Made by a program: the position numbers and the translations under genes. Below, piece by piece: positions 1-64,000 of a stretch of DNA of 64,000 nt. The notes under the pieces were generated by a model. It saw only the letters and a list, made by a program, of their open reading frames with translations. It was not told the DNA's origin and did no database searches. Location of the stretch: NCBI RefSeq assembly GCF_014280235.1, contig NZ_CP047940.1:372001-436000 (forward strand), given 5' to 3'. How positions within the stretch are numbered: position 1 is the stretch's first letter; each line of letters starts with the position of its first letter. The stretch is from Cyanobium sp. NS01 (GTDB lineage Bacteria; Cyanobacteriota; Cyanobacteriia; PCC-6307; Cyanobiaceae).

Positions 1-1
1 G

Positions 2-409
2 CAGGGGCTTCCCGTGGTGGTGAGCGGCGGCAGCAATCCCGAATTCGCTCAGTGGCTCTTCGAGGAGCGGCAGGGTCTGCAGCCCGGCCAGGTGAAGCTC
101 GACTACCGCGCCAACGACACCCTCACCAACTTCACCTCCCTGGTGGACGACCTGCGCCGGGCCCGCATCCGCCATGCCCTGCTGGTGACCAGCCAGGACC
201 ACATGGATCGCGCTCTGCTCGTGGGCCGCATCGTGGCCGGCAGCAGGGGCATCCACCTCACGCCTGAACCGGTGGACTGCGCCGACCTCTGCAGCCCCGA
301 GAGCCGCCAGAAGATCTGGGGTGATGGCCTGCGGGCGGCGCTGTGGGTGATCAGCGGCCGCGATCTCAGGAGCTGGGCGGCAGAGCGGCTGAGTCTGGAG
401 CTCCGCTGA
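2..409 (+). CDS. YdcF/SanA-like DUF218 family protein, C-terminal part (5' end outside window)
   Basis: The reading frame is open from base 2, so the gene begins before the window and only about 135 C-terminal residues are seen. The pattern VVSGGSNPEFAQ, then a conserved TLTNF segment, then ALLVTSQDHMDRA matches the fold of the DUF218 (YdcF/SanA/ElyC) family, small Rossmann-like proteins often tied to the cell envelope. No enzyme activity is established for this branch. The 3' end overlaps the convergent plsC gene by 44 bp. The family call is fairly secure; the exact role is unknown. Confidence 0.7.
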   Translation, partial: QGLPVVVSGGSNPEFAQWLFEERQGLQPGQVKLDYRANDTLTNFTSLVDDLRRARIRHALLVTSQDHMDRALLVGRIVAGSRGIHLTPEPVDCADLCSPESRQKIWGDGLRAALWVISGRDLRSWAAERLSLELR

Positions 410-1142
410 GGCGGTTCCGGCCGATCAGCCCCTGGTCGAGCAGGGCATTGATCTGCTCCTGGCAGGCGCGGGTGGCGGCGTCCAGATCGGGCCGACGGCG
501 GGAGCCGGGCGGGGGAATCGGCGTGCCGATGCGGATGTGGATCGGCACCAGCCGGATGCCGGAGCCGCCAGGGCCCAGGGCCCGGTGGCTGTTGAGGATC
601 GCCACCGGCAGCAGGGCTGCGCCGCTGCGGGCGGCCAGCAGGGCAGCCCCCGCCAGGGGGGTGTTGACCCGGCCGTCGCTCTGGCGGGTGCCATCGAGAA
701 ACACGCCGGTGGCCCAGCCCTCCTCTAGGCGGTCGGTGGCGGTGCGGATCGCCTCGCGGTCGCTGGCGCCCCGGGCCACGGGATAGGCCCCGCAGGCCCG
801 GATGATCGCCCCCAGCAGTGGCACCTGGAACAGCTCGGCCTTGGCCATGAAGGCCACGGGCCGGCCCAGGGCATGGCCCAGCAGGGGCGGATCGAGGTGG
901 GAGCCGTGGTTGGCCACCACCACCAGAGCCCCCTCGTTGGGCACATGGCCGTTGCCCGCGGTGCGCCCCCGGAACAGCAGGCGGTAGATCGGAAACACCA
1001 GCAGATAGCTGATCAGCCGATACACCAGGCTGGGTCTGGGGGTGCGGATCAGGGCCGGTGGTTCGCTGCGCTTGCGGCGTCGCAGCACCCGCTTCACGGC
1101 GTTGACCGACCGGCTGCCCGGGCGCAGTCCGGAGCGGCTCAC
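366..1142 (-). CDS. plsC: 1-acyl-sn-glycerol-3-phosphate acyltransferase
   Basis: Transfers an acyl group to lysophosphatidic acid to make phosphatidic acid at the inner membrane. The HX4D catalytic motif is visible as NHGSHLD (residues 79-85), followed by the substrate-binding block at about 148-152, here FLDGT where most relatives have F-x-EGT. A hydrophobic stretch lies at residues 38-57. Length (258 aa) is normal for the family. The GTG start overlaps the fabD stop (GTGA), so it is the last gene of the unit rpaB-plsX-fabH-fabD-plsC and is probably translationally coupled to fabD. Confidence 0.88.
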   Translation of the reverse strand: MSRSGLRPGSRSVNAVKRVLRRRKRSEPPALIRTPRPSLVYRLISYLLVFPIYRLLFRGRTAGNGHVPNEGALVVVANHGSHLDPPLLGHALGRPVAFMAKAELFQVPLLGAIIRACGAYPVARGASDREAIRTATDRLEEGWATGVFLDGTRQSDGRVNTPLAGAALLAARSGAALLPVAILNSHRALGPGGSGIRLVPIHIRIGTPIPPPGSRRRPDLDAATRACQEQINALLDQGLIGRNRLSGAPDSAALPPSS

Positions 1143-2029
1143 AGACCCAGGTCGGCAGTGCCGGCGATCTGGGCGGTGCTGATGCCGGGGCAGCTGCGCT
1201 TCAGCAGGCCACTGAGCACCGCCCCTGGGCCGATCTCCACGGCCGTGGTGATGCCGGCCGCCTCACACTGGGCCATGGTCTCGCGCCAGCGCACGCCCGT
1301 GGTCATCTGCTGCCCCAGCCTGGCTTTGAGCGCTTCAGCGCGGGTTTCAGGGGTGGGGTCCGTGTTGCTGAGCACGGGCACGCTGGCATCGGCGAAGGGC
1401 ACGTTCTCGAGCTGGCGGGCAAAGGCCTCGGCGGCCTCCGCCATGAACGGTGAGTGGAAGGCTCCGCTCACCGCCAGGGGCACGGCGCGCCGGCAGTGCA
1501 GCGCCTCGCTCACCTGCGCCACGGCCTCGGGCGTTCCCGAGAGCACCACCTGGGCGCTGCTGTTGTCGTTGGCGATCACCACCTCCGGGTTGGCGGCCAC
1601 CAGCTCCTCCAGCAGCGCGCGCTCGAATCCCATCACCGCCGTCATGGCCCCACCGCCGCCTGCGGCCATCAGGCTGCTGCGGCTGCGCATCAGCTCCAGG
1701 CCGGTGGTCACGTCGAACACCCCGGCGGCGTAGAGCGCCACCAGCTCACCGAGGCTGTGCCCTGCCACCAGATCGGCCTGCCGGCCCTGGGCCCGCAGGC
1801 CATCCACCAGCAGGCTCTCCACAACGAACAGGGCCGGCTGGGTGTTGCGCGTGTCGTTGAGGTCGCAGAGCTCGCCCTCGGCCTCACCGGCGCAGATGGC
1901 CAGCAGGTCGCGGCCGAGCAGCGCCGAGGCCTGGTCGAAACGCTGCCGCGCCCCGGGCAGCTCCAGCAGGCCTGCGGCCATGCCCAGCTTCTGCGAACCC
2001 TGGCCGGGAAACACCCAGGCAATTCCCAT
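1139..2029 (-). CDS. fabD: malonyl-CoA:ACP transacylase
   Basis: Loads malonyl groups onto acyl carrier protein for fatty-acid elongation. The oxyanion motif GQGSQ is at residues 9-13, the nucleophile elbow GHSLGE puts the catalytic Ser at residue 92, and the catalytic His lies in GAFHSPF near 192. I chose the ATG at 2029, which has an AGGGG Shine-Dalgarno at good spacing; a GTG six codons upstream (2047) is also open. It sits 54 bp after fabH and overlaps plsC by 4 bp, in a typical cyanobacterial fab cluster. Confidence 0.93.
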   Translation of the reverse strand: MGIAWVFPGQGSQKLGMAAGLLELPGARQRFDQASALLGRDLLAICAGEAEGELCDLNDTRNTQPALFVVESLLVDGLRAQGRQADLVAGHSLGELVALYAAGVFDVTTGLELMRSRSSLMAAGGGGAMTAVMGFERALLEELVAANPEVVIANDNSSAQVVLSGTPEAVAQVSEALHCRRAVPLAVSGAFHSPFMAEAAEAFARQLENVPFADASVPVLSNTDPTPETRAEALKARLGQQMTTGVRWRETMAQCEAAGITTAVEIGPGAVLSGLLKRSCPGISTAQIAGTADLGL

Positions 2030-2083
2030 CCCGCTGCCCCTGATCACAACGCCAGAGGCTACGGCCAGACCCCACCCACAGCC

Positions 2084-3166
2084 TCAGGCCTCCGGGCTGG
2101 TGGCGGCCCGGGGACCAGACCAGCGCAGCAGGGCGGCTCCCCAGCTCAGGCCCGCTCCGAAGCCACTGCTGCCCAGCAGCTGGCCCGGTTGCACCCGGCC
2201 ATCGCGCACCGCTTCATCCAGCATCAGCGGGATGGTGGCGGCCGAGGTGTTGCCATAGGCGGCGAGATTGCTCAGCACCCGCTCCCGCGGCACGGCGAAG
2301 CGCTCCGCCACGGCATCGAGGATGCGCTGGTTGGCCTGGTGCAGCAGCAGCCAGTCCAGCTCGGCCGGCGCCGTACCCGTGCTCTCCAGCAGCTCGGCGA
2401 GGATCGCGGGCACTTCCCGCACGGCGAACTTGTAGACCTCCTGGCCGTTCATCCGGATGGCGGCGAACCCACCCCGCTGGCTGGTGAGCCCGTCCAGCAG
2501 GGGCTGTTGCTCGTCGGTCTGGGCCAGGGTGAGGCAGGCGTTGCGGGAGCCGTCGGAGCGCATCCGGAAGCCCAGCAGACCCGTGGCTTCAGGCGCACAG
2601 GCTTCCACAGCCACGGCGCCGGCGCCGTCGCCGAACAGCACGCAGGTGCCCCGATCGTCCCAGTCCACCCAGCGACTCAGCTGGTCGGCGCCGATCACCA
2701 GGGCCCGGCGCACGGACCCGGCGGCGATGTACTGCCCCGCGGTGATCAGGGCGAACAGAAAGCCGCTGCAGGCCGCCGTCAGATCGAAAGCCACCGCGTT
2801 CACCGCGCCCAGTTGCCCCTGCACCAGAGGGGCCGTGCCGAACAGGTCGTCGGGGCTGGAGGTGGCCAGCAGGATCAGATCGAGATCCTCAGCCCGCCAG
2901 CCGGCATGGGCCAGGGCGGCCGCGGCGGCCTGGGTCGCCAGGGCTGTGAGCGGCTCGCCTGGTCCCGCCACCCGGCGGGCTCCGATGCCGGTGCGGGAGC
3001 GGATCCAACCATCGCTGGTGTCGACGCGCCGGCTCAGATCCTCGTTGCTGACGCTGGCACTGGGAACCCCACTGCCGCAGCCCACCAGGGCCATGCCGGT
3101 GGCGGCCCTGCCCTGGGTTTCTGCCTGGGAGAGCGAAACGCCGAGAGCCAAGGGCGGGCGACCCAC
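2084..3166 (-). CDS. fabH: 3-oxoacyl-ACP synthase III (KASIII)
   Basis: Condenses acetyl-CoA with malonyl-ACP to start fatty-acid synthesis. Counted from the internal Met at 3094, the catalytic triad is complete: Cys109 in LTAACSG, His252 in LLHQANQ and Asn282 in AAYGNTS. That internal ATG (giving 336 aa, the normal size) is the more likely start; the frame extends 24 codons further to 3166, only 12 bp after plsX. It lies between plsX and fabD in one minus-strand unit. Confidence 0.93.
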   Translation of the reverse strand: MGRPPLALGVSLSQAETQGRAATGMALVGCGSGVPSASVSNEDLSRRVDTSDGWIRSRTGIGARRVAGPGEPLTALATQAAAAALAHAGWRAEDLDLILLATSSPDDLFGTAPLVQGQLGAVNAVAFDLTAACSGFLFALITAGQYIAAGSVRRALVIGADQLSRWVDWDDRGTCVLFGDGAGAVAVEACAPEATGLLGFRMRSDGSRNACLTLAQTDEQQPLLDGLTSQRGGFAAIRMNGQEVYKFAVREVPAILAELLESTGTAPAELDWLLLHQANQRILDAVAERFAVPRERVLSNLAAYGNTSAATIPLMLDEAVRDGRVQPGQLLGSSGFGAGLSWGAALLRWSGPRAATSPEA

Positions 3167-3178
3167 AAGTGGGCTCAG

Positions 3179-4489
3179 TCAACCACAGGCCACAGCGCCG
3201 CTTTCCTGGCTGAGGGCGTGCAGATTCTCCATCACGCCGTGGTTGGCGGCCGAGTGGGCCAGCCGCAGGGCACTCAGCACCGAGAGGGCCTTGCTGCTGC
3301 CATGGCCGATCACGCACACGCCGTCCACGCCGAGCAGCAGAGCGCCGCCGTGTTCGGCGTGGTCGAGGCGCTTCTTGATGCGGCGCAGGTTGTTGATCAG
3401 GAAGGCCGAGCCCACCTTGCCGCGGCGCCCTCGGGGCAGCTCCACCTTGATCACGTCCAGCAGCACGCTGCCGACGCTCTCCAGAAACTTGAGCAGCACG
3501 TTGCCGGTGAAGCCATCGCACACCACCACATCGAAGGCGCCGGAGAGAATGTCGCGGCCTTCGCAGTTGCCGGCAAAGCGGAAGCGGGGTTCGGAACTCA
3601 GCAGCCCGTGGCTGCGCAGACAGAGCTCATTGCCCTTGCACGACTCCTCGCCGATGTTCACCAGGCCGATGCGCGGATGGGCCACCTGCAGCACGTCCCG
3701 GCTGTAGATGTTGCCGAGCAGGGCGAACTGCAGCAGCCACTCGGGTTTGCAGTCCATGTTGGCGCCCACATCCAGCACAAGCACCTGCTGCTCGGGGTCC
3801 TTGGTGGGGAACAGGGCACCGATGGCGGGCCTGTCGATGCCCTTGAGCCGGCCCAGCCGAAAGATCGCGGCGGCCATCACGGCGCCCGAGTTGCCGGCCG
3901 AGTACACCGCTGTGGCCTGGCCCTGCTTCACCAGGTCCATGGCCATGTTGATGCTGGCATCGCGCTTGCGGCGCACCACGGTGGCCTCCTCGTGCATGCC
4001 CACCGAAGGGCCACTGGGCACCAGCTCGATCAGCCCGGCGCTGATGGCCTCCTGGAGGCGGTCGTGCAGTCCGAGCTCGGCTGCAGCCGCGTGCAGCAGG
4101 GTGGTTTCGGCCACGAAGCGAACGCGCAGCGGCAGGCGCTCCACGGCCTGCAGGCAGCCCTCCAGGATCGGCCCCGGGGCGTGGTCGCCGCCCATGCCGT
4201 CCACGGCCACCCAGAGCCGGTCGGCGTCGTTGATGGGCACGTCCTCATCGGGCCCGCCCAGACCCCGTTGCAGGCGCCGCAGCGGGTCCACCACCAGCGG
4301 TTGCAGCACGGTGTTGGCGGCACTGCTGGCCACGCCGGCCACGCTGCCCGCCCCGGACACCGCCGTGCTGGCGGCGGTGCTGGCGGTGCCGACCAGGGAG
4401 GTCACAGCGGCATTGCGGCGATACCAGATCACCAGGCGGCGGATCGCCCGCCGCTGTTTGGTGCGCTTTTCAGGCTCCTTCGGAGGCAA
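3179..4489 (-). CDS. plsX: phosphate acyltransferase PlsX
   Basis: Makes acyl-phosphate from acyl-ACP, the acyl donor for the first step of phospholipid synthesis. The diagnostic motif VAVDGMGGDHAP begins near residue 94, and a later GNSGAVMAA block and a C-terminal GHGSS segment also match the family. The first 90 or so residues are an Arg-rich then Ala/Ser/Gly-rich extension absent from E. coli PlsX; similar extensions occur in marine picocyanobacteria. Its start overlaps the rpaB 3' end by 20 bp, so its expression is probably tied to rpaB. Confidence 0.92.
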   Translation of the reverse strand: MPPKEPEKRTKQRRAIRRLVIWYRRNAAVTSLVGTASTAASTAVSGAGSVAGVASSAANTVLQPLVVDPLRRLQRGLGGPDEDVPINDADRLWVAVDGMGGDHAPGPILEGCLQAVERLPLRVRFVAETTLLHAAAAELGLHDRLQEAISAGLIELVPSGPSVGMHEEATVVRRKRDASINMAMDLVKQGQATAVYSAGNSGAVMAAAIFRLGRLKGIDRPAIGALFPTKDPEQQVLVLDVGANMDCKPEWLLQFALLGNIYSRDVLQVAHPRIGLVNIGEESCKGNELCLRSHGLLSSEPRFRFAGNCEGRDILSGAFDVVVCDGFTGNVLLKFLESVGSVLLDVIKVELPRGRRGKVGSAFLINNLRRIKKRLDHAEHGGALLLGVDGVCVIGHGSSKALSVLSALRLAHSAANHGVMENLHALSQESGAVACG

Positions 4490-5228
4490 CGGGATCGACG
4501 ATGCGTTGGAACAGGTAGCCGGTGCCCCGCGCCGTGAGGATCAGCTCGGGGTTGGCCGGATCATCCTCCAGTTTGGAGCGCAGCCGGGAGATGTGGACAT
4601 CCACTACCCTGGTGTCCACGTGACGCTCAGGGGTGTAACCCCATACCTCCTTGAGAATCTCGCCGCGGCTGAAGGGCTCGCCGCTGCGGCTCACCAGCAG
4701 TTCCAGCAGGCTGAACTCCATGCCGGTGAGGCGGATCCGTTCATCGCCGCGGTACACCTGGCGCTTGTTGGTGTCGATGCGCAGGTCGCCCACGCCGATC
4801 ACCCCCGAGTTGGGGATGCCGGCCACCTGTTCCTTCTCCACCCGGCGCAGCACGCAGCGGATGCGGGCCTCCAGCTCCTTGGGGCTGAAGGGCTTCACCA
4901 CGTAGTCGTCGGCGCCCAGTTCCAGGCCTGTGATCCGGTCGGCCACGTCGCCGAGGGCGGTGAGCATCACGATCGGCACGTCGGATTCCTTGCGCAGCTC
5001 CTGGCACACCCCGTAGCCATCCAGCCGAGGCATCATCACGTCGAGCACCACCAGGTCGGGGGGCTGCTCCCGGAAGCGCTCAAGGGCCTCCAGCCCGTCG
5101 GCGGCGGTCACCACCTCGTAGCCGATCATCGACAGCCGGGTCTCAAGGATCCGGCGGATACTGGCCTCGTCATCGACGACCAGGATCGTCTCTTTCTCTC
5201 GAACTGGACTGGTGGGTGACGCCGTCAT
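4470..5228 (-). CDS. rpaB: OmpR-family response regulator RpaB (Ycf27)
   Basis: A master regulator of high-light and photosystem genes in cyanobacteria, partner of the histidine kinase NblS/Hik33 (established knowledge). The receiver domain (about residues 14-128) has the acidic pair DD19-20, phospho-acceptor Asp63 and Lys112 in VKPFSP. A winged-helix DNA-binding domain follows (about 140-245), with the conserved GYTPERHVDTR and ARGTGYLF. Sequence is very close to known RpaB. It is divergent from radA over a gap of about 100 bp, and its 3' end overlaps plsX. I found no convincing HLR1 (RpaB-binding) repeat in that gap. Confidence 0.93.
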   Translation of the reverse strand: MTASPTSPVREKETILVVDDEASIRRILETRLSMIGYEVVTAADGLEALERFREQPPDLVVLDVMMPRLDGYGVCQELRKESDVPIVMLTALGDVADRITGLELGADDYVVKPFSPKELEARIRCVLRRVEKEQVAGIPNSGVIGVGDLRIDTNKRQVYRGDERIRLTGMEFSLLELLVSRSGEPFSRGEILKEVWGYTPERHVDTRVVDVHISRLRSKLEDDPANPELILTARGTGYLFQRIVDPVASEGA

Positions 5229-5331
5229 CTCCTCCGTTCGGCCTGTACATCAGATCGCCCTACTGAAAAGGCCAGAGGGGCTCTTATTTCATGCAAAGCC
5301 ACCTTTCTTCATAGTCCCCGCCCGCCAGCCC

Positions 5332-6753
5332 TTGGCCAAGCCCCTCTCCATCTACGTCTGCAGCAGCTGTGGGGCCCAGTCGCGCCAGTTCTTCGGGCGC
5401 TGCAACGCCTGTGGCAGCTGGAACACCCTGGTGGAGCAGGCCGGCTCCAGCGACAACCGTCGCCTGAGGGCCACCCCCGCTGTCCCCGGGGCCGCCTCCG
5501 CGGTACGCCCGCGGCGGTCCCAGTCGATCCAGGCCGCCGGCGATCAGCCGCTGCAGCGGCTGGCCAGCGGCTATGGCGAGCTGGACCGGGTGCTGGGCGG
5601 CGGCCTGGTGCCGGGCTCCCTGGTGCTGCTGGGCGGGGATCCCGGCATCGGCAAGAGCACGCTGCTGCTGCAGAGCGCCCGCGCGATGGCCGAGCAGGCC
5701 TCAGTGCTCTACGTGAGCGCCGAGGAGTCGGCCCAGCAGGTGAAGCTGCGCTGGCGCCGCCTGGCGGTGCCAGCGCAGGCCGCTGAGGCCGATGTGCAGC
5801 TGCTCGCCGAGACCGATCTCGAACTGGTGCTGCAGGAGCTGGAGGCCCTGCGTCCTGCCGTGGCGATCATCGACAGCATCCAGGCCCTGCACGACGCCCA
5901 GCTCGCCAGTGCTCCGGGTTCGGTGGCCCAGGTGCGCGAGTGCGCCGCTGCCCTGGCCCGCATCGCCAAGCGCCAGGACACGGCCGTGCTGCTGGTGGGC
6001 CACGTGACCAAGGAGGGCATGCTGGCCGGCCCCAAGGTGCTCGAGCACCTGGTGGATGCGGTGCTCACCTTCGAGGGCGACCGCTTCGCCAGCCATCGGC
6101 TGCTGCGGGCCGTGAAGAACCGCTTCGGGGCCACCCACGAGCTCGGCGTGTTCGAGATGCGCGATCAGGGGCTGGCGGAGGTGAGCAATCCCAGTGAGCT
6201 GTTCCTGGGGGGGGCGGAGCCCAGCAGCGGCAGCGCCACGATCGTGGCCTGTGAGGGCACCAGGCCCCTGCTGGTGGAGCTGCAGGCGCTGGTGAGCGGC
6301 ACCAGCTACGCCAGCCCCCGCCGCAGCGCCACGGGCATCGCCGTGAACCGCCTGCACCAGATCCTGGCCGTGCTGGAGAAGCATCTGGGCCTGCCGCTGT
6401 CGCGCTTCGACTGCTACCTGGCCGTGGCCGGAGGGCTGGAGGTGGAGGAGCCCGCCGCGGATCTGGGCGTGGCGGCGGCGGTGGTGGCCAGCTACCGCGA
6501 TCTGGTGCTGCCGCCGGGCACGGTGCTGGTGGGCGAGCTGGGGCTGGGGGGGCAGCTGCGGACCGTGGGCCAGCTGGAGCTGCGGTTGCAGGAGGCGGAG
6601 CGGCTGGGGTTTGCCCGGGCCGTGGTGCCCCGGGCCAGCGGCCTGGCCGGATCGGCCCGGGTGGCGGGGCTGCAGGTGCTGGAGGCGGGCACCGTGGCGG
6701 AGGCTCTGGTGGCGGCCCTGGGGGTCAGCCTGGAGGAGGACGAGCCCGGTTGA
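5332..6753 (+). CDS. radA: DNA repair protein RadA (Sms)
   Basis: RecA-like ATPase that helps branch migration in recombinational repair. The zinc finger YVCSSCG...GRCNACGSW is at the very N-terminus, the Walker A GGDPGIGKST follows, then the RadA-specific KNRFG motif and a Lon-type C-terminal domain. The frame is open from ATG 5212, which would overlap rpaB, but known cyanobacterial proteins begin at about (M)AKP just before the zinc finger. The TTG at 5332 gives exactly that and 473 aa, so I prefer it. Confidence 0.92.
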   Translation: MAKPLSIYVCSSCGAQSRQFFGRCNACGSWNTLVEQAGSSDNRRLRATPAVPGAASAVRPRRSQSIQAAGDQPLQRLASGYGELDRVLGGGLVPGSLVLLGGDPGIGKSTLLLQSARAMAEQASVLYVSAEESAQQVKLRWRRLAVPAQAAEADVQLLAETDLELVLQELEALRPAVAIIDSIQALHDAQLASAPGSVAQVRECAAALARIAKRQDTAVLLVGHVTKEGMLAGPKVLEHLVDAVLTFEGDRFASHRLLRAVKNRFGATHELGVFEMRDQGLAEVSNPSELFLGGAEPSSGSATIVACEGTRPLLVELQALVSGTSYASPRRSATGIAVNRLHQILAVLEKHLGLPLSRFDCYLAVAGGLEVEEPAADLGVAAAVVASYRDLVLPPGTVLVGELGLGGQLRTVGQLELRLQEAERLGFARAVVPRASGLAGSARVAGLQVLEAGTVAEALVAALGVSLEEDEPG

Positions 6754-6781
6754 AAGCAGGGGCAGGCCCTCGCGGTGTACC

Positions 6782-7303
6782 TCAGAAGTAGACGTCCACG
6801 CTGCCGCGGCCGCTGGTTTTCAACCAGTTCTGAGCCTCGATGTAGTTGTTGGGGGCCATGCGGATCGCCTTGGCCCAGCACTCGGCGGCCAGGTCGTAGC
6901 AGCGGTCTGACTCATCCGCATCGCCCTTCTCCTCGGCGATCGAGCCCAGGTGGTGGTGGATCACCGCCATGTTGTTGAGCACCTGGGGCATCTTGCTGTT
7001 GAGGTCCAGCGCCTGGCCATAGAAGTCGAGCGCCTTCTGGTGCTCACCGTTGGAGGCGAACACGAGGGCCATGTTGTAGAGGATGAAGGCCTTGTCGTTG
7101 GGGTCGTCCTCCAGGATGAGGGCCTCCTCGTAGTTCTCGAGGGCCTCGGCGTACTCCCCATCGGCCTGGGCGCTCATGCCGTCGCGGTAGTACGCGAAGG
7201 CCTCCTTGGCGCGGCGGTTCGTGGGCAGCACCTTGAGGATCAGGTCGGCCATCACCGTGAAGCTCTTGTCGATGAAGTTGTCGTTGCGTTGGGAGCGGGG
7301 CAC
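6782..7303 (-). CDS. ycf3: photosystem I assembly protein Ycf3
   Basis: TPR protein needed to assemble the photosystem I core on the thylakoid. The 173-aa sequence begins [20 protein letters not shown], a block conserved from cyanobacteria to chloroplasts, and holds three TPR units (about residues 35-68, 72-105, 120-153). The C-terminal segment [12 protein letters not shown] also matches. It converges on radA with a 28-bp gap that contains no obvious terminator. Confidence 0.96.
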
Positions 7304-7396
7304 CGGCGGGTCAGCGAGCTTCGAGTGGCTCCATCCTGGCCGATCTGGCGGCGGCGGATCGGCCAGGCCCGATCGTGCGGCCTAGCCTGATCCCAG

Positions 7397-9895
7397 TTGT
7401 CTGCACCGGGTCTGGCTGCGCCCCTGCCTCCACTGTCGCCCGAGCCCCTCTTGCTGGAGATCGAAGGCATGAAGTGCGGCGGCTGCGTGCGGGCGGTGGA
7501 ACGGCGTCTGCTGGCCCAGCCCGAGGTGCGTCACGCCAGCGTCAGCCTGCTCACCCGCACCGCCTGGGTGGATCTCGAGCCCAGCCCGGCCAGCGCCCGA
7601 GGCCCCCAGGCCAGCGTGTCCGGGCTGCAGGAGGCCCTGGCGGCCCTGGGTTTCGAGGCCCGGCTCCGGGAGGGTTCTGGCCAGGACCTCTCGCTGGCCG
7701 GCCGCAGGCAGCAGCAGGGCTGGTGGAGCCGCTGGCGGCAGCTGCTGGCGGCCCTGGGGCTGCTGCTGCTGTCAGCACTCGGCCATCTGGCTCCCCAGCC
7801 CGGCTCCTATTGGCCCCATGCCGTGGTGGCCAGCCTGGCTCTGGCCGGACCAGGCCGCGGCATCCTCATCGCCGGATCCCGCTCCGCCCTGGCCGGGCTG
7901 CCCTCGATGGACACCCTCGTGGGCCTCGGCGTGATCAGTGCCTACCTGGCCAGCCTGGTGGGCCTGCTCTGGCCGTCCACTGGCCTGCCCTGCTTCTTCA
8001 ACGAGCCTGTGATGCTGCTGGGCTTTGTGCTGCTCGGCCGCTTTCTGGAGGAGCGGGCCCGCTACCGCACCGGTGAGGCCCTCCAGCAACTGGCGGCGCT
8101 TCAGCCCGATACGGCCCTGCTGGTGATCGATGACGGTCCGGCGCGACAGGTCCGTGTCGGGGGCCTGCGCCCCGGCGACCGCATCCGCCTGCTGCCGGGG
8201 GATCGACTGCCCGTCGATGCCACGGTGCTCGAGGGCGAGTCGTCCCTGGATGTGTCCGGGCTCACGGGCGAGCCCCTCCCCCAGATGGTGCAGCCAGGGG
8301 CCGAGCTGGGGGCTGGCTGCCTGAACCTGCAGGGGCCACTGCTGCTGGAGGTGCGCCGCCCGGGATCCGAGAGCGCCGTGGCCCGGATCGTTCAGCTGGT
8401 GGAGCGGGCGATGGCCCGCAAGGCTCCGATCCAGGCGCTGGCCGATCGGGTGGCGGGCCGCTTCACCCTGGTGGTGCTGGCCCTGGCCCTGGCCACGTTC
8501 CTGTTCTGGTGGCAGTGGGGCACCGAGCTCTGGCCCCAGGTGCTGCAGCCCGCCGGCGCGCAGGGCGCCATCCACGCTGTCCACGGTCCCCACGGCCTGC
8601 TGGGCGCGGGGGCCAGCACACCCTTTTCGCTGGCCCTGGAGCTCGCCATCGCCGTGCTGGTGGTGGCTTGTCCCTGCGCTCTGGGCCTGGCCACCCCCAC
8701 GGCCATCGCCGTGGGCACGGGGGTGGCTGCCCGGCGGGGCCTGCTCTTCCGCGGTGGCGATGCGATCGAAACCGCCTCGCGGCTGCGCACGATTCTCTTC
8801 GACAAGACCGGCACCCTCACCCGCGGTCGCCCCCTGGTGAGTGCTGTGCTGGCGCTGGCTCCGGAGCTCCCCGCGCCCGGGCTCCAGGCCGGGTCCGATA
8901 CGCCGCTGGCCGCCGCAGACCAGCTGCTGCAGTGGGCGGCCAGCCTCGAGGCCAGCACCCGTCACCCCCTCGCCTTTGCGCTGCTGCAGCAGGCCGAGAG
9001 GCGCCAGTTGCCCCTGCTTCCGCTGCAGAGCGCAGCCACCTGTGCCGGCTCCGGCGTGGAGGGGGTGATCGCAGGCGTGCGCTTCCGGCTCGGGCGGCTT
9101 GACTGGGTGCTGCCAGGAGCCAGCCAGCCCAGCCTTGCCGAGGCCAGCCAGCGCCGCGACCAGCTAGAGCGGCAGGGGGCCAGCGTGCTGGCCCTGGCCA
9201 GTGGTCAGAGCCTGCTGGGATTGATCGCGGTTGAGGACCCCTGCAGGCCGGAGGCCGCCTCGGTGCTGGCGGCCCTGCGGCAGCGAGGCCTGCGCCTGGG
9301 CCTGTTGAGCGGGGATCGGGCCGAACCGGTGCGACGCCTGGGCGCCAGCCTCGGCCTGGCCCCTCAGGAGCTGGCCTGGCAGCAGACCCCTGAACAGAAA
9401 CTGGCCGCCATCGAGGCCCTGCAGGCCAGCGGCGGCCCGGTGGCGATGGTGGGGGACGGCATCAATGACGCCCCGGCCCTGGCGGCCGCCGACCTGGGGG
9501 TGGCCGTGGGCACAGGCACCAGCGTGGCTCAGGACACGGCGGCCCTGGTGCTGCTGGGGGAGCGGCTCGATGGCATACCGCAGGCCCTGGAGCTGGCCGA
9601 ACGCACCATGGCCAAGGTGCGCCAGAACCTCTGCTGGGCCTTTGGCTACAACTTGATTGTGCTGCCGATCGCCGCCGGTGTGCTGTTGCCGAGCCGGGGG
9701 CTGCTGCTGAACCCTCCCCTGGCGGCCCTGCTGATGGCCCTGAGCTCGATCACGGTGGTGCTGAATGCCCTCCGACTGCAGGCCTGTGCTCCCCCAGGCC
9801 TCCCCTCCGAGGCCGTTGGCCCTGAGGCTGCTGGCCCTGAGGCCGTGGCCGTACCGGGGCCGCAGCTGGAGCGTCCGGCCCCATCGACCCCATGA
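7397..9895 (+). CDS. copper-type P1B ATPase (CtaA/PacS-like)
   Basis: Heavy-metal-transporting P-type ATPase of the membrane. An N-terminal metal-binding domain carries GMKCGGC (about residues 24-30). The actuator TGE is near 289, the intramembrane metal site CPC near 425, the phosphorylation motif DKTGTLT near 468 and GDGINDAP near 685. The CPC site indicates Cu(I). Cyanobacteria have two such pumps, CtaA (import to cytosol) and PacS (export to thylakoid), for plastocyanin and cytochrome oxidase; sequence alone does not tell me which. The start is a TTG; the C-terminus has an odd Pro/Glu/Ala-rich tail. It overlaps tmk by 4 bp (ATGA). Confidence 0.88.
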   Translation: MSAPGLAAPLPPLSPEPLLLEIEGMKCGGCVRAVERRLLAQPEVRHASVSLLTRTAWVDLEPSPASARGPQASVSGLQEALAALGFEARLREGSGQDLSLAGRRQQQGWWSRWRQLLAALGLLLLSALGHLAPQPGSYWPHAVVASLALAGPGRGILIAGSRSALAGLPSMDTLVGLGVISAYLASLVGLLWPSTGLPCFFNEPVMLLGFVLLGRFLEERARYRTGEALQQLAALQPDTALLVIDDGPARQVRVGGLRPGDRIRLLPGDRLPVDATVLEGESSLDVSGLTGEPLPQMVQPGAELGAGCLNLQGPLLLEVRRPGSESAVARIVQLVERAMARKAPIQALADRVAGRFTLVVLALALATFLFWWQWGTELWPQVLQPAGAQGAIHAVHGPHGLLGAGASTPFSLALELAIAVLVVACPCALGLATPTAIAVGTGVAARRGLLFRGGDAIETASRLRTILFDKTGTLTRGRPLVSAVLALAPELPAPGLQAGSDTPLAAADQLLQWAASLEASTRHPLAFALLQQAERRQLPLLPLQSAATCAGSGVEGVIAGVRFRLGRLDWVLPGASQPSLAEASQRRDQLERQGASVLALASGQSLLGLIAVEDPCRPEAASVLAALRQRGLRLGLLSGDRAEPVRRLGASLGLAPQELAWQQTPEQKLAAIEALQASGGPVAMVGDGINDAPALAAADLGVAVGTGTSVAQDTAALVLLGERLDGIPQALELAERTMAKVRQNLCWAFGYNLIVLPIAAGVLLPSRGLLLNPPLAALLMALSSITVVLNALRLQACAPPGLPSEAVGPEAAGPEAVAVPGPQLERPAPSTP

Positions 9896-10539
9896 GCGGC
9901 CCAGGCCGCTTCGTGGTGCTGGAGGGCATCGATGGCTGCGGCAAGAGCACCCAGCTGCAGGCCCTGGCGGGCTGGCTGGAGGGGGAGGGGCGCGGTTGTC
10001 TGCCCGAGGGCCGCAGCCTGCAGGTCACCCGCGAACCGGGCGGCACGCCCCTGGGTCAGGCCCTGCGCCAGCTGCTGCTGCATCCCCCCGGTGAGGCTTC
10101 TCCGGTGAGCACGGCGGAGCTGCTGCTCTACGCGGCCGATCGGGCCCAGCACGTGGAGCAGACGATCAGACCGGCCCTGGCCGCTGGCGACTGGGTGCTC
10201 AGCGATCGTTTCAGCGCCTCCACGGCCGCCTACCAGGGCCATGGCCGCGGCCTGGACCTGGCCCTGATCACGGCGCTGGAGCGGGTGGCCACCGGCGGCC
10301 TGCGGCCCGATCTCACCCTCTGGCTCGATCTGCCCCTGGCGGAGTCGCTGCGGCGCCGGGGGCCACGGCCTGCCGATCGGATCGAGGCGGAGGGTCCCCT
10401 GTTCCTGGAGCGGGTGGCCCGGGGCTTTGCCGAGCAGGCGCGTCAGCCGGGCTGGCGGCGCATCGATGCCGCGGCCCCGCCCCAGCTGGTCACAGAGGCC
10501 TGCTGCCAGGCCCTGCGGGAGCTGGCCACCCCGCCATGA
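9892..10539 (+). CDS. tmk: thymidylate kinase
   Basis: Phosphorylates dTMP to dTDP. The P-loop EGIDGCGKST is at residues 9-18, the substrate-binding VTREPGGTPLGQ at about 45-56 and the DR motif in LSDRFSAST near 105. The length, 215 aa, is normal. It sits in an ATGA-coupled series: the upstream copper ATPase overlaps its start and its own stop overlaps the holB start by 4 bp. The tmk-holB pairing is widespread in bacteria. Confidence 0.95.
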   Translation: MSGPGRFVVLEGIDGCGKSTQLQALAGWLEGEGRGCLPEGRSLQVTREPGGTPLGQALRQLLLHPPGEASPVSTAELLLYAADRAQHVEQTIRPALAAGDWVLSDRFSASTAAYQGHGRGLDLALITALERVATGGLRPDLTLWLDLPLAESLRRRGPRPADRIEAEGPLFLERVARGFAEQARQPGWRRIDAAAPPQLVTEACCQALRELATPP

Positions 10540-11510
10540 ACCACTCGACCGCCACCACCAAGACCAGCCTGTTCGCCGATGTGCAGGGCCAGGAGCGGGC
10601 GGTGGCCCTGCTGGAGGCCGCCCTGGGCCGTGGCCATCTGGCGCCGGCCTACCTGTTCAGTGGGCCCGAAGGGGTGGGCAGGGGCCTGGTGGCGCGGCGC
10701 TTTCTGGAGGGCATGATCGCCGGGCCCGAAGGGGCCGCCGGCGTGCGCCGCCGCCTGGAGGCCGGCAATCATCCCGACCTGCTCTGGGTGGAGCCCACTT
10801 ACCTCGACAAGGGCCAGCTGGTGCCGGCGTCCCAGGCCCTGGAGCGGGGCGTCAGCCGCCGCCAGCCGCCCCAGCTGCGCCTGGAGCAGATCAGGGACCT
10901 CTCCCGCTTCCTGGCCCGCTCTCCCGTGGAGGCCCCGGGCTGCATGGTGGTGCTCAGCTGTGCCGAGGCGATGGCCGAGGCCGCGGCCAATGCCCTGCTC
11001 AAGACCCTGGAGGAACCAGGCCGGGGCCGCCTGGTGCTGCTCAGTGCCGCGCCGGAGCAGCTGCTCAGCACGATCCGCTCGCGCTGCCAGCAGATCCGCT
11101 TCGCTCGCCTGGATGCAGCGGGCCTGGCCAGGGTGCTGGCGGCTGAACCCGAGCCCCCAAGACCCGACTCGGCGGAACTGCTGGAGCTGGCGGCCGGATC
11201 GCCGGGGGCCCTGCTGGCCCACCGGCTGCAGTGGCAGGCCCTGCCGCCGGGGCTGACGGAACGCCTGGCGGCGCTGCCCCACCGCGCCGATCCGCTCGAA
11301 GCCCTGGGGCTGGCCAGGGATCTGAGCGAGGCCCTCGACACTGACCAGCAACTCTGGCTGCTGCAGTGGTGGCAGCTGCTGTTGTGGCGCCAGCGGCATC
11401 AGTCCTGGCCTGTGCAGCGCCTGGAACAGCTGAGACGGCAGCTGGTGGGCCATGTGCAGCCCCGCCTGGCCTGGGAAGTGGCCCTGCTCGAGCTGGCGGA
11501 CGCTGGATGA
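10536..11510 (+). CDS. holB: DNA polymerase III delta' subunit
   Basis: Stator subunit of the clamp loader. It shows the AAA+ fold with NALLKTLEEPG and the sensor-like segment TIRSRCQQIRF. The Walker A site is degraded (GPEGVGRGLVA: no Lys and no Ser/Thr), as expected because delta' does not bind ATP. The Zn-binding Cys cluster of E. coli delta' is absent. It follows tmk with a 4-bp overlap and converges on rpaA with a 12-bp gap. Confidence 0.88.
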   Translation: MNHSTATTKTSLFADVQGQERAVALLEAALGRGHLAPAYLFSGPEGVGRGLVARRFLEGMIAGPEGAAGVRRRLEAGNHPDLLWVEPTYLDKGQLVPASQALERGVSRRQPPQLRLEQIRDLSRFLARSPVEAPGCMVVLSCAEAMAEAAANALLKTLEEPGRGRLVLLSAAPEQLLSTIRSRCQQIRFARLDAAGLARVLAAEPEPPRPDSAELLELAAGSPGALLAHRLQWQALPPGLTERLAALPHRADPLEALGLARDLSEALDTDQQLWLLQWWQLLLWRQRHQSWPVQRLEQLRRQLVGHVQPRLAWEVALLELADAG

Positions 11511-11522
11511 GGGCCTGGGGGC

Positions 11523-12290
<768 letters not shown>

Positions 12291-12661
12291 GGCTGATGAA
12301 AGGCGAAGCAGGGAACAACGGGAGCTGTGATCGCCTTTGGGCCTGGGCCTGGCGGCTCAGAACAGGTCGGCGGCGGCTTCATTGTCCTCGCTGGATTCGT
12401 GGATGGGGCGATCAGCCGCTGGCGGCCCCACCCTTCACGCCGGGGCTATCTGGGTCGTTTCCAGTGCAGGCCTGGGTTCTGGGCCACGATTGGGCCCAGT
12501 CAGGATCGCTTTCTTCAGGATTTCTTAGGAAATCTTCGTTGTAACCCCGGCAGTTGTCTGGCATGCAGGGCGAAACGGTGGTCTCCACAGAGGCTCACGG
12601 CTCGACAACAGGCGAGTCGTTCAGGCGTGGGCGAGCGGCCACCCCAGTTGGCTGAGTCAAG
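12291..12661. promoter_or_regulatory. non-coding region upstream of rpaA, up to tRNA-Asn
   Basis: No credible gene is seen in these 371 bp; reading frames here lack codon bias and start signals. The stretch 12500-12550 is locally A/T-rich and holds a perfect 6-bp inverted repeat (GATTTC, 4 nt, GAAATC at 12519-12534) next to TTGTAAC (12539-12545). The rpaA promoter, on the minus strand, is probably in this part. Confidence 0.5.
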
Positions 12662-12733
12662 CTCCCCGGGCGGGATTCGAACCTGCGACCAATCGGTTAA
12701 CAGCCGACCGCTCTACCACTGAGCTACCGAGGA
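12662..12733 (-). tRNA. tRNA-Asn (GUU)
   Basis: A complete 72-nt cloverleaf on the minus strand. The acceptor arm TCCTCGG pairs with CCGGGGA (one G-U), the D arm has AGCTCAGTGG, the anticodon loop reads CTGTTAAC with anticodon GTT, and the T arm has GGTTCGAATCC. The discriminator base is G and CCA is not encoded. It lies between the ABC ATPase gene and the rpaA upstream region. Confidence 0.96.
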
Positions 12734-12777
12734 AGGCGAACCACCAGGGTTCGGCCGGCGTCACCGGCCCAGAGACC

Positions 12778-13488
12778 TTACCCCTCGGGCTTACCGCCCT
12801 GCAAGGGGCTGCCCAGCCGCTGCGCCAGCTCGTTGCCTGGCTGCCAGGGGCCTGCGTGGCCGCCCTCCATCAAGGCGGCGCCGTCGCAGTAGCGCAGTTC
12901 CTCAAGCCGATGGGTGATCCACAGGGCCGTCAGGCCGCGCCGGGCGTCCTCTGTGAGTCGGCGGATCAGCCCCAGCACCTCCTGCTGGCTGTCGGGATCG
13001 AGCAGGGCGGTGGGCTCATCGAGCAGCAGCAGGTTGGCGCCGCTGGCCAGGGCCGCCGCGATCGCCAGGCGCTGCTTCTGGCCGCCACTGAGGGTGTGAA
13101 TCGGCCGCGCCGCCAGGCCTGGCAGCCCCACGGCCCCAAGCACCTGCTGGAGCCTGGCCTCCCGCTCGGAGCGCTGCAGCCCAGGATCGATCGACAGCAG
13201 CAGCTCACTGCCACAGCTCGGCAGCAGCAACTGGTGATCGGGGTTCTGGAACACCAGGGCTGGACGCGCCAGGCTGGTGATGGCCCCGGAACGGGGTTCG
13301 AGCAGGCCGGCGATCAGCCGCAGCAGGGTGCTCTTGCCACTGCCGTTGCTGCCCACCAGCATCCACAGGCCGGGCCGGGGAATCTGCAGGGCGCAGTGCC
13401 GCAGCGCGGCCTGGCCATTGGGCCAGGAAAAGCTGAGGCGCTCCACCGTGAGCGGCGGCGCCTGGGCTGAAAGCAGGGCTTCAGACAT
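12778..13488 (-). CDS. ABC transporter ATP-binding protein (CbiO/EcfA-like)
   Basis: A single ATPase domain of 236 aa with Walker A GSNGSGKST (about 47-55), a Q-loop in VFQNPDHQLL, signature LSGGQKQR and Walker B LLLLDEPTALLD followed by the H-switch ITHR. The QNPDHQ segment is typical of the cobalt/ECF-type subgroup. No permease or substrate-binding gene is next to it, so its partner is elsewhere or it is one of the soluble ABC proteins of cyanobacteria and plastids. The substrate is unknown. Confidence 0.82.
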   Translation of the reverse strand: MSEALLSAQAPPLTVERLSFSWPNGQAALRHCALQIPRPGLWMLVGSNGSGKSTLLRLIAGLLEPRSGAITSLARPALVFQNPDHQLLLPSCGSELLLSIDPGLQRSEREARLQQVLGAVGLPGLAARPIHTLSGGQKQRLAIAAALASGANLLLLDEPTALLDPDSQQEVLGLIRRLTEDARRGLTALWITHRLEELRYCDGAALMEGGHAGPWQPGNELAQRLGSPLQGGKPEG

Positions 13489-13526
13489 GGCAGCCCTGGG
13501 GCAGGCAAGCGAGCATGGCGCTCTGT

Positions 13527-13790
13527 TCAGCCCTCGAAGCTGAAGCCCGGACGCTTGCCGCTGCTGGCGCTGGCCGACTTCTCATAGACCTGAACCGCCA
13601 CCACCTCGCTGGTCAGCAGGCTCACCTTCTTGTCAGGTTCCTTCTCGCAGGTGAGCTCCAGAATCCTGGGTCCATGGCCTTCAAGGCTCTGGCGCACCGT
13701 GTCGTAGAGGCTCTGGGCATCGGCGAGGTCCTTGCGCTGCACCGCAACGGGCATGGGGCTGAGCTTGATGGAGAGCTCGACGACGTACAT
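13527..13790 (-). CDS. conserved cyanobacterial hypothetical protein next to psbD
   Basis: A small soluble protein of 87 aa starting at MYVVELSIKLSPMPVAVQRK; the frame extends eight codons upstream, but this Met begins the regular fold-like part. It has alternating beta strands and one helix (DAQSLYDTVRQSLEG) and a Ser/Ala-rich tail. I recall similar small proteins in Synechococcus and Prochlorococcus but know no function. It is divergent from psbD and shares its 170-bp upstream region. Confidence 0.65.
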   Translation of the reverse strand: MYVVELSIKLSPMPVAVQRKDLADAQSLYDTVRQSLEGHGPRILELTCEKEPDKKVSLLTSEVVAVQVYEKSASASSGKRPGFSFEG

Positions 13791-13814
13791 GGCTGATGGG
13801 GCACTGTCGACCAC

Positions 13815-13963
13815 TCTGGCCTGTGGCGGCGGGAGGCGCGGCCGAGTGGAGCACCTGAGGGAAGGGGGCTAGGTGGTTGTACCCAAAACCTGCCCCCGTG
13901 AGGCGCAGTTCGGGTCTCCGCCCCTTAGGATTCTGTTGTAACGCTTCATGAAGCACGCTTCTC
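13815..13963. promoter_or_regulatory. psbD upstream region
   Basis: 149 bp between the divergent small gene and psbD. The 3' part (13921-13963) is A/T-richer and contains TTGTAAC (13935-13941), whose complement GTTACAA resembles one half of the RpaB HLR1 box; a second half at the required spacing is not clear. The psbD start has no strong Shine-Dalgarno. Promoter position is inferred. Confidence 0.4.
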
Positions 13964-15019
13964 ATGACGATCGCTGCAGGACGCTTGCCGCAGCGGGGAT
14001 GGTTCGACGTCCTCGATGACTGGCTCAAGCGCGACCGCTTTGTCTTTGTTGGGTGGTCTGGTCTGCTCCTGTTCCCCACGGCCTACCTGGCTCTGGGCGG
14101 CTGGCTCACCGGCACCACCTTCGCCACCTCCTGGTACACCCACGGGATTGCCAGCTCCTATCTCGAGGGCTGCAACTTCCTCACCGCCGCCGTCAGCACC
14201 CCCGCTGACGCCATGGGCCACAGCCTGCTGCTGCTCTGGGGCCCTGAGGCCCAGGGCGACTTCGTGCGCTGGGTGCAGCTCGGCGGCCTCTGGCCGTTCG
14301 TGGCCCTGCACGGTGCCTTCTCCCTGATCGGCTTCATGCTGCGTCAGTTCGAGATCGCCCGCCTGGTGGGCATCCGCCCCTACAACGCCATCGCCTTCTC
14401 GGGCCCGATCGCGGTGTTCGTCAGTGTCTTCCTGATGTACCCCCTGGGCCAGAGCAGCTGGTTCTTTGCACCCAGCTTCGGCGTGGCCGCCATCTTCCGC
14501 TTCCTGCTGTTCCTGCAGGGCTTCCACAACTGGACCCTCAACCCCTTCCACATGATGGGTGTGGCCGGGATCCTGGGCGGTGCCCTGCTCTGTGCCATCC
14601 ACGGCGCCACGGTGGAGAACACCCTGTTCGAGGACGGGGAGCAGTCGAACACCTTCAAGGCGTTCGAGCCCACCCAGGAAGAGGAGACCTACTCGATGGT
14701 GACGGCCAACCGCTTCTGGAGCCAGATCTTCGGGATCGCCTTCTCCAACAAGCGCTGGCTGCACTTCTTCATGCTGTTCGTGCCGGTGATGGGTCTGTGG
14801 ACCAGCAGCATCGGCATCATCGGCCTGGCGCTGAACCTGCGGGCCTACGACTTCGTGTCGCAGGAGATCCGCGCCGCTGAGGACCCCGAGTTCGAGACCT
14901 TCTACACGAAGAACATTCTTCTGAATGAAGGCATCCGCGCCTGGATGGCGCCGGCTGACCAGCCGCATGAAAACTTCGTCTTCCCTGAGGAAGTTCTGCC
15001 CCGCGGTAACGCTCTCTGA
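13964..15019 (+). CDS. psbD: photosystem II reaction centre protein D2, stand-alone copy
   Basis: D2 forms the PSII core with D1 and binds chlorophylls, pheophytin, QA and non-heme iron. The 351-aa sequence is full length. Key residues are present: Tyr159 (the redox-active YD) in FLMYPLGQ, His196 (special-pair ligand), and His213 and His267 (iron ligands). The last codons are not followed by psbC, which normally overlaps psbD in the main operon; instead a terminator-like hairpin and a convergent gene follow. This suggests a psbD2-type extra copy. Confidence 0.96.
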
Positions 15020-15047
15020 GCCTGGTCCGGCCTCGGCCGTTCCAGCA

Positions 15048-15071
15048 GCGTCCCTTCGGGGGCGCCTTTTT
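15048..15071 (+). terminator. probable intrinsic terminator of psbD
   Basis: A short hairpin (GCGTCCC, loop TTC, GGGGGCGC with one bulged G) is followed by CTTTTTC, 28 bp after the psbD stop. It would end a monocistronic psbD message. Confidence 0.7.
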
Positions 15072-15083
15072 CATGGGCAACTG

Positions 15084-16139
15084 TTAGCGGCCAGGATCGC
15101 GAGTGCCAGCGCGGTCTCCCAGGGAGCGGCGAAAGCTCTGCTCGGCAGCCAGCTGGTTCTGGTTGGCTTCGCGCAGAAACGGCGCCAGGGCCGCCAGGCT
15201 CAGCAACCAGTGGTTGAACAGGCTCACGGGCCAGCGCAACGGCCTGGCGAAGTCCACGAACAGCACAACCCGGTAGCCCTCGGTGTCATTCCACACCTGA
15301 TGGTTGTAGGTGTCGTCAAACACCAGGCAGCGGCCCTCCTCCCAGAGATGCAGCTGATCGGCGATGCGGATGCGGCAGCGCTCCCTGGGCTCGGGCACGA
15401 TCAGGGCCAGATGCAGCCGCAGCACTCCCGCCCAGGCGCCGCGGTGGGGGGGGATCTGCTTGTGCGGCGAGAGAATCGAAAAGAAGGCGGTGCTGCAGTG
15501 GGGGATCTGCTCCAGCAGGGCCATGGTCTGGGGGCAGCGACGGGCGTTGTCGCGGCAATCCATGCCCACGCCCTTGAGAAAGAAGGTCTTCCACTGGTCG
15601 TCTTTCTGGATCTTGCCCACCTGGGGCAGGATCTGCTGGAAGTTGGGCATCGCCTCGCGGTGGCGCATCACCTGCTCCAGCTCCTGCCGCACGCCCAGCC
15701 ACTGCCCCTCCACGGTGTCGATCCAGGCGAAGCGGCCGGCATCGAACACCGGCACGTCGCCATGGATGGAGGCCCAGCTCACCAGGCGTTCGAGGGCGTC
15801 ATGCAGGCCGCGCCGCAGCCGCGCTTTGCGGGAGCGCGCCGGGAAGGTCCATTGGCGCCGGCGCCAATGGGTCCAGGGCCTTGGCCCAGGGGCTGCCGCT
15901 CCGCGTTGAGCCGGTCGTGTGTTCCCTGGGCTCGTCTGTCGCACCCGATCGTCCTGCCGCCGCATGTGCCTGCTGGGCACCCTATCGGCGGCTGCCTGAG
16001 CGGTCAGGCCGATTCCGCAGCCATGGCAGGGGGCTGAGCCCTCGTCCTCGCTATGGTTTGACCGTTCTGTCAGCAGTGCCGTGGCCGCCGGTCTTTGGAC
16101 GGGGGGCCGAACACGTCGCCGGCTGGCGTCATCCCCCAA
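15084..16139 (-). CDS. aspartyl/asparaginyl beta-hydroxylase family protein (start uncertain)
   Basis: The C-terminal 250 residues match the Fe(II)/2-oxoglutarate-dependent Asp/Asn hydroxylase fold: SILSPHKQIPPHRG carries the first iron His and FDDTYNHQVWN the second, and an RIADQLHLWEEG strand lies between. Substrates in cyanobacteria are unknown. The first 90 residues (Arg/Pro-rich, low in structure) look non-coding: the conserved part begins near RLRRGLHDALERL, about position 15830. No clear ATG or GTG is found there, so the true start may be unusual or anywhere between 15965 and 15810. A 22-bp palindrome lies in this doubtful part. Confidence 0.75.
   Translation of the reverse strand: MGDDASRRRVRPPVQRPAATALLTERSNHSEDEGSAPCHGCGIGLTAQAAADRVPSRHMRRQDDRVRQTSPGNTRPAQRGAAAPGPRPWTHWRRRQWTFPARSRKARLRRGLHDALERLVSWASIHGDVPVFDAGRFAWIDTVEGQWLGVRQELEQVMRHREAMPNFQQILPQVGKIQKDDQWKTFFLKGVGMDCRDNARRCPQTMALLEQIPHCSTAFFSILSPHKQIPPHRGAWAGVLRLHLALIVPEPRERCRIRIADQLHLWEEGRCLVFDDTYNHQVWNDTEGYRVVLFVDFARPLRWPVSLFNHWLLSLAALAPFLREANQNQLAAEQSFRRSLGDRAGTRDPGR
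15849..15870. promoter_or_regulatory. 22-bp perfect palindrome near the hydroxylase gene start
   Basis: The half-site CCATTGGCGCC is followed directly by its exact complement. It is centred at 15859/15860, in the N-terminal stretch of the hydroxylase frame that shows little coding character. It could be an operator for a dimeric regulator; no matching known box is recalled. Confidence 0.4.
16050..16059 (+). promoter_or_regulatory. candidate -10 region for the porin leader transcript
   Basis: GCTATGGTTT contains a TATGGT hexamer, about 100 bp before the leader ORF. The same ten bases recur upstream of the rRNA operon (48980-48989). No clear -35 is visible. Tentative. Confidence 0.3.
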
Positions 16140-16153
16140 AGGAGGAGGTGCCC

Positions 16154-16207
16154 GTGAGTTCCAGTTGTTTCACCAAGGGTCTGCTGATCGCGGAGAACGC
16201 CGCCTGA
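16154..16207 (+). CDS. candidate 17-codon leader peptide upstream of the porin gene
   Basis: GTG start preceded by a very strong Shine-Dalgarno (AAAGGAGGAGG, 16138-16148), stop TGA at 16205. The product would be (M)SSSCFTKGLLIAENAA. A strong hairpin begins 54 bp after the stop and the porin starts 213 bp after it. The layout resembles a leader peptide with an attenuator, but no run of a single amino acid is present to suggest the signal. The peptide is not one I recognise; it is supported only by the ribosome-binding site and position. Confidence 0.45.
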   Translation: MSSSCFTKGLLIAENAA

Positions 16208-16260
16208 TTACGGCGCCTCAACCCTGATCAAACGGTTCCGCAGCCGCGGACCCGGCGAGA

Positions 16261-16304
16261 GCCCCCACCGTCCAGGTTTGCCTGGGCTGTGGGGGCATCG
16301 TTTT
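16261..16304 (+). terminator. strong hairpin with short T run between leader ORF and porin
   Basis: Outer arms GCCCCCAC (16261-16268) and GTGGGGGC (16289-16296), inner arms TCCAGG and CCTGGG around a TTTG loop, then ATCGTTTTGG. The stem is very stable; the T tract is short. It may act as an attenuator or partial terminator for the porin transcript, or protect an mRNA end. Confidence 0.5.
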
Positions 16305-16406
16305 GGAGCCGTTCGTGGTGGGGCCATTGTGACCGCTGGCACATGGGATGGTGCCAGGGGCCGGGGGGGTGGTCACCATGGCGTTGCGGCGCATTGCGCC
16401 CATTTT

Positions 16407-16415
16407 GTGTGAGGA
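16407..16415 (+). promoter_or_regulatory. putative Yfr1 sRNA pairing site over the porin Shine-Dalgarno
   Basis: GTGTGAGGA is a perfect 9-nt complement of the 3' nine bases of the ultraconserved Yfr1 motif ACUCCUCACAC. It overlaps the only Shine-Dalgarno (GAGGA, 16411-16415), five bases before the ATG at 16420. Yfr1 is known to repress som porin mRNAs in Prochlorococcus by this kind of pairing. Yfr1 itself is not in this window. Confidence 0.6.
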
Positions 16416-16419
16416 TCCC

Positions 16420-17865
16420 ATGAAACTTTTCCAGCAACTGCTGGTTGCCCCCGCGGCACTCGGACTGCTGGCCCCTGTGGCCGCCACTGCTTCTGAGCTC
16501 AACTTCGACGGCGTCGACCAGTACGCCTCCCAGGAGCAAGTCACCAGCATCTCCCAGTTCTCGGACGTGCAACCCACGGATTGGGCCTACCAGGCTCTCT
16601 CCAACCTGATCGAGCGCTACGGCTGCGTCGCCGGCTACCCCGACGGCACCTACCGCGGCCAGCGGGCCATGACCCGTTTTGAAGCCGCTGCGCTTCTGAA
16701 CGCCTGCCTCGACCGCGTCACCGAAGTGACCGACGAGCTCAAGCGCCTGATGGCCGAGTTCGAGAAGGAACTCGCCATCCTCAAGGGTCGCGTGGACGGC
16801 CTCGAGGCCAAGGTGGGTGAGCTGGAGGCCAACCAGTTCTCCACCACCACCAAGCTTAAGGGCATCGCCACGATGACCCTCGGCGGCGCTGGCGAAACCG
16901 GCTTCGGCGACAACGTTACCGCGAACTACGACGTTCGCCTGATGTTCGACACCAGCTTCACCGGTAAGGACCTGCTGCGCACCACCCTGCGCGCCGGCAA
17001 CTTCGGTGACTCCGTGTTCGGCAATGGCAACACGGCCCTGGAAGTGGCCTTCCAGGAAGAGAGCGGTGCTGACTCCGTCGGCATCAACCGCCTCTTCTAC
17101 CAGTTCCCCGTCGGCGAGTCCGTCACCGTCACCGCCGGTGCCAAGGTCCGTCAGGACGACATGCTGGCTGTGTGGCCCAGCGCCTATCCCGCTGACACCA
17201 TCCTCGACCTGTTCACCTATGCCGGTGCCCGGGCGACCTACAACCTGAACCTCGGCGCCGGTGTCGGTGCCTGGTGGCAGAAGGATGGCTTCAGCATCAG
17301 CGCCAACTTCGTCTCCAACGAGAACGCTGCTGAGAATTCCTTCGTCGGCATCGGCGAGGACTACACCGTTACCGCCCAGCTCGGCTACTCGGCCGATAAC
17401 TGGGGCGCTGCTCTTGCCTACACCTACGCTGACTTCAACAGCTTCAGCAACAGCAACGTTGGCCTGAGTGCCTACTGGTCTCCCTCCGATTCCGGTTGGG
17501 TGCCTTCGATCAGCGTCGGTGGCGGTTGGTCTGATGCCCCCAGCACTGACACCTTCGGCGACACCGACAGCGACTCCTGGAGCTGGATGGTCGGCCTCCA
17601 GTGGACCGACATGTTCATCAAGGGCAACGCCCTCGGCATGGCCGTGGGTAGCGCCGGCCAGATCGGCGACGGCAAGTGCGGCACCACCGCTGCTTGCACC
17701 GGCGGCATCTGGGCCGACGGCGGAGAAGAGACCCTGGCTTACGAGCTGTGGTACAAGTTCCAGGTCACCGACAACATCAGCGTCACCCCCGCCTTCTTCT
17801 GGATCGAGAACAGCGGCGCCGACGACACCTACGGCGGTCTGATCAAGACCACCTTCAAGTTCTGA
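16420..17865 (+). CDS. SLH-domain outer-membrane porin (Som/iron uptake porin family)
   Basis: Major cyanobacterial outer-membrane channel. The ATG at 16420 gives a signal peptide (MKLFQQLLVAPAALGLL, cleaved near ATA-SE), an SLH domain (about 45-105: SQFSDVQPTDWAYQAL and GCVAGYPDGTYRG) that binds cell-wall polymer, a coiled coil (about 108-142) and a beta-barrel of about 330 residues ending in KTTFKF, a typical terminal Phe. Codon use is strongly biased (GGC, AAC, TTC), as for a highly expressed gene. The frame is open 24 codons further upstream but those lack coding character. Specific substrates (ions, iron, sugars) cannot be read from the sequence. Confidence 0.9.
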   Translation: MKLFQQLLVAPAALGLLAPVAATASELNFDGVDQYASQEQVTSISQFSDVQPTDWAYQALSNLIERYGCVAGYPDGTYRGQRAMTRFEAAALLNACLDRVTEVTDELKRLMAEFEKELAILKGRVDGLEAKVGELEANQFSTTTKLKGIATMTLGGAGETGFGDNVTANYDVRLMFDTSFTGKDLLRTTLRAGNFGDSVFGNGNTALEVAFQEESGADSVGINRLFYQFPVGESVTVTAGAKVRQDDMLAVWPSAYPADTILDLFTYAGARATYNLNLGAGVGAWWQKDGFSISANFVSNENAAENSFVGIGEDYTVTAQLGYSADNWGAALAYTYADFNSFSNSNVGLSAYWSPSDSGWVPSISVGGGWSDAPSTDTFGDTDSDSWSWMVGLQWTDMFIKGNALGMAVGSAGQIGDGKCGTTAACTGGIWADGGEETLAYELWYKFQVTDNISVTPAFFWIENSGADDTYGGLIKTTFKF

Positions 17866-17964
17866 TCGTCTGATCGGAACCGGGCCTGGCTCCTCACACC
17901 TTTCCAGGCCCTTCGTCCTCATTGCATTCAGGAACCACTCTTCACACCGTTGTTCCTCTGCTCT

Positions 17965-17990
17965 CCCCGGCCTTTGGCCGGGGTTTTTTT
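17965..17990 (+). terminator. intrinsic terminator of the porin gene
   Basis: A perfect 8-bp stem CCCCGGCC, loop TTT, GGCCGGGG, followed by seven T residues, 100 bp after the porin stop. Confidence 0.92.
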
Positions 17991-18031
17991 GGCCCGATCC
18001 ACGGAGCCTGGCCTCCTAGGTTGCCCGGGAC

Positions 18032-18748
18032 GTGAGCTGGTGCGGAAGGAGGTGTCTCCTGCCTCAGGCTGATCCCTATGCGGTGCTGGGTGTGTCCCCC
18101 CAGGCCAGTGGCGCTGAGATCAAGGCGGCCTACCGCGCCCTGGTCAAGCGGTATCACCCCGATGCCGGCGGGGATGCCACCACGATCCTGGCCATCAACG
18201 CCGCCTGGGAGGTGCTGGGCGATTGCGAGCGCCGCCGCCGCCATGACCGCCTCCATGGCCGCCGGCAGTCCAGCCGTGGCGGCAGCGGGGGCGCCTCACC
18301 CGCTCCCGCAACCCCCAGGCCAGGAGCCTCTCCCAGGGCAGCAGACCATGAGGCTGCGGTGCGACGCTGGTTGCAGCAGGTGTACGGGCCCATCGACCGT
18401 CTGCTGGGCCAGGTGATCAACCCGTTTCCAGCCCAGCTGCGGGCCCTGGCTGCTGACCCCTACGACGACCGCCTGATGGAGGCCTTCTGCTCCTTCCTGG
18501 AGCTGAGTCAGGCGCGCCTGGCCAAGGTCGAGAGCCTGTACCGCTCGCAGGCCGGCCCTCAGGTTCTGCAGGGCTTCTGCCTGGACCTCTACCACTGCCT
18601 CAGCCTGGTGAAGGACGCCCTGGTGGACCTGGAGCGCTACACGATGGGGTATGTGGATTCCTACCTGCGCGATGGCCGTGAACTGCTCCGCAAGGCCGGC
18701 GCACGTCGGCGCCAGCTGAAGCAGGACCGGCTGCAGCTGATGGCCTGA
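18032..18748 (+). CDS. J-domain (DnaJ-like) protein
   Basis: An N-terminal J domain (about residues 13-70) has YAVLGVSPQASGAEIKAAYR, the HPD motif in KRYHPDAGG and a terminal RRRHDRL. This suggests an Hsp70 co-chaperone. A Ser/Gly/Pro/Ala linker (about 75-105) leads to an all-helical C-terminal domain of about 130 residues with no known function. The GTG at 18032 opens the frame, but an excellent AAGGAGGT (18046-18053) sits inside it, six bases before an in-frame CTG at 18059 that would give (M)PQADPYAVLG. The real start may therefore be that CTG. It converges on ndhO with a 2-bp gap. Confidence 0.82.
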   Translation: MSWCGRRCLLPQADPYAVLGVSPQASGAEIKAAYRALVKRYHPDAGGDATTILAINAAWEVLGDCERRRRHDRLHGRRQSSRGGSGGASPAPATPRPGASPRAADHEAAVRRWLQQVYGPIDRLLGQVINPFPAQLRALAADPYDDRLMEAFCSFLELSQARLAKVESLYRSQAGPQVLQGFCLDLYHCLSLVKDALVDLERYTMGYVDSYLRDGRELLRKAGARRRQLKQDRLQLMA

Positions 18749-18750
18749 GA

Positions 18751-18993
18751 TCAGCCTGGGAACGCCTCCAGGACGGCGAGGGGAAGCCACACATCCGGAA
18801 CGGGACGATGCCAGCGCAGTTGGGCATAGTCCCCCTTCACCACCAGCACTTCGCCAGGCCCTTTGAGGATGTAGGCGGGGGGCTGGGGGGCACTGGCGGC
18901 GGCCTCGGCACTGCGGCCATAGGCCTCGCTGTTCACCCGCACCAGGCTGCCCTTCTTCAGGGGGGGCTGGGCGGTGGAGGGCGTGTCGGCCAT
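18751..18993 (-). CDS. ndhO: NAD(P)H-quinone oxidoreductase subunit O
   Basis: Small peripheral subunit of the cyanobacterial NDH-1 complex on the cytosolic side of the thylakoid. The 80-aa sequence has LKKGSLVRVNSEAY near the N-terminus and YILKGPGEVLVVKGDYAQLRWHRPVPDVWL, both characteristic. It lies alone on the minus strand, convergent with the J-domain gene and divergent from the epimerase gene. Confidence 0.93.
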   Translation of the reverse strand: MADTPSTAQPPLKKGSLVRVNSEAYGRSAEAAASAPQPPAYILKGPGEVLVVKGDYAQLRWHRPVPDVWLPLAVLEAFPG

Positions 18994-19080
18994 GACGAGC
19001 CTGAGGGATCACAGCCAGGTTAAGGCCCCCCGGCGTAGAGCTTAGCCCTAGCCTCCTGAGGCGCTGAGGGAATCGAGCGG

Positions 19081-20016
19081 GTGCGTCTCCTGTTACTGGG
19101 TTGCTCCGGATTCGTGGGGCTGGAGTTGGTGCCCTACCTGCTGGAACTGGGTCACACGCTCACCCTGGTGAGTCGCCGCAGCGACCCCTTCCATGTCCTG
19201 GCCAGTGATCGGCTGTGCAGTCTGCAGCTCGATCCAGCCGACCCTGCCAGCTGGCAGAGCCCGGCCCTGCTTGAGGCCCTGGCCGGCGCCGAAGGCGTGG
19301 TGAATCTAGCTGGGGAGCCCATTGCCGAGAAGCGCTGGACTCCGGCCCATCGCAGCCTGCTGATGCGCAGCCGCAGCCGCACCACCGAGCTGCTGGTGCA
19401 GGCGATGGCAGCGCTGCAGGCGCCGCCGCGGGTGCTGGTGAATGCCTCCGCGGTGGGGTACTACGGCAGCAGCCTCGAGCAGCGCTTCACGGAGGAGAGC
19501 CCGGCCGGCAGCGATTACCTGGCCGAGATCTGCAGCCGTTGGGAGACGGCGGCGGCCCGCTGTCCGGACGCCTCTCGCCTGGTGATTCTGCGGATCGGCA
19601 TCGTGCTCGGTGCCGATGGGGGTGCCCTGGCCAAGATGCTGCCCGTCTTCCGCATGGGCTTCGGCGGGCCCGTGGGCAGCGGCCGCCAGTGGATGAGCTG
19701 GATCCACCGCCACGACCTGTGTCGGCTGGTGGCCACCGCCCTGGAAGACGATCGCTGGCGGGGCACGTACAACGCCGTGGCGCCCCAGCCGGTGCGCATG
19801 GCGGCGTTCGCCTCCGCCCTGGGCAAGGTGCTGGGGCGCCCCAGCCTGCTGCCGGTGCCGGGGCCGATCCTCCAGCTGCTGCTGGGGGATGGGGCCCAGG
19901 TGGTGCTGGAGGGTCAGCAGGTGGCGCCCGAGCGGCTCCAGGTCGAGGGCTTCACCTTCCAGTACCCCGAGCTCGACGCTGCGCTTGCTGCTGCCACCAG
20001 CTCAGCACTCCACTGA
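19081..20016 (+). CDS. TIGR01777-family NAD(P)-dependent epimerase-like protein
   Basis: An SDR-type protein related to YfcH and SDR39U1. The Rossmann motif GCSGFVG is at residues 8-14; the family blocks VNLAGEPIAEKRWTP, VNASAVGYYG and ILRIGIVLGADGGAL follow, then a C-terminal domain starting YNAVAPQPV. In cyanobacteria and plants relatives are linked to cell division or chloroplast placement (GC1-like), but the enzyme reaction is unknown. The start is GTG. Its 3' end overlaps a convergent membrane-protein gene by 65 bp. Confidence 0.88.
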   Translation: MRLLLLGCSGFVGLELVPYLLELGHTLTLVSRRSDPFHVLASDRLCSLQLDPADPASWQSPALLEALAGAEGVVNLAGEPIAEKRWTPAHRSLLMRSRSRTTELLVQAMAALQAPPRVLVNASAVGYYGSSLEQRFTEESPAGSDYLAEICSRWETAAARCPDASRLVILRIGIVLGADGGALAKMLPVFRMGFGGPVGSGRQWMSWIHRHDLCRLVATALEDDRWRGTYNAVAPQPVRMAAFASALGKVLGRPSLLPVPGPILQLLLGDGAQVVLEGQQVAPERLQVEGFTFQYPELDAALAAATSSALH

Positions 20017-20335
20017 GCACGGCGGCTCCCATCAGCAGTCCGATCGCCGGGGTGAACAGCGGCTCCCAGAGCCGCTGAAACAGCTCCAGGGGGGCTTCCA
20101 CCTTCTGGCTGTGGCACAGCACCGCCACGCCGAACCACAGAGCGCCGCAGATCACCACGAACACATCCGCCACCAGCACGGTGTCCATCACCCCTTTGAG
20201 GCGTTGCAGAAGCGATCGCGCCTGCGCAGACGGCTGCGCTTTGGCGGTTCCCTTGGTTGAGGCAGTCCCGCGGGCTGCGGCGGGGCCTGCCTCAGCCCCT
20301 GGGCTGGACAGGCTCCTGGGTGGCTGATCTGACAT
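19952..20335 (-). CDS. conserved hypothetical membrane protein
   Basis: 127 aa with a disordered, Ala/Ser/Thr-rich first 45 residues and two predicted membrane segments (about 53-75, VLVADVFVVICGALWFGVAV, and 92-112, FTPAIGLLMGAAVLSGVLSW). The sequence between them (LFQRLWEPL) is amphipathic. I do not recognise a named family; the pattern resembles small cyanobacterial membrane proteins. It overlaps the upstream LpxB-like gene by 44 bp on the same strand, suggesting translational coupling. Confidence 0.65.
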   Translation of the reverse strand: MSDQPPRSLSSPGAEAGPAAARGTASTKGTAKAQPSAQARSLLQRLKGVMDTVLVADVFVVICGALWFGVAVLCHSQKVEAPLELFQRLWEPLFTPAIGLLMGAAVLSGVLSWWQQQAQRRARGTGR

Positions 20336-21536
20336 CGACTGGGGGCAACAGCTCCATGATCGCTGCCGCCAGCCGTTCGGTGCCCCCCGGAGCGCCGATC
20401 CGCTCCTGGGCCGTGCGGGCCAGCCGGCCCCGCAGCTCCGGCCCCGTTGCCGGATCGGCCAGTTCGGCCATCAGGGCCCAGGCGAGGCGGGCTGTGGCCT
20501 CCAGGGTCATGCTCGTGCCGGGCTCGCCGCTGGCGCAATGCACCCCAGCCCCGAGCAGCCGCCGCTGGGCTTCTGCGAAACCGTCGGTGAACTGGGGGCC
20601 CTGCCCCACCAGCTGCAGCACCGGCTTGCCCAGCCCCACCGCCTGTTCGGTGGCCGTGCCCGCCATGGCCAGCACCAGATCGGCCCGGGCCAGGGCGGCC
20701 CCGGCCCCCGACCAGCTGAGTTCCAGCTCCAGACCGCCGCGCTCCAGGCGGTCGTGGGCCCGTGCGCGCCAGCCATGGGCGGCGGCCCGCTGCCGCACCG
20801 TGGCGGCATCGAGGGACTTCACCAGCACGGCCCGTAGCTGCAGGCTGCCCGGTTGGTGCAGGGCCTGGGGCAGCAGGGCCAGCAGGCGCAGCATCAGCTC
20901 CAGGTTCGCGCCGGCTTCAGGCATCCGGCTGCCCGGCAGCAGGGCCATGCAGAGCTGCCGTGGGGCGGTGGTCCTCGCCAGCGCGGGCTCGACGGCGGCA
21001 TCGAGAAAGGGATTGCCCAGAAAGTCCACCGGCCGCCGCAGCTGCTGGCTGAGGTCGCTGGCGGTGAGCGCATCGCGGCTCCAGATCCGGCTGACACGGC
21101 GACGCCGCAGCAGCCAGCCGCAGGGCCAGGGAAGCCGCAGCTTTCCCTCGTAGTGACTGGAGTAGGCCACCAGGTACACGGCGCAGCGACAGCCGCCCAG
21201 CCAGGCCCCCAGCACCGCCACCAGGTCGCCGACGGCGACCACCAGCTGATAGCGGCCCCGCCGTCGCATCAGCCGCAGCAGGCTGGCCACCACGTGGGCC
21301 ACCTGGCCACCGAGCAGCTCGCTGAGCTGGCCATGGAAGCTGGTGAAGCCCAGCCCCCCGGTGCGGAACTCCCGCGTGGGCCCCAGCACGGCGATGCCCC
21401 GCTGGCGGTAGGCGCTGCCATGCCCCACCAGGGGCAACGCCTCCACCGCCACGCCTCTGGCCATCAGGGCCGCTCCCACGAGGGCACCACTGAGATCTTC
21501 GCCATGGCCATTGCTCAGCAGCAGCACGCGAGCCAC
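20292..21536 (-). CDS. lipid-A-disaccharide synthase-related protein (TIGR03492 type)
   Basis: A glycosyltransferase-B-fold protein of 414 aa found in cyanobacteria. The start VLLLSNGHGEDLSG matches the family; LPLVGHG, VAVGDLVAVL, FLGNPFLDA, LPGSR and GTATEQAVGLGKPVLQL follow the LpxB/MurG-like pattern in order. True LpxB is usually a separate gene, so the substrate here is unknown. The GTG start is followed downstream by the 44-bp overlap with the small membrane-protein gene. Confidence 0.82.
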   Translation of the reverse strand: MARVLLLSNGHGEDLSGALVGAALMARGVAVEALPLVGHGSAYRQRGIAVLGPTREFRTGGLGFTSFHGQLSELLGGQVAHVVASLLRLMRRRGRYQLVVAVGDLVAVLGAWLGGCRCAVYLVAYSSHYEGKLRLPWPCGWLLRRRRVSRIWSRDALTASDLSQQLRRPVDFLGNPFLDAAVEPALARTTAPRQLCMALLPGSRMPEAGANLELMLRLLALLPQALHQPGSLQLRAVLVKSLDAATVRQRAAAHGWRARAHDRLERGGLELELSWSGAGAALARADLVLAMAGTATEQAVGLGKPVLQLVGQGPQFTDGFAEAQRRLLGAGVHCASGEPGTSMTLEATARLAWALMAELADPATGPELRGRLARTAQERIGAPGGTERLAAAIMELLPPVDVRSATQEPVQPRG

Positions 21537-21561
21537 GGGCTTCAGGAGGCGAGGGGCGCGA

Positions 21562-21999
21562 TCAACCGTTCAACCAGGCCTGCACCTTCAGCATGGCGGC
21601 CCAGCCGGGCTTGCGTTTGAGGCCGTCGGCCATCGACTCCTGCAGCTCGGCGGCAAGCTCCGGTGCCATGGCCATCAGCCGCTGCACCATGCCGATGTGC
21701 TCCCGCACCCCCTTGGTGCCGGTTTCGAGCATGGCCAGGCTCAGGTTGATGCGGGCCTGGGGATCCTGGGGGTTGAGCCGCACCGCCGTGCGGGCCGTGC
21801 GCAGGGCCGGCTCCGGCTGGTCGGTGAGCAGCTGCAGCCAGGCCAGGCAGGTGAATCCCGCCGACTGGCGGGGGGCCTGAGCGGTGATCGCCTCAAAGGC
21901 GTCGAGCAGTTCGGCCGGATCGGTGCCGGCGTTGTACCGGGCGATGGCGGCGTCGAACTGCGAGGTGGCTGGGCTGCTCTCGGCGGAACTGGCCGACAT
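21562..21999 (-). CDS. TPR-like conserved hypothetical protein
   Basis: 145 aa, all helical. One clear TPR unit (about residues 48-81, FTCLAWLQLLTDQPEPALRTARTAVRLNP) continues into a second (82-115). The N-terminal 13 residues are Ser/Ala-rich. It probably binds another protein. It lies 25 bp upstream of the LpxB-like gene and 59 bp after sufA, all on the minus strand, so these may be one transcript. Confidence 0.7.
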   Translation of the reverse strand: MSASSAESSPATSQFDAAIARYNAGTDPAELLDAFEAITAQAPRQSAGFTCLAWLQLLTDQPEPALRTARTAVRLNPQDPQARINLSLAMLETGTKGVREHIGMVQRLMAMAPELAAELQESMADGLKRKPGWAAMLKVQAWLNG

Positions 22000-22058
22000 A
22001 GCTGCAGGGCAGGGTCACAGCTGTTCAGATTCCCATGCGGCAGGCCAGAGGCCCTGGC

Positions 22059-22490
22059 TCAGACCGCGAAGGAGCTGCCACAGCCGCAGGTCTGACTGGC
22101 GTTCGGGTTGGTGAAGTTGAAGCCGCCGCCGATCAGGGCGCTGGAGAAGTCGAGCTGCATGCCGTAGATGTACAGCAGGCTTTTGGGGTCGCAGACCACC
22201 TGGAAGCTGGGGGCTCCTGCGGGCTCGTAGGTGTAGATCTCGTCGTCGGGGCGGATGGCGTCGGGGCCGATGAAATCCATGGTGTAGCTCATGCCGCTGC
22301 AGCCGCCTGAGCGCACCCCCACCCGCAGCGCCCTGCCCTCGCCCTGCTGGCTGATCAGGCTGCCCAGCTGCTTCATGGCGGGCTCGGTGACCAGGATGCC
22401 CTTGCCGTCCCGGGCCGTGAAGGTGGCCACGGGGCTCGGCGCGGCCGGGCTCTGGGCAACGGGGCTGGCGGCGGTTTCGGTGCTCATCAC
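22059..22490 (-). CDS. sufA: A-type iron-sulfur cluster carrier (SufA/IscA family)
   Basis: Carries or delivers Fe-S clusters to apoproteins. The three cluster Cys are present: one in SGGCSGMSY and two in the C-terminal QTCGCGSSF. The [11 protein letters not shown]-like segment is [13 protein letters not shown] here. The first 25 residues (Ala/Pro/Ser-rich) extend beyond the family's usual N-terminus. It is divergent from crtQ over an upstream region built on an inverted repeat. The A-type class is sure; the choice of SufA over IscA/ErpA is a convention. Confidence 0.88.
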
Positions 22491-22511
22491 TTCGGCCAGG
22501 GGCTACGGCCA

Positions 22512-22552
22512 ACTCTATGGAACTGCACCCGCACCTGTCGGATCCATAGAGT
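22512..22552. promoter_or_regulatory. inverted repeat in the sufA/crtQ divergent promoter region
   Basis: ACTCTATGGA (22512-22521) and its exact complement TCCATAGAGT (22543-22552) are separated by 21 bp. Read outward, both strands show the same CATAGAGT, which could serve as a -10 element in each direction or as a shared operator. Confidence 0.5.
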
Positions 22553-22580
22553 CTCTGCCAGTACGACGGGAGCGTTGCCG

Positions 22581-24116
22581 GTGCAGGTCGCCATAGTGGG
22601 AGCGGGTCTGGCGGGTCTGGCGGCGGCGGTGGATCTCGTGGATGCCGGCCATCAGGTGGATCTCTACGAGGCCAGGCCCTTCATGGGCGGCAAGGTGGGC
22701 AGCTGGGTGGATGAGGGTGGCAACCACATCGAGATGGGGCTGCATGTGTTCTTTTTCAATTACGCCAACCTGTTCGCCCTGATGCGCAAGGTGGGGGCGA
22801 TCGACAACCTCCTGCCCAAGCAGCACACCCACCTGTTCGTGAATGCCGGCGGCGATCTGCGCGAGCTGGATTTCCGCTTTGCCCTGGGAGCCCCCTTCAA
22901 CGGTCTCAAGGCCTTCTTCACCACGCCCCAGCTCGACTGGATCGACAAACTGCGCAATGCCCTGGCCCTGGGCACGAGCCCGATCGTGCGCGGCCTCGTG
23001 GACTACGACGGGGCGATGGGGGTGATCCGCGATCTGGATCGCATCAGCTTCGAGCAGTGGTTTCTGGGCCATGGCGGCAGCCGCCGCAGCATCGAGCGCA
23101 TGTGGAACCCGATTGCCTATGCCCTCGGGTTCATCGACTGCGAGGCGATCTCGGCGCGCTGCATGCTCACCATCTTCATGATGTTTGCCTCCAAGACGGA
23201 GGCCTCCAAGCTCAACCTGCTGAAGGGCTCACCCCACCGCTGGCTCACCGGCCCGATCCTCGACTACATCACCAGGCGCGGAGGACGCCTGCACCTCCGA
23301 CACCGCGTCACCGAGCTGCACTACGAGGAGTCCCCCGACCCAGACGCACCTGGCTCCAGCGGGTCGCCAGTGATCCGGGTGAGCGGCCTCACCCTTGGGA
23401 CACCCGAGGGCGAGCGGCGGGTTCAGGCTGACGCCTACCTGGCCGCCTGTGATGTGCCGGGCATTCAGCGCATGCTGCCCCAGCCCTGGCGCCGCTTTTC
23501 CCAGTTCGACAACATCTACAAGCTGGAGGCGGTGCCAGTGGCCACGGTGCAACTCCGCTACGACGGCTGGATCACCGAGCTCGGGGACAGCCCGGCGAAC
23601 AACGACGCCCGCGCTGACCTCGACCATCCGGCGGGCCTCGACAATCTCCTCTACACGGCGGATGCGGATTTCAGTTGTTTCGCCGATCTGGCCCTCGCCA
23701 GCCCCGAGGACTACCGCAAGGAGGGGCTCGGCTCGCTGCTGCAGTGCGTGCTCACCCCCGGCGATCCCTGGATCCCCCGCAAGAGCGAGGACATCGTGGC
23801 CGCCACCGACGCCCAAGTGCGCCGCCTCTTCCCCTCAGCCCAGTCCTTGAATCTGGTGTGGAGCAATGTGGTGAAACTGGCCCAGTCGCTCTATCGCGAG
23901 GCGCCGGGCATGGAGCCCTATCGGCCCAGCCAGCGCACGCCCGTGGCCAATTTCTTCCTGGCGGGAAGCTACACCCGTCAGGACTACATCGATTCGATGG
24001 AAGGTGCCACGATGAGCGGCCGTCTTGCGGCGGCGGCGATCCTGGATCGCCCCGTCCAACTGGCTGCCCAGGGCTCCGGCCCCCTCCAGCCTCTCACCGC
24101 CTCCCCCCGGCGATGA
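22581..24116 (+). CDS. crtQ: 9,9'-di-cis-zeta-carotene desaturase
   Basis: Plant-type desaturase that converts zeta-carotene to lycopene in the thylakoid/plasma membrane. The FAD-binding motif [17 protein letters not shown] is at the N-terminus, then [14 protein letters not shown], the conserved [14 protein letters not shown] and a C-terminal [23 protein letters not shown] prefer GTG 22581, eight bases after GGGAG; a TTG two codons upstream (22575) is also possible. Its stop overlaps the next gene's ATG (ATGA). Confidence 0.94.
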
Positions 24117-24631
24117 CCGACCTGGCGCCGAACCCGGTCGCCGCCCTCACCGCCCCACTCACGAGTAACCCGATGGGCCGTTGGCTCGAGCACAGCGTCA
24201 CCACAGAGATCGCCGCGCCCGTGGAGCGCGTCTGGGAGGTCTGGAGCGACCTGGAGGCCATGCCCCGCTGGATGCGCTGGATCGAGTCGGTGGTCACTGA
24301 GCCCGGCAACCCAGACCTCACCGACTGGACCCTGGCTGCCCAGGGATTCCGCTTCCACTGGAAGGCCCGGATCACGCAGCGGGTGGAGGCCCAGCAGCTG
24401 CACTGGGAATCGGTGGGAGGGCTGCCCACCAAAGGGGGCGTTCGCTTCTATCCCCAGCCTGACGGCAGCACCGCCGTGAAGCTCAGCGTGAGCTACGAAC
24501 TTCCTGGGATCTTGGCACCGTTGATGGAACCCACCATTCTGGGTGGCATCGTCACAAAGGAACTTCAGGCGAACCTTGACCGTTTTCGAGATCTGGTCGA
24601 AGAACGTTCGGTCGAACCCATCGCGAGCTGA
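24113..24631 (+). CDS. SRPBCC (START-like/coenzyme Q-binding) family protein
   Basis: 172 aa with a helix-grip fold: [35 protein letters not shown] is the typical N-terminal strand and helix of the polyketide-cyclase/COQ10 group, and the long C-terminal helix (about 145-165) closes the lipid pocket. A neighbour directly coupled to crtQ (4-bp overlap) suggests a lipid-like or carotenoid ligand, but this is inference from position. Confidence 0.82.
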
Positions 24632-25121
24632 GCGCTGCCTCCCCGCTGCCCTGCTGGCCCTGCTGCTCACGGGCTGCGGCGGCGTGGCGACTGCTCCCAA
24701 GGCCAGCCAGCCCCCACCTGGCCCTGCCCCGGCCAGCCCTGCGGCAGCCGCCCAGCCCCCGGTGCTCACGGGCCTCACCCCCCTGCCTACACCCAACCAG
24801 GTGTTGGCATCGATCCCATCGGGCCGCGACGATCCCTTTGCCCCCATGGCGCCGAGCGTTTCGGCCACGCCTGGCAGCAGGCCCGCCCCGGTGCGGCTCA
24901 GCCTGCCGCCGTCGTTCCGCTTCACCGGCGTGATCAGCTCTGCCGGAACGGCCAAGGCGATCGTGGACTATGGCGCCACCAGTGGGGCCCTGAGTGTGGG
25001 CGACCGAGGCGGCAGCAGCACCGACCTGTTGCCGCCGGGCTGGACGGTGGCCGCGATCAACGCCGACCGTGGTCTGCTCACCCTGCGTCAGGGGCGTCAG
25101 ACCGTGTCGGCTGAGCTCTGA
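24543..25121 (+). CDS. putative lipoprotein with PilP-like C-terminal domain (start uncertain)
   Basis: A hydrophobic signal ends in the lipobox LLTGC (Cys at about residue 44 from the GTG at 24543), then a Pro/Ala linker of about 40 residues and GRDDPFAP, a motif typical of PilP-type pilus lipoproteins. The C-terminal half (RFTGVISSAGTAKAIVDYG... PPGWTVAAINADRGLLTLRQG) also resembles that fold. The GTG start overlaps the upstream gene by 89 bp and has no ribosome site; a TTG at 24576 is a reasonable alternative. A pilus or secretion role is a guess; no pil genes are near. Confidence 0.6.
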   Translation: MASSQRNFRRTLTVFEIWSKNVRSNPSRAERCLPAALLALLLTGCGGVATAPKASQPPPGPAPASPAAAAQPPVLTGLTPLPTPNQVLASIPSGRDDPFAPMAPSVSATPGSRPAPVRLSLPPSFRFTGVISSAGTAKAIVDYGATSGALSVGDRGGSSTDLLPPGWTVAAINADRGLLTLRQGRQTVSAEL

Positions 25122-25920
25122 GCGCTTCCACGCAGGCCTGCACCAGGCCCTCGAGGTCGTGGGGATCGGCCTCGGCGTCCACCCGGCCGAGCTCCCGCTC
25201 ACAGCGCTGGCTGGTCTGGGGGCCGATCGACACCACCGCCACATCCCGCAGGCAGTGGGGCCAGGCCTCGCCGAAGCCCGCCTGCAGCAGCTGAACGGTG
25301 TGGCTCACTGTCTTGGCGCTGCTGAAGGTGATCGCGTCGAGTGCCCCCCGCTCCAGGGCTGCCACGGCGGCGGAGGGCAGGCCGGCCGGGCAGCGGGTCT
25401 CGTAGGCGGCCACCTCCACAACTCTGGCCCCGCCTGCGGCGAAGGCCTCGGCCAGCACGGTACGGCCACCGCTCTCCACCCGCGGCAGCAGCAGCCGCAG
25501 ACCCCAGCCCGAAGCCGGAAAGTGCTCCAGCAGGCTGTCCGCCACGAAGCTGGGCGGCACGAAGTCGGCGGTGGCACCAATCGCCTCCAGCTGGGCGGCG
25601 GTCTTGCGGCCCACGGCGGCGATCCTGAGGCTGCGGGGGCGGTGGGCCAAGCTGCGACCCCGCAACCCCAGCCGCTTCTCCACAGCCTCCACGCCATTGC
25701 CGCTGGAGAACACCAGCCAGTGGAAGTCCTCGAGCTCATCGAGGGCGTCATCGAGGGGGCCCCACGACTCCGGCGGCGTCACCACCAGGGCGGGCAGATC
25801 CACCACCTGGGCCCCGGCCGCCTCGAACAGGCGCCGGGCGGCCCCGATCTGGGTTTCGGCCCTGGTCACGGCGATGGTTCTGCCGGCCAGGCAGGGCTCA
25901 GACATGGAGGCTTCAGACAA
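25078..25920 (-). CDS. hemD: uroporphyrinogen-III synthase
   Basis: Closes and inverts the D ring of hydroxymethylbilane, giving the precursor of chlorophyll, heme and B12. The family is divergent; visible marks are GRTIAVTRAETQIGAARRLFEAAGA, the WLVFSSGNGVEAV block and the C-terminal DAITFSSAKTVSH with VVSIGPQTSQRC. Length 280 aa is normal. It converges on the lipoprotein gene with a 44-bp overlap and is followed 4 bp upstream by the glycosyltransferase gene on the same strand. Confidence 0.85.
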   Translation of the reverse strand: MSEASMSEPCLAGRTIAVTRAETQIGAARRLFEAAGAQVVDLPALVVTPPESWGPLDDALDELEDFHWLVFSSGNGVEAVEKRLGLRGRSLAHRPRSLRIAAVGRKTAAQLEAIGATADFVPPSFVADSLLEHFPASGWGLRLLLPRVESGGRTVLAEAFAAGGARVVEVAAYETRCPAGLPSAAVAALERGALDAITFSSAKTVSHTVQLLQAGFGEAWPHCLRDVAVVSIGPQTSQRCERELGRVDAEADPHDLEGLVQACVEALRAQPTRSDAPDAG

Positions 25921-25924
25921 GGGT

Positions 25925-27124
25925 TCACTCCTCCAGCTTGACCAGGGCAGAGGCCCGTTGCCGCAGCGCCTCGGCCTCGCCCTGGCGGTTCTGACTCCGC
26001 AGCAGCTCCAGGGCCTGGCGAAAGGCGCCCCGGGCTGCGGCGATGTCGCCGCTGAGCAGCAGGGCCGCCCCGAGGTTCTGCTGCGCTTCGGCGTGCTGCG
26101 GGTCCAGCTCCAGGGCGCGGCGGTAGGCCGTGATCGCCTGGGGCAGGTGGCCGCGGCGGCGTTCGATCAGGCCCTGGTTGTACCAGGCAAGCCCCACCTC
26201 AGGGGCGATGGCACAGGCCTGGCCACAGAGCTCGGCCGCCTCGGCCAGGGCCCCCTGCTCGCACAGCAGGGCGGCCAGGTTGAGCCGGGCGCCCAGGCTC
26301 ACCCGGCCCGGCAGGGGCAGTTCCAGGGCCTGGCGGTAGAGGTCGCCGGCGGCGGCCTTGTCCTCACTCGCCAGGGCGATGGCCAGATGCAGCAGCAGTT
26401 CGTAGCGCTCCGGGACCGCCTCGGAGGGGCAGTGCCGCAGCCCGCGCCGCAGCAGGCGGATGCCCTGCCGCAGGCGGCCTTCGCTCACCTCCAGGCTGCC
26501 GAGCTTGGCGCAGGCGTAGGGATCGTGGGGCTGGAGCCGCAGCTCCTGTTCCATCGCCTGGCGCAGCCGCCCGGCCTTGTTGCCCCGCTCCAGCAGGGCG
26601 GGGGCGTAGCCGTCGTGCACCAGGGCGGGGGTATCGCAGTCGGCGATGCGCCAGTGCGGCTGCTGCCGCTGGAGGGCCAGCACGCTGTCATCCACCTGGG
26701 CGTGATAGGCGCCGCTCCAGTGGAGGGCGGGGTGGCGGCGAAACAGACGGCTGACGCTGGAGTAGGGCGACTGCCTGGCACCGCGCTCCTGGCGCAGCAG
26801 GTTGACCAGCAGCAGGTCGGACTGCTCCAGCAGGCGGCGCAGGGGCGCCCGGGCCGGCTCCAGCAGCTGCTCGTCGGCGTCGAGCACGAGCACCCAGTCG
26901 CCGGACACGTGGCGCAGGGCCTCGTTGCGGGCCGGCGCGAAGTCGCCCGGCCAGGGCAGGGCATGCACCACGGCACCAAGCCGCTCGGCCAGGGCCACGG
27001 TGCCATCGCTGGAGCCGGTGTCGAGCAGCACCATCTCATCCACGAAGCCGGCCACTGAGGCCAGGCAGCCCTCCAGCCGTTCCGCTTCGTTGCGCACCAC
27101 CATCGACAGGCTCAGCTTCGGCAT
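25925..27124 (-). CDS. family 2 glycosyltransferase with C-terminal TPR repeats
   Basis: The first 230 residues are a GT2 domain: LSMVVRNEAERLEGCLASV, the nucleotide-binding LLDTGSSDGT and the metal-binding DADEQ. From about residue 225 to the C-terminus are tandem TPR units (for example PEVGLAWYNQGLIERRRGHLPQAITAYRRALELDP). This layout is common in cyanobacterial and Myxococcus-type proteins with unknown sugar acceptors. It lies 4 bp before hemD on the minus strand and 15 bp after nagZ. Confidence 0.85.
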   Translation of the reverse strand: MPKLSLSMVVRNEAERLEGCLASVAGFVDEMVLLDTGSSDGTVALAERLGAVVHALPWPGDFAPARNEALRHVSGDWVLVLDADEQLLEPARAPLRRLLEQSDLLLVNLLRQERGARQSPYSSVSRLFRRHPALHWSGAYHAQVDDSVLALQRQQPHWRIADCDTPALVHDGYAPALLERGNKAGRLRQAMEQELRLQPHDPYACAKLGSLEVSEGRLRQGIRLLRRGLRHCPSEAVPERYELLLHLAIALASEDKAAAGDLYRQALELPLPGRVSLGARLNLAALLCEQGALAEAAELCGQACAIAPEVGLAWYNQGLIERRRGHLPQAITAYRRALELDPQHAEAQQNLGAALLLSGDIAAARGAFRQALELLRSQNRQGEAEALRQRASALVKLEE

Positions 27125-27139
27125 GGGGTCTCCGGCGGT

Positions 27140-28780
27140 TCAGTCGGTGAAGGCCTGGCCGGCGCTGCGGTCGGCGAGCCCCAGGCGGCCCAGCAGCCAG
27201 GCCTGGGCCCGGGGCATCTGGCCGGGGCTGTAGGCCGCCGGCAACGTCTCCGGTAGCAGGGGCTGCAGGGCCTCCCACAGGTAGGGGCTGCCGTAGATCG
27301 CCAGGCCTGCCAGCCGGCCATGCCGCAGCAGCTGGGCGACGGCCGCGGGCCAGGGCTCATCGCCGCCGGCGCTGCCCCGGAAGGGGTTGCCGCGCAGGAA
27401 CAGCTGCAGCAGCACGGGGCCCTCGCCGAGCTGATCCAGGTTCAGGGGGGCCTGGGGATCGGGGCGCCAGAGGCTGGGGTGCAGGTCGTCGAGCAGGCAG
27501 GGGCGCAGGCCCGCCGCGGCGGGCAGGGTGAGGGCCGGCGCGGTGGGGGGCAGGAAGGGCGCCTGCAGGGCGGAGTCGAGGCGCAGCAGGTTCACCCCGG
27601 GGCCCAGGATGGCAGGGTCTGCGCTGGCTTTGGCGCTGGCCCAGCTGCCGCCCCGTTGCTCCAGGGTGCGCTCCACCAGCTCCTGCTCCAGGGGCCGATC
27701 GGGTTGGGCGGCCGTGAGGGGATCGCCTTTGAGGCCTGGATCACCACGGCCGGTCCGCACCTGCTCCAGAGCGGCGCGCCGCCGCTCAGCACTGGCCTCC
27801 AGCTGTTGCCGTGACAGCCGCCCACTGGCAAGGGCGGCGACAATCGCCTCGATGGCCTGGTGTGCATCGGCGGGCATCAGCACCAGATCGGCGCCGGCCT
27901 CCAGGGCCAGCACCGTCGCTTCGCCGGCGCCGTGGTGGCGGCTGATCGCCTCCATCACCAGGGCATCAGTCACCACCAGCCCCCGGAAGCCCAGATCGCG
28001 CCGCAGCAGCTGGCTGAGCACGGCGCTTGAGAGGGTGGCCGGGCGCTCGGGATCGAGGACGGGCAGCAGCAGATGGGCCGACATCACGGCGGCCACCCCG
28101 GCCGCGATGGCGGCGCGAAAGGGGGGCAGCTCGATCGCTTCCAGCCGCTCGCGGCTGTGGGGCAGCACCGGCAGCTCCAGGTGGGAGTCGCTGCTGGTGT
28201 CGCCATGGCCGGGAAAGTGCTTGGCGCATCCCAGCACGCCCGCACCCTGCAGGCCCCGGCAGAAGGCGGCCGTCAACTCCGCCACCACCGCAGGCTCTTC
28301 CCCCCAGGCGCGCACGTTGATCACCGGGTTGGCGGGGTTGTTGTTGACATCACACACTGGGGCCAGCACCCAGTTCAGTCCGGCTCGGGCGGCATCCCGG
28401 CCCGTGCAGCGCCCGTAGCGTTCGGCCAGATCCAGGGCCAGCTGGGGATCGCGGCCGTGCAGTCGGCCCAGCCCCAGGGGCGGCACCAGCCAGCTGGCGC
28501 CCTCGAAACGCTGGCCCACGCCCTCCTCCACATCGGCGCAGAGCAACAGGGGCTGCCCAGCCCAGCCCCGTAGCTGGCGGCAGCGCAGGGCCAGCTCGGC
28601 CGCCCCCGCCCCCAGCAGGATCACGCCGCCCACGCCCAGCTCCAGCAGCGCCTGCAGCTCCGCATTGGCCAGCTCCCAGCGGGGGTAGCGGCGCTGGTGA
28701 TCGGCCAGATGGCCGCTGGCCCTCACCACCAGCAGTTCGGCGGCAAGCCGCTGCAGCTCCGGTTCCAGTGGCCTAGCCAA
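27140..28780 (-). CDS. nagZ: beta-N-acetylglucosaminidase, glycoside hydrolase family 3
   Basis: Hydrolyses terminal beta-linked sugars, probably N-acetylglucosamine from peptidoglycan fragments. The GH3 signature [20 protein letters not shown] with the dyad His, and [13 protein letters not shown] carrying the nucleophile Asp, are present. Compared with short Gram-negative NagZ (about 340 aa) this has about 200 extra C-terminal residues, like other cyanobacterial members. The start is TTG and overlaps the rbfA 3' end by 8 bp. Confidence 0.85.
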
Positions 28781-29204
28781 GGGCGTTGTCGGTCTCGTTG
28801 ACAGCGGGCTCAGCGCTGGCGTCCGGGTCGCCAGGGTCCCCTTTCTCGAGCCGTTCCTCCTCCAGCCGGTTGAGCAGCCCCAGCACCGTGGTGCCGCGCT
28901 CCAGGCCCCGATCCAGCAGGAACACCACTTCCGGCGTGCGCCGCATCTTCAGCCGCCGGCCCAGTTCACCCTTCACGTAGGGCGCGGCCGAGCGCAGACC
29001 GGCGATGGCCTCATCGCGCTCGGCGTCGCTGCCGTAGACGCTCACGAAGATCTTGCAGTGCTGGAGGTCGCCGGCCACCTCCACATGGGTCACGCTCACC
29101 ATGCCCTGGCTGACCCGCTCATCCTTGATGCCGGCCACCAGAAGCTCGCTCAGCTCCCGCCGGATCAGGGAGGCCACCCGCTCCACCCGTCGCCCCTGTG
29201 CCAT
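28773..29204 (-). CDS. rbfA: ribosome-binding factor A
   Basis: Assists late maturation of the 30S subunit and 16S 5' end. The ATG at 29204 gives 143 aa starting [22 protein letters not shown]; the KH-like fold continues with [23 protein letters not shown] and ends near [19 protein letters not shown] Glu/Asp/Pro/Ala-rich tail of about 25 residues follows. It is 2 bp after the DUF751 gene and overlaps nagZ by 8 bp. Confidence 0.93.
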
Positions 29205-29206
29205 GG

Positions 29207-29413
29207 CTAAGCCACCGGAGTGGCGTTCAGCATCGCCTGCAGGATCAGCCCGAGGCTGAGCAGGCCGCTGACGGCAGCGCCGATCAGGGCCACCGCGGTG
29301 ACGGGATTGCGGCCCCGGGCCGCCAGGGGCTCCAGGACGGAGTTGGCCACCCCCAGCCCGAAGGCGATCAGGTAACGCGGATAGCGCGTCACGTTCAGCA
29401 GGAAGTCCTTCAT
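29207..29413 (-). CDS. DUF751 (Ycf33-like) small membrane protein
   Basis: The ATG at 29413 gives 68 aa starting [22 protein letters not shown], the hallmark of the DUF751/Ycf33 family of cyanobacteria and plastids. There are two membrane segments (about 13-30 and 42-63). Function is unknown. It precedes rbfA by 2 bp, a conserved pairing in picocyanobacteria as far as I recall. Confidence 0.85.
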
Positions 29414-29479
29414 TGCCCCCGGAAACACTCATGGCGGTGCCTGCTGGCTACTCTGCCGCCTTGGCTTCGGGCTTGACGC

Positions 29480-30220
29480 ATGCAGCTGCACCAGTTCCGC
29501 CACTCCGCCTTCTGCGAGAAGGTGCGGCTTGTGCTCGCTGCCAAGGCGCTCGACTACAGCGTGGTGGAAGTGACGCCTGGGGTGGGGCAGCTGGAGCTGT
29601 TCCGGCTCTCGGGCCAACGCCAGGTTCCGGTGCTGGTGGATGGTTCGGAGGTGATCGCCGACTCCACCGCCATCGCCCAGTACCTGGAGGCGCTCCATCC
29701 CCTGCCGGCGCTGTTGCCGGCAGAGCCTGAGCAACGAGCTCGGGTGCTGCTGCTGGAGGACTGGGCCGACACCGCCCTGGCGGCCGGAGTGCGAGCCGCC
29801 CTGCTGCAGGCCCTGGCCGGTGACCCCGTGCTCAGGGCCGGCCTGCTGCCGGAGGCCACCCCCGGGCCCGTGCGCCAGCTGCTCTCCAGCCTGCCCGGCG
29901 CCGTGATGCACGGCATGGGCGATGCGGTGACCGGCCTGATCGGCACCCAGGAGCGCCGCCAGCTGCAGACCAACCTGGAGCAGCTCGCCACCCTCACGGG
30001 CGGCCGCGCCTATCTGGTGGGCGACCAGCTCTCCCTGGCGGATCTGGCCGTGGTGGCCCAGCTCTCGCTGCTGCTGTTCCCGGCCAGCGCCGGGGCACCT
30101 CTGGCCGGGCATGGCATCAGCGGCCTGGCTGACCATCCGCTGCTGCAGCCGCTGTTCAGCTGGCGCGATGGGATCCTGGCCCAGCTGGGTCGGGTCGGAG
30201 CGGCACCAGCTTCAGACTGA
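29480..30220 (+). CDS. glutathione S-transferase family protein
   Basis: An N-terminal thioredoxin-like domain (QLHQFRHSAFCEKVRLVLAAKAL, then the cis-Pro in QRQVPVLVDG and EVIADSTAIAQYLE) and an all-helical C-terminal domain (about 88-235) with GDQLSLADLAVVAQLSLL. The Cys in the active-site position (SAFCEK) suggests the Cys-type GSTs. The central loop (about 115-150) is longer than in bacterial relatives. The 3' end overlaps the convergent gene by 65 bp. Confidence 0.86.
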   Translation: MQLHQFRHSAFCEKVRLVLAAKALDYSVVEVTPGVGQLELFRLSGQRQVPVLVDGSEVIADSTAIAQYLEALHPLPALLPAEPEQRARVLLLEDWADTALAAGVRAALLQALAGDPVLRAGLLPEATPGPVRQLLSSLPGAVMHGMGDAVTGLIGTQERRQLQTNLEQLATLTGGRAYLVGDQLSLADLAVVAQLSLLLFPASAGAPLAGHGISGLADHPLLQPLFSWRDGILAQLGRVGAAPASD

Positions 30221-30845
30221 TGCCCCGGCTGCTGCTCGCCTGGGCCGCCAGGCCGGCAGTGGGTGACGGGTAGGTGGCCTGCCACTGCCGGGCCTCGATG
30301 CTGCCGTCGCTGCGCAGCTGGAAGCGGCTGAGCGTTTCCACCCGGCTCAACCGGGGTTGGCCCGGGCCATGCAGCACCTGCAGGGCCAGCTCATCGGCCA
30401 GGAACGCGCCGGTGGCCGGCTGGTCGCTGCGGCGACCGATCACACTGGATTCGAGCTGGAAGGGGGTGCCCTCTGGCCCCCGCAGCCTGGCGATCTGCCG
30501 GTTCGGGTCGGCCGGATCGTTCTCCACGCCCAGCAGGGCCTCCCCCAGCAGCGCACTGCCGATGGCGCCGGCGTTGAAGGCCCGGTCCCCCACCACCGAC
30601 CCTGTGCCGTCGCGCAGGAAACGCACCTGGTACTCGTTGCCGTCGTCGTCGCTGGCCTGCCAGGCTCCCTCGAACCAGGCCGGGTAGGCCAGGTCGCGGC
30701 GGCCAGGGCGCGTCAGCGGGGCCGGCAAGTTCCAGGTGGGCCACTGGGCGATCCGCGCCTCCAGAGGCGATGGGCCGGGGCTGAAGGCAGCAGGCCAGGC
30801 CGCGAACCACAGCGCCAGGATGGCTGCCATCAGCGTGTTGCCCAT
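30156..30845 (-). CDS. conserved cyanobacterial secreted/lumenal protein (DUF6816-like)
   Basis: 229 aa with a signal-like hydrophobic start (MGNTLMAAILALWFAAWPAAF), then a soluble domain with PTWNLPAPLTRPGRRDLAYPAWFEGAWQ, a lipocalin-like GxW-type strand, and DGSIEARQWQATYPSP. Similar proteins occur in cyanobacteria and plastids; I associate it with DUF6816, not certain. No function is known. Its start codon overlaps the start codon of the divergent CRR7 gene. Confidence 0.68.
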   Translation of the reverse strand: MGNTLMAAILALWFAAWPAAFSPGPSPLEARIAQWPTWNLPAPLTRPGRRDLAYPAWFEGAWQASDDDGNEYQVRFLRDGTGSVVGDRAFNAGAIGSALLGEALLGVENDPADPNRQIARLRGPEGTPFQLESSVIGRRSDQPATGAFLADELALQVLHGPGQPRLSRVETLSRFQLRSDGSIEARQWQATYPSPTAGLAAQASSSRGISLKLVPLRPDPAGPGSHRAS

Positions 30846-31122
30846 GTCCGACCCCCTGTTGCGGGAGCTCGATCATTACGTGGTGCTGGAGCCGGCCGGG
30901 GCCGATCAGATCCTCACGGCGGCCGAAACCGTGGCCTGGCTGGAGGCCCATCTCGCCGACCTGGCCCAGGTGCCCCACGATCTCGCCGACCTCGCCGGCG
31001 GCCGGGACAGGGCTGAACGGCTGCTCGAAACCGCCTGCGAGCTGGAGCTGGAGCCCGGCCGCGCCATCCAGTGGTTCGCCGTCAGGATCGATCCGCCGGG
31101 AGCCCATCCAGGGAAGGGCTGA
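30844..31122 (+). CDS. chlororespiratory reduction protein 7 (CRR7) family
   Basis: 92 aa starting MSDPLLRELDHYVVLEPAGADQILTAAE, matching the CRR7 family. In plants CRR7 is needed to assemble the chloroplast NDH complex; cyanobacteria have a homologue of unclear role. It is divergent from the DUF6816-like gene with both ATGs sharing CATG at 30843-30846, and its 3' end overlaps the convergent aroK gene by 41 bp. Confidence 0.8.
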   Translation: MSDPLLRELDHYVVLEPAGADQILTAAETVAWLEAHLADLAQVPHDLADLAGGRDRAERLLETACELELEPGRAIQWFAVRIDPPGAHPGKG

Positions 31123-31729
31123 GGCCGCCGTCCTGATGGCGCAGCAGCGCCGGCTGTTCGGGGGGGCTCAAGGGCTCCCGCAGCACGCTGGGCAGGGCCT
31201 CGAGCAGCTGCTGCGCCACGACCTCGGGGGGCTCGCGGTCCTGGCTGATGCAGAGATCCGCCTGGCTGTAGAGAGGGCGACGGGCCTCCAGCAGGGCCCT
31301 GAGCCGGGCGGCGGGGTCCGGATCCGCCAGCAGGGGCCGGGGGGTGGGGTCCTGCCGCAGCCGCTCCAGCAGCAGGGCCTCCGGCGCATCGAGCCACACC
31401 ACCAGCCCCTGGTGCAGGTGGCCCCAGTTCTGGGGACGGCTGACCACCCCCCCGCCGGTGGCCACCACCAGGGAATGCCAGCCAGCGATCTGGGCAAGCA
31501 CGGCCGTTTCCAGATCCCGGAAGGCCTGCTCCCCATCGCTGGCGAAGATCTCGGCGATGCCGCGGCCCGCGGAGGCCTCCAGCACGGCATCGGCATCGAC
31601 AACGCGGTAGCCGAGGGCTGCCGCCAGCGGAGCGGCCACCGCGCTCTTGCCCGCCCCCATCATTCCCACCAGGTAGAGGTTCACCCCCTGGAGGCGCTTG
31701 GCCAGGGCCAGGTGCGCAGCTGCGGCCAT
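31082..31729 (-). CDS. aroK: shikimate kinase
   Basis: Phosphorylates shikimate in the pathway to chorismate. The P-loop GMMGAGKSAVA is at residues 22-32, the shikimate-binding VDADAVLE (normally DxD) at 44-51, VATGGGVV near 89-96 and LLADPDPAARL is the lid. The 215-aa length is slightly longer than E. coli AroK, with a Pro/Ser-rich tail. It ends inside the CRR7 gene on the other strand. Confidence 0.94.
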   Translation of the reverse strand: MAAAAHLALAKRLQGVNLYLVGMMGAGKSAVAAPLAAALGYRVVDADAVLEASAGRGIAEIFASDGEQAFRDLETAVLAQIAGWHSLVVATGGGVVSRPQNWGHLHQGLVVWLDAPEALLLERLRQDPTPRPLLADPDPAARLRALLEARRPLYSQADLCISQDREPPEVVAQQLLEALPSVLREPLSPPEQPALLRHQDGGLSPSLDGLPADRS

Positions 31730-31782
31730 CTCCCCGCTTCAACAGAGCCTGTTTCTAGGATGAAGCCCACCGAACGAGCCCT

Positions 31783-32832
31783 ATGACGGCCAGCGCCAGT
31801 CTCAGGCCCGCCCCAGGGATCGCAGACCCCTGCCCCCCTGGCGCCGCCTCCGGCCATGGCCGCGGACGGCCCTGCCTGATCACCCGCCGGGCCACCTTCT
31901 GCGCCAGTCACCGCTACTGGCTGCCCGAATGCTCGGAGCATGAGAATGCCGAACGCTTCGGTCGCTGCAGCCTGGCCCCCGGCCATGGCCACAACTACGA
32001 GCTGATCGTGGCCATGGCCGGGCCCCTCGACGGCGACGGCATGGTGCTCAACCTCTCCGAGGTGAAGCACGCCATTCGCTCCGCCGTGACCGCTCAGCTC
32101 GACTTCCGCTTCCTCAACGACGTGTGGCCGGAGTTCGACCTCTCCCGGCCTGAGGGCTGCCTGCCCACCACCGAAGCCCTCTGCCGTGCGATCTGGGCCC
32201 GGCTGGGGCCGCTGCTGCCCCTGGCCGGTCTGCGCCTCTACGAACAGCCTGATCTGTGGGTCGACCTGCTCCCCGCCGCCGCAGCTGCCGCCACTGACAG
32301 CCCCACCGACACCGCCACAGACTCCGCTCCTGACTGCGCCGACCCCTCCGCCGCCCCGCTCCCCATGGAAGCCTTCCTCTCGATCCGCACCCACTTCGCC
32401 GCGGCCCACCGCCTGGCCCGTCCGGAGCTCAGCCAGGCCGAGAACGAGTCCATCTACGGCAAGTGCGCCCGCCCCCACGGTCACGGCCACAACTACCTGC
32501 TGGATGTCACCGTGCGCGGCGGCATCGATCCGCGCACCGGCATGGTGTGCGACCTCTCCGCCCTGCAGCAGCTGGTGGAAGACCTGGTGGTGGAGCCCTT
32601 TGACCACACCTTCCTGAACAAGGACGTGGAGCACTTCGCCAGCTGCGTGCCCACCGCCGAGAACATCGCCCTCCACATCGCCGACCTGCTGGCCAGCCCG
32701 ATCGCGGCCACCGGCGCCAGGCTGCACAAGGTGCGCCTGCAGGAGAGCCCCAACAACGCCGCCGAGGTGTTCGCCGAAACCCCCCAGCTCGAGATGGTGC
32801 CTGCCGCCCTCGAGGCCCTGGTGGCCCGCTGA
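31783..32832 (+). CDS. tandem-domain 6-pyruvoyl-tetrahydropterin synthase/QueD-like protein
   Basis: 349 aa with two PTPS/QueD domains in one chain. Domain 1 (about 31-165) has Zn ligands His43, His68 and His70 and the catalytic Cys62, but where the catalytic Asp-His pair is expected it reads LDFRFLND (Asp107-Phe108). Domain 2 (about 197-349) is complete: His209, His234, His236, Cys228 and FDHTFLN (Asp274-His275). An Ala/Thr/Asp/Pro-rich linker (166-195) joins them. The protein may make a reduced pterin (cyanobacterial glycosylated biopterin-type) or 6-carboxytetrahydropterin for queuosine. The RibD-like reductase gene starts 10 bp downstream. Confidence 0.88.
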   Translation: MTASASLRPAPGIADPCPPGAASGHGRGRPCLITRRATFCASHRYWLPECSEHENAERFGRCSLAPGHGHNYELIVAMAGPLDGDGMVLNLSEVKHAIRSAVTAQLDFRFLNDVWPEFDLSRPEGCLPTTEALCRAIWARLGPLLPLAGLRLYEQPDLWVDLLPAAAAAATDSPTDTATDSAPDCADPSAAPLPMEAFLSIRTHFAAAHRLARPELSQAENESIYGKCARPHGHGHNYLLDVTVRGGIDPRTGMVCDLSALQQLVEDLVVEPFDHTFLNKDVEHFASCVPTAENIALHIADLLASPIAATGARLHKVRLQESPNNAAEVFAETPQLEMVPAALEALVAR

Positions 32833-32842
32833 GCCCACCTGG

Positions 32843-33547
32843 GTGCCCGCCCAGGAGCGCCCCAGACTGCGCCTGGTGCTGGCGGTGAGCCTCGACGGCC
32901 GTCTGGCGCCGCCCCAGGGGGGCGCGGCCCAGCTCGGCGGACCGGGGGATCGCCGCGTGCTGGAGGAGGCCCTCTCCTGGGCGGATGGTGGCCTGATCGG
33001 AGCGCGCACCCTGAGGTTGCACGGCAGCACCTGCCTGATCCGAGACGCCGATCTGCTGGCCCGCCGTCGCGACAGGGGCCTGGCGCCCCAACCGGTGGCC
33101 TTGGTGGTGAGCCGCACGGCCCGGCTGCCGGCCAGCCTCCCCTTCTGGTCACAGCCGCTGCAGCGCTGGCTGCTGGCCCCCCAGGGCTCGACCGTGGCCC
33201 CCGGCTTCCAGCGCCATCTGCCGTTGGCCCCCTGGCCGCAGCTGCTGGCGGAGCTGGCTCAGCAGGGCCTGCGGCGGCTGGTGCTGCTTGGTGGCGCCTC
33301 CCTGGCGGCCTCCCTGCTGGCGGCTGATCTCGTCGATGAGCTGCAGCTCACCTTCTGCCCCCGGCTGCTGGGGGGCGCCCATCTGTGGTTGCCGGCCGAT
33401 GCAGGCCTGCCTGCTCTGTCCCCTGCCCTGCAGCAGGGGGCCTGGCAGCTGCAGGACTGCCGCCGGCTGCCAGGGGGCGAGTGCCTGCTGCGCTACGGCC
33501 GCCTGATCGGCCCCGATGCCCTCGCCTCGGCCGATGCTTCCGGTTAG
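32843..33547 (+). CDS. RibD C-terminal-domain (dihydrofolate-reductase-like) protein
   Basis: 234 aa with the RibD_C fold: LVLAVSLDGRLAPPQGG, DGGLIGARTLRLH, VLLGGASLAASLLAADLVDELQLTFCPRLLGGAHLW. It lacks the deaminase half of RibD. The family reduces pyrimidine or pterin-like substrates with NADPH. A position right after the pterin synthase suggests a pteridine reductase, though a riboflavin role is equally possible. The start is GTG. Confidence 0.82.
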   Translation: MPAQERPRLRLVLAVSLDGRLAPPQGGAAQLGGPGDRRVLEEALSWADGGLIGARTLRLHGSTCLIRDADLLARRRDRGLAPQPVALVVSRTARLPASLPFWSQPLQRWLLAPQGSTVAPGFQRHLPLAPWPQLLAELAQQGLRRLVLLGGASLAASLLAADLVDELQLTFCPRLLGGAHLWLPADAGLPALSPALQQGAWQLQDCRRLPGGECLLRYGRLIGPDALASADASG

Positions 33548-33573
33548 CTTGCCGGCCCCGGAGCCCCCTTGCC

Positions 33574-34812
33574 GTGGCTGAGCTGCGCGCCCGCTGGCAC
33601 CAATCGCTCGCGGAGATTCCAGAGCCGGCCTGGGATGGGCTGCTGGCCGACGACCTGCCCTTCTACCGCTGGCGCTGGCTGCGGCAGCTGGAGGCCAGCG
33701 GCAGTGTGGTGCCCCGCCAGGGCTGGCAGGGCTGTCACCTAGGGCTCTGGAGCGGCGACACGCTGCTGGCGGTGGCACCGCTCTACCTCAAGGGCCACAG
33801 CTACGCCGAATTCATCTTCGACCAGAGCTTTGCCCAGCTCGCCGGCCAGCTGGGGCTGCGCTACTACCCCAAGCTCGTGGGCATGAGCCCGGTGAGCCCG
33901 GTGCAGGGCTACCGCTTCCTGATCGCCCCCGGGGAGGATGCCGCCGGCCTCACGGCCTTGATGCTGGAGCTGATCGATCGGTTCTGCCGCGACCAGGGCC
34001 TGCTGAGCTGCAATTTTCTCTACGTGGATCCCCAGTGGCAGCCCCTGGCCGAGGCCGCCGGCTGCGCCGCCTGGGTGAACCAGCAGAGCCAGTGGAGCAA
34101 CCCCGGCCACCGTCACTTCGATGACTACCTGGCCAGCTTCAATGCCAACCAACGCCGCAACATCAAGCGCGAGCGCAAGGCGGTGGGCGCCGCCGGGCTG
34201 CAGGTGACCCCCCTGGTGGGCGAGGCGATTCCGCCCGCCATGGTGGAGCGGATGCATGACTTCTACGCCCAGCATTGCGAGCGGTGGGGGCCCTGGGGCA
34301 GCAAATACCTCACTGAGCCATTTTTCGCGGCCGTGGGTGCCGATCCCGCCCTGCGCCGGGCCCTGGTGCTGTTCAGTGCCCATCGGGGAGATCCAGGCGA
34401 CCCCGTGGCGATGTCGCTGTGTGTGCGCGGTGGTGATCACCTCTGGGGGCGCTACTGGGGCAGCGAGGTGGCAATCGACTGCCTCCACTTCGAGGTCTGC
34501 TACTACGCGCCGATCGCCTGGGCGATTGAGGCCGGCATCCGCCATTTCGATCCGGGGGCGGGCGGCAGCCACAAGCGGCGGCGGGGCTTTGTGGCCCAGC
34601 CCCGGGTGAGCCTGCACCGCTGGAGCGATCCACGCTTTGACGCGATCCTGCGGGACTGGCTGCCGGGGGCCAATGCGGAGATGCTGCGGGAGATCGCTGC
34701 CATCAACGCCGAGCTGCCGTTCACGGCTGACTACGATCCACCCCATGTCCCAGGCACCCTCCCCCTCCCTCACAGCCCGCCAGCCTGCCCAGACCCGCCG
34801 GCAGCTGGATGA
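33574..34812 (+). CDS. FemAB-like / DUF482 GNAT-fold protein
   Basis: 412 aa from a GTG with a weak GGAG upstream. Family marks are WHQSLAEIPEPAWDGL at the N-terminus, ANQRRNIKRERKAV in the centre and FEVCYYAPIAWAIEAGIRHFDPGAGGSHKRRRGF. These belong to the PF04339 group (peptidogalycan biosynthesis-like, GNAT fold). Activity is unproven; transfer of an acyl or aminoacyl group is expected from the fold. Its last 68 bp overlap the next gene. Confidence 0.82.
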   Translation: MAELRARWHQSLAEIPEPAWDGLLADDLPFYRWRWLRQLEASGSVVPRQGWQGCHLGLWSGDTLLAVAPLYLKGHSYAEFIFDQSFAQLAGQLGLRYYPKLVGMSPVSPVQGYRFLIAPGEDAAGLTALMLELIDRFCRDQGLLSCNFLYVDPQWQPLAEAAGCAAWVNQQSQWSNPGHRHFDDYLASFNANQRRNIKRERKAVGAAGLQVTPLVGEAIPPAMVERMHDFYAQHCERWGPWGSKYLTEPFFAAVGADPALRRALVLFSAHRGDPGDPVAMSLCVRGGDHLWGRYWGSEVAIDCLHFEVCYYAPIAWAIEAGIRHFDPGAGGSHKRRRGFVAQPRVSLHRWSDPRFDAILRDWLPGANAEMLREIAAINAELPFTADYDPPHVPGTLPLPHSPPACPDPPAAG

Positions 34813-35158
34813 CGAGCTGTCGCGGCGGTTCATCGCCCTCGACCCGGCCGGCTATTTCCTGATCAGCGTTGATCCTGAGGCGGGTGAACTGGTGGTGGAG
34901 CACTACGGCAACGGCATCGATGAGCGGGGTCTGGCCACTGATCCCGACACCGGCGAAGTGCTGAGCTGCCGCGGCGCAGGCCCGAGGCAGCCGCTGGCGA
35001 TCTACCGCGGACGCACGGCCAAACAGCTGGGGGTGGTGCTGACTGAAGGAGAGGGCCCATCGCCGCTCAGCCGCCTCGACCACGCCCTCTACCTGGGCAG
35101 GGAACTCCAGAAGGCCGAGTGGTGCCTGGAGCAGGGTGTCACCTACATCCAGGACTGA
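34745..35158 (+). CDS. DUF4346 family protein
   Basis: 137 aa, soluble. The segment RRFIALDPAGYFLISVDPEAGELVVEHYGN and the end LDHALYLGRELQKAEWCLEQGVTYIQD fit the cyanobacterial DUF4346 family, which occurs alone or fused to enzyme domains. Function is unknown. The ATG lies inside the FemAB-like gene (68-bp overlap), so the two are probably coupled. Confidence 0.8.
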   Translation: MSQAPSPSLTARQPAQTRRQLDDELSRRFIALDPAGYFLISVDPEAGELVVEHYGNGIDERGLATDPDTGEVLSCRGAGPRQPLAIYRGRTAKQLGVVLTEGEGPSPLSRLDHALYLGRELQKAEWCLEQGVTYIQD

Positions 35159-35167
35159 ACCAAGCGA

Positions 35168-36781
35168 TCAGGCCGAAATCAGCTCAGGCACTGGTGCGGC
35201 TGTGGGCTCGGGAGGCTCCGGTGGAATCTGGGCCAGCTGGGCTTCGATTTCGTTGCGCACAATCGCCCTGTATTCGAGGAAGTGCTCGTTGTGGGCCAGG
35301 ATGGCGATGAAGCCCTTGAAGCGCTTCGGGTTATGGCGGGCCATGCCGTAGAGGGCCTTCCAGAAGCGGAAGCGGGTGCTACGGCGGATTCCCTGGCGCC
35401 AGATGATGATCGCCAGAGCGCGAAGATCAATCCAGCTCACGGGCTTCTTCGGGGTGCCTTCGGGCTCTGGAGTGAGGAACTCTTTGTATTTCTGGGGGGG
35501 CAGCTTCAGAAAGTAGTTGTAGACGCGATCAATGTAGGCGTGGGGCTCATAGAGCTTGGAGAAGGCATCCACATATTCATTGGCGATGTCACGAAGCGGC
35601 CTGGTGGGTACAAAATTGAGCAGGTTGGTCTGGTTCACGCCCTTCGCGGCTGACGAATCCTGAATCAGACGCCCTTCGCGTTCAAGTCGATGCCAGAGGG
35701 CCGTGTTGGGAAGGGCCTGGAGCATGCCCATCATCGCGTGGGGGATGCCGGTGCGGGTCACAAAGTCAACGATGCGATCGCCAGCTCCCTGCTTTTCGCC
35801 GTCGAAGCCGATGATGAAACCCGCCATCACCCGCATCCCATAGGAAGTGATCTTGTTGACGGAATCATCCAAAGAACTGCGGGTGTTCTGGAGCTTGCCC
35901 GCCACCTCCAGGCTGGCTTCATCCGGAGTCTCGATGCCGAGGAAGAGGCTCTCGAAGCGACACTCCACCATCATCTGCATCAACTCATCGTCGGCCGCCA
36001 GATCCACCGAGGCCTCGGTGGCGAAGCTGAACGGATAGCGATGCTCGATCTGCCACTGTTTCAGCACAGGCAGCAGGCGCTTCACATTGCGCTTGTTGCC
36101 GATGAAATTGTCATCCACCAGAAAGACCGAGCGGCGCCAACCGAGGTCGTAGAGCCGCTGCAGTTCGGCAACCAGCTGCTCGGGTTCTTTGGTACGAGGC
36201 TTGCGCCCATACAGCACGATGATGTCGCAGAACTCGCACTGGAACGGGCAGCCCCTGGAGAACTGCACCGACATTTCCGAGTAGGCCTCCATTTCCAGGA
36301 GGTCGAACCGAGGGATCGGGGTGCCGGTGACATCGGGCTTTTCACCGCCCGAATTGAAGCGGCCCTGCTGATCACCACGCTCCAGGGCCTCGATGAACAT
36401 CGGCAGGGTGATTTCACCCTCATCGAGCACCTTGAAGTCGGCCAGATCGAGCTCTGGAGCATCAGGGGTGGAGCTGGCGAAGGGTCCGCCCACGGCCACA
36501 GGCAAGCCCCGCTGCTTGGCCCTGGCGATCTGGGCCGCCATGTCGCCTTTCTGCACGATCATGCCGGAGATCACCACCAGCTCGGCCCAGTCCCACTCCG
36601 CCTCGGTCACCTCGCGTACGTTGCGGTCCACGAGCTTCATGGGCCACTCCTGGGGCAGCAGTGCCGCCACGGTGACCATGCCCAGGGGAGGCAGGAGCAC
36701 CTTGCGGTTCACCAGCTCCAGGATCTTTTCGTAGCTCCAGAACGTCTTGGGAAATTCCGGATAGATCAGCAGGGTGCGCAT
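35168..36781 (-). CDS. B12-binding-domain radical SAM protein (DUF4070 type)
   Basis: 537 aa from the ATG at 36781 (MRTLLIYPEFPKTFWSYEK). The frame is open 59 codons further, but those have no coding look. The N-terminal third is a cobalamin-binding-like Rossmann domain with VAVGGPFAS but no D-x-H-x-x-G, so cobalamin would lack a His ligand if bound. The radical SAM cluster is C178, C182 and C185 (RGCPFQCEFC), followed by DUF4070 from about 390. Relatives modify hopanoids, tetrapyrroles or lipids; the substrate here is unknown. Base composition is slightly less GC-rich than in its neighbours. Confidence 0.86.
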   Translation of the reverse strand: MRTLLIYPEFPKTFWSYEKILELVNRKVLLPPLGMVTVAALLPQEWPMKLVDRNVREVTEAEWDWAELVVISGMIVQKGDMAAQIARAKQRGLPVAVGGPFASSTPDAPELDLADFKVLDEGEITLPMFIEALERGDQQGRFNSGGEKPDVTGTPIPRFDLLEMEAYSEMSVQFSRGCPFQCEFCDIIVLYGRKPRTKEPEQLVAELQRLYDLGWRRSVFLVDDNFIGNKRNVKRLLPVLKQWQIEHRYPFSFATEASVDLAADDELMQMMVECRFESLFLGIETPDEASLEVAGKLQNTRSSLDDSVNKITSYGMRVMAGFIIGFDGEKQGAGDRIVDFVTRTGIPHAMMGMLQALPNTALWHRLEREGRLIQDSSAAKGVNQTNLLNFVPTRPLRDIANEYVDAFSKLYEPHAYIDRVYNYFLKLPPQKYKEFLTPEPEGTPKKPVSWIDLRALAIIIWRQGIRRSTRFRFWKALYGMARHNPKRFKGFIAILAHNEHFLEYRAIVRNEIEAQLAQIPPEPPEPTAAPVPELISA

Positions 36782-37049
36782 GGGGGGTCTCGACGTGGCC
36801 GGAACAACGGGGCCAACACAGGTGGCCGTCGGAACGTTGCTGAGCTGGGGGGTGCTGAGGTGAAGGGAGCTGACGGAAAGGGTCTGAAGCGGCGGTTCGA
36901 TCGGCTTCAGGAGAGCGGCTTGGCCGGTTGGGCCGCCTGGGTGGGCCTCCGGACCCATTGTGGGCGCACCCTAGGCAGAAGGCCGGGCCGGTGCCTGGCG
37001 AGCCGGGCCTCTGCTGTAATGGGCACACGACTTTGCAGCAGAGGCCACG
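36782..37049. promoter_or_regulatory. divergent upstream region of the radical SAM gene and petL
   Basis: 268 bp without a credible gene. The petL-proximal end holds the inverted repeat described separately and TGTAAT (37015-37020) as the best -10 candidate toward petL. Confidence 0.45.
37006..37046 (+). promoter_or_regulatory. 11-bp inverted repeat covering the petL ribosome-binding site
   Basis: GGCCTCTGCTG (37006-37016) and CAGCAGAGGCC (37036-37046) are perfect complements separated by 19 nt; the ATG is at 37050. The right arm holds GAGG, the only Shine-Dalgarno-like sequence. If transcribed in full, the stem would hide it. TGTAAT overlaps the end of the left arm, so if that is the -10, the repeat would act as a DNA operator instead. 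Confidence 0.55.
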
Positions 37050-37142
37050 ATGGGTGTAGCGATCTACCTGGGTCTGGTCGGGGGCGGCCTGGTCGCCGCG
37101 TTGCTGGGCTCAGTGCTGTTGCGCAGGATCAAGCTGATCTGA
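37050..37142 (+). CDS. petL: cytochrome b6f complex subunit PetL (subunit 6)
   Basis: A 30-aa protein, [20 protein letters not shown] plus VLLRRIKLI, with a single membrane span and the IKLI end seen in cyanobacterial PetL. It stabilises the b6f dimer. The family evidence is limited by its size, and another tiny photosynthetic subunit cannot be excluded. The stop lies 14 bp inside the 3' end of the convergent rimO gene. Confidence 0.72.
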
Positions 37143-38532
37143 GCCGGCTGGCGGCCACGGCATCGCCCACCATGGCTGCGGCGCCCACCACCTCGCCCAC
37201 GAGGTCGTAGGTGTCCGCTGCGGTGATCCGCACCGGCACCATCGTTCCCGGCGCCGCACAGAGGCCGCCGACGCCCGGCAGCACCCTCACATCCCCGTCC
37301 ACATCTGGCGCGAAACGGGCACAGCGGCCCAGCATCTCACCGCTGGATGGGTTCTCCTGCTCAACCAACACGTCCACGATCCTGCCCACCCAGGCGGCGT
37401 TCCGCTCGGCGGCGATCGGTTGCTGCAGGGCCATCAGCCGATCCCTGCGCTGCTCAGCCACGGCCGCCGGCACGGGGTTCGGCAGGTCCACGGCCGCGGT
37501 GCCGTCCTCGGGTGAGAACGTGAACACGCCTACGTGGTCGAAGCGCTGCTCGGCCACGAAGTTCAGCAGGTGCTGGAAGTGCTCCTCGGTTTCACCCGGG
37601 AAGCCCACGATGAAGGTGGTGCGCAGCACGGCATCGGGGAGCTGCTCGCGGATCCGCTGCAGCAGGTCGCCGCGCACATTGGCCTGCCAGGGGCGGTTCA
37701 TGGCCCGCAGCACGTCCGGATGGCTGTGCTGCAGCGGCAGATCCAGGTAGGGCAGCACATTGGCCACGTCCCGGTAGGCCGCCAGCACCTCGGCCGTGAG
37801 CCCGGTGGGATAGGCGTAGTGAACGCGGATCCAGGGGATGTCCACCTCTCCGAGGGTCCGGAGCAGCTCGGCCAGGTGGGGCTTGCCGTAGAGGTCGAGG
37901 CCGTAGTTGGTGCTGATCTGGCTGATCAACACCAGTTCCTTCACCCCCTGGGCCGCCAGGCTGTGGGCTTCGGCCACGATCGATTCGATCGGTCGGGAGC
38001 GCTGGTCGCCGCGCAGCTTGGGGATGATGCAGAAGGCGCAGCGGTAGTCGCAGCCCTCCGCCACCTTGAGGTAGGCCACGGCCTCGGAGGTGGTGCGGTA
38101 GCGGGGCAGGTGCTCGTCGGCCACGAAGGTGGGGGTGGCGCTCACCTGGTTGACCCGCTCGCCGGCCTCCACCCGCTCCAGCACGCTCACGATGTGCTGA
38201 TAGTCGCCGGTGCCCACGATCGCCCTGGCCTCCGGCAGGCTTTCGAGCAACTCCTCCTGAAAGTGCTGGGCCAGGCAGCCGGCGATGATCAGCTCCTTGC
38301 CCTGTTCAGCCAGCTCAACCAGGGTGCGCACCGATTCCTCGCGGGCGTCCTGGATGAAGCTGCAGGTGTTCACCACCACCACGCTGGCCTCGCTCTCATC
38401 GGCGCTCACGCCGTAGCCCGCCTCAGCCAGCAGGCCGAGCATGTGCTCGGTGTCCACCCGGTTCTTCTCGCAGCCCAGGTGGGCGAAGGCGATGGTGGCC
38501 GGGGAGGAGCCGTTGGGGCGGGCGGAACTCAT
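37129..38532 (-). CDS. rimO: ribosomal protein S12 methylthiotransferase
   Basis: Adds a methylthio group to Asp of ribosomal protein S12. The N-terminal cluster Cys are C21 (LGCEKNRVD), C57 (NTCSF) and C86 (AGCLAQ); the radical SAM Cys are C161, C165 and C168 (CDYRCAFC). A C-terminal TRAM domain (about 400-460) completes the 467-aa protein. The [11 protein letters not shown] start distinguishes RimO from MiaB. Confidence 0.94.
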
Positions 38533-38658
38533 GGGCAGGGGTTGGCCGATCCACCACCCTATGGGGGAGGGGATTGCGCTGGCCCGAGTGTCCTGCTGCG
38601 GCGACCATGCCGTTGAGGCGGCTGCGAGAATCCGTGGACTGCCGACCTCCTGCTGTCG

Positions 38659-39582
38659 ATGACCTCCAGCCGACTCAGCGATCGCCTCAACAGTTCCCGC
38701 CGCCGGGGCGATCCCGGCAAGCGCTGGGTGCGGGTGGTGTTGTCCGTTCTGGCCACGGTGGGCGTGATCGACACGGGCACCATCACCCTGCAGCGCTGGG
38801 GCCTGTTCGGCCAGCTGTCCTGTCCGGGCGGCGCCGAGGGCTGCGACATGGTGTTGAACAGCGCCTGGGGCAGCCTGCTGGGCCAGCCTTTATCGCTGTT
38901 CGGCTTCCTGGCCTACCTGGCCATGCTGCTGATGGCGGTGGTGCCTCTGGTGCTCAAGGGTGACCTGCGCGATCGCCTGGGCTCTCTGAGCTGGTGGGGC
39001 ATGTTGCTCACCAGCATCGGCATGGCGGTGTTCAGCCTGCTGCTGATGGGCGTGATGGTGCTGAAGATCCAGGCCTTCTGCTTCTTCTGCGTGCTCTCGG
39101 CTGTGGTCAGCGTGTCGCTGCTGGTGTTCACCCTGCTGGGCGGCAGCTGGGACGACCGCGGCCAGCTGCTGTTTCGCGGCGTGCTGGTGGCCCTGGCGGT
39201 GGGGCTGATCGGCCTCGGGTGGGCCACGGCCGTGGACCGCCCCGTGGTCAAGACCCTGCCTGGGACTCCGCCAGTGGTGGAGACCGAGAGCACCCCCCTG
39301 ACCCTGGCCCTGGCCGAACACCTCACTGAGACTGGAGCCGTGATGTACTCCGCCTACTGGTGCCCCCACTGCCAGGATCAGAAGGAGATGTTCGGCCAGG
39401 AGGCCAGCAAGAAGCTCAAGGTGATCGAGTGCGCCGAGGATGGTGTGGGCAGCCAGAAGGCCCTCTGTGACAGCAAGGGCGTGCAGGGCTTCCCCACCTG
39501 GGAGATCAATGGCCAGCTCGATTCCGGTGTCAAGCCCCTGGAGCGCCTGGCCCAGGTGAGTGGCTTCCAGCCCCAAAGCTGA
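38659..39582 (+). CDS. VKOR-thioredoxin fusion, disulfide-forming oxidoreductase
   Basis: 307 aa: a vitamin K epoxide reductase-type membrane domain with four or five spans and the cysteines C55/C62 and C141/C144 (CFFC), then a thioredoxin-like domain with WCPHC (C235/C238). In cyanobacteria and plants (LTO1) this fusion forms disulfides in lumenal or periplasmic proteins using quinone. All six key Cys are present. It converges with nadB (6-bp gap). Confidence 0.93.
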
Positions 39583-39588
39583 CCGGCT

Positions 39589-41247
39589 TCAGGCCTCGCT
39601 GTGCCGATGGCCAGTGGGCCCCTGCTTCACGGCGGCCGTGCTGATCGGCCTGCCGCGGCCTTGGCAGCTGTGCACCCGCCAGAAGGGCTGGCTGCTGGGC
39701 GTGTCGGTGCGGAAGTGGCCACCGCGGCTCTCCTGGCGGAACAGGGCGGCCTCCATCAGCAGCTCCGCCAGCACCAGACGCTGGTGCAGCTCCTGGTGCA
39801 GGGGCCAGCTCTGCCGTGACGCCGGCGTCAGCTGGAGCCGCTGACCCACGCCCAGTCCCTGAACCCTTTGCCAGCTGGGGTCGTGTTCCAGGCTGCGGCG
39901 TTGGCGTCGAATCGTGGTCATACTCTTGGCCAGGGCCTGGCCCTGGCGTTCCACCCCCGCCACCTGCCAGCACAGCTGTCTGAGCTCCTGGATCTGCTCC
40001 TTCAGCGCTGACGACCCCAGCCTCGGTGCGGCGAGGACCCCGGCCGCCTCGGCGAGCTCCTCTGGGGCGGCTGAGGGCCCGAGCGCGATCTGGCGCAGCT
40101 GCCGGGCGAACACCAGGCACTCCATCAGGGAGTTGCTGGCCAGTCGGTTGGCCCCGTGCACGCCGCTGCAGGCCAGTTCTCCCACGGCATAGAGCCCAGG
40201 CAGGGTGGTGGCAGCGGCCAGGTCGGTGCGGACACCGCCCATCCAGTAGTGGGCCGCTGGTGCCACAGGTAACGGCTCTGCTGTGGGCTCCAGTCCCAGC
40301 TCCCGGCAGCGCCCCAGGATCGTGGGGAACTGGCGGCTCAGGTGCTCCTGGCCGATCGGCCTGAGGTCGAGCCAGAGATGGTCCACCCCCTGCTGCCGCA
40401 TCCGCCGTGCCAGGGCCCGGCTCACCTGGTCCCTCGGGGCCAGATCCCCCCCCTCCAGCTCCGCCACCGGGCTGGCCCCGCTCCCGTCCAGCAACCGGGC
40501 CCCTTCGCCGCGCACCGCCTCGGAGATCAGGAAATGGGGGGCCCCGGGCAGCATCAGGGCCGTGGGGTGGAACTGCACGAACTCCAGGTCGCGCACCTCG
40601 GCACCGGCCTGCCAGGCCATCGCCAGGCCATCGCCACTGGAATGGGTCGGGTTGGTGGTATGGGCGAACAGATGGCCGCCGCCGCCGGTGGCCAGCACCA
40701 CGGCCCTGGCCCGCAGCCAGTGGATCTGATCTCCCTCCAGAAGCTGCAGCCCGCAGCAGCGCCCCGCCTCCACCAGCAGCTGCAGGGCCACCACCCCCTG
40801 GCGCTGCTCCAGGCCGGGGCGGCGACGCACCTCCCGCTCCAGGGCATCCACGAGGGCGCCGCCGGTGCGGTCCTGGGCGTGCAGCACGCGCCGGTGGCTG
40901 TGGGCGGCCTCCAGGGTGGTGCTGAGGGCGGTGCCGTGGCGGTCGAAGGCCATGCCGAGCTCCAGCAGGCGTTGCACGCAGCCGGGGGCCTCATGCACCA
41001 GCAGTTCCACGGCCTCGAGGTCGCAGAGGCCGGCGCCGGCTTTGAGGGTGTCGTCGCGGTGGCTGGCAAAGCTGTCGGTGGCGCTGGTCACGGCAGCAAT
41101 GCCGCCCTGGGCCCAGCGGCTGGCGGAGCGGGGTTTGCGCTCCTTGCTCAGCAGCAGCACCCGCAGACCAGCGGGCAGCTCCAGGCAGCTCATCAGCCCG
41201 GCGGCGCCGCCTCCCACCACCACCACATCCCAGTCACACTGCGCCAT
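39589..41247 (-). CDS. nadB: L-aspartate oxidase
   Basis: Oxidises aspartate to iminoaspartate, the first step of NAD synthesis. The FAD motif VVVGGGAAGLMS is at residues 9-20, SRWAQGGIAAV at 43-53, then HGANRLASNSLMECLVF with the active-site Arg. The C-terminal helical domain is about 120 residues. The total, 552 aa, is normal for cyanobacteria. Confidence 0.93.
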   Translation of the reverse strand: MAQCDWDVVVVGGGAAGLMSCLELPAGLRVLLLSKERKPRSASRWAQGGIAAVTSATDSFASHRDDTLKAGAGLCDLEAVELLVHEAPGCVQRLLELGMAFDRHGTALSTTLEAAHSHRRVLHAQDRTGGALVDALEREVRRRPGLEQRQGVVALQLLVEAGRCCGLQLLEGDQIHWLRARAVVLATGGGGHLFAHTTNPTHSSGDGLAMAWQAGAEVRDLEFVQFHPTALMLPGAPHFLISEAVRGEGARLLDGSGASPVAELEGGDLAPRDQVSRALARRMRQQGVDHLWLDLRPIGQEHLSRQFPTILGRCRELGLEPTAEPLPVAPAAHYWMGGVRTDLAAATTLPGLYAVGELACSGVHGANRLASNSLMECLVFARQLRQIALGPSAAPEELAEAAGVLAAPRLGSSALKEQIQELRQLCWQVAGVERQGQALAKSMTTIRRQRRSLEHDPSWQRVQGLGVGQRLQLTPASRQSWPLHQELHQRLVLAELLMEAALFRQESRGGHFRTDTPSSQPFWRVHSCQGRGRPISTAAVKQGPTGHRHSEA

Positions 41248-41279
41248 GGGTGCTGCGGGCTCGGGGCTGCCGCCGGCAT

Positions 41280-41307
41280 GAAAAAAGCCGCCGGAAAGCC
41301 CCGACGG
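41280..41307 (-). terminator. intrinsic terminator downstream of psbU
   Basis: On the minus strand the stem GCCGTCGG, loop GGCTTT, CCGGCGGC is followed by six T residues. It starts about 35 bp after the psbU stop and lies just before the nadB start, so it separates the two tandem genes. Confidence 0.9.
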
Positions 41308-41340
41308 CGTTCAACGGTGCAGGAAGCCTAGGGGCTGGCT

Positions 41341-41718
41341 TCAGCGGTACTGCCCGTCGTTGATGCGATCGAAGCCCTCGTTCAGGGCAATGGAGGCCGG
41401 GGTCACGGTGAAGTTGTCCTTGTACTTGTTGAACAGCTCCTTCTGGCGCTCGGTGAGGTCGAGGTTCAGCACGTCATCGACGCTGTCGTAGGGGCCGCCC
41501 AGCACGATCTTGCCGGCCAGGGTGGGGTACATGCCGGGGTAGTCCTGGAAGCGGCGCACGGAACTGTTGTTGAGGTCCACCTTGCCGCCGCGTTCAGCGA
41601 TCTTGTCGTCGGCGGTGTTGCGACGCTCAGCCGCCACCGCTGCCGGAGGCAGCACCAGAGTGACCAGCAATCCGGCCAGCACAAGACCACTCATCAGCCA
41701 GGCAGCCAGCCTTTTCAT
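41341..41718 (-). CDS. psbU: photosystem II 12 kDa extrinsic protein PsbU
   Basis: Lumenal protein that stabilises the oxygen-evolving complex. The ATG at 41718 gives 125 aa: a signal peptide (MKRLAAWLMSGLVLAGLL, cleaved near AVA-AE) and the PsbU domain with KVDLNNSSVRRFQDYPGMYPTLAGKIV and the helix-hairpin-helix GGPYDSVDDVLNL. The frame is open 16 more codons, but those precede the natural signal peptide. Confidence 0.95.
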   Translation of the reverse strand: MKRLAAWLMSGLVLAGLLVTLVLPPAAVAAERRNTADDKIAERGGKVDLNNSSVRRFQDYPGMYPTLAGKIVLGGPYDSVDDVLNLDLTERQKELFNKYKDNFTVTPASIALNEGFDRINDGQYR

Positions 41719-41832
41719 CACGAGAACTCTCCGGAGAAGGACAGGAACAGGCGGTGGCCGGACCACCGACCGCTAACCGTACAGAAGGGAATCGTCTGAA
41801 ATCCCCCCAGCCCTTCAGGCATTTGCAGATCT

Positions 41833-42627
41833 TCAGATCAGGCCGGTGAGGCCCGGGGCCAGCAGAGCCAGCAGCAGAAACAGGCCGTCCACGGCCAGGG
41901 TGGTGATCAGGGTGGCGCCCACCACCTGACCCAGCTCGCCTCGCTGCCACAGCCAGCGGCTGGCCGCGAGCAGCAGGGCGGCAAAGCCGGCCACCAGGGC
42001 CAGGCAGGCCGGCTGCAGCACCTGCAGCCCTGCGGCGTGCAGCACCAGCATCGCCTCGCCGCCTGGGGCGGCGAGGGCCTCGGGCCAGAGGGGCATCAGG
42101 CCGGTGGCGGCGATGGCCGCGTCGGTGCTGGCCGTGCCGATCAGGGAACCCAGGTAGAAGCCGCAGGCCAGGCGCCAGCGGCTGCCCAGGCCCGCCAGGG
42201 CCAGGGGCAGGGCAAAGGCTTCGATCGGCAGATGCCAGAGGGGATGCAGACGGGCCCAGCCCCAGAACAGCGAACCGGCCAGCCAGCTGCCGGAGAAGCC
42301 CACCAGCAGCAGTCCGAGATGGCGTAGCCGGGGCTCGCTGCGGCGCTCCAGACCCAGGCCGATCGCCAACAGAACAGCGGTGAATAGCACTGAGCTGGCG
42401 GGCGCGAACCGCACCCAGGGGGCCTGCAGGAACACCGGCAGGGCCACCAGCACCACGCTGATGACCACCAGGCCGAGGCGGGGCTGCAGCAGCGTCTCAG
42501 TCGATGAGGCCTGGGGTCTGGCCGGGCCGGCTCCCACCAGGCGAGGGGTCAGAGCGTCAGAGACGGTCGGTCGAGGCAGTGTGCTGGCGGGAGCCCCGAT
42601 CACCGTGTTGTGAAGAAAGTTGTGCAA
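41833..42627 (-). CDS. DUF3120-like multi-spanning membrane protein
   Basis: 264 aa. After about 50 disordered N-terminal residues there are six or seven hydrophobic helices. The segments LAGSLFWGWARLHPLWHLPIEAFALP and GFYLGSLIGTASTDAAIAATGLMPLWP are the recognisable blocks of the cyanobacterial DUF3120 family. No function is known. It is divergent from uppP. Confidence 0.75.
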   Translation of the reverse strand: MHNFLHNTVIGAPASTLPRPTVSDALTPRLVGAGPARPQASSTETLLQPRLGLVVISVVLVALPVFLQAPWVRFAPASSVLFTAVLLAIGLGLERRSEPRLRHLGLLLVGFSGSWLAGSLFWGWARLHPLWHLPIEAFALPLALAGLGSRWRLACGFYLGSLIGTASTDAAIAATGLMPLWPEALAAPGGEAMLVLHAAGLQVLQPACLALVAGFAALLLAASRWLWQRGELGQVVGATLITTLAVDGLFLLLALLAPGLTGLI

Positions 42628-42689
42628 CCTTAAGGGGTCTGCAGCACCCGCCTGGCCATAGGGTCGGCCATCGATGCGCTCCCACCGGG

Positions 42690-43568
42690 ATGCAGGCAGC
42701 TGGATCGATCGCTGAGGCCGGGCTGCAGCCCGGCCTGCTGGAGGCCTGTTGGCGAGCCCTGGTGCTGGGAGTGGTTCAGGGGCTCACCGAGTTTCTGCCG
42801 ATCAGCAGCACGGCCCACCTGAAAGTGGTGCCGGTGATGCTCGGCTGGGGGGATCCGGGCGTGGCGGTGACCGCCGTGATCCAGCTCGGCAGCATCGCGG
42901 CCGTGGTGGCCTTCTTCCGCCATGACCTGCGCGAGGTGCTGGGGGCCATGGGGCGAGCCTGCCGCCACGGCCAGTGGAGCGACCCCTCGGCCCGGCTGGG
43001 GGTGGCGATCGGCCTGGGCAGTGTGCCGATCGTGCTGGCGGGCCTGGCCATCAAGCTCTGGGTGCCGGACTTCGACAATTCGCCCCTGCGCAGCCTTACG
43101 GCCATTGCGGTGGTGTCGATCGTGATGGCGCTGCTGCTGGCCCTGGCCGAGGCCCTGGGTCGCCGCCGCCGCCAGCTGGTGGCTGTGCGGCCCTGGGACG
43201 GGATTCTGGTGGGCCTGGCCCAGATGCTCGCTCTGGTGCCCGGCGTGTCGCGCTCCGGCAGCACGCTCACCGCGGCCCTGTTCGATGGCTGGCAGCGGGC
43301 CGATGCCGCCCGCTTCTCCTTTCTGCTGGGCATCCCGGCGATCACTCTGGCCGGGTTGGTGCAGCTCAAGGACGCCCTCGAGGCTCCGGCTGCAGGCGGC
43401 GTGATTCCGATGCTGGTGGGCATCGCCTCGGCGGCGGTGGTGTCCTGGGCGGCCATCGCCTGGCTGCTGCGCTATCTGCAACGCCACAGCACCTGGCTGT
43501 TCGTGGGCTATCGCCTGCTGTTCGGCCTGGTCATCCTGCTGGGCCTGCGCGCCACAGTGGGGCCGTGA
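42690..43568 (+). CDS. uppP: undecaprenyl-diphosphatase (BacA/UppP)
   Basis: Recycles the lipid carrier for peptidoglycan synthesis at the membrane. The active-site motif GLTEFLPISSTAH (about 31-43) and the second motif LVPGVSRSGST (about 181-191) are intact. There are about eight membrane spans. The ATG at 42690 gives 292 aa; upstream in-frame codons run through the DUF3120 promoter area and are unlikely. Confidence 0.95.
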   Translation: MQAAGSIAEAGLQPGLLEACWRALVLGVVQGLTEFLPISSTAHLKVVPVMLGWGDPGVAVTAVIQLGSIAAVVAFFRHDLREVLGAMGRACRHGQWSDPSARLGVAIGLGSVPIVLAGLAIKLWVPDFDNSPLRSLTAIAVVSIVMALLLALAEALGRRRRQLVAVRPWDGILVGLAQMLALVPGVSRSGSTLTAALFDGWQRADAARFSFLLGIPAITLAGLVQLKDALEAPAAGGVIPMLVGIASAAVVSWAAIAWLLRYLQRHSTWLFVGYRLLFGLVILLGLRATVGP

Positions 43569-43594
43569 ACGCGGACTTCTGAACAGCAGCGACC

Positions 43595-44989
43595 ATGTGG
43601 AATGAACCTTCCGCCGGGATCGCTCTGGCCGGGCCGTCCGGCGAGCCCCTCAGCCTGCCCCAGCCGGCGGTGGTGGCCAGCGTGGAGCCCGAGTCGATCG
43701 GGGCCGAGCTGGGCGTTGAGCCCGGCGACCGCCTGCTCAGCATCAATGGCCGCCGTCCCCGCGATCTGATCGACCTGCAGATGCTGGTGGGGGAGGAGGA
43801 GCTCGTGCTGGAGATCCAGGATCCAGGCGGCACGCTCCACACCGTGGAGCTGGAGAAGGATCTCGACGTGGGCCTGGGGCTGGTGTTCACCGAGGCCCTG
43901 TTCGATGGCCTGCGGCAGTGCAACAACGCCTGTGCCTTCTGCTTCATCGACCAGCAGCCCCCCGGGCGCCGCCGCAGCCTTTACCTCAAGGACGACGACT
44001 ACCGGCTGAGCTTCCTCTACGGCTCCTACCTCACCCTCACCAACCTCACCCCAGCCGACTGGCAGCGGATCGAGCAGCAGCGCCTCTCGCCTCTGTTCGT
44101 GTCTGTGCATGCCACCGATCCGGAGCTGCGCAGCCGCCTGCTGGTGAACCCGCGGGCCGGGCTGCTGCTGGAGCAGCTGCGCTGGTTCGCGGCCCGCGAT
44201 CTGCAGATCCATGCTCAGGTGGTGGTGTGCCCCGGCCTCAACGATGGCCCTGCCCTGGAGCGCACCCTGCGGGATCTGGCCGGTTTCGGCGGCGGCGACT
44301 GGCCGGCGGTGCTCTCGGCGGCCGTGGTGCCAGTGGGGCTGACCCGCTTCCGCCCCAAGGACGATGCCCTGCGGCCGGTGGACCGGGCCTGTGCCCGCCA
44401 GGTGGTGGCCCAGGTGGAGGCGCTCCAGGCCGAGTTCGAGCCGGCCCTGGGCAGCCGCTTCGCCTGGCTCTCCGACGAGTGGTATCTGCTCGCCGGCCTG
44501 CTGCTGCCGCCGCGGCGCGCCTACGAGGACCTGCCGCAGCAGGAGAACGGTGTGGGCAGCATCCGCGCCTTCCTCGAGGCCCTCGATGCGGCCACCGCCG
44601 CCCTGCCCCGCCGCCTGGATCGCCCCCGCCGCCGCAGCTGGGTGGTGGGCCGGCTGGTGGCCGAGGCCCTGCAGCCCGTGGTGGATCGCCTCAATGCCGT
44701 GGAGGGCCTGGAGCTGGTGCTGCACGGGCTGGAGAGTCCCTACTGGGGGCAGCAGCAGGTGGTGACCGGGCTGCTCACCGGCTCCGACCTGCTGGAGGGC
44801 TTGCGGGACGCCGACCTCGGCGAGGCGCTGCTGCTGCCCAACGTGATGCTCCGCCAGGGCGAGCCGGTGTTCCTCGACGACATGACCCTGGAGCAACTGC
44901 GTTCGGCCCTGCCCGTTCCCGTGCTGCTGGTGGGGAGTGCGGCCGATCTTGTGGCCTGCTGTATCGGCAGTGACGGGCTGGATCCTTAA
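43595..44989 (+). CDS. cyanobacterial PDZ/radical SAM-like FeS protein (TIGR03279, DUF512)
   Basis: 464 aa. A short PDZ-like domain (about 25-85: VVASVEPESIGAELGVEPGDRLLSING) is followed by a radical SAM-like cysteine motif C109, C113, C116 (CNNACAFC) and the VNPRAGLLLEQLRWF and VVCPGLNDG blocks, then a DUF512 C-terminal domain. Members are near universal in cyanobacteria, and relatives occur in clostridia. The reaction is unknown. Confidence 0.9.
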   Translation: MWNEPSAGIALAGPSGEPLSLPQPAVVASVEPESIGAELGVEPGDRLLSINGRRPRDLIDLQMLVGEEELVLEIQDPGGTLHTVELEKDLDVGLGLVFTEALFDGLRQCNNACAFCFIDQQPPGRRRSLYLKDDDYRLSFLYGSYLTLTNLTPADWQRIEQQRLSPLFVSVHATDPELRSRLLVNPRAGLLLEQLRWFAARDLQIHAQVVVCPGLNDGPALERTLRDLAGFGGGDWPAVLSAAVVPVGLTRFRPKDDALRPVDRACARQVVAQVEALQAEFEPALGSRFAWLSDEWYLLAGLLLPPRRAYEDLPQQENGVGSIRAFLEALDAATAALPRRLDRPRRRSWVVGRLVAEALQPVVDRLNAVEGLELVLHGLESPYWGQQQVVTGLLTGSDLLEGLRDADLGEALLLPNVMLRQGEPVFLDDMTLEQLRSALPVPVLLVGSAADLVACCIGSDGLDP

Positions 44990-45017
44990 ACTCCGGCAGA
45001 ACCGTAAGGACTCCGGC

Positions 45018-46718
45018 GTGTCCCGACTCGCATCCCGCCTGGCCTTGCTGGGCGTTCTGGGCCTGCCCCTGACTACTGTGCTGCTGGGGCCTGCAGCAGC
45101 CCTGGCCCAGGAGGAGTCTCCTGAGTCCGGTCTGCCGGAAGCCGGCGAGGCCGAACCGCCCGAGGCCACTGCGGCCACCGAGGCCCTTCCACTGGCCCCG
45201 GACATCAAGGGCGAGCGACCGCGGCTGAATCCTGCGCTTGTGACCCCGGCCGCCACCGAACTGCAGCCTGGTCTGGAAGACCTGCCCGCCCCTGATTCCC
45301 TGGCTCTGCCCACACGACCGGAGCAGGTGGTGATCGAGGAACTGCGGCCTCTGACTCTGATCCAGGTGGAGAACCTCGCTGAGGTCAACAATCCCAGCCT
45401 CAAGGCGATCGCCTCCCAGGTGGATCAGGCCCAGAGCGCTCTGCGGGCTGAGATCGCCCTCTGGTACCCCAGCATCAACCTGAATGCCAACGCGCTGCCT
45501 TCCTTCAGCTACTCAAGGCAGCGCAACAGCCTCAGCACCGGCGACAGCGAAACGCGTACCCAGGACCGCTGGGCAGCGGGTCTGGCGATCACCGCCCAGT
45601 GGGCCCTGATCAACCCGCAGCGCACGCCCTCGATCGCGGCGGCCCGCGATGAGTTCGAGAGGACCAAATACCAGTACGTGATCGCCCTGCGGGATCTGCG
45701 TCTGCAGGCCGCCCAGCTCTATTTCACGCTGCAGCAGCGCGACGATCAGGTGAGAATCGGTCAGCAGTCGGTGCGCGCCTCCCTCGTGAGCCTCAGGGAT
45801 TCCCGGGCTCGCTTCCAAGCCGGCGTGGCCACCAAGCTGGAGGTGCTTGAGGCCGAAACCCAGCTGGCCCGCGACCAGCAGCTGCTCACCACGGCCCTGG
45901 CCGAGCAGTCGATTTCCCGCCGCCGCCTGGCCGCCCTGCTCGACCTGCCCCAGAACGTCACCGCCACCGCGGCCGATCCGTCCCGGGTGCTGGGGGTGTG
46001 GCAGCCCTCGATCCAGGAGAGCATCGTGGCGGCCTACGCCTTCCGCGAGGAGCTCGACCAGATCCTGCTGGACATCTCCATCTCCAACAGCAACGCCAAC
46101 GCCGCCCAGGCCGCCAGCCAGCCCTTCCTGAACGTCTTCGCGGAACTCGGCTCCGATTTCGTCAACGGCGGTCAGGACGTGGGTGACATCACTGTTGATT
46201 CCTCCAGAAGCTTTGATACCCGCGTGGGGCTCAATTTCAGTTGGAGCCTGTTTGATGGCGGGGCGTCGGCGGCCCGGGCTCGCCAGGGCCGCCAGCGTGC
46301 CCAGCAGAACCGCTTTGAGTTCGCCGACCGCCGCGACTCGATTCGCGAGGAGGTGGAGGAGAGCTTCTACAACCTCGATAAAAACAACCGCAACATCACC
46401 ACCACGGCCCGCGAAGTGATCTCCGCCCGGGAATCCCTGCGGCTGGCGCGGTTGCGCTTCCAGGCCGGCGTCACCACCCAGCGGGAGGTGGTGGACACCC
46501 AGCGGGACCTCACCCAGGCTGAGGTGCGCTACGCCGAAGCCATCACCGAATACAACGTGAACCTGGCCGAGCTGCGGCGCCGCACCGGTCTCGATCAGAT
46601 CACCACCTGTCCGGCCCGCAGCCTCTCGCCGATCAAGCCTGAGCCAGCCGCCGACATTCCCGTTGAGCCCACCCCTCTGCTGCCGGCCTGCCAGGCCGCT
46701 GTGCCCGGGCCGGCCTGA
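45018..46718 (+). CDS. TolC-family outer-membrane efflux protein
   Basis: 566 aa from GTG 45018 (GTAAGGA eight bases upstream). A signal peptide ends near ALAQE; then a Glu/Pro/Ala-rich stretch of about 90 residues and two repeats of the TolC fold: LTLIQVENLAEVNNPSLKAIASQVDQAQ and FSWSLFDGGASAARARQGRQRAQQNRF. It would form the outer-membrane channel of type I secretion or efflux systems. No partner pump or adaptor is nearby. It ends with a Cys/Pro-containing tail not typical of E. coli TolC. Confidence 0.88.
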   Translation: MSRLASRLALLGVLGLPLTTVLLGPAAALAQEESPESGLPEAGEAEPPEATAATEALPLAPDIKGERPRLNPALVTPAATELQPGLEDLPAPDSLALPTRPEQVVIEELRPLTLIQVENLAEVNNPSLKAIASQVDQAQSALRAEIALWYPSINLNANALPSFSYSRQRNSLSTGDSETRTQDRWAAGLAITAQWALINPQRTPSIAAARDEFERTKYQYVIALRDLRLQAAQLYFTLQQRDDQVRIGQQSVRASLVSLRDSRARFQAGVATKLEVLEAETQLARDQQLLTTALAEQSISRRRLAALLDLPQNVTATAADPSRVLGVWQPSIQESIVAAYAFREELDQILLDISISNSNANAAQAASQPFLNVFAELGSDFVNGGQDVGDITVDSSRSFDTRVGLNFSWSLFDGGASAARARQGRQRAQQNRFEFADRRDSIREEVEESFYNLDKNNRNITTTAREVISARESLRLARLRFQAGVTTQREVVDTQRDLTQAEVRYAEAITEYNVNLAELRRRTGLDQITTCPARSLSPIKPEPAADIPVEPTPLLPACQAAVPGPA

Positions 46719-46721
46719 TCG

Positions 46722-48146
46722 GTGGCCACGGCCGAGGCTCCGATGCAGACCCAGGCCCCGGGCCTTGGCCTGGCGCGCACTCTGCGCCTTGGCCTCTTCC
46801 AGGGCTGCCTCGGCTGCCTGGCCGTGATCTTCGCGGGTCTGCTCAACCGGGTGATGATCAGCGAGCTCAACATCCCGGCCCTGCTGGTAGGGGTCGCCCT
46901 GGCCTTTGAGCAGTTCGTCTCGCCGGCCCGGGTGCTGGTGGGTCAGGTGTCCGATGCCCACCCCCTCGGCGGTCGTCACCGGCTCCCCTACATCTGGATG
47001 GGCACGGCTGCCTTCTGCACCCTGGCCGTGCTCTCGATTCCCCTGATCTTCCACGTGGCTCGCCTGCTGCAGACCGGCGAGGCCCACACCATCACGGCGG
47101 GGGTGCTCGCCCTCTGCGGCCTATTTGCCGCCTACGGACTGGCCATTTCCACCGCCTCCACGCCCTACCTGGCCCTGGTGATCGACCGCACCAACGAGCA
47201 GGAGCGCCCCAGGGCGGTGGGCATCATCTGGTGCCTGCTCACGGTGGGCATCGTGGCGGGCGCCATCAGCATTGCCATCGGTCTGCGCGGCCTCGATGGG
47301 GTGGAGGACCCCGCCGTGCTGGAGCCGGTGTTGCTCGCCTTCATGGTGAAGGTGGTGCTGGCGGTGCTGCTGGTCACCCTGGTGGCCACCGTGGGCATGG
47401 AACGTCCACGAACGGGTCAGCAGTTCAGCACGGCGGACGCTCGCCAGGATTCGATCACCCTGAAACAGTCGTGGGCCCTGATCACCTCGAGCCGCCAAGT
47501 GCTGGTGTTCTTCCTGTTCCTGGTGCTGTTCACCCTGGCCCTGTTCCTGCAGGACCCGATTCTCGAGAGCTACGGCGCTGAGGTGTTCGGGATGCCGATC
47601 GCGGCCACGGCCTCGCTGAATGCCCTGTGGGGAATCGGCACCCTGTTGGGCCTGCTGCTGGCCGGTCTCTGGATCGTGCCCAAGGCCGGCAAGCTGGCCA
47701 CGGCCCGGCTCGGCTGCCAGCTGATCCTGGCGAGTCTGCTGTTGTTGATGGCGGCGGGCGCCCTGGGTCAGATCCCGGTGTTACAGGTTGTGATGGTGCT
47801 GTTCGGGCTGTCGGCCGGCATCGGCACCAACAGCGCCCTGGTGCTCATGCTCGATCTCACCCTTCCCCAGGCGGCCGGCACTTTCGTCGGGGTCTGGGGT
47901 CTGGCCCAGGCCATGTCCAGGGCCCTGGGCAAGGTGATCGGCGGCGGCCTGCTCGACCTGGGGCGTTGGCTTCAGGAGATCAGCGGACTGTCGCCAGGCC
48001 CTTTGCCCCCCTTCGCCCTGGTGCTTGGCGTCGAGGCCCTGGTGGCGCTGGCGGCCCTCGTGGCGCTGAGCCGCGTCAACCTGCGCCAGTTCAGGGAGGA
48101 TACGGGCAGAAGTCTCAGCAAGGTCCTGGCCCTCGAGATTGGATGA
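46722..48146 (+). CDS. BCD (PucC-type) major facilitator family transporter
   Basis: 474 aa with 12 predicted spans. The blocks LRLGLFQGCLGCLAVIFAGLLNRVMISEL, FEQFVSPARVLVGQVSDAHPLGGRHRLPYIWMG and TPYLALVIDRTNEQERPRAVGI define the PucC/LhaA family, linked in purple bacteria to light-harvesting complex assembly and in cyanobacteria possibly to chlorophyll handling. It starts 3 bp after the TolC-like gene and overlaps the IMPase gene by 4 bp. Confidence 0.9.
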   Translation: MATAEAPMQTQAPGLGLARTLRLGLFQGCLGCLAVIFAGLLNRVMISELNIPALLVGVALAFEQFVSPARVLVGQVSDAHPLGGRHRLPYIWMGTAAFCTLAVLSIPLIFHVARLLQTGEAHTITAGVLALCGLFAAYGLAISTASTPYLALVIDRTNEQERPRAVGIIWCLLTVGIVAGAISIAIGLRGLDGVEDPAVLEPVLLAFMVKVVLAVLLVTLVATVGMERPRTGQQFSTADARQDSITLKQSWALITSSRQVLVFFLFLVLFTLALFLQDPILESYGAEVFGMPIAATASLNALWGIGTLLGLLLAGLWIVPKAGKLATARLGCQLILASLLLLMAAGALGQIPVLQVVMVLFGLSAGIGTNSALVLMLDLTLPQAAGTFVGVWGLAQAMSRALGKVIGGGLLDLGRWLQEISGLSPGPLPPFALVLGVEALVALAALVALSRVNLRQFREDTGRSLSKVLALEIG

Positions 48147-48973
48147 CCACCACACCCACCCGCCCTGCTCTGGATCCGAGGCTTGCAGCCCTGCTCGATC
48201 GGGTGGCCGAGCGGCAGCGCGCGGATTTCGGTCATGCCGTGTCGGATCTGAAGGCTGACGGCAGCCTGATCACGGCCTGTGATCGCTGGAGCGACGCCAC
48301 CCTGGTGCAGGGGCTGGGTGAGCTCTTCCCCAGGGAGGGAGTGCTGAGCGAGGAGGGCGACAAGCATGTCCCCCGGAGCGAGGCCTTCTGGGTGGTTGAC
48401 CCACTGGACGGCACGACCAATTTCGCGGCGGGCATCCCCTACTGGGCCATCTCGCTGGCCCGTTTCGAGGCGGGGCGGCCGGTGCTGGCCGTGCTGGATG
48501 TGCCGCCGCTGCGCCAGCGCATCGTGGCGGTGCGGGGCCAGGGGGCCTGGCGCAATGGCAAGCCCCTGCATCCCCCCTCGCTGCAGGCCCATCCCGCCGG
48601 CTGTGCCTCCCTCTGCAGCCGTTCGATCGGGGTGCTGCAGAAGCTTCCCAACCGCCGCTTCCCCGGCAAGATCCGCCTGCTCGGGGTGGCGAGCCTGAAC
48701 CTGGTGAGTGTGGCCATGGGCCAGACCGTCGCGGCCCTGGAGGCCACGCCCAAAATCTGGGACCTGGCGGCGGCCTGGCTGGTGCTCGATGAACTCAGTT
48801 GTCCGCTGCGCTGGCTGCTGCGTTCGCCTGAGCAACTCCAGCCCGGCAGCGATCAGACCCTGGCCGACTATCCCGTGCTGGCGGCCGATCGCGGCACGAC
48901 GCTGGAGCGCTTCATGCCATGGGCGGACGCTCTGGTGACGCTCAAGCCTGAAGCACCGGCAGAGGAGGGCTGA
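48143..48973 (+). CDS. inositol monophosphatase family protein
   Basis: 276 aa. Metal-binding residues are in GVLSEEGD and WVVDPLDGTTNFAAGIPYWAISLA, and the C-terminal motif reads KIWDLAAAWLVLDE where most have WD-x-A-A. The substrate could be inositol phosphate, histidinol phosphate or PAP/fructose bisphosphate; sequence does not decide. The ATG is coupled to the PucC-type gene (ATGA), and the gene ends shortly before the rrn leader. Confidence 0.88.
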   Translation: MTTTPTRPALDPRLAALLDRVAERQRADFGHAVSDLKADGSLITACDRWSDATLVQGLGELFPREGVLSEEGDKHVPRSEAFWVVDPLDGTTNFAAGIPYWAISLARFEAGRPVLAVLDVPPLRQRIVAVRGQGAWRNGKPLHPPSLQAHPAGCASLCSRSIGVLQKLPNRRFPGKIRLLGVASLNLVSVAMGQTVAALEATPKIWDLAAAWLVLDELSCPLRWLLRSPEQLQPGSDQTLADYPVLAADRGTTLERFMPWADALVTLKPEAPAEEG

Positions 48974-49630
48974 GCAGGTGCTATGGTTTTGAACTGGTCC
49001 GAGGGGGAAGGCCGCGAGGCTGGAACCAGAGAGGAGCAGGCTTACAGAGATGGAAGAGCGCCTGCGAGAGCGGCCCTTCGGTGCTGTAAGTTTCTCTGGT
49101 CGCTGCGAGGCGACAGCCACCGAGAGCTTCCGGAAGCGGGAGTGGAGGTAGCAGAACCTGGACAACCGAAACGTTTAGGAACTGACGCTTTCACTGCGTT
49201 AGGGCTTTTTGAAGGTGTGTGCTGAGCTGAGCCTGTGAAAGGGCGAAGCGAAGTGAGACTTTTAAGAGGTTTTAACGAACGAGCAGTGAAGGTGTGAGGT
49301 CCCGTCAAAAAAACAATAGCAACTGGTTTTGAGCTGTTGATGACGTGTTGGCTTCTCACGAGTGAACATGTTGTTGAAAAGCAGTTTGATACTGGAAGCG
49401 AACCGGATCTGAGATCTGGGAAAGTCACCAGGTTGTTATGAACGAGAGTTGATGGCAATCAAGTGCACTCTTTGAAACCATTTTACCGAATGGGGCGAGC
49501 GCTTAAGACGATGGCTTGTGGCTGACTGGATGCTTCGGCATGAAGGAAGGCATGGGTGGTTGATTTTAGGAGTGAGCAAGCCGAGTTGATGATGAGCAGG
49601 AGAGATCTTGTTTGTTTTAGAGGACCGGTC
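48974..49630 (+). promoter_or_regulatory. rRNA operon promoter region and leader
   Basis: 657 bp without protein genes; base composition drops and looks like rRNA leader. The best -10 candidate is TGCTATGGT (48979-48987) without a clear -35. AACGTTTAGGAACTGA (49170-49185) is complementary to a segment of the 16S-23S spacer, so transcription must start before 49170. A boxA-like CTCTTTGAAA lies at 49468-49477. A 5' hairpin-rich region follows the promoter. Confidence 0.65.
49468..49477 (+). promoter_or_regulatory. boxA antitermination element in rrn leader
   Basis: CTCTTTGAAA, about 160 bp before 16S, matches the bacterial rrn boxA core (TGCTCTTTGAAA type), the site for NusB/NusE-dependent antitermination. 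Confidence 0.65.
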
Positions 49631-51117
<1,487 letters not shown>

Positions 51118-51448
51118 CAGGGAGACAATAACTGATTATGATGTCTGAGCGCTGAGAACCATCCAGTCTTTGTGGCTGTTGGTAGGAAGCAACTTTTGTC
51201 TCAGGCCATGATCCTGTCATCTCGAAGGTCGATCGGTACCTCAAGGAGGCAAGCGCAGAACAGATCCGGCATGCAAGCCAGGTTGTCATCAGGGATCAGC
51301 ACACCGCAAGGTGAGTTGAGATCAGGTGATGCCTTGGTGGAAGTGTTGTGGTGTGGGAGAGCGTGAAGCCTTTTTCAGTTCCTAAACGTTGTCTAGGTCA
51401 CCCCCCTGAGGGTAAGCCCAAGCCGGGTGATCGGTTTGGAAATCTCCT
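51118..51448 (+). other. 16S to tRNA-Ile internal transcribed spacer
   Basis: 331 bp, no gene. It contains TCAGTTCCTAAACGTT (51375-51390), complementary to the leader at 49170-49185 and probably the 3' arm of the 16S processing stem, plus the usual spacer helices. Confidence 0.75.
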
Positions 51449-51522
<74 letters not shown>

Positions 51523-51531
51523 TTCATGTCT

Positions 51532-51604
51532 GGGGGTTTAGCTCAGTTGGTAGAGCGCCTGCTTTGCAAGCAGGATGTCAGCGGTTCGAGTCCGCTAACC
51601 TCCA
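51532..51604 (+). tRNA. tRNA-Ala (UGC)
   Basis: 73 nt. Acceptor GGGGGTT pairs with AACCTCC (one G-U pair); the anticodon loop is TTTGCAA with TGC; the T arm is GGTTCGAGTCC. Nine bases after tRNA-Ile. CCA is not encoded. Confidence 0.97.
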
Positions 51605-51615
51605 TTCAAGTGTAG

Positions 51616-51663
51616 GTTCTCAGACTAGTTCTCAGATCAATTCTCAGAGTAGTTCTCAGAAAC
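51616..51663 (+). repeat. tandem repeat, four 12-bp units
   Basis: GTTCTCAGACTA, GTTCTCAGATCA, ATTCTCAGAGTA, GTTCTCAGAAAC: the first eight bases are near identical (one A for G), the rest vary. It lies 11 bp after tRNA-Ala. Confidence 0.85.
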
Positions 51664-51696
51664 AGGAGATCAGTCCTGAGGGAGACGTGACCAAGA

Positions 51697-51725
51697 CAGT
51701 ATCGGTAACAAGCCAGTATCGGTAA
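51697..51725 (+). repeat. 12-bp direct repeat in spacer
   Basis: CAGTATCGGTAA at 51697-51708 and again at 51714-51725, then a weaker relative GGTATTGGT at 51729-51737. Confidence 0.75.
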
Positions 51726-51852
51726 ACCGGTATTGGTGTGAGCCCAAGCGCGACTCCAGCCTCATGCCTCCATCGTTTCAGGTGGTGGCATGATGCTGGA
51801 CTCCCAGTGGCTAGAGCATTTTAGATGTTTTAGTGGCTGAGGGTTTGGCGAA

Positions 51853-51865
51853 GAACCTTGACAAC
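51853..51865 (+). promoter_or_regulatory. ITS box A antiterminator
   Basis: GAACCTTGACAAC, followed by TGCATAG, matches the box A described for cyanobacterial 16S-23S spacers. Confidence 0.7.
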
Positions 51866-52099
51866 TGCATAGGTGAATCTGGAAATAAAGCATCTCATGG
51901 ATGTTTGATTTCAGATGGATTGAAAGATCCAGATGAGATCAAATCAATTCTATGAAGTTAAGAGCCGAGAACTTCCAGTGTTCTTAGCACTCCGCCGAGG
52001 AGTGAAGAGTTTGATCCTTCATTCAAACCGCAACCGCAAGGGAGCAGGTGAATGTTGAGAGAATAGGCCTCAACAGCCTGAAGCACTGGGAGATGAAAT

Positions 52100-54987
<2,888 letters not shown>

Positions 54988-55132
54988 AGGCTCAAGCTCT
55001 TAACAGCTTGTTTCCAGAGGATGAGCAAGAGATGACCATCAAGGTTGTCTGGAGCTGATCTAACCTATGTAGTTCTCAGGGTTCAACCTGAGAGCAAGAC
55101 AAGAAACAGAAGGCTCCATCATGAGTCTTCTA

Positions 55133-55250
55133 TCCTGGTGTCCATGGCGCAGTGGAACCACACCGATCCATCTCGAACTCGGTTGTGAAACGCTGCAGCG
55201 CCGACGATAGTTGGGGGGAAGCCCCCTGAGAAAATAGGTCGATGCCAGGT
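55133..55250 (+). rRNA. rrf: 5S ribosomal RNA
   Basis: TCCTGGTGTCCATGGCGC at the 5' end pairs with GATGCCAGG at the 3' end; the internal CCGATCCATCTCGAACTCGG loop is typical. About 118 nt; the 3' end is uncertain by a few bases. Confidence 0.93.
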
Positions 55251-55279
55251 AAAACTTTTTGTGCTTTGCTCCGATGATC

Positions 55280-55313
55280 AAAAAGGCCACCCAACAACGG
55301 GTGGCCTTTTTTT
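55280..55313 (+). terminator. rRNA operon terminator
   Basis: AAAAAGGCCACCC, loop AACAAC, GGGTGGCC and seven T residues. A strong and nearly symmetrical stem 30 bp after 5S; the A tract also allows some termination from the other side. Confidence 0.95.
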
Positions 55314-55357
55314 GTGCCCATTGTCCGCAGCGCCCATCGGTTGTTGGTTGCTGCGGC

Positions 55358-56305
55358 ATGGTGGACACCTGTCCATGGGAGGAAGCGTTGCCCGCAAGCC
55401 CAGGCTCGGTTCGATCGAAGCTGCCCATGAGATGGGTGCGAGCCCTCTGGGCTGCTCTGCGCCTGTGGTTTCACCACGACTGTGTGGACCTCAGTGCGGC
55501 CTTTGCCTATCACGCTATGCAGTCGGTGTTCCCGATCGGCCTGATTGCCTTGTCGCTGGCTGCGCGGGTGCTGGGCCAGGATGAAGGCTTGGTGGATCGG
55601 CTTTTGAGCGGAGCCCGCCAAGTTCTGCCCGGCACGGCCATGCCTGCCGTGACCTCAGGCTTGAATGCCTTCCTGCGTCAGGGCGGAGGTGCTGGATTGT
55701 TGGGTGTGGTGGTGCTGGTGCTGACGGCCAGCAATGCCTATCTCACCCTGCAGCGGGGCGCTGACCGTATCTGGTGGAGTCGACCCGACGGTCCTGGTGA
55801 GATCGGCTGGCGCCGCCTGCTCTGGCGCTTCTTCGCGCTGCGGCTCAAGGCCCTGGCTCTGATGGGCTTGCTGGCGCTGGTGATCGTGATGGATCGGCTG
55901 GCTCATCAATCGACCCTCCCCGGCAGCCTGGTGCTCAGGGATCTGCTGCCCACGATCTTTCCCCGGATGCTGGACTTTCAGCGTCCCTTCGATTTAGGGG
56001 TGGGGCTTCTCAGCACCTTGGGATTCAGTCTGCTGGCGTCACTGCTGCTGCTCTGGATGCTTCCCTCGCGTCATGTGCCCTGGCGTGATCTCTTGCCTGG
56101 AGCCGGCTTTCTCGCTGCTTCATTCACTCTGCTCAACCTCTTGCTGGGCCGGGTGCTTGTGGCCCTCGGCCTGCGATTTCAGGCCTATGGGCTGGTGGGT
56201 GGCGTTCTGGTGTTTGGCCTCTGGGTGTGGCTGATCGGCGTGCTCATTTATTACTCCCAGTGCCTCAGTGTGGTCATCCGACGCCCCAGCCGCGCGCGGC
56301 CCTGA
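55358..56305 (+). CDS. YihY/BrkB family membrane protein
   Basis: About 315 aa, six spans. Family blocks are LSAAFAYHAMQSVFPIGLIALSLAARVLG, LTASNAYLTLQRGADRIW and a C-terminal GLVGGVLVFGLWVWLIGVLIYYSQ. Once called ribonuclease BN, the family is now regarded as membrane transport or envelope proteins of unknown function. ATG 55358 was chosen as the first after the rrn terminator; ATG 55427 (MRWVRALW) is also plausible. Confidence 0.86.
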   Translation: MVDTCPWEEALPASPGSVRSKLPMRWVRALWAALRLWFHHDCVDLSAAFAYHAMQSVFPIGLIALSLAARVLGQDEGLVDRLLSGARQVLPGTAMPAVTSGLNAFLRQGGGAGLLGVVVLVLTASNAYLTLQRGADRIWWSRPDGPGEIGWRRLLWRFFALRLKALALMGLLALVIVMDRLAHQSTLPGSLVLRDLLPTIFPRMLDFQRPFDLGVGLLSTLGFSLLASLLLLWMLPSRHVPWRDLLPGAGFLAASFTLLNLLLGRVLVALGLRFQAYGLVGGVLVFGLWVWLIGVLIYYSQCLSVVIRRPSRARP

Positions 56306-56448
56306 AGCACCCTGCCCACGTTCCCAACGCAGCGACGCCGGGGCTCCCGATCATGTCGATGCCCGCTGCGCCGGCCCTGCCAGGCCAGGATGGAACGGTG
56401 TGGAGCTCAAAGCTCGACACCGCCAGCCCATTGCATCGTCCTGGAATC

Positions 56449-56853
56449 ATGCCGAGGTCATTCCCATGGGTGTGGATCGGCGTGCTGGGGCTGTTGCTGC
56501 TCGCGCCCTCTCCCGCCGGCCGCGTGCTGTTGGACGTGCTCGGTGGCATCACCCTCACCCTGTTGCTGTTGCCGCTGTTCCTGGCTGGCGCGGGTGTGGT
56601 GGCCTGGCAGCTGTTGAAGCGGCGCATCAGGGTGTGTCCCAGCTGCGGCCTGACCAGCTTCGGGGCCCCTGTCTGCCCGGCCTGCGGCACCGGGCTGGAC
56701 GCTGACGCCGTCGGCGTTGAGCAGGCCCAGGTGTTCGGGGGTGATTCCTTCACGTCCCGTGCATCTGGAGGCGTTGATGCCGCCTCGGCCACGATTGATG
56801 TGGATGTGGTGTCCTCCCAGGACCTGGATGACGAGGGAACGTCACCGCGCTGA
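56449..56853 (+). CDS. membrane-anchored zinc-ribbon hypothetical protein
   Basis: From ATG 56449, 134 aa: two hydrophobic segments (about 4-22, FPWVWIGVLGLLLLAPSP, and 27-52), then a zinc ribbon with CPSCG and CPACG, then an acidic Ser/Asp/Val-rich tail. An ATG at 56353 would add 32 residues. I recognise no named family. It probably faces the cytosol with a metal-binding domain. It lies downstream of the BrkB-like gene. Confidence 0.6.
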   Translation: MPRSFPWVWIGVLGLLLLAPSPAGRVLLDVLGGITLTLLLLPLFLAGAGVVAWQLLKRRIRVCPSCGLTSFGAPVCPACGTGLDADAVGVEQAQVFGGDSFTSRASGGVDAASATIDVDVVSSQDLDDEGTSPR

Positions 56854-56934
56854 TCATGTATCGCCGTGCTGATGCAGCCTCGACAGCTGAGCAGCGGGCC
56901 ATTGCTGGGCCCTGACCAGGCGCTCACAACGCCC

Positions 56935-57327
56935 TCAGGCACTGGAGCGTTCGTCGAGCCGTCGCTCGCGCAGATAGAGAAACAGGGGGGCGCCGCAGGC
57001 GAAGGCGATCAGGAGGCAGGCCGCGATCACCAGGGGCAGCCCACGCATCTTCAGGCGGCGGCTTTCCTGCACGATCCAGATCAGCACCGCCGTGGCCCCG
57101 ATCGCCAGATCCCGCGACAGGGAGGCGGCGGCTGGGTTGGCGTTGGCCAGGCCGATGAACTGGCCCAGATCAAAGCTGCCGCCATAGGCGCGCATGTAGT
57201 CGAGATTGGCGAGCCAGGGCAGAACCGCCCCCGCCACGGCCAGGCCCAGGTAGAGCCAACGCAGCCAGGCGCTGGGGGGCTGCTCGGGCCTGAGGGCAGC
57301 CGGGGCTGGGCTGGGAGACGGGGTCAT
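56935..57327 (-). CDS. DUF2834 family membrane protein
   Basis: 130 aa with three hydrophobic helices (about 22-41, 70-90, 98-118). WLYLGLAVAGAVLPWLANLDYMRAYGGSFDLGQFIGLANANPAA followed by SRDLAIGATAVLIWIVQESRRL is typical of DUF2834. Function is unknown. Its start overlaps the xseB stop by 4 bp, placing it last in the xseA-xseB unit. Confidence 0.8.
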   Translation of the reverse strand: MTPSPSPAPAALRPEQPPSAWLRWLYLGLAVAGAVLPWLANLDYMRAYGGSFDLGQFIGLANANPAAASLSRDLAIGATAVLIWIVQESRRLKMRGLPLVIAACLLIAFACGAPLFLYLRERRLDERSSA

Positions 57328-57581
57328 GGCGTGTAGGGGGTGGGGTCGCTGTTGTCATCGCCGCTGGGATCCCAGAGCAGCACCTCCTGCTCCACCTTGC
57401 TGAGGATCTGTTCACAGCGCTCGGCATAGGCCTGGGCCCGCCGGTAGTGGCCAGTCATCTCCTCCACATCCAGATCAGGGCTCTGCAGCTCGGCCAGAAT
57501 CAGCTCCAGAGCCGTGTGGGCCTCGCGGTAACTGAGGCCGGCCGCGATCGTTTCGGCGCTGCGGGATCTCTTGCTGGCCAT
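57324..57581 (-). CDS. xseB: exodeoxyribonuclease VII small subunit
   Basis: 85 aa from ATG 57581. The helical core LSYREAHTALELILAELQSPDLDVEEMTGHYRRAQAYAERCEQIL fits the XseB coiled-coil fold. It acts with XseA to degrade single-stranded DNA. It begins 2 bp after xseA. Confidence 0.9.
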   Translation of the reverse strand: MASKRSRSAETIAAGLSYREAHTALELILAELQSPDLDVEEMTGHYRRAQAYAERCEQILSKVEQEVLLWDPSGDDNSDPTPYTP

Positions 57582-57583
57582 GG

Positions 57584-58783
57584 TCAGGATCGGGGCTGGT
57601 CCGCAGAGGGATTGGGCCCAATCTCGCGCACCTCGGCCACGGCCCGACCATCGGCCCATTCCAGCATCACCTGGGAGCCAGATCGCACCGCCCCGACCGA
57701 CCGCAGCAGCTCCCCCTCAGCTGAGCGGATCAGGCTGAAGCCCCGCCTGAGCACCTGCTCGGGGGAGAGGGCTCGCAGCAGGGCCTGGGTCTGCCGGAGG
57801 GTCTGGCGGCGTTGCTGCAGCAGCTGGCGGGGGTGCAGCTGCTGCAGGCGTTCCTCAAGCCGCCCGACCTGCTGGCGCTGGCCCTGCAGGTGCCAGCGGA
57901 TCAGCTGTCCGAGCTGTCGGCGCGTCTGCAACAGGCTGGCCAGCACGCTCTGACGCTCCGGCAGCAGAGCCACCAGGGCGGCGGTGGGTGTGGCGGCGCG
58001 GTAGTCGGCCACCAGATCGGCGATGGTGGTGTCGTCCTCATGGCCGATGCCGCTCACCAGAGGCACCGGGCTCTCGGCCAGGAGCCGGGCCAGGTCTTCT
58101 CCGTCAAAGACGGCGAGGTCTTCGCGGCTGCCGCCGCCGCGGGCCAGCACGATGGCCTCGATGCCCTCCCGGGCCCCCCGGCCATAGAGGCTGCGCAGCG
58201 CGGCGCAGATGCGGGCCTCCACGCCTCCCTGCACAGGGATCGGCACCAGCAGCACGGCCGTGGCCGGCCAGCGCTCCGCCGCCGTGCGCAGCATGTCGGC
58301 CAGGGCGGAGCTGGGCACGCTGGTGAGCAGGGCGATGCGCTGGGGGGCGTGGGGCAGGGGCCGCTTGCGCTCCTCATCGAACAGCCCCTCACCGATCAGC
58401 GCCCCCCGCACCTGCTCGAAGCGGCGCATCACGCTGCTGAGGCTTGGCCTGAGGTCCAGCACCTGCACGCACAGGGAGGCGCGGCTGGCCCAGAAGTTGA
58501 TCTTGCCCACCACCACCACCCCATCGCCATCAGCGGGCTGCAGGCTGAGCTTCTGTCGTTGGGAGGCCCACACCACGGCCGAGATCGAGGCCTGCTCATC
58601 CACCAGGGTCATCCACAGGTGCCCCTTCTTGAGCTGGGGCCTGCTGACGGTGGCCTCCAGCAGAAAGCGGGGGGCAAAGCCCCGCTCGATCAGCGCCCCG
58701 ATGGCGGCATTGAGCTCCCTGACGCTGTAGCGCGGCAGGGCCTGGCCAGGGGGCCAGGGGGCCGGGGAAGGGACCGCCAGCAT
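57584..58783 (-). CDS. xseA: exodeoxyribonuclease VII large subunit
   Basis: 399 aa. An N-terminal OB-fold (about 18-120, YSVRELNAAIGALIERGF...GHLWMTLVD) is followed by the catalytic domain with ARGGGSREDLAVFDGEDLARLL and SGIGHEDDTTIADLVAD, then a coiled coil (about 270-340). The C-terminal strand (RRGFSLIRSAEGELL) closes the fold. Confidence 0.93.
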   Translation of the reverse strand: MLAVPSPAPWPPGQALPRYSVRELNAAIGALIERGFAPRFLLEATVSRPQLKKGHLWMTLVDEQASISAVVWASQRQKLSLQPADGDGVVVVGKINFWASRASLCVQVLDLRPSLSSVMRRFEQVRGALIGEGLFDEERKRPLPHAPQRIALLTSVPSSALADMLRTAAERWPATAVLLVPIPVQGGVEARICAALRSLYGRGAREGIEAIVLARGGGSREDLAVFDGEDLARLLAESPVPLVSGIGHEDDTTIADLVADYRAATPTAALVALLPERQSVLASLLQTRRQLGQLIRWHLQGQRQQVGRLEERLQQLHPRQLLQQRRQTLRQTQALLRALSPEQVLRRGFSLIRSAEGELLRSVGAVRSGSQVMLEWADGRAVAEVREIGPNPSADQPRS

Positions 58784-58787
58784 CGGC

Positions 58788-58994
58788 TCAGGACTGCAGC
58801 TGCTGGTAACAGCGCCACCAGTAGAGGCTCACCAGGCCCGCCAGGAGGGCCAGCAGCTGGCCGGCGGGGTGGTCGAGCCGTACCAGGCCGATGCAGCAGA
58901 TCACCAGGGCACTGCTCAGCAGCCTGGATCCATCCCGCCGGTTCCCCGGGAACAACGGCCTGCCGGCCAGGAAGCGCGCCATCGCCACCACCAC
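58788..58994 (-). CDS. small conserved hypothetical membrane protein
   Basis: 68 aa with two hydrophobic segments (about 26-38 and 44-60) and a Trp/Gln-rich end (YWWRCYQQLQS). An Arg/Asp-rich N-terminus precedes them. It sits 4 bp before xseA and 6 bp after hrpB, so it is probably part of one transcript. No named family is recognised. Confidence 0.6.
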   Translation of the reverse strand: MVVAMARFLAGRPLFPGNRRDGSRLLSSALVICCIGLVRLDHPAGQLLALLAGLVSLYWWRCYQQLQS

Positions 58995-59000
58995 TCATCA

Positions 59001-61565
59001 CTACGACGTGGCACCACTCTGACCGAGGGCCGCCTTGGTGAGGCGGGTGGGCTGGGCCCGGGCACCGTCCTCGGGCCAGGGATGTCTGGGATAGCGGCCA
59101 CGCAGCTCCCGTCGCACCTCCCGATAGCCGGCGGCCCAGAACCCCGCCAGATCCGAGGTGATCGCCGCTGGCCGCCCCGCCGGACTCAGCAGGTGCAGGG
59201 TCACCGGCAGCCTGCCGCCGAGCACGGTCGGCCCCTCTGCGACCCCAAAGAACTCCTGCAGCTTCGCCGCCAGCACCGGCGCTCCGCCGCTGTAGTCGAG
59301 GCGCACCTGGCGCCCTGTCGGCAGGGTGAGGCTTCCAGGCAGCAGCTGATCCAGCTCGCGCCGCCGCGACCAGGGGAGCTCGGCCCAGAGCGCCTCGGCC
59401 AGGTCGAGCTGGGCCAGGTCGCCGAGGCTGCGCATCCCCACCAGGGATGGCCCCAGCCAGCTGCTGAGCTGCTCCAGCAAGGCGCTGTCCTTTCGGTCTG
59501 GCCAGGGCGCCCCCAGGTACTGGTGAGCCAGGTTGAGCCGCTGCTGCAGCTGGCGTGTGGCCGCGGTCCAGGGCAGGGCCGTCAGCCCCCGCTGGCACAG
59601 CCCCTCCTGCAGGGCAGCCGCCACCGCCGCGGCGTCGGCCTGGGGCCAGGGCCTGCGCTCCAGCACCAGGGCATCGAGCCGCAGGGTCCGCTCGCAGCGC
59701 ACCCTGCCGGCGCTGGCATCCCAACGGGCCTGCTCCAGCCACTGCCCCTGCTGCTCCGCCAGGGCCTGCAGCTGCTCCAGCGGCAGCGGCACCGCCAGCA
59801 GGATGCGCGCATCCTGCTGGGCTCCATCGAGCACCGCCACGGCCAGGGCCGGCTCCCCCACCAGCGGGTCCTGGGGGTGGAGGGTGGCTCCGCGGCCGCT
59901 GCGCAGCAGGAAGCGACCGCGGCCATCGGGCCGGGCCAGGGCGAGCCGTTCCGGATAGGCGGCTGCCACCAGGCGGGCCGTGAGCGTGGCGTCATCCCCG
60001 GGGGTGTTGCCGGGCAGCCCGGACAGATGCATAGCGGGATCCGAGGCCTTGCCCGCTGCGGCCTGGCGCAGCCACTGGGCCTGGAGGCGGCGCAGGGGGT
60101 GGCCGCTCGACTGGCGGCGCAGCCAGTCCAGCCGGGCGAGCAGATCGCTGCCGGCCTCCTGGCGGCCGAGGGGGTCGCGCTCGCTCAGCAGCACGGCCAG
60201 GGCACTGGCCAGGGGCTGCGCTCCCCACTGCTCCGCCACCACCAGCATGTGGCCGAGCCGGGGGTGCAGGCCCAGCTCCGCCAGGCGGCGGCCGTGGCGG
60301 CTCAGCCTGCCGTTGGCCTCGATGGCCTGCAGCTGCTCCAACCGCTGCAGGGCCTCTGCCAGGGCCGCGGCGGGCGGCGGATCCAGCCAGGCCAGCGCCG
60401 TGCCGAGGGGATCGCCCCACCTGGCCAGCTGCAGGGCCAGGGGAAGAGGGTCGGCCTCCAGCAGCGCCGCAGGGTCGTGGGCGGGGCGTCGCTGCTGCTC
60501 GGCGGGGGACCAGAGCCGCACGCAGTGCCCCGGTCCCAGCCTGCCGGCCCGCCCGGTGCGCTGCTCGGCACTGGCCCGGCTGGCCGGCAGGGTCACCAGG
60601 CCCTCCAGGCCGGTGCCCGGATCGAAGCGACTGCGGCGGCTGAGGCCGGCATCGATCACCAGGCCCACACCGGCGATGGTGAGGGAGCTCTCGGCCAGGC
60701 TGGTGGCCAGCACCACCTTGGGGCGCCCGGGCCTGGCGGCGGCGATGGCGATGCTCTGCTGTTCCAGGGGCAGGCTGCCGTGCAGGGCCACCCAGTCGAT
60801 GGCATCGCCCCAGCCGCAGGCCTCCAGGGCCCGCCCGCAGGCGTGGATCTCCGCCTGACCTGGCAGGAACACCAGGGCGGTGGTGCCCAGTGCGGCATCG
60901 GCTGCAACAGGGTCATGGGGCCAGCCCTGGCTTTCGAGGGCGCGCACCACCTGCCGGGCCAGGGGCTCGTCTGGGCGGGGCAGCTGGTGCGCCACGCTCA
61001 CCGGATGGCTGCGGCCGGCGCTGCGCAACACGCTGGCCTCGGGCATCTGGGCGGCCAGGGCCTCGAGTTCCAGCGTGGCTGACATCACCACCAGGCGCAG
61101 GTCGGGAGCCAGCAGCTCCCGGGCCTGGCGCACCAGGGCCAGGGCCAGGTCGGTGTCGGCATGGCGCTCGTGGAACTCATCGAGGATCAGACAACCCACT
61201 CCCTCCAGGGCCGGATCAGCCTGGAGCCTGCGCAGGAACAGGCCGCCGGTGAGCACCTCGATGCGGGTGGCCGCACTGACGCGCCGCTCCAGCCTCACGC
61301 TGTAGCCCACCCGCTGGCCCACCGGTTCGCCCAGCTCAGCAGCCAGCCGCTGGGCTGCAGCCCGGGCGGCGAGACGCCGTGGCTCCACCATCCACACCCG
61401 TGGGGTGGCCGGCCCAGCGCCGGCGTTGAGGGCGCCCAGCGCGGCCCCCGGCACCCGGGTGGTCTTGCCGGCACCGGGTGGGGCCTGAAGCAGCAGGGTG
61501 GCGCCGGGCAGGGCCAGGGTGGCCTCGATGCTGCCCAGCAGAGCATCGATCGGCAGCGGCTCCAT
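59001..61565 (-). CDS. hrpB: ATP-dependent helicase HrpB
   Basis: DEAH-box RNA-helicase-like protein of 854 aa. Walker A is APPGAGKTTRV (about 28-38), the DEAH-type box reads LDEFHERHAD near 128, the SAT motif is MSATLE, and motif VI is EQRTGRAGRLGPG. The C-terminal half carries the HrpB-specific domain with SGRGATL and the final PWPEDG. Its substrate in cells is not clear. Confidence 0.92.
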   Translation of the reverse strand: MEPLPIDALLGSIEATLALPGATLLLQAPPGAGKTTRVPGAALGALNAGAGPATPRVWMVEPRRLAARAAAQRLAAELGEPVGQRVGYSVRLERRVSAATRIEVLTGGLFLRRLQADPALEGVGCLILDEFHERHADTDLALALVRQARELLAPDLRLVVMSATLELEALAAQMPEASVLRSAGRSHPVSVAHQLPRPDEPLARQVVRALESQGWPHDPVAADAALGTTALVFLPGQAEIHACGRALEACGWGDAIDWVALHGSLPLEQQSIAIAAARPGRPKVVLATSLAESSLTIAGVGLVIDAGLSRRSRFDPGTGLEGLVTLPASRASAEQRTGRAGRLGPGHCVRLWSPAEQQRRPAHDPAALLEADPLPLALQLARWGDPLGTALAWLDPPPAAALAEALQRLEQLQAIEANGRLSRHGRRLAELGLHPRLGHMLVVAEQWGAQPLASALAVLLSERDPLGRQEAGSDLLARLDWLRRQSSGHPLRRLQAQWLRQAAAGKASDPAMHLSGLPGNTPGDDATLTARLVAAAYPERLALARPDGRGRFLLRSGRGATLHPQDPLVGEPALAVAVLDGAQQDARILLAVPLPLEQLQALAEQQGQWLEQARWDASAGRVRCERTLRLDALVLERRPWPQADAAAVAAALQEGLCQRGLTALPWTAATRQLQQRLNLAHQYLGAPWPDRKDSALLEQLSSWLGPSLVGMRSLGDLAQLDLAEALWAELPWSRRRELDQLLPGSLTLPTGRQVRLDYSGGAPVLAAKLQEFFGVAEGPTVLGGRLPVTLHLLSPAGRPAAITSDLAGFWAAGYREVRRELRGRYPRHPWPEDGARAQPTRLTKAALGQSGATS

Positions 61566-61620
61566 CAGCCTGCCCGTCCAGGCCGGGGCCGCGCCGGCGG
61601 CCTGATCGCAGACTCCGGCG

Positions 61621-62004
61621 TCAGCGCACGTGCCTCACGCCATCCACCGGGTGGTAGGCCTCGCCGGTGAGTTCTTCGTAGACCACGGCGGGCAGCCCGG
61701 TCTCGAACATCGTCTGCAGGGCCTCCTTGAGGTAAGGGTTCCAGCCGCCGGTGCTCACCTTGCCGTGGCGCACAGTCCAGTCCCAGGTGCCCTGGAGATC
61801 CCTGGGAATGCGGCCTTCCCGGTCGCGTCGGGCCACCAGGTCCTGGGATTCCACCAGGCCCACCAGCACTGGCGCCTTGCCATAGGCAGGGGTGAGGCTC
61901 AGCTCCAGCCGGATCGGATCGTCCTTCACCAGTTTGAGGCGAAAGCGAGGAGGCAGCTTGAGGTTCCGCAACAGTGCCGCCACGATGCGCGTGCGTGGAT
62001 CCAA
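61621..62004 (-). CDS. conserved cyanobacterial hypothetical protein
   Basis: 127 aa, soluble, basic at the N-terminus. It starts MDPRTRIVAALLRNLKLPPRFRLKLVKDD and ends in TGEAYHPVDGVRHVR; the WDWTVRHGKVSTGGWNPYLKEALQTM block has a strand-helix look. I recall similar proteins in Synechococcus but no family name or function. It lies 55 bp before hrpB. Confidence 0.65.
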   Translation of the reverse strand: MDPRTRIVAALLRNLKLPPRFRLKLVKDDPIRLELSLTPAYGKAPVLVGLVESQDLVARRDREGRIPRDLQGTWDWTVRHGKVSTGGWNPYLKEALQTMFETGLPAVVYEELTGEAYHPVDGVRHVR

Positions 62005-62061
62005 ATGCTCGCCCTCCCTGAAATCACGTGCTCAACGGTGAGCCTATTCAGTGACGGGGCC

Positions 62062-62364
62062 TCAGCCGGGATCGCCGGGGAAGGCGGGCCGCTCGTTGTC
62101 ACCGCTGAAGCGCACGGTGAGCAGATCTTCATCGGTGAGCTGGCCTTGGGCGTCCAGCAGCTCGGGGTGGATGGTGAGCCGTCCCGTGCGATCGGCGGCC
62201 CCAGGAACGGAGGGGACGCCAGCGTTGGCGCGTTGCGGCGGGCGATCCCCGGGCGCCGAGATGGCCCTGAAGCCCTGGCCCATCACCCGGAAGGCCTGCC
62301 AGAGCAGGGCCAGGAAACAGATGCCGTAGAGGATCGGAAAGATCTGGGAGAGGATCGCGTTCAT
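62062..62364 (-). CDS. DUF2973 family small membrane-anchored protein
   Basis: From ATG 62364, 100 aa: an N-terminal membrane segment (about 5-27, LSQIFPILYGICFLALLWQAF), a polar linker, and the conserved IHPELLDAQGQLTDEDLLTVRFSGDN, which is the mark of DUF2973. It is cyanobacteria-specific with unknown function. A tiny membrane-protein gene lies 46 bp upstream. Confidence 0.8.
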   Translation of the reverse strand: MNAILSQIFPILYGICFLALLWQAFRVMGQGFRAISAPGDRPPQRANAGVPSVPGAADRTGRLTIHPELLDAQGQLTDEDLLTVRFSGDNERPAFPGDPG

Positions 62365-62410
62365 GGCCTGGGGCCTGCTGCAGTGGGACTCGGACGGACC
62401 GTCTGCCCCA

Positions 62411-62524
62411 TCATTGCCTGGATTGACTGGAATTGGATCCGCTGTTGGCCAGCATCCAGGCCCACAGCGTGGTGCAGGCAGCGCCAAAGGTCAGAAAGGC
62501 GAGTAGCAGTCGCTCGGTGTCCAT
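62411..62524 (-). CDS. tiny single-span membrane protein (37 aa)
   Basis: ATG at 62522-62524, stop TGA at 62411-62413. The product is MDTERLLLAFLTFGAACTTLW then AWMLANSG and a polar tail; one membrane helix (about 5-26). It stands right before the DUF2973 gene on the same strand and shares the divergent promoter region with htrA. It is too short for a firm family call, but a similar tiny protein before DUF2973 genes may exist in relatives. Confidence 0.55.
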   Translation of the reverse strand: MDTERLLLAFLTFGAACTTLWAWMLANSGSNSSQSRQ

Positions 62525-62721
62525 GGGTCGATACAAATCTTTGCTTAATCTAGGGGGTGGTGTGGCGCTGCGGCGTCTGGAGCGCCAGGGGGCGTTCCGT
62601 CTGCTGGCCTGCCTACGGTTGGAATGTCATCTCCTGTCGGTTCGCCGCTTCCCTTCACTGGCCAGTCCATTGCTGGCTCCGAGTCGCCTTCACCGCCCCC
62701 AGATGTTCTGATCTGATCGCC

Positions 62722-63957
62722 ATGGCCCACCTGCGCCTGCGTTCCATCCCCGTCCGATCCCGGGCCGTTCGAGCCAGGGCCAGTCGCTCCGGGGCTGCTC
62801 TGCCCGGTCTCACCGCGTCCCTGCTGGTTTCGGGGTCCATGTTGGCGGTCCTGGTCGCTCCTCCGGGGTGGCTGAGGCCTTTCAGCCAGCCGCTGGCGCC
62901 CGCCGCCTCGGCCCAGTCCAGGGGGTCGGCTGCAGGGGCGGCCCTGGGCCGTCAGTCGTTCGTGGCAGCAGCCGTGCGCCGCGCTGGCCCCTCCGTGGTG
63001 ACGATCGACACCGAGCGCACCGTGCTGGTGCGGGGCGGCCGGGGTGGGGCCTCCAGCTCGCTGCTCAACGATCCGGCCTTTCGCCAGTTCTTCGGGCTGC
63101 CTCAGCAACGGGCCGCCCCCCCTTCCCAGCGCACCGAGCGAGGCCAGGGCAGTGGCTTCATCATTCAGCCTGACGGCCTCATCCTCACCAACGCCCACGT
63201 GGTCGAGAAGACCGACAGGGTGACGGTGGGGCTGCAGGACGGCCGGCGGGTGGAGGGCACGGTGGTGGGGCTCGACCGCCTCACGGACCTGGCGGTGGTG
63301 CGGCTCGCTGGACGGGGACCCTGGCCCGTGGCCCCCCTCGGCGATTCAGAGGACCTGCAGGTGGGTGACTGGGCGATCGCGGTGGGCAACCCCTACGGCC
63401 TCGACAACACCGTGACCATGGGGATCATCAGCAATCTCAACCGCAACGCCGCCAAGCTGGGCATCACCGACAAGCGGCTGGAGCTGATCCAGACCGATGC
63501 CGCCATCAACCCCGGCAACTCCGGTGGACCGCTGCTCAACGCTGACGGTGAGGTGATCGGCATCAACACGCTCGTGCGGCAGGGGCCGGGCGCTGGGCTG
63601 GGCTTTGCGATTCCGATCAACCGGGCCCGTGACATCGCCAGACAACTGCTCGCCACCGGCAAGGTGAGCCATCCGATGATCGGCATCGTCATGGACCTGG
63701 TGCGCCCGGGCGATGGCACGGGGCTGACCAGGGGGGTGCGGGTGGCCTCGGTGCTGGCCGACGGGCCTGCCGAGCGAGCGGGTCTGCAGCAGGGCGATGT
63801 GGTGGTGGCGGCCGGCGGGGAAACGGTGCTGGAGCCTTCCCAGGTGGTGGCTGCGGTGGAACGGGCCGGCGTGGGCGGAGAGATCACCCTCAACATCAGC
63901 CGGCAGGGTCAGAGCCGGAATGTGACGCTGGTGCCGGTGCAGATGGGCGGAGCCTGA
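62722..63957 (+). CDS. HtrA/Deg-type serine protease
   Basis: 411 aa from ATG 62722. A membrane or signal segment (about 25-60) is followed by the trypsin-like domain with the catalytic triad His in TNAHVV (about 159), Asp in LTDLAVV (about 188) and Ser in GNSGGPLL (about 267), then one PDZ domain (about 310-405). It degrades or refolds damaged proteins in the periplasm or lumen. Cyanobacteria have three (HtrA, HhoA, HhoB); which one this is cannot be told here. It is divergent from the tiny membrane gene. Confidence 0.92.
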
Positions 63958-64000
63958 CAGCGCCGCCCCCGGCCTGAGCGGTTCACGCCTCCTGCCCCCA

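Follow-up and report, generated by a model that had tools for sequence, protein, structure and literature searches.

To our knowledge, Yfr1 is almost universal in cyanobacteria, and little is known of its wiring beyond Prochlorococcus. The question raised by this locus of Cyanobium sp. NS01 is whether a porin gene with a complement of the Yfr1 motif over its Shine-Dalgarno sequence is a target of that small RNA, and what a copy of the Yfr1 sequence may be doing at the other end of the same mRNA. The window analysed, the whole stretch of 64,000 nucleotides around this gene, is the reference for the positions given in Table 1.

Table 1. Features of the porin locus (positions in the window).
Feature	Position	Strand	Basis or remark
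Short palindrome/hairpin GGCGCATTGCGCC, 5 bp, 3-nt loop	16388..16400	+	directly 5' of the pairing site
Yfr1-family pairing site GTGTGAGGA, over the porin Shine-Dalgarno sequence	16407..16415	+	sequence, pairing energy, conservation
SLH-OprB porin gene, 481 aa	16420..17865	+	TGA at 17863-17865; one of four genomic paralogues
Porin 3'UTR	17866..17990		hairpin 1, hairpin 2 and terminator, in that order
Hairpin 1, GGGCCTGG-CTCCTCACACCTTT-CCAGGCCC, perfect 8-bp stem	17882..17911	+	fold, covariation
CTCCTCACACC, Yfr1 core within the hairpin 1 loop	17890..17900	+	genome-wide only here and in Yfr1
Hairpin 2, AGGAAC...GTTCCT, Yfr1-like loop CTCTTCACACC	17930..17957	+	z −2.0
Intrinsic terminator CCCCGGCC-TTT-GGCCGGGG, then seven T	17965..17990	+	sequence

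The nine bases GTGTGAGGA overlapped the sole Shine-Dalgarno sequence of the SLH/OprB porin and were separated from its ATG by a spacer of four bases (TCCC), where the sequence-only reading had counted five. That reading was right that the site pairs without mismatch with nine bases of the Yfr1 motif and covers the only ribosome-binding site of the gene. The porin reading frame stays open upstream as far as 16348, and conservation starts only at the ATG at 16420. Yfr1, whose presence in the strain had been presumed, was detected as RF01116 at G000:C1:1980257-1980315, scoring 60.2 bits where the gathering threshold is 38. Its region reads GCACACTCCTCACACCC and its motif is CACACTCCTCACACC, which forms nine contiguous pairs with GTGTGAGGA and a mismatch on each flank, so that 9 of the 11 motif bases are paired. 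This duplex of 9 bp had an energy of −14.2 kcal/mol, or a net −10.8 kcal/mol once the cost of opening the leader was deducted in a simple accessibility calculation. In Prochlorococcus MED4, a reporter carrying the 5'UTR of PMM1121 was lowered 4.7-fold by Yfr1 in E. coli (PMC6778093). By analogy with the som porins of MED4, Yfr1 would repress the Cyanobium porin through the leader site, binding GUGUGAGGA and blocking ribosome loading.

By count alone the 9-mer was not rare: the window held two matches against 0.54 expected, at least two being found in 9 of 100 shuffles, and its weight comes from its position. In the 2.75 Mb genome the pattern GTGTGAGG-N(3-8)-ATG occurred seven times, and the four occurrences reading GTGTGAGGA were exactly the four porins; the reversed control pattern had no occurrence. 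The site was near-invariant in porin orthologues of Cyanobium and Synechococcus relatives and out to Prochlorococcus-like genomes, a conservation whose absence, like that of a Yfr1 gene, the sequence-only reading had named as grounds for refutation, and was almost entirely absent from a separate porin clade. Of the 121 genomes of the family, 95 had Yfr1. The link between the site and this small RNA is not absolute, because two complete genomes with no detected Yfr1 (G039 and G078) keep the leader site; four others with no detected Yfr1 (G093, G008, G063 and G025) lack the site. In G039 and G078, Yfr10-type RNAs may serve instead, as reported for SS120. Taken together, the presence of Yfr1 and the conserved leader site support the proposed extension of the Yfr1-som circuit to this lineage, and the 5' half of the locus is supported as a circuit of a known kind, now in a Cyanobium-like genome. 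The earlier interpretation of the porin as a Yfr1 target was thus right as far as it went; it was incomplete in that it did not report the partner lying in the 3'UTR of the same gene.

Some further traits of these leaders must be noted. The palindrome GGCGCATTGCGCC was kept in the leaders of most orthologues, and paralogues had other short hairpins in the same place; it could serve to stabilise the 5' end or act as a DNA operator. In many paralogous leaders (L121, L125, L137, L163 second leaders) an upstream CCTCA pairs with the TGAGG of the site (CCCTCAATTGGTGTGAGGA), an arrangement that may hide the Shine-Dalgarno sequence locally and leave GGUG in the loop, in predicted folds no better than those of shuffles. 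In addition, a contig titled as a Bifidobacterium breve MAG (L075) bears cyanobacterial porins with the conserved leader, and the record is probably mis-binned or mislabelled.

The second match of GTGTGAGGA in the window lay on the minus strand at 17891-17899, so the sense strand of the porin carries Yfr1 sequence there. This is the 11-mer CTCCTCACACC, 25 bases past the porin stop codon. Within it, TCCTCACAC is complementary to GTGTGAGGA at the Shine-Dalgarno sequence of the same mRNA, and the loop of hairpin 1 thereby contains the perfect complement of the leader site. The loop sequence CTCCTCACAC gives 10 of the 11 bases of the Yfr1 11-mer ACUCCUCACAC, with the stem's last G standing in place of the leading A. 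The whole 3'UTR folded 4.9 standard deviations below shuffles. The loop of hairpin 1 was unpaired with a probability of about 1, and its net pairing with the leader, −10.8 kcal/mol, equalled that of Yfr1, in a calculation which ignores that a loop of 14 bases may not accommodate all nine pairs at once. Hairpin 2 was weaker than hairpin 1, with a net pairing of −4.1 kcal/mol, and was little conserved. In the minimum-free-energy fold of the whole porin mRNA the leader and the loop were unpaired with each other; such folds do not model loop contact over 1.4 kb. With regard to copy number, CTCCTCACACC was found twice in the 2.75 Mb genome, once in Yfr1 and once in the porin 3'UTR, and a control-pattern 11-mer was found once, about one chance copy per genome being expected. 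Copy number alone is therefore weak, and it is location and conservation that carry the argument.

Two simple identities for the 3' element were considered and rejected. A search near it gave no sigma-70-type promoter, which argues against a free-standing 3' small RNA with its own promoter; a free RNA would require processing. The element is not a second Yfr1 either. In Yfr1 the motif is an unpaired stretch flanked by two stem-loops, of which the one on the 3' side is a terminator (PMC2190773), whereas here it is in the loop of one hairpin, and an Rfam scan of the locus returned only chance matches and called no Yfr1 at the 3'UTR.

The structure and conservation of hairpin 1 were seen directly in its relatives, which retained the loop YCTCACAC and had the stem rewritten, in the forms GGGCCGGA/TCCGGCCC, GAGCTCG/CGAGCTC, CCTGGCTGAT/ATCAGCCAGG, TTTTCGGCTGAT/ATCAGCCGAAAA, CTCCAGCGC/GCGCTGGAG and TTTCGGCGAAG/CTTCGCCGAAA; their loops differed at the 5' edge of the Yfr1-like motif. 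When hairpins were sorted by loop length before covariation was counted, compensatory double changes affected six of the seven stem pairs in one group and all seven in the other (13 of 14 positions), and in both groups all cells paired, with slid controls dropping to 56% or less. Because a fit to a stem guided the choice of these alignments, the flank-shuffle test on the 40 motif-bearing porin 3'UTRs is the fairer one: in 25 of them the motif was held in a stem matched by at most 5% of flank shuffles, and these 25 hairpins had 18 different stems. In one porin subgroup (the 3'UTRs of L028, L031, L034, L035, L050 and L068) an unstructured CCCTCACAA(A) just 5' of the terminator replaces the hairpin, and it may be a truncated or altered form of the motif.

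The distribution of the 3' motif was then compared with that of the leader site. In a first set, CTCACAC occurred within 130 bases of the stop codon in 31 of 72 leader-positive porins (2.8 in shuffles, with a maximum of 9) and after the stop in none of 37 leader-negative ones. Among 145 non-redundant porins, the 3' motif was present in 35 of 102 leader-positive versus 3 of 43 leader-negative sequences (Fisher p = 0.0004, uncorrected for the relatedness of the porins, whose counts are not independent), and two of the three leader-negative exceptions had the variant leader GTGTGAGA. About two thirds of leader-positive porins lacked the 3' motif, and it was not found in any Prochlorococcus-like porin examined, in which the leader was present. 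On the porin tree seven or more changes of hairpin state were required on well-supported branches, which means that the hairpin was gained or lost repeatedly. The second porin of this genome (L003, G000:C1:144786-146234), 74% identical to the one studied, has a Yfr1-type leader and no 3' motif, and therefore could be a target in trans only.

A covariance model built from nine of the hairpins was run over the 121 whole genomes of the family at E ≤0.1 per genome, and 14 matches were obtained. Twelve followed the stop codon of a leader-positive porin at a distance of no more than about 100 bases, and of these four were in training genomes and eight in genomes outside the training set, Cyanobium sp. 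NS01 included; the other two (L160 and L164) were not at porins and were rejected as probable chance matches. Because up to about twelve chance matches would be expected over 121 genomes at this threshold, we place weight on where the matches fall and not on their E-values.

In attention to the above, the 3'UTR hairpin is most likely a Yfr10-like mimic of Yfr1 that would act on porin translation, either directly (in cis or in trans) or through occupancy of Yfr2. In Yfr10 the Yfr1 motif is likewise displayed in a hairpin loop (PMC6778093), and the 3' hairpin, with its motif in a loop atop a stem, would act like an RNA of that type. In the full-length mRNA the 3' loop would pair with its own leader or with that of another porin mRNA; in an alternative form, a stable 3' fragment ending at the terminator would pair with its own and sibling porin leaders. 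More porin transcript would then mean more repressor sequence. This negative feedback, in which one mRNA has a Yfr1-family target over its ribosome-binding site and a 3' loop that mimics Yfr1, is in our judgment an even call. Direct pairing is favoured because the 3' motif follows the leader among paralogues. We infer the intervening steps, namely transcription to the terminator, processing, pairing of the loop in vivo and translational repression, from the features described. Paired changes of leader and loop would be the direct sign of cis pairing and none were seen in the porins compared, in which the leader was near-invariant and the flanking loop bases tracked neither leader nor Yfr2 consistently.

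The route through Yfr2 must be considered in this regard. The genome encodes a Cyano-1 RNA (L206, G000:C1:2502768-2502839), which we take to be Yfr2, the 5' motif being in agreement; RF01702 (Cyano-2) was absent. Among the Cyanobium-like genomes checked (L236-L255), nearly all had GTGTGAGGAGTG at the 5' end of this type of RNA, which has drifted to TTTGTGAGGAGTG here. The former is fully complementary to CACTCCTCACAC in Yfr1; it reproduces the porin leader, with an extension of Yfr1 complement. The 3'UTR loop is complementary to TTTGTGAGGAGTG over about nine bases, so it would pair with Yfr2 too, and its partner may be the leader, Yfr2 or both. In MED4, Yfr2 counteracts repression by Yfr1 and bears a complementary motif at its 5' end, and it is bound by Yfr1 and by Yfr10 more strongly than the target ppa is (PMC6778093). 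The hairpin could on these grounds be a decoy for Yfr2: with Yfr2, the copy of the leader that neutralises Yfr1, occupied, Yfr1 would be freed to repress the porin, a route that needs Yfr1. We consider this unlikely without being negligible. The match between Yfr2 and Yfr1 is at least as long, so that one mRNA loop would need to compete with it; the last C of CACAC, present in nearly all loops, fits the leader and is mismatched with the Yfr2 encoded here; and direct feedback would predict the link of the hairpin to leader-positive porins. By either route, leader pairing or Yfr2 pairing, abundant porin mRNA would bring porin translation down.

It is also conceivable that only the 5' half is functional and that the 3' hairpin serves to stabilise the 3' end or to bind a protein, its likeness to Yfr1 being coincidental or otherwise caused. 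Hairpins ahead of terminators are common, many leader-positive porins do without the 3' motif, and one chance 11-mer per genome is close to random expectation, as the single copy of the control pattern illustrates. Coincidence, however, does not account for a loop retained while its stems change, and the genome-wide model scan landed on porin 3' ends in genomes on which it was not trained; the near absence of the 3' motif from leader-negative porins also speaks against this explanation, which we hold to be improbable. That the leader is nothing more than an extended, strong Shine-Dalgarno sequence unrelated to Yfr1 is very improbable, since, in spite of its GAGGA and of its retention in the two genomes G039 and G078 with no detected Yfr1, GUGUG outside the anti-Shine-Dalgarno match is as conserved as GAGGA, GTGTGAGGA precedes an ATG only at porins genome-wide, and the repression of som leaders by Yfr1 is experimental (PMC6778093).

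Returning to the Yfr10-like mimic, its parts have several precedents. The direct one for the 5' half is Yfr1-som in MED4 (PMM1119 and PMM1121), with the same motif at the same position over a porin ribosome-binding site (PMC6778093); it differs in lineage, the Cyanobium-like genome here being high-GC, and the main text of that report describes no Yfr1-like element in a porin 3'UTR. Members of the Yfr10 family resemble the 3' hairpin in being poorly conserved outside the motif (PMC6778093), but the described genes are free small RNAs, upstream of Yfr2 in high-light Prochlorococcus, whereas this hairpin is in a porin 3'UTR. Extra copies of the 11-mer adjoin Yfr2 in several marine genomes, which argues against a simple identity of the 3' hairpin with known Yfr10 genes, and many others are antisense of Yfr2 itself; the idea that the marine Yfr10 genes already known correspond to porin 3'UTRs was rejected for this reason. 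The icaR mRNA of Staphylococcus aureus likewise has a 3'UTR motif complementary to its own Shine-Dalgarno sequence, and translation is blocked there (PMC3868564); that system uses the 7-nt UCCCCUG and RNase III cleavage, in contrast to the nine bases of the present hairpin loop, which reproduce sequence of a conserved small RNA with a gene of its own. For the action of a released fragment, OppZ and CarZ of Vibrio cholerae provide the precedent, being 3' fragments that pair with and repress their own transcripts (PMC7398697); they are released by RNase E, and the pairing motif in the present case is common to an independent small RNA. ApcZ of Synechocystis is reported as a 3'-end-derived small RNA (PMC8136909) that shows the use of mRNA 3' ends in cyanobacteria, and it joins light harvesting and photoprotection, another gene with another function. 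No description of a Yfr10-like hairpin in a porin 3'UTR was found in the literature searched, the supplement of PMC6778093 (other Yfr10-like RNAs) being outside that scope. To judge from its sequence and fold, the 3' half has the architecture of a Yfr10-like RNA, placed in a porin 3'UTR.

A wider reading, in which the 5' target site, the 3' mimic of the small RNA and the target copy in Yfr2 make up a three-way RNA circuit whose porin mRNA would repress itself and retune Yfr1 and Yfr2, is possible and is offered tentatively, its chances being somewhat short of even. As part of that reading, and just as provisionally, the pairing motif of a phylum-wide small RNA would have been captured by a bacterial mRNA in its own 3'UTR. 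For Cyanobium-like strains, the leader result gives a genome-specific set of Yfr1 targets comprising all four porins. If the proposal for the 3' end is true, the porin transcript would be an unusual mRNA bearing a mimic of its own repressor small RNA, uniting pairing between a 3'UTR and a Shine-Dalgarno sequence with 3'UTR-derived feedback, and its hairpin suggests one route by which Yfr10-like RNAs could arise or spread.
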